Positions 1 through 26,501 of a DNA stretch of 26,501 bases are shown here, piece by piece (positions within the stretch are counted from its first letter, which is position 1; each line of letters begins with the position of its first letter). The DNA is taken from positions 1 through 26,501 of the IMG/VR virus record IMGVR_UViG_3300045747_000334; one strand, written 5' to 3'. The notes beneath the pieces are model-generated. The model did not search any database. It was not told where the DNA came from and saw only the letters and a list, made by a program, of their open reading frames with translations. The position numbers were made by a program, and so were the translations under genes. The DNA comes from a virus.

Positions 1-1
1 G

Positions 2-1357
2 AAGTCCGGAATGGAGATGACGATCAACGAGCACTGCAACAAGTGCGAGTACCAGATCAACCGAAGCCTGCGCGATCGTGCCCGTCACCTGATCACGAAC
101 TACAGCTACTACTTCACCGATCGCCTCGGCTCGCAACTGATGGCGCCACGTTCGGTGTGCGTGTTCGACGAAGCGCACCTGCTGAACGACCTGTACACGG
201 ATCACTGCGCGATTCAGTTCTCGGGCAAGGGATTGCTGCTCACGTCTCAGGAAGTCTCGGACAACCTGAAGCTCGGCGACACCGAAGTGTTCAAGTACCT
301 GAAGATGGTCGGGCAGCACCTGGCTGGCGAGAAGATCACGGACGAGTCGTATCAACAGTACATTCGAATCCTGGCTGACGTGTACACCTCGATCTGCGAG
401 GCAGCTCAGGCTGAAGCCGATCGTTCGGTCCGTTCGCCGGGCACGTACTTGAAGCTCACGAAGCTTGCGAAGAAGTACTTCGGACGAGCCGGGAAGATCC
501 TCGATCTGCTTGAGCACGAGTACCCGCACGTGTTCGAGTTCAAGCCGAAGAGCCCGAAGACCGGACAGAACGACGATGAGGTCACGATCAAGCCGATCTT
601 CGTCTCGGCGATGTTCGAGAACCTCTGCAATGCTCAGCACAATCTCCTGATGTCGGCGACGATCTCTGAGCAGTACGCGAAGCGGACGCTCACGATGGAG
701 CCGGCTGATCGTGTGAAGCACATTCGTCTGCCGCCGCAGTTCCCGCGTGACAACAAGAAGGTCGTGTTCTTCAAGCCGATGTCGCTGAACTTCACGTCGA
801 TGAAGGATCCCGAGACGGTGAAGAAGCTCTGTGCTCACACGTACCAAATCGTGAAGCACCACACCGACAAGGGCGAGCGCGGGATCATTCTGGCTCCGTC
901 GTTCCAGATCGTGGAGTCCGTCGCTGGAACCCTGCGTGGAGCGATGGACACACGGAAGGTGAAGATCTTCGAGCACATCCGTGGTGAGAAGCTGGCTGAC
1001 TGGGTCGAGGCATTCCGGTCGTACGACAAGGGTCCGGCAGTCCTTCTGACTCCGTCAGGGTTCGAAGGTCTCGATCTCCCTGGTGACCTCAGTCGGTTCA
1101 CAGTGATCGTGAAGGCGCCGTTCGGTTCACTCGGTGATCGTCGAATCAAGGTGATCCTCGACATCGCCCCTGACATTTATTCCTTGACAGCGTTGATGAA
1201 GATTGTTCAAGGAACGGGTCGATCTGTTCGAGCGATGACCGACTACGCCACAACATACATCCTTGATCAAGCGGCACAACGTCTCTGGACTTCTAAGCAG
1301 AATGAGTGGAGCGACGAGCACCAGACTTCGTTTGCTTCTGTCCTGACGGGCGTGTAG
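2..1357 (+). CDS. DinG/XPD-like SF2 DNA helicase, C-terminal part (5' end outside window)
   Basis: ATP-dependent helicase of the DinG/XPD (Fe-S, DEAH) class. The frame is open to the window edge and the Walker A motif is missing, so the true start lies upstream; the Met at base 11 is probably internal. Visible motifs in order are a CxxC near the edge (HCNKCEY, a possible part of the Fe-S cluster), the ITNYSYY stretch that precedes the DEAH box in this family, the DEAH box in VCVFDEAHLL, LLMSATI, then the second RecA domain with GIILAPSF, the FEGLDLPGD motif and the QGTGRSVR arginine-finger motif. Such helicases unwind DNA 5'-3' in repair or replication; the substrate here is unknown. The last about 65 bases overlap the 3' end of an antisense homing endonuclease gene. 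Family assignment is secure, exact role is not. Confidence 0.85.
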   Translation, partial: KSGMEMTINEHCNKCEYQINRSLRDRARHLITNYSYYFTDRLGSQLMAPRSVCVFDEAHLLNDLYTDHCAIQFSGKGLLLTSQEVSDNLKLGDTEVFKYLKMVGQHLAGEKITDESYQQYIRILADVYTSICEAAQAEADRSVRSPGTYLKLTKLAKKYFGRAGKILDLLEHEYPHVFEFKPKSPKTGQNDDEVTIKPIFVSAMFENLCNAQHNLLMSATISEQYAKRTLTMEPADRVKHIRLPPQFPRDNKKVVFFKPMSLNFTSMKDPETVKKLCAHTYQIVKHHTDKGERGIILAPSFQIVESVAGTLRGAMDTRKVKIFEHIRGEKLADWVEAFRSYDKGPAVLLTPSGFEGLDLPGDLSRFTVIVKAPFGSLGDRRIKVILDIAPDIYSLTALMKIVQGTGRSVRAMTDYATTYILDQAAQRLWTSKQNEWSDEHQTSFASVLTGV

Positions 1358-1937
1358 TCGACACGACTTCCCAACCAAGCCACATACCAGACAATGGGAG
1401 ATTCTTGCTTCTGAACTTGATCAACATCTGGTAACTGAGCCCGAGTGATTCGATGAACTGACGACCGGTCTGGTCAGATGGTTGATCAATGATCTCCCCG
1501 CTAGGATTCTTCAACATCCATCGAGTAAGGTTCCGATTGTTCACACCCTTAGAAGATTCGCGTCGCTTCATCGAGGATGAGATTGCCGTAGAAGTTCTTG
1601 CTCGATACTCAGGATCGCTCCACCACTCACGAAGTTCTTCTCCGCTGAACCCTTCTCCACCTGGTCGAATGTTCATACACAACGGGTCTTGTCTCATCTC
1701 AAGAGTGATCATCTCACGTTCTCTAGTCTTCAGATCCGACCGAGTTGGCAAGATCTCAACGATCCCCTTTGTGTGCGAATGAACGCCGTGCTTCTTCAAT
1801 GATGCTGTGATGATCTTCCCTGAGCCGAAGTACCCATCATCCATCTTGTCGGTGCTATGCATCCCGATGTAGTACCGCCCAGTAGGACTTGTGATCTTGT
1901 AGATGTAGTGGTACTTGCGACGATCGGCTCTGTTCAT
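1293..1937 (-). CDS. GIY-YIG homing endonuclease (antisense, free-standing)
   Basis: A 214-residue endonuclease, the only minus-strand gene in the window. The N-terminus carries a GIY-YIG domain (HYIYKITSPTGRYYIG), the GYFGSGK stretch, a probable catalytic Glu in TREREMI and the family's NIRPGGEG signature. Near the C-terminus the WMLKNPSGEIID to GMWLGWEV segment resembles the DNA-recognition modules of phage homing endonucleases. I chose the ATG at 1937 because AAGGAG lies 7-8 bases before it; a TTG at 1952 lacks this. A CATAAATA late-promoter box sits at 1966-1959. The last about 19 residues read antisense through the helicase 3' end and look like a read-through tail rather than domain. Codon use (AAA, TTG, AGA) is unlike the neighbours, which fits recent insertion. 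Confidence 0.88.
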   Translation of the reverse strand: MNRADRRKYHYIYKITSPTGRYYIGMHSTDKMDDGYFGSGKIITASLKKHGVHSHTKGIVEILPTRSDLKTREREMITLEMRQDPLCMNIRPGGEGFSGEELREWWSDPEYRARTSTAISSSMKRRESSKGVNNRNLTRWMLKNPSGEIIDQPSDQTGRQFIESLGLSYQMLIKFRSKNLPLSGMWLGWEVVSTTRPSGQKQTKSGARRSTHSA

Positions 1938-1958
1938 TGTGTTCTCCTTCAACGAAAG

Positions 1959-1966
1959 TATTTATG
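1959..1966 (-). promoter_or_regulatory. T4-type late promoter box (CATAAATA) for the antisense endonuclease
   Basis: Read on the minus strand this is CATAAATA, one base from the T4 late consensus TATAAATA, placed 21 bases before the endonuclease ATG. Directly after it, CTTTC-GTT-GAAGG (1958-1946) can form a 5-pair stem with one G-U pair; its right arm contains the AAGGAG ribosome-binding site. Confidence 0.6.
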
Positions 1967-2035
1967 GCAAAAATGGCGACTGACATCTACTGCGTGAACC
2001 GAACCTCGTTCTCATCGAGCCTGACGGACTGATGT

Positions 2036-2046
2036 TGGTATAGAAT
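2036..2046 (+). promoter_or_regulatory. Extended -10 promoter with almost no leader
   Basis: TGGTATAGAAT combines an extended -10 TG with TATAGA/TAGAAT and sits 5 bases before the AAA+ gene's ATG. No good -35 box or Shine-Dalgarno is visible. Transcription from this box would start at or within 1-2 bases of the ATG, so the mRNA may be leaderless. Confidence 0.45.
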
Positions 2047-2051
2047 GACTT

Positions 2052-3215
2052 ATGAACGAAGATCTTGATGCTATGTTGAGAGAAGCGTCGCGTCCAGGTG
2101 GTTACCGGTCGCGTCGTAGTCGGCCAAAGAAAATCAAAGTGAGAAGGCTTCAGAAGATGAATCTTGAAACTGGGAACGACGACTCGCACATGTTCAACTC
2201 TCCGCGAGCGATCGATGTCGCTGCGGATGGTTCGGTCGTGCTCGGCGTGTACGGCGCTGAAGACTGGATCTACAGCAACATCGTGAAGGAGCGGTACCTC
2301 GCTGGCAAGAAGACGATTCAGCTCGACGGGACCTGGCTCACGAATGCCGACTTTGATCTCGCCTCTTGGGTGAACGGGAACTTCGAGAAGTACACGTTCT
2401 TCGGTGCGAACTCCGCGAACTGCTTCACGAAGGATGGCGGGATCGTGAAGATCAAGTACGGTCGCTCGAAGATCGAGGTCGAGGTGTACGGCGATCCGAT
2501 CGAAGCGGCAACGTGGATCGAGTACTTCAGCACGCACTTCCGCAAGGCCGAGAACATGATCGAGTGGGTGTACAACGCCCGCGGCGATGACATTCAAGTG
2601 CCGTTGAACTACCGTCCGGCAATTCGCTCCGCGTACCCGTGGATCGACGAGTCGTACCCGGTCCTCACGGACTACATCGACGAGTACATCGATTCGGATG
2701 CCTCCGTCCTGATTCTGATCGGCCCGCCGGGAACTGGGAAGACCACGTTCATCAAGAACCTGATTCACCGCTCGAAGGCGAACGCGAAGGTCGCGTACGA
2801 TCCGGCAGTGATGATGCAAGACGGGTTCTTCGCTGGGTTCATCGGCGACGAGACCCGGTTCCTGATCATGGAGGATGCCGACGAGTTCCTGAAGACGCGC
2901 ACTGAAGGGAACACGATGATGCACAAGTTCCTGAACGTGTCCGATGGTCTGATCTCTGCCTCCGACAAGAAGCTCGTGTTCAGCACGAACCTTCCGAACG
3001 TCGGCGACATCGACGAAGCGCTGATGCGTCCAGGTCGTTGCTTCGATGTCCTGCAGTTCCGTGAGCTCACTCGCAAGGAAGCAAGGGCTGTTCTGGCTGA
3101 AGTCGGCCTCGAGCGCGAGCTGCCGGATGGCGACAAGATCACGCTGGCCGAAGTGTTCAGCGCTCAACCGTCCGGCAAGACGTTCACTCGTCGGAAGATC
3201 GGGTTCACGTCATGA
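2052..3215 (+). CDS. AAA+ family ATPase
   Basis: A 387-residue protein with one AAA+ module in its C-terminal half. Walker A is GPPGTGKT at residues 224-231, Walker B is FLIMEDADE at 270-278, sensor 1 is STNLP at 311-315 (Asn313), and RPGR at 326-329 supplies the arginine-finger region. The last motif is typical of classical AAA proteins such as Bcs1, FtsH and Cdc48. The first about 40 residues are rich in Arg and Lys (RSRRSRPKKIKVRR), perhaps for nucleic-acid binding. Residues 50-190 resemble no domain I know. It probably remodels a protein or nucleoprotein target as a ring; the target is unknown. It has its own promoter-like box and its stop overlaps the next gene (ATGA). Confidence 0.85.
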   Translation: MNEDLDAMLREASRPGGYRSRRSRPKKIKVRRLQKMNLETGNDDSHMFNSPRAIDVAADGSVVLGVYGAEDWIYSNIVKERYLAGKKTIQLDGTWLTNADFDLASWVNGNFEKYTFFGANSANCFTKDGGIVKIKYGRSKIEVEVYGDPIEAATWIEYFSTHFRKAENMIEWVYNARGDDIQVPLNYRPAIRSAYPWIDESYPVLTDYIDEYIDSDASVLILIGPPGTGKTTFIKNLIHRSKANAKVAYDPAVMMQDGFFAGFIGDETRFLIMEDADEFLKTRTEGNTMMHKFLNVSDGLISASDKKLVFSTNLPNVGDIDEALMRPGRCFDVLQFRELTRKEARAVLAEVGLERELPDGDKITLAEVFSAQPSGKTFTRRKIGFTS

Positions 3216-3511
3216 TTCGTACTCGTCCGTCAGAAGACATGATCGTCGGCGACGGCGAGTTCCTGATCGCGATGTCGCGAGACGAACTCACTCTGCTCGG
3301 CGCGCTGCTCGGCATGGTTCGTCTTGGACAACGACCGTACCAAGTGGCGGCGATGAACCTCCTCGATGCTCTCGAGGACATCACTGACAACCAAGACTTC
3401 AGCTCCGATGCCCTCGCGGATGTTCAACCACTTCTTGAGGTTCGCGAGCCAGTCACGTTCGACATCATTGGGTCGTACGACGACACGCACATCATCGAGA
3501 TCATCGTATGA
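3212..3511 (+). CDS. Hypothetical protein, 99 aa
   Basis: I do not recognise this gene. It is a small acidic protein with an amphipathic helical middle (AMSRDELTLLGALLGMV) and no cysteine cluster, signal peptide or membrane segment. Its ATG overlaps the stop of the AAA+ ATPase by 4 bases, and its own stop overlaps the next ATG the same way, so translation is likely coupled along this small-gene run. Codon use matches the neighbours, which supports it as a real gene. Confidence 0.7.
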   Translation: MIRTRPSEDMIVGDGEFLIAMSRDELTLLGALLGMVRLGQRPYQVAAMNLLDALEDITDNQDFSSDALADVQPLLEVREPVTFDIIGSYDDTHIIEIIV

Positions 3512-3783
3512 ACCCAATGTTCCTGTTTCCCATTCCAGATGAAGTGATTGACGAGCTCAGTCGTCTCGATGATCTCGACCCCGACTGGGTCGTTGATCGA
3601 CGTGAAGGGTTCGAGACGCTGGTGCCGCGCCGCAAAGAGGTTGTGCGTTGGGCGCGCTGCTCGACTTGCAATTGCCAAGACCTGGAGTGGAAGGTCACGG
3701 CCTTCGGTCGTCGGCTCGTGTACAACCCGCACTGGGGTGCGTTGAGTGGGCGTGTTCACGCTTGCCCATCGGAGATGCAATGA
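3508..3783 (+). CDS. Small zinc-ribbon-like hypothetical protein, 91 aa
   Basis: Function unknown. The middle holds CSTCNC (CxxCxC) and a further Cys near the C-terminus (HACPSEMQ), so metal binding is possible but a full four-ligand zinc ribbon is not proven. The N-terminus is acidic (PDEVIDELSRLDDLDPDW). It is coupled by ATGA overlaps to the genes on both sides. The next gene also has paired cysteines, so the two may be related or work together. Confidence 0.68.
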   Translation: MNPMFLFPIPDEVIDELSRLDDLDPDWVVDRREGFETLVPRRKEVVRWARCSTCNCQDLEWKVTAFGRRLVYNPHWGALSGRVHACPSEMQ

Positions 3784-4019
3784 CTTGCGAATGTGGCTCT
3801 GACAGAATCGCTCGCGTTCGCGCGAAGCACTCGGACTGCGTGTCGATCTCGATCCCAGCGATCGAGTACGAGAAGGATGGCGGCGTGCCGTACGTGAACT
3901 ACGCGAACGGCGATCGATTCCTCGGTGGCGACTACCTGAACCTCGTGTTCTGCCTGGACTGCGGTCGCATTCAGGACTTCGCACCGATCACTGACGCGGA
4001 CATCTACTACGATGAGTAA
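3780..4019 (+). CDS. Zinc-ribbon-like small protein, 79 aa
   Basis: The N-terminal CECGS and a CLDCGR near residue 65 form a CxC...CxxC pair, the layout of a small zinc ribbon; the segment between is beta-rich (SISIPAIEY, VPYVNY). I placed the start at 3780, where ATG overlaps the preceding stop (ATGA). An upstream in-frame ATG at 3648 would only read the previous gene in another frame. The 3' end overlaps the glycosylase-like gene by 8 bases. Such proteins often bind nucleic acid or act as adaptors, but no function can be assigned. Confidence 0.65.
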   Translation: MTCECGSDRIARVRAKHSDCVSISIPAIEYEKDGGVPYVNYANGDRFLGGDYLNLVFCLDCGRIQDFAPITDADIYYDE

Positions 4020-4515
4020 CTGGAACATCCTGAGCGAATCACAGAAGCGCGAGTTCGCTGGGAACCTGGTCGAGCGCCGGAAGGCGTACGAAGCCTGGCA
4101 TCACAATCGGTTCCTCGACGAGAAGAAGGACATCCTTCTGATCGCTGATCAGCCAGGTCCTGGCGCGCCCGACACCGACAACTACCATCACACGCCGTTC
4201 TACGCGAAGACGTACTCGGGTGGCTGGCTGAACGCGCTGCTCGTCGAAGCCGAGATTCGCGAGACTCGTCTGTTCTGGGAGAACTCGGCTGATCGTCACG
4301 GCGTCGCACGTGATCCCCTGATCCTCACGGTTCATCGGTGGAGCCACGTGATCGCTCTCGGCGGGAACGCCGAGAAGTGGTTGAAGAAGAACGGCGTCAC
4401 CTCGTTCTGGAAGTTCGATCACCCGCAGTACCACAAGCGGTGGAAGTCGAAGGAGGGTTTGTACCCGCTCGTGAGCAACCTGAAGGTGATCCTCGATCCA
4501 GGTTCGTTCACGTAA
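4012..4515 (+). CDS. Uracil-DNA-glycosylase superfamily protein (predicted)
   Basis: A 167-residue protein whose motifs line up with family 4/5-type UDGs. ADQPGPGAPDT at residues 45-55 corresponds to the GEAPGxxED water-activating loop. TPFYAKTYSGGWLNALL corresponds to the PFxGxxGxxLxxxL helix. VIALGGNAEKWL matches the ialGxxA strand-helix, and DHPQYHKRW at 136-144 stands where the HPS loop lies. Family members excise uracil or damaged bases. Here the loop residues differ from classical UDGs (Gln replaces the usual Glu/Ala of GEAPG), so base specificity may have changed, possibly toward modified or deaminated bases. The gene overlaps the upstream zinc-ribbon gene. No database search supports this; the call rests on motif order. 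Confidence 0.55.
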   Translation: MSNWNILSESQKREFAGNLVERRKAYEAWHHNRFLDEKKDILLIADQPGPGAPDTDNYHHTPFYAKTYSGGWLNALLVEAEIRETRLFWENSADRHGVARDPLILTVHRWSHVIALGGNAEKWLKKNGVTSFWKFDHPQYHKRWKSKEGLYPLVSNLKVILDPGSFT

Positions 4516-4522
4516 CGACGGA

Positions 4523-4553
4523 TGTTACAATGGTCTCCACATCACAGGAGACC
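4523..4553 (+). promoter_or_regulatory. Extended -10 promoter plus RBS-covering inverted repeat
   Basis: TGTTACAAT (4523-4531) is a good extended -10 box. Immediately after it GGTCTCC (4532-4538) pairs perfectly with GGAGACC (4547-4553) across an 8-base loop. The right arm contains most of the AGGAG ribosome-binding site of the kinase gene that starts at 4557. A transcript begun here would start near 4538 and lack the left arm; a read-through transcript would fold and hide the site. Confidence 0.6.
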
Positions 4554-4556
4554 ACG

Positions 4557-5219
4557 ATGCTGAAGTTCGATCGCCCAACCCTCGTCACAATCACCGCCCC
4601 GACCTGTTCAGGCAAGAACTACCTGATGGAAGCGCTTGAAGCGCAGCTCGGGTTCACACGAATCGTCTCGACCACGACACGTGCGAAGCGCACTGGTGAA
4701 GTCGAAGGCAAGGACTACTACTTCATCGACACACCACGCTCGATCGAACTCGAGACACACTGGATGTTCGCTGAACTGATCGAGTTCCGCGGTGTCCGGT
4801 ACGGCGTCACGCACGTCGAGATGGACTCGAAGATGAACGGGTCGGCGCCGCCGATGGTGATCCTTGAGCCACAAGGTCTCGCCGCTTACAAGAAGATCTG
4901 CGCCGCGAACAACTGGGACGTGTACTCGGTGTACGTCTCAACAGTTGAAAGCGAACGTGTTCGTCGTCTGAACGAACGCACCACCGCTGACATTCGTGCA
5001 ACGATGGGTTCGGAGACGGCAATCAAGAAGGTTGTTCAGACTCACACCGATCGTCTGCTCTCGATCACCGGCGAAGAGCGCCAATGGTCGAACACAACCT
5101 TCTGGGACGCAATCGTTCCAGGCGACGACCTGAACAAGGCGCTCGAGTACATTCGTCATGGCGTGAAGAACCGGAATCAGCAGCGTGCTACGCCTGTTCC
5201 GTACGTGCACACGGCGTAA
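4557..5219 (+). CDS. Guanylate-kinase-like (d)NMP kinase
   Basis: A 220-residue P-loop kinase close to guanylate kinase. TITAPTCSGKN at residues 11-21 is the P-loop (usual form GPSGxGKST). IVSTTTRAKRTGEVEGKDYY at 36-55 closely follows the GMP-binding signature (SxTTRxxRxGExxGxDYxF). FAELIEFRGVRYG matches the FLEwaexxGnxYGT strand. It likely phosphorylates dGMP or another dNMP for phage DNA synthesis; T4 gp1, a different fold, plays this role in T4. I start at 4557 because AGGAG lies 7 bases upstream; in-frame upstream codons run through the promoter. About 20-25 residues at the C-terminus are extra compared with a typical 200-residue GMPK. Confidence 0.75.
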   Translation: MLKFDRPTLVTITAPTCSGKNYLMEALEAQLGFTRIVSTTTRAKRTGEVEGKDYYFIDTPRSIELETHWMFAELIEFRGVRYGVTHVEMDSKMNGSAPPMVILEPQGLAAYKKICAANNWDVYSVYVSTVESERVRRLNERTTADIRATMGSETAIKKVVQTHTDRLLSITGEERQWSNTTFWDAIVPGDDLNKALEYIRHGVKNRNQQRATPVPYVHTA

Positions 5220-5222
5220 AGA

Positions 5223-5251
5223 CTGCTGAAACCAGCAGCGGGGTGAACCCG
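5223..5251 (+). promoter_or_regulatory. Tandem hairpins in the leader of the 87-aa gene
   Basis: CTGCTG-AAAC-CAGCAG (5223-5238) forms a perfect 6-pair stem with a 4-base loop. It is followed at once by CGGG-GTGAA-CCCG (5239-5251). They fill the gap between the kinase stop and the AAGGA ribosome-binding site of the next gene. There is no U-run, so mRNA processing or stability is at least as likely as termination. Confidence 0.5.
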
Positions 5252-5272
5252 TAAACTGAAGAAGGAACTAGA

Positions 5273-5536
5273 ATGGCAAAGATCACCGCAGTACTGAAGA
5301 GCAAGGGCCTCCAAGCCCTGATGACCGAGCGAAAGCTGAAGCTCGTGTCCACCGAGACGCAACTCGAGAACGGCACGATCGCCCTGGTCGGCAAGATCAA
5401 GAAGCAGCCAGTGTCGTACAAGGTCACGGCGAACGGCGCCGTCCTGTCGAACGAGTACGTCGCACGTCGCGTCTCGAGCTACGCCGAAGGCTTCAAGGCC
5501 GTCGCCGAGCTCGCTGCGAAGCGCGCTGCTGCGTAA
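5273..5536 (+). CDS. Small basic hypothetical protein, 87 aa
   Basis: Unrecognised. It is Lys/Ala-rich (about 14 lysines) with a predicted beta-rich centre (GTIALVGKIKKQPVSYKV) and a helical C-terminus (AEGFKAVAELAAKRAAA). No cysteine, signal peptide or membrane helix is seen. It has an AAGGA site 6 bases before the ATG, a structured leader and a strong terminator just after its stop, so it may be well expressed as its own short mRNA. A DNA- or RNA-binding role is possible from its charge but unproven. Confidence 0.75.
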   Translation: MAKITAVLKSKGLQALMTERKLKLVSTETQLENGTIALVGKIKKQPVSYKVTANGAVLSNEYVARRVSSYAEGFKAVAELAAKRAAA

Positions 5537-5554
5537 GTCGATCCTACATCGACG

Positions 5555-5573
5555 AGGGGCTTCGGCCCCTTTC
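5555..5573 (+). terminator. Rho-independent terminator with UUCG tetraloop
   Basis: AGGGGC-TTCG-GCCCCT is a perfect 6-pair stem closed by the very stable C(UUCG)G loop, followed by TTTC. It lies 19 bases after the stop of the 87-aa gene and directly before a new promoter-like box, marking a transcription-unit border. Confidence 0.8.
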
Positions 5574-5577
5574 GGGG

Positions 5578-5583
5578 TACAAT
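5578..5583 (+). promoter_or_regulatory. -10 box (TACAAT) for the isomerase/endonuclease gene
   Basis: TACAAT right after the terminator would start transcription near 5590, leaving a short leader with GGAG (5602-5605) before the ATG at 5612. No extended TG and no clear -35 box is present. Confidence 0.4.
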
Positions 5584-5611
5584 CGGTGTATTGGAATGAG
5601 TGGAGCAAAGA

Positions 5612-6802
5612 ATGAAGATCGAGCTGGCTGAACGATGCCTGAACAAGGAACTAGAAGGTCTCGAGATGCTTCGGCAAGTGATTCATTCTGAAGGGTACCT
5701 GAACATTCTGAATCATCTCTCGACGCACACTGACTACTCTCGCCGGATCATCATCACTGGAGTCGGCAAGAACAGCAACATCGCAGAGAAAGCGGCGGCC
5801 ACATTCGCATCGCTTGGCATCCCAGTTCAATCGCTGAACACATCGCACTGTCCACACGGCGATTATGGCTCAATCGGGCCGAACGACACGATCATTCACA
5901 TCTCTCGAAGTGGGAATACTAAGGAGATGTTGGAGGTGATTCATCATGTCTCTGGAAACTATCCGAATGTCGTTCAGATTTTGATCCACTGCAACAGCAA
6001 GAAGAAGCCGAGCGAATGTCAGTACGAGCTCTGGCTCGGCGATGTTCAAGAAGGCGACGAGTTCGGACTCGCACCCACTTCAACAACTACAACGATTCTA
6101 TGTCTGCTTGACACGCTCGCGGTGGTGCTCTCAAATGCTATCGGCTTCAAGCCACTCGACTTCTTCAAGTACCACCCAGGTGGAAGCTTGGGTGCTGCGT
6201 TCAAAGGCAAGGTCGGCTTCATCTACAAGACTACGAACTTGATCAACGGTCGATTCTATGTTGGGCAATGTCAGAACGACCCTCGCGAGAAGTATCTCGG
6301 ATCTGGGAAACTCTTGGAAGCCGCGATCAAAAAGTATGGCGTCGAGAACTTCAGGCGCGAGATTCTTCAGTACGCAACTCAGGAAGATCTTGACGACCTT
6401 GAGAAGCAATGGATCAGCAGGCTTGACGCAATGAACAAAGAAGCTGGTGGGTACAACCTCCAGCCAGGCGGCCAAGGTGGTTGGTCACACGTGAACGATT
6501 CTGGTCTCCCTAATGGGATGCTTGGTAAGAAGCACAAAGCCTCCTCAAAAGAACAGATGTCAGCAACACGCCAAAGTCGCAAAGTCGGTGTTGGCGAGTC
6601 GAACCCATTCTATGGGAAGAAGCATCAAACCAAATCCATTGAAAAGATGTCGGCTCCTCGACCACACGCAAAGAGTGCTCAAGCTAAACGCATTCAAGGC
6701 CCAGACGGAACGGTCTACAAAAGCAAGACCGCAACAGGCGTCTCTAAGAATAAGCTCGCTGCTTACTTGAATGATCATACTTCTGGTTGGAAGGAAATCT
6801 GA
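5612..6802 (+). CDS. KdsD/KpsF-like SIS sugar-phosphate isomerase fused to GIY-YIG endonuclease
   Basis: A 396-residue two-part protein. Residues 1-197 are a SIS-domain isomerase of the KdsD/KpsF/GutQ (arabinose-5-phosphate isomerase) type: GVGKNSNIAEKAAATFAS (50-67), HGDYG (82-86), ISRSGNT (97-103), LAPTSTTTT (153-161) and the signature YHPGGSLG (187-194). From residue 201 a complete GIY-YIG domain follows without a break (GFIYKTTNLINGRFYVGQ), with KYLGSGK, a probable catalytic Glu in DDLEKQWI, and YNLQPGGQGG. Two NUMOD3-like motifs (GMLGKKHK and NPFYGKKHQT) and a C-terminal DNA-recognition-like segment come next. KdsD interconverts ribulose-5-P and arabinose-5-P. ATG 5612 is chosen over GTG 5600 because GGAG is correctly spaced. 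The fusion point coincides with the usual end of the SIS core, so isomerase activity may survive. Confidence 0.87.
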   Translation: MKIELAERCLNKELEGLEMLRQVIHSEGYLNILNHLSTHTDYSRRIIITGVGKNSNIAEKAAATFASLGIPVQSLNTSHCPHGDYGSIGPNDTIIHISRSGNTKEMLEVIHHVSGNYPNVVQILIHCNSKKKPSECQYELWLGDVQEGDEFGLAPTSTTTTILCLLDTLAVVLSNAIGFKPLDFFKYHPGGSLGAAFKGKVGFIYKTTNLINGRFYVGQCQNDPREKYLGSGKLLEAAIKKYGVENFRREILQYATQEDLDDLEKQWISRLDAMNKEAGGYNLQPGGQGGWSHVNDSGLPNGMLGKKHKASSKEQMSATRQSRKVGVGESNPFYGKKHQTKSIEKMSAPRPHAKSAQAKRIQGPDGTVYKSKTATGVSKNKLAAYLNDHTSGWKEI

Positions 6803-6803
6803 A

Positions 6804-6992
6804 ATGATCATTACCTCTGGTGAAGACGCGAACGGGTGTCGTGTCGTCTCCGAGATTCGACCTGGGTTCGCTGAAGTCGATGTCGGCGAGTTCAACTGGG
6901 ACTGCGGCGAGCCGGTGTTCTACGCGTACCCGCACTTCCCGTTCAACAAGGACAATCTTGAAGCTGTCCTGAACATGATGAAATGGCTCTGA
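6804..6992 (+). CDS. Hypothetical protein, 62 aa
   Basis: Unrecognised small acidic protein with an aromatic stretch (FNWDCGEPVFYAYPHFPF). It starts at the ATG at 6804, one base after the endonuclease stop, with AAGGAAAT about 9 bases upstream. It lies one base before the nucleotidyltransferase gene, so it probably shares its mRNA. Codon use returns to the GC-rich phage pattern here, marking the end of the endonuclease insert. Confidence 0.62.
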   Translation: MIITSGEDANGCRVVSEIRPGFAEVDVGEFNWDCGEPVFYAYPHFPFNKDNLEAVLNMMKWL

Positions 6993-6993
6993 C

Positions 6994-8655
6994 ATGCATC
7001 TCGTAATCGTCGCCGGCGGGCTTGGCTCGCGCCTCGCTCCACTCACGGACAACATCCCGAAGCTCCTCGTGAACATCGGGAAGAACACTGGGTACGTGGA
7101 GATGATTCGGTACTGGAAGTCTCAGATCGACTTCGCTCCGATGGACGAGGATGTGAAGGAGTCGCTGCGCGCTGACGGGTTCGTCCCGAAGGACGCGATG
7201 AACCAGCTCACGGTGATCGTGCACTCGAAGTACGCTGCGATGGTCGCCGAGTACCACAAGCTGTACTTCCCAGAGATCCCGTTGATCGTGAAGTGCGTCG
7301 ACGAAGCGAACGGCTCAGCTCACGCGATCCTGACGACGTGCGAGCACGTGATCGGCGAACAGGCAGTGTTCGCTTGGTGCGACATCATCCCGACTGGTGA
7401 TCTTCACCTTGACCAGTTCACCGAGATGTACAACGGCGCGAACGTCGTGTTCACGAACTACAACAACTCAAATCGGTACGAGCTCGTGCGAGCTGGGACT
7501 GGCTGGGCTGACATGAAGGTCGCGCTCTCGCCGTCAGAGCGAGGTGGGTGCTTCGGCCTGTACTACGTGAGCCGGTTCTCGACTGAAGTCACGTACAAGA
7601 ACGGTCAGGACTTCATCGACATCATCGATCAGTTCGGCAAGCTCCGTGAGCATCGCCTTCAGAACATCATCGACTTCGGTGACATGCCGAAGCTGCGTCG
7701 GACTCAAGAGCGAGCTGACGAAGCTCGTGAGTTCAACTCGGTCGAGTTCATCGGCGATTACGTGCTGAAGCAGGCAACGAACACTCAAGGCAAGGGCATT
7801 CTGAAGCGTGAGATCGCTTGGTATCGTCGTCTCGACGAGCTGCTTGATCCACAGCACGCTCGTCCGTCGGTGCCACGGACCTGGATCGCCTCTGATGGCA
7901 CTGGGTTCTTCATGGAGCGCGTCGAAGGCGTTCCGATCTGGAAGGCTTGGACCGATCTCTCGCCGGTCGATCGGAACTACGTGGTTGGTCAGCTGATCGA
8001 TCAACGCCGGTGGTTGTTCAACCTCGACAAGCATTCAATCGATCTTCAGACGCTGCTTCGCGATGTGAAGACCGAGGCGTACACGAAGCTCCTCGATCGG
8101 TATCACGAAGTCCGTGGTGTGCTGAACTCGTTCGGCGACGTTCGCACGGTGAACGGGTACCGACTTCAAGAGCGAGACCCTGAGATCACGATTCAGCGTG
8201 TTCACGAAGCCCTTGTGAATCACTACGCGAACCTGCCGGTACACGAGTACGGGTTCATTCACGGCGATCTTCAACTGTCGAACTCGATGGTGAACATGTC
8301 GACTCGAAAGGTCACTATCATCGATCCGCGCGGGTACTTTGGGAAGTCCGAGCTTGTCGGTCTCGAGGACTACGACATCGGGAAGCTGCTGTACGCCCTC
8401 AGTGGGTACGACACGTTCAACTGCTCCCGTGAGTTCTTCATCACGAAGGAAGGCGGAGCCCTGTGCTTCGACATCCCAACGCCGAGTCACGAAGGTATTG
8501 AAGAGCTGATGTCGCTGCACTTTCAGCCAGTACACCAGCTCTGGCTTGCTGTCTGTTTCATTGGGCTCGCCCAGTACATCAAGAACGATCCGGTGAAGTC
8601 AATGGCTGCACACTATCACGGTCTCGCTCTGGCTGAGAACGTTCTGAACACCTGA
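6994..8655 (+). CDS. Bifunctional sugar-phosphate nucleotidyltransferase / APH-like kinase
   Basis: A 553-residue fusion of two enzymes. Residues 1-230 are a GT-A-fold nucleotidyltransferase: VIVAGGLGSRLAPLT...PKLL at 4-25 is the GGxGxRLxPLTxxxPKxL signature and FAWCDIIPTGD at 126-136 holds the metal-binding Asp. Residues about 250-553 are an aminoglycoside/choline-kinase-like phosphotransferase, with the catalytic FIHGDLQLSN (421-430) and metal-binding IIDPRG (442-447). Such pairs activate sugars as in LicC/LicA or HddC/HddA: a kinase makes a sugar phosphate and the transferase joins it to an NTP. Beside the KdsD-like isomerase it probably makes an NDP-pentose from arabinose-5-P. A separate phosphatase or mutase and a DNA glycosyltransferase would also be needed and are not in the window. 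Confidence 0.82.
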   Translation: MHLVIVAGGLGSRLAPLTDNIPKLLVNIGKNTGYVEMIRYWKSQIDFAPMDEDVKESLRADGFVPKDAMNQLTVIVHSKYAAMVAEYHKLYFPEIPLIVKCVDEANGSAHAILTTCEHVIGEQAVFAWCDIIPTGDLHLDQFTEMYNGANVVFTNYNNSNRYELVRAGTGWADMKVALSPSERGGCFGLYYVSRFSTEVTYKNGQDFIDIIDQFGKLREHRLQNIIDFGDMPKLRRTQERADEAREFNSVEFIGDYVLKQATNTQGKGILKREIAWYRRLDELLDPQHARPSVPRTWIASDGTGFFMERVEGVPIWKAWTDLSPVDRNYVVGQLIDQRRWLFNLDKHSIDLQTLLRDVKTEAYTKLLDRYHEVRGVLNSFGDVRTVNGYRLQERDPEITIQRVHEALVNHYANLPVHEYGFIHGDLQLSNSMVNMSTRKVTIIDPRGYFGKSELVGLEDYDIGKLLYALSGYDTFNCSREFFITKEGGALCFDIPTPSHEGIEELMSLHFQPVHQLWLAVCFIGLAQYIKNDPVKSMAAHYHGLALAENVLNT

Positions 8656-8673
8656 TCGTTACGCGTTACATCT

Positions 8674-8701
8674 GGCCCGCTGATCCTAGGTTCGGCGGGC
8701 C
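8674..8701 (+). terminator. Probable terminator hairpin
   Basis: GGCCCGC (8674-8680) pairs with GCGGGCC (8695-8701), 7 perfect GC-rich pairs with a 14-base loop, 18 bases after the stop of the nucleotidyltransferase. The tail after it (TTCGGGT) has only a weak U-run. Confidence 0.6.
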
Positions 8702-8735
8702 TTCGGGTATCCTGAAACCATGAATCGGAGTTAGA

Positions 8736-8801
8736 ATGGACTCACGAATCCTTATTCAGCACCTAATGCTGTATTCAGCGCGGAGAGTGAAATGTCATTG
8801 A
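8736..8801 (+). CDS. Possible 21-aa leader peptide before the YqeY-like gene
   Basis: A short frame starting at ATG 8736, 5 bases after CGGAG, and ending inside the start of the YqeY-like gene. The product is Leu/Arg-rich with no recognisable motif. Such an arrangement could couple or attenuate translation of the next gene. It may equally be chance; support is limited to the ribosome-binding site and overlap. Confidence 0.25.
   Translation: MDSRILIQHLMLYSARRVKCH
8753..8779 (+). promoter_or_regulatory. TATTCAGC direct repeat with alternative hairpins in the YqeY leader
   Basis: TATTCAGC occurs at 8753-8760 and 8772-8779. Between them CAGCA/TGCTG (8757-8761 with 8767-8771) can pair. The same GCTG (8768-8771) can instead pair with CAGC (8776-8779), just ahead of GGAG at 8782. 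The two folds exclude each other, as in an attenuator or operator. Confidence 0.35.
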
Positions 8802-9235
8802 TCGAACAAATCAAGGTCGAGAACCTGAACGCACGGCGTCAGAAGCTCACGGCCGTCTCGGGCCTGCTGACCACGCTGATCGGCGAGGCCGAGATGATCG
8901 GCAAGAACGCTGGCAATCGTGCGCCGACGGACGATGAAGTCCTGACGCTGGTCCGGAAGTTCATCAAGAACAACAACGAGACGATCGCTGCCCTCGGCGA
9001 CGCGAACGCTCGCACGCTGATCTTCATGGGCGAGAACGTCACGCTCGAGAAGTACCTGCCGAAGCAGATGACGACCGAAGAGCTCGTCGAAGCCATCCGT
9101 TCGTGCATCACGAGCATCCGTGTCGCCGGCGCTCCAGTGAACACTGGCTCGATCATGAAGATGATGAAGCAGCACTTCGACGGCACGTTCGACGGCAAGG
9201 CCGCTTCGCTGGTGATCAAGGCTGCGCTGGCATGA
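8792..9235 (+). CDS. YqeY-like (GatB/YqeY domain) protein
   Basis: 147 residues, the usual length of stand-alone YqeY proteins. Family features are an N-terminal helical half, the KFIKNNNETIAAL segment with a Lys/Glu-rich amphipathic helix, EKYLPKQMTTEEL before the C-terminal three-helix part, and SIMKMMKQHFDGTFDGKAA, which matches the family's MGxVMkxlkxxxxGxaDgkxv signature. The domain is found at the C-terminus of the GatB amidotransferase subunit, where it contacts tRNA. Stand-alone YqeY is poorly understood, so the role here is open; a tRNA- or translation-linked job is a guess. GGAG lies 6 bases before the ATG. The stop overlaps the next ATG. Confidence 0.75.
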   Translation: MSLIEQIKVENLNARRQKLTAVSGLLTTLIGEAEMIGKNAGNRAPTDDEVLTLVRKFIKNNNETIAALGDANARTLIFMGENVTLEKYLPKQMTTEELVEAIRSCITSIRVAGAPVNTGSIMKMMKQHFDGTFDGKAASLVIKAALA

Positions 9236-9414
9236 TCGTTCTGCACCCAGTGGTCGTTGACGGGAAGCGCGTTCCCGGCCTGTTCGAGGACCCTTTCGCG
9301 AAGCGCGAGCCGACGTTCGTTCAAGAGCGAGTCGGTGACGAGGTCGTGTACTCACACGAGTCCGGTTACGGGTACTTGCGGGCTGAAGACGTCTGCATCA
9401 TGGAGCACGTATGA
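9232..9414 (+). CDS. Hypothetical protein, 60 aa
   Basis: Unrecognised. Beta-rich small protein (IVLHPVVVDGKRVPG at the N-terminus, YSHESGYGYLR later) without cysteine pairs beyond one Cys near the end. I start it at ATG 9232, which overlaps the YqeY stop (ATGA). An earlier in-frame ATG at 9103 would read inside the YqeY gene. Coupled by ATGA to the next gene too. Confidence 0.62.
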   Translation: MIVLHPVVVDGKRVPGLFEDPFAKREPTFVQERVGDEVVYSHESGYGYLRAEDVCIMEHV

Positions 9415-9638
9415 AAACCGTTTACGTCACGCACACCGTTCTCACCACCGCTCGGTTCTGCTTGGTGGTGGCCGATGAGGACGACCTGAAGGCGCAGCTC
9501 GCACAACGAGAGGCAGCTGTTCGCGCTCAGGCGTTCGTCGCGAAGCCTGACCGTGACAAGGCCGGCAAGCCCCAGTTCTTCGAGCTCTCGAAAGACTGGG
9601 ACGGGTTCACACCGAAACCATGGGATCCGAAAGAATGA
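9411..9638 (+). CDS. Hypothetical protein, 75 aa
   Basis: Unrecognised. Starts with a hydrophobic beta-like segment (TVYVTHTVLTTARFCLVVA) that is too polar for a signal peptide, then a charged helix (DEDDLKAQLAQREAAVRAQA) and a Trp-containing tail. ATGA overlaps on both sides suggest coupled translation with the large unknown gene that follows. Confidence 0.62.
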   Translation: MKTVYVTHTVLTTARFCLVVADEDDLKAQLAQREAAVRAQAFVAKPDRDKAGKPQFFELSKDWDGFTPKPWDPKE

Positions 9639-11104
9639 ACTTCGAAGTCGTTTACAACAAGTCGCTGAAGATCTTCTCGCAGCTGTTCGTCGGCGTGAAG
9701 CCGATCCCAGTGAACGGCGGGACTCCGCTGGCGTTCGCAACGCCGTACGAGGACAATGCCGCTGGCCGGAAGCGTCAAGACACGGTGAAGGGCTGGGTCG
9801 GCGACACCGAGTACGTGTACGACCCAGTGACACGAAAGGGCTCGAATCGGAAGTACACGCCCGACATCCGGATGCTCGAGAACGTGCCACGCGCTGGGTT
9901 CAAGGTCACCGACGAGGTGAAGCGCGTGTACTACGGTGGCGGGAACGTCGTGTGGCGCATCGAGGACCCGAGCGGCTGGGAAGTCGAGATCCAATCGAAC
10001 AACCTGATGGCTCTGCTTCAGAGCGTTGGCGTCTCCGCCGGTGGCGAGATCAACGGCCAGTGCATCTGGGCCCGTGACGGTGCGCACAACGTGCTGCTCC
10101 CAGTGACATCGCAAGAGTACAAGGACGCGGTGAAGGCATTCGAGTCCGTGAAGGCTCCGTCGAAGATCCCAGCGAAGGACCGTGTGATCGGTCGGTACTA
10201 CCGGCTGCAAGACGGCACGTTCGGCCAGTACTTCGGGAAGTTCTTCATCACTGAGCTCCTCGTCGACAGCGCTGGTGACACGAACCTCGGCGCGAACCTT
10301 CCGGGCATTGGCCGGTGCGGGATCTCGGCTGAAGTGCACGTCGAACATGTTCTGAACGGTCAGCAAGCTCAGTACGAGGTAATGTACGTCCCGCCGTACG
10401 AGGCGCAGACCGGGCACTACAAGTACCAGGCCGGCGGCGAACTGAAGCTGTACAAGTCGGCCGCGCTGATCGCCGAGCTCGATCAAGGCACGCTCGAGGA
10501 GCACAACGTGCTGCAGATCGTGGCTGAGAACAAGCTCTCGTTCGCTGGGCACAAGAACACGAAGCCGATCCTCGCCACTCGGAACAAGCCGGACGATGTC
10601 GGTCTGACGTTCGAACCGATCTCTGCCGAGAAGTTCAAGGAGACCTTCGACCGCGTCGTGAAGTCGCAAGAAGAGGTGCTCGAACGTCACGAGCACGAGG
10701 TGAAGCAAGGGTACTGGGTGAACCGGACTCCGCCAGTGCCGCCGGCACAGCCGAAGCTCTCGGCGTGCGGAGTGTTCCACTGGAAGCGCGTGTGCCTGCT
10801 CGATGAAGATCGGCTGTACGCGTTCTCGACGACGCTTCACCGGATGCATTCGTCTGCCGAGATCTGCGACATCATCGGTCGCGTTCAGCCACGGAACGGG
10901 AACCGGTACGACTTCGTGAAGCCGAAGGACTACCACGCTCGTGTCTGGCAAGTCGGCTCGGACATCTGGAACAAGCCGGAGCACATCCGCGACGACGCGA
11001 AGGTCCTGCCGAAGTTCGACACGATCGCTGAGCTGAAGACATACCTGAACATGCTGCACATCAAGGGTCAGCTCGTTCAACAACGTTGCAAGGAAACCAC
11101 ATGA
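9635..11104 (+). CDS. Large conserved-looking hypothetical protein, 489 aa
   Basis: I do not recognise this protein although it is one of the longest here. It starts at ATG 9635, overlapping the previous stop; an in-frame ATG at 9620 is less likely. It is beta-rich with no transmembrane helix, P-loop or zinc motif. Features are a Tyr/Gly-rich stretch near residue 100 (VKRVYYGGGNVVWRIEDPSG), a middle region with many Tyr and His (YEVMYVPPYEAQTGHYKYQAG), a charged helix with EEVLERHEHEVKQ, and a Trp-rich C-terminal third. Its place among small accessory genes suggests a host-takeover or nucleic-acid role rather than a virion part, but this is only context. Confidence 0.75.
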   Translation: MNFEVVYNKSLKIFSQLFVGVKPIPVNGGTPLAFATPYEDNAAGRKRQDTVKGWVGDTEYVYDPVTRKGSNRKYTPDIRMLENVPRAGFKVTDEVKRVYYGGGNVVWRIEDPSGWEVEIQSNNLMALLQSVGVSAGGEINGQCIWARDGAHNVLLPVTSQEYKDAVKAFESVKAPSKIPAKDRVIGRYYRLQDGTFGQYFGKFFITELLVDSAGDTNLGANLPGIGRCGISAEVHVEHVLNGQQAQYEVMYVPPYEAQTGHYKYQAGGELKLYKSAALIAELDQGTLEEHNVLQIVAENKLSFAGHKNTKPILATRNKPDDVGLTFEPISAEKFKETFDRVVKSQEEVLERHEHEVKQGYWVNRTPPVPPAQPKLSACGVFHWKRVCLLDEDRLYAFSTTLHRMHSSAEICDIIGRVQPRNGNRYDFVKPKDYHARVWQVGSDIWNKPEHIRDDAKVLPKFDTIAELKTYLNMLHIKGQLVQQRCKETT

Positions 11105-11622
11105 TCAAGCAGAACTACCGCCTGTACTCGTTCGTCGCGAACGGATACCTCTCCCCGCTGCAGTGCGGCCTCCAGACCGCGCACGTGGTCGGCGAGATCG
11201 CGAACGACGTCGCTTCGCACAAGGGTGAGGACATCCACTCGTACCGCGCGTTCTTCGAATGGGCCGAGCAGGACAAGACGATCATCATCTGCGCCGCGTT
11301 CAACCATCAGGGCGTCGTTGATTGTTACGCCGAGCTCGAGCGCACTGGGCGCGGTGCGCTGTGCCTGCCGTCCGCGATCTTCCGTGAAGACGAGCGGTCG
11401 ATGAACAGCATGGCCACGGCCTGCGGCATCGTCGTGCCGCAGAAGTACTGGGACACGAAATTCGTGCCGGCACCCGAGCCGAAGTTCAGCAACCAGGAAG
11501 TGAACCCGTTCTTGGCGAAGTGGGTGTACCTCGACGTCGAGACTGGACGCGAGACCGAGTACCCGCTCACGCACCCGGAAGGCCAGTTCATCGATCACAT
11601 CAAGGGTTACAGGCTCGCATGA
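11101..11622 (+). CDS. Hypothetical protein, possible PTH2-like fold
   Basis: 173 residues, starting at ATG 11101 with AAGGAAA upstream and overlapping the previous stop. The segment LQCGLQTAHVVGEIANDV resembles the AQCSHAAVGA helix of peptidyl-tRNA hydrolase 2. A hydrophobic strand (TIIICAAFN), a helix (GVVDCYAELERTG) and LPSAIFRED follow in the order seen in PTH2 (KVVLKV, helix, LPTxLIxDAG), with GIVVP near the place of VLAIGP. The match is weak and several PTH2 catalytic residues are not evident, so it may be an inactive or remote relative. It could act on tRNA, in line with the nearby YqeY gene, but I am not sure. Confidence 0.4.
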   Translation: MIKQNYRLYSFVANGYLSPLQCGLQTAHVVGEIANDVASHKGEDIHSYRAFFEWAEQDKTIIICAAFNHQGVVDCYAELERTGRGALCLPSAIFREDERSMNSMATACGIVVPQKYWDTKFVPAPEPKFSNQEVNPFLAKWVYLDVETGRETEYPLTHPEGQFIDHIKGYRLA

Positions 11623-11942
11623 TCGCGTACAAGCTGCTCAGCCAACGAGCTGACGGCTCGCTCGGCCCGTTGTTCATCAACAAGCGCCTGGTGATCGAGC
11701 CGGGCGTGCGGTACATCGCTGAGGAACACCTGACGAAGGGGTACGCGTTCCGGCCCGGTTGGCACTCGTGCGCCCTTCCACTCGCCCCGCACCTCAGCAA
11801 GAAGGGCCGTGTCTGGGCGAAGGTCAGAATCTCTGGGATCACGAAGCACCAGCGACCTGAGTCACAGGGCGGGCTGTGGTTCACATCGAAGTACCTCATG
11901 GTCCTCGAGATCGTTACGAGTCAGGACGTCGTTACACTTTAG
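11619..11942 (+). CDS. Hypothetical phage protein, 107 aa (GPLFINKRL / FRPGWH type)
   Basis: A compact basic protein with motifs I associate with a small family widespread in phages: YKLLSQRADGSLGPLFINKR, YAFRPGWHSC, PLAPHLSKKGRVWAKV and RPESQGGLWF. No function is known to me. The conserved His, Trp and Glu/Ser cluster hints at binding or catalysis, but this is speculation. The start at 11619 overlaps the previous stop (ATGA). A weak hairpin (ACACT/AGTGT, 11934-11948) spans the stop codon. Confidence 0.7.
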   Translation: MIAYKLLSQRADGSLGPLFINKRLVIEPGVRYIAEEHLTKGYAFRPGWHSCALPLAPHLSKKGRVWAKVRISGITKHQRPESQGGLWFTSKYLMVLEIVTSQDVVTL

Positions 11943-11965
11943 CAGTGTCCGCCTGCTCCGGTTCG

Positions 11966-11994
11966 TGTTATAGTTCATCTATCGAATCGGAGAT
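11966..11994 (+). promoter_or_regulatory. Extended -10 promoter (TGTTATAGT) with weak repeat
   Basis: TGTTATAGT (11966-11974) is the best extended -10 box in the window and sits in a true intergenic gap. Transcription would start near 11981. CGGAG (11988-11992) is the ribosome-binding site. ATCT/AGAT (11977-11980 with 11991-11994) could form a weak 4-pair stem touching that site. Confidence 0.6.
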
Positions 11995-11997
11995 CAC

Positions 11998-12240
11998 ATG
12001 GCATCGAACGCTGTCGAACTGGACTTCAACTGGCAAACGAGCGAAGAGCAGCGTGCCAAGGTCCGTGCGAACGCCGTGTTCATCCATGCGAAGCTGGTCG
12101 CTGCTGGCGTCGATGTGGCTGCGGCAGCGGAAGCTGTCCAAGACCTGTTCGAAGCCGGTCGCACCACTGGGTACGATGACGGCTATGACGCTGGCCGTGA
12201 TCAAGTCGCCCAGTTGGGCGACGAAAGCTACCGCGACTAG
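11998..12240 (+). CDS. Hypothetical protein, 80 aa, helical and Ala-rich
   Basis: Unrecognised. Mostly alpha-helical and Ala-rich, with an acidic, repeated GYDDGYDAGRDQ segment near the end. No cysteine or membrane segment. It has its own promoter and CGGAG site, and the next gene follows after 19 bases, so the two probably form the head of a transcription unit. Confidence 0.7.
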   Translation: MASNAVELDFNWQTSEEQRAKVRANAVFIHAKLVAAGVDVAAAAEAVQDLFEAGRTTGYDDGYDAGRDQVAQLGDESYRD

Positions 12241-12259
12241 AAACTGAAGGAGAAAGATC

Positions 12260-12796
12260 ATGCAAGTTGGTTTTCAATACCTGTTCCCGCTGACGCACAT
12301 CGACAGCACCCTGAAGGGTTACTTCGTCGGTGCCGATGGCAAGTTCTACTCGACGAAGCAGTCCGACGTTGGCCGTGTGCTGACCGGCACTGGCACCCGT
12401 GTCGGCTCGCGGTACTTCACGATGAACGGCCGCTCGGTCGAAGGTGCGGTCCTGTACCGTCGTGCTCAGGCTCACGCGTCCTGGAAGGCCGAGACCACGA
12501 AGCCGTCGGAGATGATCGCCACCGCGAACAAGCTCGTGAATGTCGCGAAGGTCACTGGCCGCAGCCACGCTGCTTCGGCTCAGGTCGGCATCAAGGGTCG
12601 TGGTGTCGTGATCGCTCGTGTCGCCGTGCACGACGGTGTCGAACACCTGCTGTTCGGCAGCAAGCCAGCGCTGCACATGACCGAGCAGTCGTACCACGAC
12701 GAGATGACTCGTCTGGCCACTCAGTACCCAGGCGTCGAGTTCGTGGCGCTCAAGGTCGTGAAGTCGGTCAAGGCCGGTGGCTTCACCTGGGGTTGA
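12260..12796 (+). CDS. Hypothetical protein, 178 aa
   Basis: Unrecognised. A strong AAGGAG site lies 8-9 bases before the ATG, suggesting good expression. It is basic and beta-rich at the N-terminus (GYFVGADGKFYSTKQSDVGRVL) with a helical middle (SEMIATANKLVNVAKVTG), a single strand-rich core (GVVIARVAVHDGVEHLLFG) and a Lys-rich C-terminus. No known domain is visible. Confidence 0.75.
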   Translation: MQVGFQYLFPLTHIDSTLKGYFVGADGKFYSTKQSDVGRVLTGTGTRVGSRYFTMNGRSVEGAVLYRRAQAHASWKAETTKPSEMIATANKLVNVAKVTGRSHAASAQVGIKGRGVVIARVAVHDGVEHLLFGSKPALHMTEQSYHDEMTRLATQYPGVEFVALKVVKSVKAGGFTWG

Positions 12797-12797
12797 C

Positions 12798-12965
12798 ATG
12801 AGCCAACTCGCTGATCTCGAGGCAGTGGTGCTCGACACACCACTGACCTCTGAACAACAAGGTCAACTGTTCGTTGACATCCTGAGCGCTCTGGATTGGG
12901 ACATCGACGGTGTCGTGACCTGGCAAGACGCGCTCGCGTATTTCGCAATGCGAAGAGGTGAATGA
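12798..12965 (+). CDS. Hypothetical protein, 55 aa
   Basis: Small acidic helical protein, unrecognised. Starts at ATG 12798, one base after the previous stop; an in-frame upstream ATG at 12777 lies inside the previous gene. The stop overlaps the next ATG (ATGA). A weak DWDIDGVVTWQDA segment is reminiscent of an EF-hand-like acidic loop, too little to call. Confidence 0.58.
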   Translation: MSQLADLEAVVLDTPLTSEQQGQLFVDILSALDWDIDGVVTWQDALAYFAMRRGE

Positions 12966-13105
12966 TGACGAAGCCGAAGTACCTCCCGACCCCGCCGCCG
13001 AACCTGCCACAGATCTCGCTGGAAGCAGTGAAGAGCTGGCAGGCGTCTGGCATTCGCGTTCGCCTTGTTCGCTGCAAGGGCGGGTACATCGTGAGCGTCT
13101 CGTGA
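12962..13105 (+). CDS. Hypothetical protein, 47 aa
   Basis: Short basic protein with an N-terminal proline run (YLPTPPPNLP), a helix (LEAVKSWQASG) and a C-terminal strand (RVRLVRCKGGYIVSV). It is favoured over the competing frame that starts at 12958, because its codons (AAG, CCG, TAC, CTG) follow the phage pattern and it is joined to its neighbours by ATGA and GTGA overlaps. No function is known. Confidence 0.55.
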   Translation: MMTKPKYLPTPPPNLPQISLEAVKSWQASGIRVRLVRCKGGYIVSVS

Positions 13106-13326
13106 AAGATGACGACGCACCGTACCGTCGCTGGAGTCCGCTGCCAGCGTGGCTTCAGGTAGCGTTCCACCCGCCCGAGCGTGGTCAGCGTCACACTGTG
13201 AAGAGTGGCTCTGACGGCGTTCCTTTCACCGCTTATCTGTCGTACGACGGTGTCTGGCGGCACGAAAGTTCGAACGGCGCACCGCTCACGACCACGATCT
13301 ACCTGTTCTGGCTTTCCAAGGCGTGA
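13102..13326 (+). CDS. Hypothetical protein, 74 aa (GTG start)
   Basis: Starts at GTG 13102, overlapping the stop of the 47-aa gene (GTGA). The product is Trp/Pro-rich (YRRWSPLPAWLQVAFHPPER) with a beta-rich second half (GVPFTAYLSYDGVW, TTTIYLFWLS). It is unrecognised. A longer version in the same frame from 12958 is less likely because its first 48 codons read a proline/glutamate-rich shadow of the overlapping 47-aa gene. Confidence 0.52.
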   Translation: MKDDDAPYRRWSPLPAWLQVAFHPPERGQRHTVKSGSDGVPFTAYLSYDGVWRHESSNGAPLTTTIYLFWLSKA

Positions 13327-13332
13327 TAAGAT
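13324..13332 (+). promoter_or_regulatory. Extended -10 promoter (TGATAAGAT) for the topoisomerase genes
   Basis: TGATAAGAT overlaps the stop codon of the preceding gene and lies 29 bases before the topoisomerase large-subunit ATG. Predicted start near 13339 leaves a leader of about 23 bases with only a weak GGA ribosome-binding site. Confidence 0.45.
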
Positions 13333-13361
13333 AGGACCTTGGAACTAACCACGGAAACCGC

Positions 13362-15338
13362 ATGGCCATCAAAAAGACAATCGAGCAGCAGTTCAAGAAG
13401 CTCAGTGAAGTCGAGCACGTCCTCCTTCGCCCTGGCCGGTACATCGGTTCGATCAAGCCGCACACGGCCGTCGAGTGGGTGCCGACCGCTGATGCGAAGT
13501 CGATGGAGCAACGGGAAGTCACGTACAACCCTGGCTTCCTGAAGCTGTTCGACGAGGTGATCAGTAACTCAGCTGACCACAGCAAGCGTCCCGAAGGCAA
13601 GGGTCTGGACATCATCCGCGTTGATGTCGATCAATCCAAGGGTGAGATCAGCATCTTCGACAACGGCGGGATCCCAGTCGTGAAGCACAAGGAACTCGAT
13701 CAGTGGGTTCCCGAGCTGATCTTCGAGCTGCGCGCTGGATCGAACTTCGATGACTCCGACGAGTCCGTGCTCACCGGCCAGAACGGCGAAGGCGCTGCTC
13801 TGACCTGCATCTTCAGCACGAAGTTCCGTGTCGAGACCTGCGACGCGAAGAACAAGTTCCTGATGACGTTCACCGAGAACAGTCAAGGTGGCCGTGACCC
13901 GAAGGTCAGCAAGGCCGTGGAGCCGAAGGGGTACACGCGGATCACGTACCATCCGGACTTCGAGAAGCTCGGCATGGAAGGCATCGACGACAGCAATTAC
14001 GCGATGCTGTTCAGCCGCGTCGTCGAAGTCGCTGCCACGAACACGCACCTCAAGGTGTACTGGAACGGCACGCGGATCATGACCCGCACGTTCAAGGACT
14101 ACATCGAGATGTTCACCGGCACAGCCGAGTACGGGTACGACGAAGGTGAGTCGTTCCGAGTCGGTGTCGCGAAGTCCGAAGACGGGTTCCAACACACGTC
14201 GTTCGTGAACACGTCGAAGACGAAGATCGGCGGCACGCACATTCACTACATCGTGAACCAGATCGTGGACGGCCTCCGTGGCTCGATCGAGAAGAAGGCG
14301 AAGGTGAAGGTCGCCCCGGCGGACATTCGGAACCACCTCCATCTGTTCATCGATGCGACGATCGTGAACCCACGGTACTCGTCGCAGACGAAGGACGAGC
14401 TGATCACTGAGCCGAGCGCGTACGGCCGTGGCTGGAAGTGCCCTGAGAAGCTCATTCAGAAGCTGCTGAAGACCGACATCATTCAGTCCGTGCTCGACTG
14501 GGTCGAAGCGAAGAAGCTCGCCGAGGAAATGAAGACGCTGAAGGCCGTTGGCAAGGAGCAAGGCAAGGCTGACCCACGGAAGATCGAGAAGTTCTCCGAT
14601 GCCTCAGAACGGAACCAACGGATCAAGTGCGTCCTGTTCCTCTCGGAAGGTGACTCGGCTTCGAAGTCGATTCAAGGTGGCCGTGGCGATAACCCGTACA
14701 TCGGCTCGTTCCCGCTGAAGGGTAAGCCGCTGAACGTTCGCGAGAAGGACGTGATGCGCGTCCTCGGTCTCGATCGTGAGAAGAAGGGCAAGGACGGCAA
14801 GGTCGAGCCGAACGAGATTCAGAAGATTCTGACCGTGATCGGCCTGAAGATCGGCACCCCAGTGCGATCGCTCGACGAGCTTCGGTTCGGCAAGGTCGCC
14901 CTGGCCTCCGATGCTGACGTCGACGGCTTCCACATCTGTGGTCTGCTGATGAACCTCTTCGATCACTTCTGGCCAGAGCTGTTCACCCTCGGGTTCGTGC
15001 ACATCCTGCGCACCCCAGTGATCGTCGTCACGATGAAGGACAAGAGCGAGCGCGAGTTCTTCACCGAACGTGACTACCATATCTGGGAAGCCAAGGACGG
15101 CCAGCGCCTCAAGGGTTGGAAGATGAAGTACTACAAGGGTCTGTCGACGTGGAGCACGAAGCAGTTCGGGAAGTTCCTCGGCGATCTCGAGCAGTACCTG
15201 TTCCGCGTGGACAAGATCGACACCGAGGACAACGAGGCAATCGACCTCGCGTTCAACAGTCAGCGCGCCGATGACCGGAAGGCCTGGCTCGAGACGCCCG
15301 CCGGCGACTTCGATGAGTTCATCGTGGGAGCCGTCTGA
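13362..15338 (+). CDS. DNA topoisomerase II large subunit (T4 gp39/60-like, GyrB/ParE type)
   Basis: 658 residues holding both the ATPase and TOPRIM parts in one chain; in T4 these are split into gp39 and gp60. GHKL ATPase motifs are FDEVISNSADH (catalytic Glu65, Asn69), FDNGGIPV (Asp100) and the ATP-lid LTGQNGEGAAL (138-148). The TOPRIM domain has FLSEGDSASKS (Glu429) and SDADVDG (Asp517, 519, 521), the metal triad. PLKGKPLNV at 451-459 is a usual type II signature. With the small subunit downstream it passes DNA strands during replication. All key residues are present, so it should be active. It has its own promoter-like box; the stop overlaps the next ATG by one base (TGATG). Confidence 0.95.
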   Translation: MAIKKTIEQQFKKLSEVEHVLLRPGRYIGSIKPHTAVEWVPTADAKSMEQREVTYNPGFLKLFDEVISNSADHSKRPEGKGLDIIRVDVDQSKGEISIFDNGGIPVVKHKELDQWVPELIFELRAGSNFDDSDESVLTGQNGEGAALTCIFSTKFRVETCDAKNKFLMTFTENSQGGRDPKVSKAVEPKGYTRITYHPDFEKLGMEGIDDSNYAMLFSRVVEVAATNTHLKVYWNGTRIMTRTFKDYIEMFTGTAEYGYDEGESFRVGVAKSEDGFQHTSFVNTSKTKIGGTHIHYIVNQIVDGLRGSIEKKAKVKVAPADIRNHLHLFIDATIVNPRYSSQTKDELITEPSAYGRGWKCPEKLIQKLLKTDIIQSVLDWVEAKKLAEEMKTLKAVGKEQGKADPRKIEKFSDASERNQRIKCVLFLSEGDSASKSIQGGRGDNPYIGSFPLKGKPLNVREKDVMRVLGLDREKKGKDGKVEPNEIQKILTVIGLKIGTPVRSLDELRFGKVALASDADVDGFHICGLLMNLFDHFWPELFTLGFVHILRTPVIVVTMKDKSEREFFTERDYHIWEAKDGQRLKGWKMKYYKGLSTWSTKQFGKFLGDLEQYLFRVDKIDTEDNEAIDLAFNSQRADDRKAWLETPAGDFDEFIVGAV

Positions 15339-15742
15339 TGTACAACGACGAAGACTACGTGCCGGGAGGCATCTACAACCCAAGGGGAACGACAATGGCA
15401 GAAGGTCCGTGGCCACCAGCGGTGTCGCCTGAAAAGGAACGGCAGATGAAGCTCACCCGCGTGTACAACAACACGCACTCGGTCTCCGAAGTCAGCAAGC
15501 TTCCGTCGTCGACGAAGTACTTCGCGATCGTGCAGGACTCGATGACGTACGACTCCGGGTACGGCGAGCGCGGTCAACCGGACATGTGCACCTCGCAGGT
15601 CCTGAATCTGATTTGGTTCGAGGACGATGAGGCCCTCGAAGCCTGGGTCCTGAAGGCCGTGGAGGAGCGGAAGTCGTACCGGATCGTGCGAGTCGAACCT
15701 GTGAAGACCGAGGTCAAGGCCGTCTTCTCGGTCGTGAAGTGA
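15338..15742 (+). CDS. Hypothetical protein between topoisomerase subunits, 134 aa
   Basis: Unrecognised, alpha/beta protein with an acidic segment (WFEDDEALEAWVLKAVEERKS) and an N-terminal Pro/Gly-rich tail. The start at 15338 touches the large-subunit stop. Two internal in-frame starts also have good sites: ATG 15395 after AAGGGG, and ATG 15448 after AAGGAA. The true protein may be 115 or 97 residues. Its position inside the topoisomerase operon suggests it is co-expressed with both subunits, but no link to topoisomerase is visible in its sequence. Confidence 0.7.
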   Translation: MYNDEDYVPGGIYNPRGTTMAEGPWPPAVSPEKERQMKLTRVYNNTHSVSEVSKLPSSTKYFAIVQDSMTYDSGYGERGQPDMCTSQVLNLIWFEDDEALEAWVLKAVEERKSYRIVRVEPVKTEVKAVFSVVK

Positions 15743-15744
15743 GA

Positions 15745-15750
15745 TAGAAT
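15745..15750 (+). promoter_or_regulatory. TAGAAT -10 box directly before the small-subunit ATG
   Basis: TAGAAT is followed by 5 bases and ATG, the same spacing as before the AAA+ gene at 2052. There is no Shine-Dalgarno, so a leaderless or near-leaderless mRNA is possible. Confidence 0.35.
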
Positions 15751-15755
15751 AGACT

Positions 15756-17135
15756 ATGGGAAAGATCCGCTCACCACAATCGCAGCACAGCAACTCGACG
15801 CGTCGTTCGATTCGGGTCCGTGACTACTTCAACACGGCTGTGAAGACGTTCAGTCTGTACGACAACGTCCGCAGCATCCCGAAGATCACTGATGGCCTGA
15901 AGCCATCTCAGCGGAAGGCCCTGTACGGCACTGCTCTCCGTGGCGAGAGCGCTGGCGAGATTCAAGTCGAACGTCTGGCATCAATGATCGCTGCGAAGAC
16001 GGACTACCACCACGGCGCCGCGTCACTCGTCGGCACGATGGTGAACATGGCCTGCGACAAGATGCCGGGCATGAACAACATGAACCTGTTCATCCCGTCA
16101 GGTCAGTTCGGCTCCCGTCTCACGAAGGAGCCAGGTGCTGGCCGGTACATCTTCACCGAACTCAGCCCGTACTTCCGTCAGCTGTTCAAGAAAGAAGACG
16201 ACTGCATTCTGAAGGCGCTTCTGTCCGATGGCGAAGAGATCGAGCCTGAGACGTACATCCCGCTGCTCCCGATGTCGCTCGTGAACGGCGCATCCGGCAC
16301 TGGCACCGGCCATGCCTGTGAGATCTTCAGCTATCACCCAGAGCAGGTCCGTGATGCAGTGCTGAAGGCACTCGACGGCAAGAAGCTCAAGGGTGGCACG
16401 CTGACTCCGTGGTTCCGTGGGTACCACGGCACTGTCGAACGGAACAAGGAGACCGGCCAAGTCACAACAACCGGGAAGCTCGAGGTCGTGAACAGCACCA
16501 CGATCCGGATCACTGAGCTCCCACTCGGCGTGTACCTCGACTCGTACAAGGACGTTCTGAACAAGCTCGAAGAAGCCGAGTTCATTCGTCAGTACGATGA
16601 CAACTCGTCCGAAGACACGTTCAGCTTCGAGGTCATGGTCCCGCGCTCAACCTCAGCGATGGACTACGAGACGCTGCTGAAGAAGTTCAAGCTGATCGGT
16701 CGCGGTACGGAGAACTTCACGCTGTGGAACCCTGATGGCGTCCTGCAGAAGTACGAGAGTGCTGAGGCAGTCATCGAAGGCTTCGTCCCCTGGCGCCTCA
16801 GTCAGTACGAAGTCCGTCGTCAGAAGCTCATTGCCGACACGACCGAGCAGATTCGGTTCCAGTCCGAGGTCGTCCGGTTCATTCGGTTCTACCTCGCGAA
16901 CACGAAGGTCTTCAAGGACACTGGCAAGGCTGACCTTATCACCCTGCTCCTGAGCAAGGACTTCGTGGACTACGAACGTCTGCTCAGCATGCCGATCTGG
17001 AACCTGACGAAGGACAAGATCGCCGAGCTCGAGAAGAAGCTGGCCGATCTGAAGGCGTACCTCGCCACGCTGAAGTCCGACACAGCCGGCGAGATGTACA
17101 AGCGCGAGCTGAAGGCATTCTCTTACAAGGGCTGA
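15756..17135 (+). CDS. DNA topoisomerase II small/medium subunit (T4 gp52-like, GyrA/ParC type)
   Basis: 459 residues, close to T4 gp52 (about 440). The N-terminal breakage-reunion domain has ITDGLKPSQRKALYG (44-58), the HHGAASL winged-helix region (85-91), SGQFGSR (115-121) and the catalytic tyrosine Tyr131 in GAGRYIFTEL, with the conserved Arg130 beside it. The GyrA-type C-terminal beta-propeller is absent, as in T4. The C-terminal third is coiled-coil-like (KDKIAELEKKLADLKAYLATL). It forms the cleavage core with the large subunit encoded upstream. An unknown gene separates the two subunits. Confidence 0.95.
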   Translation: MGKIRSPQSQHSNSTRRSIRVRDYFNTAVKTFSLYDNVRSIPKITDGLKPSQRKALYGTALRGESAGEIQVERLASMIAAKTDYHHGAASLVGTMVNMACDKMPGMNNMNLFIPSGQFGSRLTKEPGAGRYIFTELSPYFRQLFKKEDDCILKALLSDGEEIEPETYIPLLPMSLVNGASGTGTGHACEIFSYHPEQVRDAVLKALDGKKLKGGTLTPWFRGYHGTVERNKETGQVTTTGKLEVVNSTTIRITELPLGVYLDSYKDVLNKLEEAEFIRQYDDNSSEDTFSFEVMVPRSTSAMDYETLLKKFKLIGRGTENFTLWNPDGVLQKYESAEAVIEGFVPWRLSQYEVRRQKLIADTTEQIRFQSEVVRFIRFYLANTKVFKDTGKADLITLLLSKDFVDYERLLSMPIWNLTKDKIAELEKKLADLKAYLATLKSDTAGEMYKRELKAFSYKG

Positions 17136-17136
17136 G

Positions 17137-17421
17137 ATGGCAACGATCCTCTCAACGACCGGTGCGAACTGGCACCGCACAGCGAACAGCGAAACTGGTG
17201 ATGACATCGAGTTCTTCGAGTTCAGTGAGATGAACTCACGGAAGATGTCGGTCACTCCTGGCACTTGGGTTGTTCAGGGTCGCTCTGGCGAAACGATCGA
17301 TGGTGTTCCGAATCTGCACCGTCTGAGAGACGGTGACTTCGTGTGTCGTCAGACGAACGACGCGAACGACCAGTGGGTCCTCAGTCCTGCCCTGTTCAAA
17401 ACTGCTTACATCACAAAATGA
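17137..17421 (+). CDS. Hypothetical protein, 94 aa
   Basis: Unrecognised. Polar, beta-rich, with several Trp residues and a DDIEFFEFSEM acidic patch. AAGGG lies about 7 bases upstream of the ATG, just after the topoisomerase stop, so it probably shares that mRNA. Its stop overlaps the next ATG (ATGA). Confidence 0.68.
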   Translation: MATILSTTGANWHRTANSETGDDIEFFEFSEMNSRKMSVTPGTWVVQGRSGETIDGVPNLHRLRDGDFVCRQTNDANDQWVLSPALFKTAYITK

Positions 17422-17612
17422 AGTACCTCGTCCTGGTAAATACCACCTCGAACCGGGCTTCATCGTCTGGTGTCTCGTCGATTGTGGTAGAATGTGATGA
17501 GCTCTCAGAAGCTCAGGCAATCGTCGAGAAGGTGAATGACTCGACGACCACTGACTTCCGTCGTGAAGCGATCATTCTGAACGAACCACCATCCGAACGG
17601 TACAGGTACTGA
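17418..17612 (+). CDS. Hypothetical protein, 64 aa
   Basis: Short protein with a beta-alpha-beta look: KYLVLVNTTS, then SGVSSIVVECDELSEAQAIVEKVN, then FRREAIILNE. The pattern suggests a small ferredoxin-like fold, but I cannot name a family. I start at ATG 17418 (overlapping the previous stop) rather than the in-frame codon at 17343. It is followed after one base by the release-factor-like gene. Confidence 0.6.
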   Translation: MKYLVLVNTTSNRASSSGVSSIVVECDELSEAQAIVEKVNDSTTTDFRREAIILNEPPSERYRY

Positions 17613-17613
17613 A

Positions 17614-18024
17614 ATGGCAAAGAAACGAGAGCTCTTGTTCTCAGTCACCGCGAGTGACTGTGACTGGGCGTACTCACATGGACAAGGGGCCGGCGGACAA
17701 GCGCGCAATAAGAGCCTCACTGCCGTGCACTGCACGCACAAAGCGTCCGGAGCACGAGCGTACAGTCAAGACGGACGCTCGCAGAAGGACAACAAGTCCG
17801 ATGCGTTCGTGAAGATGTGCAACACCGCCGAGTTCAAGGCGTGGCACAAGCGCGAAGTCTGGAAGAGAATGGGCGTGCTCGATGAGATCGAACGAGCCGT
17901 CGAAGCTGGTATGAACATGTCGAATCTGCGCATCGAGGTGCGAGTCGACGGGAAGTGGGTCGAGGTGTCGTTCAACGCTCCTCTCGACCTGATCATTGAC
18001 TCCGAGAACCTCACTGCCCAATGA
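17614..18024 (+). CDS. Release-factor-like protein with GGQ motif (RF-1 domain)
   Basis: 136 residues, about the size of ArfB/YaeJ and matching domain 3 of class I release factors. [20 protein letters not shown] (21-40) carries the GGQ (27-29) that triggers peptidyl-tRNA hydrolysis. It is followed by the family's THxxSG and [11 protein letters not shown] (55-65; usual form RSQxxNrxxA). There is no stop-codon-reading domain, so it probably rescues stalled or damaged ribosomes, as ArfB and PrfH do. The C-terminus is an acidic strand-helix, not the Lys/Arg tail that ArfB places in the mRNA channel; in that respect it is unlike ArfB. The stop overlaps the J-protein start (ATGA). Confidence 0.82.
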
Positions 18025-18875
18025 CAACGTACTACGAAGATCTCGGTGTCTCAAAGGATGCCACAGGCGACGAAATCAAGAAGGCGTACCGGAAGCTCGC
18101 GTCGAAACACCACCCGGACAAGGGTGGCGATGCCGAGATCTTCAAGAAGATTCAGACGGCGTACGATGTTCTGAGCGACGATGCGAAGCGTGCGCAGTAC
18201 GACAATCCGCCGACGCAAGGCGACGGGTTCCAGCAGTTCAGCGACATCAACGACATCCTGCGACAGATGCGCGCTCACGCGAACGTGCACGTTCAGCAGG
18301 TGTACGAGCTGGTCACGCAGCTCCCGATTCTGAACGCTTACAAGGGTCACACGATGGAGGTCCGCCTCGGGAACGTGGTCGACAAGGTCGTCCTGCCAGC
18401 TGGCATCCCGAATGGTGCCAGAGGGCAGTTCAAGTCCGAGGGTGGGAAGACGGTCGTCGTGACGGTGCGGTTCATGCCGTCCGACTTCGAGACTGTGGAG
18501 ATCAACGAAGCTCGCCCGATCATCGGGTCGAACGGACAGCCAACCGGCGAGATCAACACTGGTGACCTCACAACCTCGGTGAAGGTGAACGCACTCGACA
18601 TCCTGCTCGGTGCCTGGGTGCACGTCTCCGACCTGCTCGGCGACCAGTACCAAGTCCGTGTTCCAGCCGGACACGACATCAACACCCCGCTCCGTCTGAA
18701 GGGCAAGGGGTACAAGAACTGGTCCGTGAAGAACGACAAGGCAGTCGATCATCGCGCTGATCTGTACATTCGCGTGATCCCGGTGTTCAAGCAAGCGAAG
18801 GACCTCGACCCAACGAAGGTTCAAGTGCTGTACGACCTGAACAAGGCACATCACCACATCGACGTAAAGGTCTGA
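18021..18875 (+). CDS. J-domain co-chaperone 1 (DnaJ/CbpA-like)
   Basis: 284 residues. Residues 1-62 are a J domain ([23 protein letters not shown] at 31-33, then [11 protein letters not shown]). The zinc-finger region of DnaJ is absent. Residues about 100-284 form the two beta-barrel client domains, seen in [19 protein letters not shown], the [20 protein letters not shown] segment and [18 protein letters not shown]. This is the class B (CbpA-like) layout. The HPD stimulates a host Hsp70 ATPase, so the phage likely recruits host DnaK for its own assembly or replication. It is coupled to the release-factor-like gene, and a paralogue lies 0.6 kb downstream. Confidence 0.88.
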
Positions 18876-18876
18876 G

Positions 18877-19485
18877 ATGACGTTCGACATTCAATGGGGT
18901 GGTCTGCACACCGTGATCAGCGGTGGACAAACAGGCGCCGATCAGGGCGGCCTTGAGGCTGCTCGGAAAGCTGGCATTCGGACCGGTGGTCAAGCCGCTG
19001 CGCTGTACAAGACCTCGATCGGCCTGAACCCACTGCTTCAAGCGTACGACCTCACCGCGAAGGGTTCGTACGACGAACGGACTCTCGTGAATATCAAGGC
19101 GGCTGATGCCACCGTGATCATCGCGCACAATCTGCAGTCGCCCGGAACCGTTCTGACTCGTCGGTACGCGAAGATCGAAGGCACGAAGCTCCTCGAGCTC
19201 GATGTATCTGAGATCGTTCGGCTTGCTCAGCTCGGCCCGATGAACGGCACCGAAGCAGTGATTGATCTGATCGTGCAGAACTCCGGTGCTCTCGCCGAGT
19301 TCATCAAGAACCATCAAGTTCAAGTGCTGAACGTCGCCGGGAACCGTGAACTGAAGAGCGATGGTCGCCAGTACGGGCACCTCGTGATGCACATGACGAC
19401 TGAGTGGATCGTCGGCACAGCCCTCGAGCTCCTTGATCTTGACGCGAAGCTCGTAAAGCTTCACCAGTCATTTTTGAAAGTGTAA
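18877..19485 (+). CDS. SLOG-superfamily protein (putative molybdenum-carrier / YpsA-LOG type)
   Basis: 202 residues. VISGGQTGADQGGLEAA (13-29) is the glycine-rich nucleotide-binding signature of the LOG/YpsA/putative Mo-carrier group. IRTGGQAA, ATVIIAHNL and a C-terminal VLNVAGNRELKSDG (similar to the family's LNVAGPRxSKxPG) follow in order. SLOG proteins bind or cleave nucleotide ligands, including NAD-derived signals, and occur in defence systems such as Thoeris. The substrate here is not known. It lies between two J-protein genes. Its TAA stop is also the first three bases of a TAAATA late-promoter box. Confidence 0.75.
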   Translation: MTFDIQWGGLHTVISGGQTGADQGGLEAARKAGIRTGGQAAALYKTSIGLNPLLQAYDLTAKGSYDERTLVNIKAADATVIIAHNLQSPGTVLTRRYAKIEGTKLLELDVSEIVRLAQLGPMNGTEAVIDLIVQNSGALAEFIKNHQVQVLNVAGNRELKSDGRQYGHLVMHMTTEWIVGTALELLDLDAKLVKLHQSFLKV

Positions 19486-19510
19486 ATAGCGAACAGCATC
19501 AAGGTTCGCT
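19483..19510 (+). promoter_or_regulatory. Late promoter box with 7-pair inverted repeat ending at the ATG
   Basis: TAAATA (19483-19488) overlaps the upstream stop. AGCGAAC (19488-19494) pairs perfectly with GTTCGCT (19504-19510), the last base before the ATG at 19511; the loop holds the AAGG ribosome-binding site. T4-type late transcripts would start near 19494 and lose the left arm. Confidence 0.6.
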
Positions 19511-20425
19511 ATGGCTGATCCGTTCAATACACTTGGCATCCCGTCGTCGGCTACGACTGACGAAGCTCGGGCCGCGTACCGGAAGCTAGCATCGAAGCAC
19601 CACCCGGACAAGGGCGGGAACGCTGAGATCTTTAAGGATGTCAAGGCCGCGTTCGAGCTGATCGAAGCCGGGTACACGACACCGCCTCCGTCGACACCGC
19701 CTCCTCGGTACGCTCGTGCATCGTCGTTCACGAAGCCAACCCCAGTGTACGAGGGCACGTTCAACGAGTTCAACCCACGTTCTGGCGGCCCGAACCCGTT
19801 CTATCGTCGTCCGGCATCGAACGCGTACAAGACAGCGGCACCAAAGATCCACCCAGTTCGTCCACGAATCGTCGAGGCGTACCGACCACCTGAAGCGCGT
19901 CAGAACAAGGGTGACTTCATTGCGTACGTCTCGATCACTGAGGCGTACCACGGGTTCCAGTGTGACGTTACAGTGGATGGCGTGAAGCATCGTGTTCAAC
20001 TTCCGGCTGGTGTTCCGCACGGCCTCCGGTTCACTGTGCCGATCAAGGATCAACAGGACGTCACGGTGATCACTCGGTTCACGCAGTCCGAGTACTCGTT
20101 CCTCGGCGTGAACGAGGCGCTCCTCGAGGCAACGATTGTGAACTCCGAACCGGGCAAGGTGTACCGAACGAAGGACCTCCGTGTATCGAAGGAGATCAGA
20201 GCGAAGGATCTGAAGAACGGCACGACCCTTGAGATGGTCGACATCCTTGGCCAGACGTTCAAGGTGAAGGTTCCGGCTGGGCACGATCCACGACAGCCGA
20301 TCGTGATCGAAGGACACGGGTACGTAGATTGGTTCACCAGTCACTCGAAGGCCGGCTCCGTCCGAGGAAAAGTGTACGTCCGTCTGAACCCAACCGAGGA
20401 AGTCCCGATGTCGCATTTGATCTGA
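19511..20425 (+). CDS. J-domain co-chaperone 2 (late-promoter controlled)
   Basis: 304 residues, a paralogue of the J protein at 18021. The J domain has HPD at 31-33 and the shared [15 protein letters not shown] stretch. Then comes a linker of about 80 residues rich in Pro, Tyr and Arg (TPPPSTPPPRY) in place of the usual Gly/Phe segment. The client-binding barrels follow (HRVQLPAGVPHGLRF, LEMVDILGQTFKVKVPAGHD). There is no zinc finger. Because a late promoter with a hairpin precedes it while the first copy lies in an early-looking run, the two copies may serve different stages, for example replication and virion assembly. The zinc-less layout is shared by both. Confidence 0.87.
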   Translation: MADPFNTLGIPSSATTDEARAAYRKLASKHHPDKGGNAEIFKDVKAAFELIEAGYTTPPPSTPPPRYARASSFTKPTPVYEGTFNEFNPRSGGPNPFYRRPASNAYKTAAPKIHPVRPRIVEAYRPPEARQNKGDFIAYVSITEAYHGFQCDVTVDGVKHRVQLPAGVPHGLRFTVPIKDQQDVTVITRFTQSEYSFLGVNEALLEATIVNSEPGKVYRTKDLRVSKEIRAKDLKNGTTLEMVDILGQTFKVKVPAGHDPRQPIVIEGHGYVDWFTSHSKAGSVRGKVYVRLNPTEEVPMSHLI

Positions 20426-20434
20426 TGTTACAAT
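20426..20434 (+). promoter_or_regulatory. Extended -10 promoter (TGTTACAAT) for the Tpt1 gene
   Basis: TGTTACAAT matches the box at 4523 exactly. It ends 7 bases before the ATG at 20442, so the mRNA would start at or next to the start codon. The box is flanked by two copies of ATCTGAT (20420-20426 and 20433-20439), a possible operator. Confidence 0.5.
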
Positions 20435-20441
20435 CTGATCT

Positions 20442-21005
20442 ATGGACACACAAGCAACTAGGTCAAAGTACCTCTCAATGCTTCTTCGGCACAAACCGGA
20501 GAAAGCGAATCTCGAGCTAAGCCGTGAAGGTTGGTGCTCGATTCAAGAGCTCATCGAGAACACCGACTTCACACTGATCGAGCTGATGAACATCGTTCGA
20601 GACGATCAGAAGCAACGGTACGCCACGAACCCGTCATTCGGCGAGTGCCTCCGAACAGGTGAGCAGCCAACCGAGATCCGGGCGAACCAAGGGCACAGCA
20701 CGAAGGACGTGAAGATGACGTTCAGAAAGGTCGTGCCACCAGTCGTCCTGTACCACGGCGCTGACGATCAGTTCCTCGAGATCATCTTCAAGAAGGGCCT
20801 GCTCCCGATCAAGCGCCATCACGTGCACCTCTCGGCAACAGTTGATGTCGCTGAGGCAGTTGGTGGCCGTCGGAAGCATGGGTACCAGGTGCTCGAGATC
20901 GACGCGAAACAAATGGTCGCTGATGGTCTCCAGTTCTACATCTCCGAGAACGGCGTGTACCTCGCCGATCATGTCCCAGCGAAATACTTGAAAGAGCACG
21001 CATGA
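20442..21005 (+). CDS. kptA: RNA 2'-phosphotransferase (Tpt1/KptA family)
   Basis: 187 residues, typical for KptA. It transfers an RNA 2'-phosphate to NAD+, giving 2'-OH RNA, nicotinamide and ADP-ribose 1'',2''-cyclic phosphate. The four catalytic residues known from Tpt1 can be matched: Arg16 and His17 in LLRHKP, Arg80 in EIRANQGHS (78-86), and Arg143/144 in VGGRRKHG. LYHGADD (103-109), HHVHLSAT (126-133) and ENGVYLADHVP (169-179) are family signatures. In phages it may heal tRNA or rRNA after host nuclease attack and ligation, or move ADP-ribose to other ends. It lies in one overlapping run with thymidylate synthase, and a macro-domain gene able to handle its by-product follows 1.3 kb on. 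Confidence 0.9.
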   Translation: MDTQATRSKYLSMLLRHKPEKANLELSREGWCSIQELIENTDFTLIELMNIVRDDQKQRYATNPSFGECLRTGEQPTEIRANQGHSTKDVKMTFRKVVPPVVLYHGADDQFLEIIFKKGLLPIKRHHVHLSATVDVAEAVGGRRKHGYQVLEIDAKQMVADGLQFYISENGVYLADHVPAKYLKEHA

Positions 21006-21955
21006 ACACGACACCAAGCTGGGAGCACCAGTACCTCGGTCTCTGCCAAGACATCCTCGAGTGCGGTGAAGACCGGATCGACCGGACTGGGACTGGCACT
21101 CGCGCGCTGTTCTCGAATCAGCTCGACATCGACGTCTCGCAGGGTTTCCCGCTGCTCACGACGAAGAAGATGCCGTTCAAGATGATCGTCTCGGAACTCC
21201 TGTGGTTCCTCGAAGGCTCCACCGATGAACGCCGGCTGGCTGAGATTCATCACGGCACTCGTGACGAGTCCGTCGCCACGATCTGGACGGCGAATGCTCA
21301 AGCCGCGTACTGGAAGCCGAAGGCTGCGTTCGACGGCGATCTCGGGAACGTGTACGGGAAGCAGTGGCGCTCGTGGGAGAAGGTCACAGTGAAGTCGTAC
21401 GACGACTACCTGAATCACCACGACGGCTCCGGTGCCACGACGTACTTCAACGCGAAGGTCGTTCGTGAGCAGTTCGACCAGATCAAGGAAGCGATTCAGA
21501 AGATCAAGTCGAACCCGACCGATCGCCGGATCCTCGTCTCGGCTTGGAATGTCGGCGACCTGAACAACATGGCTCTCCCGCCGTGCCACATGTTCTTCCA
21601 GTTCTTCGTCTCTCTGAAGGGTGGGATGCGTCGTCTGTCCCTGAAGATGTACCAGCGCTCGGTGGACACGGCTCTTGGCCTCCCGTTCAACATCGCCTCG
21701 TACGCCCTGCTTCTGATGATGGTCGCTCAGGTCACGAACTGCACTCCGCATCGCTTGATCATGGACCTCGGCGACACTCACCTGTACGCCGATCACCTGG
21801 ACATGATCCCGACGCAGCTCGAACGGAAGCCGATGGCCTCGCCGATCGTGCTCCTGAATCCAGACGTCACTGACATCGACGGGTTCAAGATGGATGACTT
21901 CGCCCTCGTGAACTACGAGAGCCATCCAGGTATCCCGTACAAGATGAGCACCTGA
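21002..21955 (+). CDS. thyA: Thymidylate synthase family enzyme
   Basis: 317 residues. Family landmarks are DRTGTG (phosphate-binding Arg28), VYGKQWRSW, RRILVSAWNVGDL, the catalytic Cys195 in ALPPCHMFFQF, YQRSVD (217-222), GLPFNIASYALL (Asn230) and DTHLYADH. Asn230 is the residue that selects dUMP; T4 dCMP hydroxymethylase has Asp there, so this enzyme should use dUMP. It likely makes dTMP; a dUMP hydroxymethylase cannot be excluded from sequence alone. Length exceeds the 264 residues of E. coli ThyA through insertions around residues 97-113 (NAQAAYWKPKAAF) and 131-150 (YDDYLNHHDGSGATTYFN). The start overlaps the Tpt1 stop (ATGA). Confidence 0.93.
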   Translation: MNTTPSWEHQYLGLCQDILECGEDRIDRTGTGTRALFSNQLDIDVSQGFPLLTTKKMPFKMIVSELLWFLEGSTDERRLAEIHHGTRDESVATIWTANAQAAYWKPKAAFDGDLGNVYGKQWRSWEKVTVKSYDDYLNHHDGSGATTYFNAKVVREQFDQIKEAIQKIKSNPTDRRILVSAWNVGDLNNMALPPCHMFFQFFVSLKGGMRRLSLKMYQRSVDTALGLPFNIASYALLLMMVAQVTNCTPHRLIMDLGDTHLYADHLDMIPTQLERKPMASPIVLLNPDVTDIDGFKMDDFALVNYESHPGIPYKMST

Positions 21956-21957
21956 AC

Positions 21958-22275
21958 ATGGGGCACTACCTCGCTGAGATGCAGTGCGATGTCTGCGGAC
22001 AGGTTCGCTGTATCTGTATTCAACAGGTGATCGACGACTCTGACTCGTTCGTCGTTGAGGGATTCGAAGTCCTGACGGTGCGTGAGTTCCGTGAACGGTT
22101 CGCTGGGAGCAATGCCCTGAACATGAAGCTTGCGTTCAAGACGAAGTACAAGACTCGTCTGAACGCCGAGAAGGCAGCTCGGAAGGCCTGCGAGGAGGCA
22201 GTTGAGGCTGCTCGATTCAATCTGACTCTGCTGAAGAAGACCCTGAAGGTTACACGTCCCTGGGAGCTGAAGTGA
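21958..22275 (+). CDS. Hypothetical protein, 105 aa, N-terminal Cys cluster
   Basis: Unrecognised. The N-terminus has CDVCGQVRCIC (CxxC...CxC), a possible zinc-binding knuckle. The rest is a long, basic, Ala/Lys-rich helical region (RLNAEKAARKACEEAVEAARF) that could form a coiled coil. It overlaps the macro-domain gene start (GTGA), so the two are likely co-translated; whether they interact is unknown. Confidence 0.68.
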   Translation: MGHYLAEMQCDVCGQVRCICIQQVIDDSDSFVVEGFEVLTVREFRERFAGSNALNMKLAFKTKYKTRLNAEKAARKACEEAVEAARFNLTLLKKTLKVTRPWELK

Positions 22276-22724
22276 ACGTCATCGAAGGCGACCTGATCGC
22301 TAGCGTACAGAAAGGCCTGATTCTGCAGCAAGTGAACGCTCAGGGTACGATGGGCTCTGGGTTCGCTAAGGCCCTGTACGAACGGTACCCAGAGGTTCGT
22401 GAGCGGTACTGCGACCGGTACCTGATGAACCAGTACCATCGTGGGTACGATTACATGGGCGACATTCAGGTCGTTCAGATCACGCCCGAACTGTTCGTCG
22501 TGAACATGGTAGCTCAGCAGTTCTACGGGAAAGACGGAAAGCGGTACACCTCGTACGATGCCCTCGATACCTGCCTACAGAAGATCGCTGCGAAGAGAAC
22601 TGCTGGAATGCCGATCCATCACCCGCTGATCGGCTGCGGCCTCGGCGGTGCGCACTGGCCCGTCGTTGAACAACTGTTCGAACTTCATCTCCCAGACACG
22701 AATCTCTGGATCCTACCGACCTGA
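22272..22724 (+). CDS. Macro-domain protein (Poa1p/ALC1-like ADP-ribose-binding)
   Basis: 150 residues, a stand-alone macro domain. LQQVNAQGTMGSGFAKALY (18-36) is the ADP-ribose-binding loop (NxxGxMGxGxA), with Asn22 and Gly28-Gly30. IGCGLGGAHWPVVEQLF (120-136) is the second loop, in the form used by the ALC1-like/Poa1p group. Members hydrolyse ADP-ribose-1''-phosphate or remove ADP-ribose from targets. That fits its place between a Tpt1, whose by-product is a cyclic phosphate of ADP-ribose, and an ADP-ribosyltransferase. The start is GTG at 22272, overlapping the previous stop. Enzyme activity is inferred from family, not shown. Confidence 0.85.
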   Translation: MNVIEGDLIASVQKGLILQQVNAQGTMGSGFAKALYERYPEVRERYCDRYLMNQYHRGYDYMGDIQVVQITPELFVVNMVAQQFYGKDGKRYTSYDALDTCLQKIAAKRTAGMPIHHPLIGCGLGGAHWPVVEQLFELHLPDTNLWILPT

Positions 22725-22730
22725 CGATCG

Positions 22731-22756
22731 TAAATAGGCGATCGAACTAAGATCGC
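22731..22756 (+). promoter_or_regulatory. Late promoter box with 6-pair inverted repeat
   Basis: TAAATA (22731-22736), two bases after which GCGATC (22738-22743) pairs with GATCGC (22751-22756) across a 7-base loop, ending 4 bases before the ADP-ribosyltransferase ATG. No clear Shine-Dalgarno is seen. Late transcripts would start near 22742, inside the left arm. Confidence 0.6.
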
Positions 22757-22760
22757 GCTC

Positions 22761-24443
22761 ATGGAACTCCTGTCGACCCTTCAAGAAGCCTCTGGGCATC
22801 CTATCGAAGATCTGAAGAAGATCATGTCGAAGGATCCCCGGACGAAGCCACTGTTCACCAAGGGCCTCGAGCTCACTGACCTTCGGAACCCAGCCGAGTT
22901 CCTGAACTCCGTGAAGTTCTTCCTGTTGAACAACCGGAACGTTCTGCAGTTCGTCGAGGACCGGAACTACACGAAGGACATGAGCTCAGCCACCCTGAAG
23001 AAGCTTCGTGAGCTGAAGGCCTCTGCTCTGACGCAAAAGGACATCGACGCGCTTCAAGAGTTCACCGCTGACCTGTTCCGTGAGTTCAGTTACGTTGAAC
23101 GGAATGGTATCTCCGGCCCGGTCCGAAAGGAACTCGTGGACTGGAAGAACGGCAATGGACGGTACTTCGATCTCTCCCGCTCCGCTCAGAAGGAGCTGAT
23201 GTCCGTGCCCGGCCTCCGTCCGACACGCCCTACTCTTCTGTACCGTGGCCTGTTGTTCAGCTCACACGATCTGAAGGAGCGTAAGCGGTACGACGGACAG
23301 ATGGAAGTCGGCAAGGGCCTGCAGTTCCTGCGCTCCGTGCGCGATGGCTCCCGTGTTCTTGATCTCGAATGGGATCGCGCCTCCTCGTGGTCCACCGACC
23401 GTGATACGGCGCTCGCGTTCGCTAAGTTCGGCTCAGCAAAGAATACATTCGGCGCTACGCTTCAGTGGCTCGAGCGCTCCGGTCGTGGTGACGCGATCGA
23501 CGGTGACCTTGGATTCCTGATCTCCACCCTGGCTCAGCCCGAGGACATTCTGATCGATGTCCTGCGCCTGCAAACCGCTGCGCACCTGAAGCACGGCTCA
23601 GAAGCCGAAATGATTCTGGCTCCCGGTAAGTACACGTGTCGTGTCGCTACGAAGCTTACCAAGAAAGGCGAAGTCGATCCGATCGCTCCAGTCGCCGACG
23701 AGTCCGTGAACAACGTGATCGAAGCTGTTCGTGAGTTCGCCAGAACCTGGAAGATCGATGTTCCACCCGGCATTATCGACGAGAACTGGAGCTCCGTTGA
23801 CGCAGAACGCGCTCTGGATCACGGGAACACCGATTTGTTCCTTTCCCTGTGTTCGCGTACAGTCAAGGAAGAACTATTGCGCTCATATTCCGAGCTGAAG
23901 AGTTTCTACGACGATCATCTGAAAGCAATTCCAACCGAGACGCTACAATCCCTGGTCGCCGACAAGACTGCTGGCCCGATCATCGATTGGATCGTGCAGC
24001 TCCGGAAGCAGATGACTGGACCGAATCAGCACCCCGCTTTCAAAAAGCCAGACAATTCCCGTGGGAGAACCACGAACGATCAGCTCACTCCAGAACAATT
24101 CCGAGAATCCGGGTACACGCTCCTGTCCGATCGTGTGAAGGAGATCGCGCAAGGTGGTAGATTCACCGACGGGATGCTCGGTCTCGTCCTGAACAAGCTC
24201 GGCAAGGGATTCGGTGTGAAGATCGATCGCGACATCAATCGTCGTGGTCGTAAAGAACAGGAAGAAGCTGTCAGTCAGATGCTCGATGGATTCTTCAAAA
24301 TCCTGAAGCAAGAGCGACCAGCTGATCAGACAGAAGCACTGAAGATCCTCCGGAATGCCCTCACAGCTGCTGAACGGAACGCTCGCCTTCTGAACGAACT
24401 TCTGCATCGTCGAGAGCTACTTGATGACGCTCTCGCCCGCTAA
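22761..24443 (+). CDS. Alt-like mono-ADP-ribosyltransferase (R-S-E class)
   Basis: 560 residues. The three catalytic elements of arginine-type ADP-ribosyltransferases are in order: Arg162 in LLYRGL, the STS-type ASSWSTD (207-213), and the ExE motif Glu281-x-Glu283 in SEAEMIL. It would move ADP-ribose from NAD+ to host proteins; T4 Alt targets RNA polymerase and others. The start MELLSTLQEA resembles a capsid-targeting peptide: LQE before Ala matches the T4 gp21 protease consensus (L/I)xE, so it may be packaged in the head, cut and injected. A late promoter supports packaging. Residues about 300-560 match no domain I know, including charged helical parts (RRGRKEQEEAVSQML). Family call is firm; Alt equivalence is inference. 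Confidence 0.85.
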   Translation: MELLSTLQEASGHPIEDLKKIMSKDPRTKPLFTKGLELTDLRNPAEFLNSVKFFLLNNRNVLQFVEDRNYTKDMSSATLKKLRELKASALTQKDIDALQEFTADLFREFSYVERNGISGPVRKELVDWKNGNGRYFDLSRSAQKELMSVPGLRPTRPTLLYRGLLFSSHDLKERKRYDGQMEVGKGLQFLRSVRDGSRVLDLEWDRASSWSTDRDTALAFAKFGSAKNTFGATLQWLERSGRGDAIDGDLGFLISTLAQPEDILIDVLRLQTAAHLKHGSEAEMILAPGKYTCRVATKLTKKGEVDPIAPVADESVNNVIEAVREFARTWKIDVPPGIIDENWSSVDAERALDHGNTDLFLSLCSRTVKEELLRSYSELKSFYDDHLKAIPTETLQSLVADKTAGPIIDWIVQLRKQMTGPNQHPAFKKPDNSRGRTTNDQLTPEQFRESGYTLLSDRVKEIAQGGRFTDGMLGLVLNKLGKGFGVKIDRDINRRGRKEQEEAVSQMLDGFFKILKQERPADQTEALKILRNALTAAERNARLLNELLHRRELLDDALAR

Positions 24444-24446
24444 ATA
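24441..24446 (+). promoter_or_regulatory. Late promoter box (TAAATA)
   Basis: TAAATA overlaps the ADP-ribosyltransferase stop (TAA at 24441-24443) and sits 24 bases before the next ATG. TTTC/GAAA (24449-24452 with 24461-24464) could form a weak 4-pair stem. Confidence 0.5.
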
Positions 24447-24470
24447 CATTTCATCCCGCTGAAAGAACCT

Positions 24471-24650
24471 ATGGGCGACCATGTGAACACCAAGAAGGAT
24501 ACGACGAAGCACCACAAGCGTGGATTCGCCGAATCGCAAGACGTTCGTCTGCAGCGCGCACGACGCGTCTCATTCAAGAAGTACATCGAAGAGCTCGAAG
24601 AAGAACTCCTCGATGAAGAGCTCGACAGCGACGACAAGTCCGAAGAGTAA
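24471..24650 (+). CDS. Small charged protein, 59 aa, acidic C-terminus
   Basis: A short gene from ATG 24471. The N-terminal half is basic (NTKKDTTKHHKRG, RLQRARRVSFKKY) and the last 22 residues are almost all acidic (EELEEELLDEELDSDDKSEE). The bipolar charge and late promoter recall small prohead-core proteins such as T4 gp67, but length and sequence do not prove it. It could also be a packaged internal protein. A hairpin follows the stop. Confidence 0.62.
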   Translation: MGDHVNTKKDTTKHHKRGFAESQDVRLQRARRVSFKKYIEELEEELLDEELDSDDKSEE

Positions 24651-24659
24651 GAGTCCCGC

Positions 24660-24675
24660 GGGTACTGAAGTACCC
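24660..24675 (+). terminator. Hairpin after the small charged gene (weak terminator)
   Basis: GGGTAC-TGAA-GTACCC is a perfect 6-pair stem with a tetraloop, 9 bases after the stop. Only TCT follows, so termination is uncertain. The next late box begins 2 bases downstream. Confidence 0.5.
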
Positions 24676-24677
24676 TC

Positions 24678-24683
24678 TAAATA
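24678..24683 (+). promoter_or_regulatory. Late promoter box (TAAATA)
   Basis: TAAATA 20 bases before the ATG at 24704. AGAA/TTCT (24686-24689 with 24699-24702) can form a weak stem whose loop holds the AAGGGA ribosome-binding site. Confidence 0.5.
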
Positions 24684-24703
24684 CAAGAACGCAAGGGATT
24701 CTA

Positions 24704-25273
24704 ATGCTGATCGTACCACTCGCCGGCGATGCCATCAAGACCGCAGCCGGACTACCGGGCAAGGTGATCGGGTTCACGAACTCGACTGAGAACGGGCCTT
24801 CCGTGATTCTCGAGGACAGCACTCAGGTCCCGTTCGACGAGATTCAGAAGCTGAACGCTGTTCCAGTGAAGTACGTGAAGAACGCGCACGGGTACAAGGT
24901 CCTCGAGACCGATGGATTCGTGAAGCGCGCGTACCAACTCCCACAACCAGGTGACTCCGTCCGTGCGAACAGCAGAATCAATTCAGGTATTTCGGACGAG
25001 GGCTCAAGAGAATACGAGATCGTTCGAGTGAAACTGGCCGTGAAGGATCGCGAATCAGAAGGAATTCTGTTCGACGTATTTCAGCCAGGGACCGAAGAGC
25101 TCATCGAGGAGATCAGCTTGAACTCCATCGAGGACATCGATCACAGCATCTTCAACCGTTCGAAGTTCCTGAAGCTGTACTCCGAGTACTCTTCCAAGGG
25201 TCAGGCAGGGGCTCCGGGGGCTGCAGGGTCCACTGATCTTTCACCTGCTGAAACAGAGGCGGCTGCTGTATGA
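24704..25273 (+). CDS. Hypothetical, possibly virion-associated protein, 189 aa
   Basis: Unrecognised. Late promoter and AAGGGA site before the ATG. The first 60 residues look like a small beta-barrel (GKVIGFTNSTENGPSVILEDSTQVPFDEI). The remainder is acidic, with an Ala/Gly-rich flexible C-terminus (KGQAGAPGAAGST) and no signal peptide or membrane helix. Its place before the fibre gene and under late control suggests a virion or assembly role, by context only. Stop overlaps the next ATG (ATGA). Confidence 0.7.
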   Translation: MLIVPLAGDAIKTAAGLPGKVIGFTNSTENGPSVILEDSTQVPFDEIQKLNAVPVKYVKNAHGYKVLETDGFVKRAYQLPQPGDSVRANSRINSGISDEGSREYEIVRVKLAVKDRESEGILFDVFQPGTEELIEEISLNSIEDIDHSIFNRSKFLKLYSEYSSKGQAGAPGAAGSTDLSPAETEAAAV

Positions 25274-25476
25274 ACCTTCTGAATAATCTCGAGAAAAAGC
25301 CGTTCCAGGCGTATCGGATCGAGCACGGTATCGAAGTAATCCGGATCCAAATCCCACTGAAAGAAGCGCGGAATTTTGAGACTGAGTTCGCTGTAGCTCA
25401 ATCAGCGGGTAAGAACAAGGAATCCCTGATGGCGATCGTCGCGCGACACGGCGGGACTATCCGCAAGGGTAACTGA
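25270..25476 (+). CDS. Hypothetical protein, 68 aa
   Basis: Unrecognised small basic protein with a beta strand pair ([16 protein letters not shown]) and a helix ([25 protein letters not shown]). It is coupled to the upstream gene by ATGA and followed one base later by the fibre gene, so it likely belongs to the same late operon. Confidence 0.65.
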
Positions 25477-25477
25477 T

Positions 25478-26501
25478 ATGGCATACGATACCCAACTGTT
25501 CACCAATAATGCTGTAGCACTCCTTGCCACCGCCCTCGCCCCTGGAGACACAACGCTGCAGGTGATGCCAGGGTATGGACAGCTGTACCCTGCGCCGGCC
25601 CCTGGGCAGTTCTTCCTGGTGACCCTGGAGGACCAGTCCGGCACGGTCCGCGAGATCGTCCGAGTCACTGGCCGCAGTGGTGATGTGCTCACTGGCTTGG
25701 TCCGCGGTCAAGAAGGTACTGTGCCGCGTGCATGGTCCGCATCCCTGGGCAACGACACCCTGGTCGACCATCGAGTTACCGCTGAGACCATGCGTCTGGC
25801 GATGCTCCTCCCAGAGGCTGGAGCTGTAGGACCACAGGGTCCTCAAGGTCCTGCTGGTGCGAATGGTACCGACGGCGTCGATGGAGCTCAGGGTCCTGCT
25901 GGTGCTGACGGTGCTACAGGTCCTCAGGGTATTCAGGGTCCAGCGGGTGCTGATGGTCTCGATGGCGTTGACGGTGCTGTGGGTCCTGCTGGTCCACAAG
26001 GTCCTGCCGGCGTCGATGGTGCGATCGGTCCGATGGGTCCCGCGGGTGCTGATGCGACGATCGCTGTCAAAGAAGAGGGTGTGATCGTTGGCGGGACCAC
26101 GAACACTCTGAACTTCGTTGGTGCATCGGTCACTGTGACTGGTGCTGGTGAGAAGACGATCACGATCGCTGGGAACGCCGCGGGTGGCGTGATCAATGGC
26201 AGTTCGCCGCAGACACCGACGTTGGTCGATCCGGGCTGGACGATCTCGACGAGCAATGCGACGTACAGCAACTATCAGCGCGGGTTCAAGTTCTTCGTCA
26301 CGATCTTCATGCCGGCGAACTGCAAGTCCTGCACGTTCGAAGTGCTCGGGAATATCAGCGGTGATCTTGGCGCAAATACTGAGACGGTCGCGTTCAACCG
26401 AACCGCCCGCGTGGGATACAACTTCATTGGCAGCGTTGACATCGTGCTGAACACCACAACGAAAGAGCTTGACCTGGTCTGGACGAACGGTGAAGCTCTG
26501 C
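25478..26501 (+). CDS. Tail fibre / collagen-repeat protein (3' end outside window)
   Basis: Starts at ATG 25478 and stays open to the last base, so at least 341 residues are seen. Residues 1-115 form an N-terminal domain familiar from phage tail-fibre and minor-tail proteins ([50 protein letters not shown]). Residues about 118-193 are Gly-x-y collagen-like repeats ([13 protein letters not shown] and similar), which should form a trimeric stalk. Then a beta-rich segment begins ([21 protein letters not shown]). Such proteins extend from the virion and may contact the host. The receptor-binding tip, if any, lies beyond the window. Confidence 0.82.

Follow-up and report, generated by a model that had tools for sequence, protein, structure and literature searches.

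The closest described counterparts of the locus analysed here are ORF055c and ORF53_52c of phage RB69, which the RB69 authors proposed as the makers of an arabinose donor (PMC6024577). The modified base of RB69 was announced as arabinosyl-hydroxymethylcytosine and later revised: it is now reported as arabinose placed directly on C5 via 5-hydroxy-dCMP (5-arabinosyl-dC) and not as arabinosyl-hydroxymethylcytosine (PMC13390438). A homologue of ORF53_52c is also present in Shewanella phage Thanatos, whose cytosine-linked pentose has been reported as a deoxypentose (PMC12838424), and therefore the sugar may vary among such phages. A first, sequence-only reading of our locus had still taken RB69 as a producer of arabinosyl-hydroxymethylcytosine, a chemistry that is now outdated.

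Results and Discussion

The window, i.e. the whole stretch of DNA analysed, is an entire IMG/VR record, a virus contig of 26.5 kb. The nearest named phages for the large subunit of its topoisomerase are Xanthomonas phage X1 and the jumbo phages XacN1 and CM1, and its gene order agrees with IMG/VR records of 93 to 343 kb, so that the window is a piece of a T4-related large phage. Three related genomes that carry the isomerase together with the nucleotidyltransferase-kinase were used for comparison, namely G002, G004 and G005 with 336, 152 and 342 kb, respectively. Of the genomes read, G007 is the one nearest to the window when topoisomerase and gene order are compared. In the same region G007 has genes for a UDP-galactose epimerase-like protein and a UDP-galactopyranose mutase; a 416-aa protein of G007 looks like a glycosyltransferase by eye, yet has no match in Pfam or the PDB. 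The features of the window discussed below are the following:

11..1357, plus strand: DinG-like helicase, cut by the left end of the window (Pfam and gene order in relatives)
4012..4515, plus strand: uracil-DNA-glycosylase-like protein (by inspection; near the sugar genes in G002–G005 and G007)
5612..6208, plus strand: SIS sugar-phosphate isomerase domain of the RB69 ORF055c/KdsD type, residues 1–199 of the fused ORF (Pfam SIS, phrog_5670, TIGR00393 similarity, Foldseek)
6209..6802, plus strand: GIY-YIG homing endonuclease domain with a NUMOD3-like motif, forming an in-frame fusion with the isomerase (TIGR01453, phrog_314; present in three phages)
6804..6992, plus strand: small ORF of 62 aa from the ATG at 6804, separating the fusion from the nucleotidyltransferase-kinase (no family match, no relatives found)
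6994..8655, plus strand: nucleotidyltransferase-APH kinase of 553 aa, orthologue of RB69 ORF53_52c (phrog_4098, Pfam, AlphaFold, PDB folds)
21002..21955, plus strand: canonical thymidylate synthase, not a modifying synthase (Pfam E=3e-95; Asn at the dUMP position)

The ORF at 5612–6802 starts with the ATG at 5612, which has a GGAG upstream, and its first half up to about residue 198 is, judged by its sequence, a KdsD-type SIS domain. This identification goes far beyond chance, with matches to Pfam SIS (E=3e-12) and phrog_5670 ('arabinose 5-phosphate isomerase', E=5e-64), and with 5uqi (E. coli c3406 with A5P) and 2xhz (KdsD) as top PDB matches of this half in Foldseek. The identity is 67% to the homologue on the IMG/VR contig L002 and 49% to RB69. 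The score against the equivalog profile of E. coli KdsD, NF008141, is 95.9 bits and thus below the cut-off of 505, the C-terminal half of this profile being missing from the ORF. The active-site positions considered in KdsD are Lys59, Glu85, His88, Glu111, Glu152 and His193. The window has Lys52, His81, Glu146 and His187 in place of Lys59, His88, Glu152 and His193, and these four are invariant in 15 sequences; the 2xhz chain has an alanine at the Lys59 position. The sequence-only reading had claimed full KdsD motifs, and indeed HGD (residues 81–83), SRSGNT and HPGGSLG (187–193) are all present, but Glu85 and Glu111 of KdsD are His78 and Asn101 in the window, and RB69 has no Glu at these positions either. 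As two of the active-site residues are replaced and four retained, the substrate of the isomerase is a predicted one.

The same reading had assigned the whole ORF to the isomerase and had overlooked that from residue ~200 on (about 199–385, with the ORF running to 396) it encodes a GIY-YIG homing endonuclease. This half scores 73.1 bits against TIGR01453 (cut-off 56.05) and matches phrog_314 with E=2e-41, while in Pfam GIY-YIG is slightly below its cut-off and SegE above. The catalytic positions Tyr, Tyr, Arg, Glu and Asn are present by inspection, the AlphaFold model of this half has low confidence, and homing by the fused enzyme is a predicted activity. The fusion also occurs in L002 and in L007, another IMG/VR contig, which belongs to the 336-kb record G002, and the junction HPGGSLGA-x-F-...-K-V-G-F-I-Y-K is identical in the window and both contigs. 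An assembly artefact as its origin was rejected, the junction being common to three independent contigs. Searching the genomes of bacteria and archaea with an alignment of the fused proteins gave no relative.

The ends of these proteins are informative about the origin of the fusion. The unfused isomerase L021 from G005 has a longer tail and ends with ALDLPQPGMEHV, and the fused proteins of L002 and L007 end past the endonuclease with PLDRPAPGMEAA and VLDKPEPGCEAQ, respectively, encoded by different codons. Since this LDxPxPGxE tail past the endonuclease matches the end of unfused L021, the endonuclease looks like a single old in-frame insertion that an ancestor acquired between isomerase core and tail. 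The C-terminal tail retained by L002 and L007 is missing from the window fusion, and the simplest reading would be that it was lost later. L002 and L007 are each other's closest relatives in both the isomerase and the endonuclease half. The nonsynonymous divergence of the endonuclease core (0.13–0.20) is not above that of the isomerase (0.16–0.28), with synonymous sites being saturated.

Removal of the segment before the protein is made, as a group I intron or an intein, would fit the name of TIGR01453, a family of group I intron endonucleases, and the reading frame running on into the tail. Rfam introns were found neither in the window (gathering score) nor in either locus region, even at E=10, no Pfam intein family was found in the window at E<=0.01, and in L002 the start of the following gene overlaps the stop codon of the fusion, so that there is no room for an intron core there. 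We regard this origin as very improbable and rejected it. An insertion directly past the active-site motif HPGGSLG could also have crippled the isomerase, with the pathway now decaying in the fused lineage, and the tail lost from the window would agree with such a decay. We consider this quite unlikely, as the fused isomerase retains every residue that is invariant among the unfused phage isomerases and the nonsynonymous divergence of the SIS half is low. Furthermore, unfused RB69-type phage isomerases end 6–8 residues past HPGG(S/A)LG and therefore the isomerase core is complete in the fusion.

After a gap of 191 bases (6803–6993), in line with the ~190 bases given before, follows the nucleotidyltransferase-kinase, which is one chain as had been proposed. 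Its product shows Pfam NTP_transferase at the N-terminus and APH at the C-terminus and matches phrog_4098 with E=5e-105, and the homology to RB69 ORF53_52c was confirmed over the full length and both domains. At least 80% of the protein is covered in 363 phage records, and it is ~31–36% identical to the versions of T4-like phages. Its AlphaFold model reaches a pLDDT of 88.7 with sugar-1-phosphate nucleotidyltransferases as top PDB folds. At the position of the small ORF in the gap L007 has another small ORF and L002 has none. Both proteins of the pair are orthologues of the RB69 donor genes, and the likeness to RB69 noted from the sequence is thereby borne out.

In bacteria, isomerases of the KdsD/KpsF type and sugar-1-phosphate nucleotidyltransferases take part in the synthesis of lipopolysaccharide and capsule, and among solved structures the SIS half has its nearest relative in 5uqi, the phosphosugar isomerase c3406 of a bacterium. 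Both points would suit a pair that makes a pentose or another sugar nucleotide not for DNA but for remodelling of the host surface polysaccharide or for protein glycosylation. However, the pair is found in DNA-modification clusters of cultured phages, it shares its gene region with a dCMP-type synthase and a DNA-glucosyltransferase homologue in G002, G004 and G005, and no further surface-sugar gene was recognised in the window, which together make such a use unlikely.

As had been read before, the thymidylate synthase of the window carries the dUMP-type Asn, which in the residue comparison is found at T4 position 179 in the canonical synthases including that of the window. G002, G004 and G005 each encode a second synthase homologue besides the canonical one that is orthologous to the synthase of the window. 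This second synthase is located directly upstream of the DinG-like helicase in these three genomes and in G007, and in all four it retains Glu60, Cys148 and Asp179 of T4 gp42. The synthases of RB69, WSPA, PspYZU05 and G003 have Phe at T4 position 60, and G003 falls into the RB69 clade of 5-hydroxy-dCMP synthases, to which G002, G004 and G005 do not belong. In the phylogenetic tree the second synthase forms a separate clade outside the T4 and RB69 clades, with the order of the clades unresolved and a warning for long branches. Folate-dependent synthases use Glu60 as their catalytic glutamate, and because of this residue we infer that the second synthase of the relatives is a dCMP hydroxymethylase and not a 5-hydroxy-dCMP synthase.

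The 26.5-kb window itself has no dCMP-type synthase. The order second synthase–helicase–...–isomerase–nucleotidyltransferase/kinase–topoisomerase is common to G002, G004 and G005 and, from the truncated helicase on, to the window. As the dCMP-type synthase adjoins the helicase orthologue in these three genomes and in G007, its gene is probably located just left of the window in the present phage.

A protein of the T4 beta-glucosyltransferase (BGT) family is encoded in G002, G004 and G005, with a Pfam score of 71 bits (cut-off 27) and a match to PDB 1bgt (E=4e-31), and with residues 22, 100, 191, 195, 258, 269 and 272 conserved. No glycosyltransferase was found in the 26.5 kb of the window, and the BGT gene is missing from the syntenic place. 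The hydroxymethylase and the glycosyltransferase expected elsewhere in the genome have counterparts in these relatives, a dCMP-type synthase and a BGT-family enzyme, with neither of them in the window. The partner enzymes of the relatives are of the T4 type and not of the RB69 type.

A BGT homologue without the isomerase is present in five further relatives (G008, G010, G014, G015 and G016), where host UDP-glucose would serve as donor. The same donor could be used in the isomerase-bearing phages, their DNA being glucosylated via the BGT homologue and the isomerase/kinase pair adding a second or unrelated modification. Against this, the BGT of the three isomerase genomes has Thr in place of Ile at position 256 and Asp in place of Asn at position 264, near the region of Asp258 and Arg269, and at both positions it departs from T4 as well as from three isomerase-free relatives, a difference that is suggestive only. 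We regard glucosylation from host UDP-glucose as unlikely.

The complete RB69-like set is found in G003 with an unfused isomerase, the nucleotidyltransferase-kinase, a HAD phosphatase, a 5-hydroxy-dCMP synthase-like protein and the phrog_3891 protein. In the window, G002, G004 and G005 there was no match to phrog_3891, with records that may be incomplete, nor to RB69 ORF003c, in a set that has no positive control and is subject to the same incompleteness. The HAD family PF08282 (as in G003) and the dCTPase family PF08761 were not found in G002, G004 and G005, both being weak observations from narrow families.

Taken together, we consider it rather likely that the locus provides the sugar donor in a cytosine-decoration pathway that works with a dCMP-type synthase and a DNA glycosyltransferase and has inherited an in-frame endonuclease. 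The SIS domain would convert a pentulose phosphate (most likely ribulose-5-phosphate) into an aldopentose-5-phosphate (most likely arabinose-5-phosphate), the APH-type kinase domain would phosphorylate C1, a phosphatase (HAD in RB69-type clusters) would remove the 5-phosphate and the nucleotidyltransferase domain would make the NDP-pentose (NDP-arabinose). This order is modelled on the GmhA-HddA-GmhB-HddC heptose route. A DNA glycosyltransferase, which the phage probably encodes somewhere outside the window and which in the relatives is the BGT homologue, would then transfer the pentose onto the modified cytosine, supplied by the hydroxymethylase-type synthase expected by synteny just left of the window. 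With the endonuclease inserted between core and short tail in an ancestor, both functions would reside on one chain.

This scheme builds on what was observed, namely the identity of the domains, the conserved fusion and the partner genes in the relatives. The orthology to ORF055c and ORF53_52c, the published arabinosylation pathway, the common gene order and the joint presence of pair, synthase and BGT-family enzyme in G002, G004 and G005 argue for it; a possible impairment of the isomerase by the endonuclease, the low-confidence model of the endonuclease half, the window without synthase and glycosyltransferase, phage isomerases without two KdsD active-site residues, and relatives without HAD and dCTPase argue against it. 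We regard the pathway as probable; arabinose is its predicted sugar and hydroxymethylcytosine the predicted acceptor, and the fused enzyme would be active.

Phages of the G002, G004 and G005 type may accordingly be candidates for making arabinosyl-hydroxymethylcytosine. Going further, and only tentatively, a group of jumbo phages might make true arabinosyl-5-hydroxymethylcytosine with a dCMP hydroxymethylase of the new clade, a BGT-fold enzyme changed to the arabinose donor and the RB69-type donor pair. The sugar genes would then be a swappable cassette, as suggested by the epimerase-like and mutase genes of the near relative G007 in the same region, and the endonuclease embedded in the isomerase may spread or protect this cassette.

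Conclusion

The two donor genes are already known and belong as regular members to a phage pathway described before. What is new, as far as gene content tells, is the combination, in the relatives, of donor genes of the RB69 type with a transferase of the T4 type and with dCMP-type synthases that form a clade of their own, which suggests a DNA decoration other than the known one. New is also the in-frame endonuclease within the isomerase, kept across divergent phages. With the first claim of arabinosyl-hydroxymethylcytosine in RB69 since revised, the present phages are concrete candidates for making this base, and the residue at position 60, Glu or Phe, could serve as a simple sequence criterion, still to be verified, that separates hydroxymethylating from hydroxylating dCMP enzymes. 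It is uncommon for a metabolic enzyme to retain an endonuclease in frame, and one may ask whether the two parts both function within a single chain.

In comparison with free-standing GIY-YIG endonucleases like SegA and SegE (phrog_314), the catalytic domain, the NUMOD3-like motif and the location in a DNA-modification gene region are shared, T4 segA adjoining b-gt, but the endonuclease of the window is neither free-standing nor intron-borne and lies in frame inside a metabolic gene. With T4 the relatives share a synthase with Glu60/Cys148/Asp179 and a BGT homologue with the catalytic and nucleotide-binding residues, whereas their synthase forms its own clade and T4 has neither the isomerase nor the nucleotidyltransferase-kinase. 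With ORF055c and ORF53_52c of RB69 and Mosigvirus (phrog_5670 and phrog_4098) the window shares both proteins, nearly full length and in the same order. It differs from them by the endonuclease fused to the isomerase, and the related jumbo genomes, without a detectable member of the 5-hydroxy-dCMP synthase clade, phrog_3891 protein or ORF003c, use a distinct dCMP-type synthase and a BGT-family enzyme instead.

Accessory genes of the window

Three genes of the window, encoding a cpYpsA SLOG, a KptA/Tpt1 and a macro domain protein, form a single cluster that points to NAD/ADP-ribose chemistry, and the KptA/Tpt1 and macro domain genes are kept in G002, G004 and G005, related phage genomes that carry the SIS isomerase and the nucleotidyltransferase-kinase (isomerase pair). 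The macro domain gene adjoins that of a 560-aa protein, which matched no Pfam family and has a relative (28% identical) in G007, which of the relatives read comes closest to the window in its topoisomerase and gene order.

18877-19485, cpYpsA SLOG protein
20442-21005, KptA/Tpt1 RNA 2'-phosphotransferase
22272-22724, macro domain protein
22761-24443, 560-aa protein

A small protein that resembles release factors (it matches Pfam RF-1 and has a GGQ motif) is encoded between the topoisomerase gene and a DnaJ-like gene; it shares 82% identity with its G007 counterpart and may act in ribosome rescue or takeover. A second DnaJ-like gene is located close to the first, and G002 has such a pair too.

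17614-18024, release-factor-like protein
18021-18875, DnaJ-like protein
19511-20425, DnaJ-like protein

The window also contains a second, free-standing GIY-YIG endonuclease gene, antisense to the helicase gene and overlapping its 3' end; close relatives are present in G002 and G005 at different sites.

1293-1937 (-), GIY-YIG endonuclease

Sugar-related genes in the relatives

In G007 (IMGVR_UViG_3300025113_000003, locus row L135) the region 45661-50222, flanked by a UDG-like and a guanylate-kinase-like gene and with the dCMP-type synthase gene upstream, may be a cassette that supplies galactofuranose donors for DNA. It encodes:

UDP-galactose-epimerase-like protein
416-aa unknown protein
UDP-galactopyranose mutase (Pfam GLF, E=2e-50)
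probable short HNH endonuclease

As for the homologues of T4 beta-glucosyltransferase, those from genomes also carrying the isomerase pair show Thr instead of Ile at T4 position 256 and Asp instead of Asn at position 264, making both candidate donor-specificity positions.
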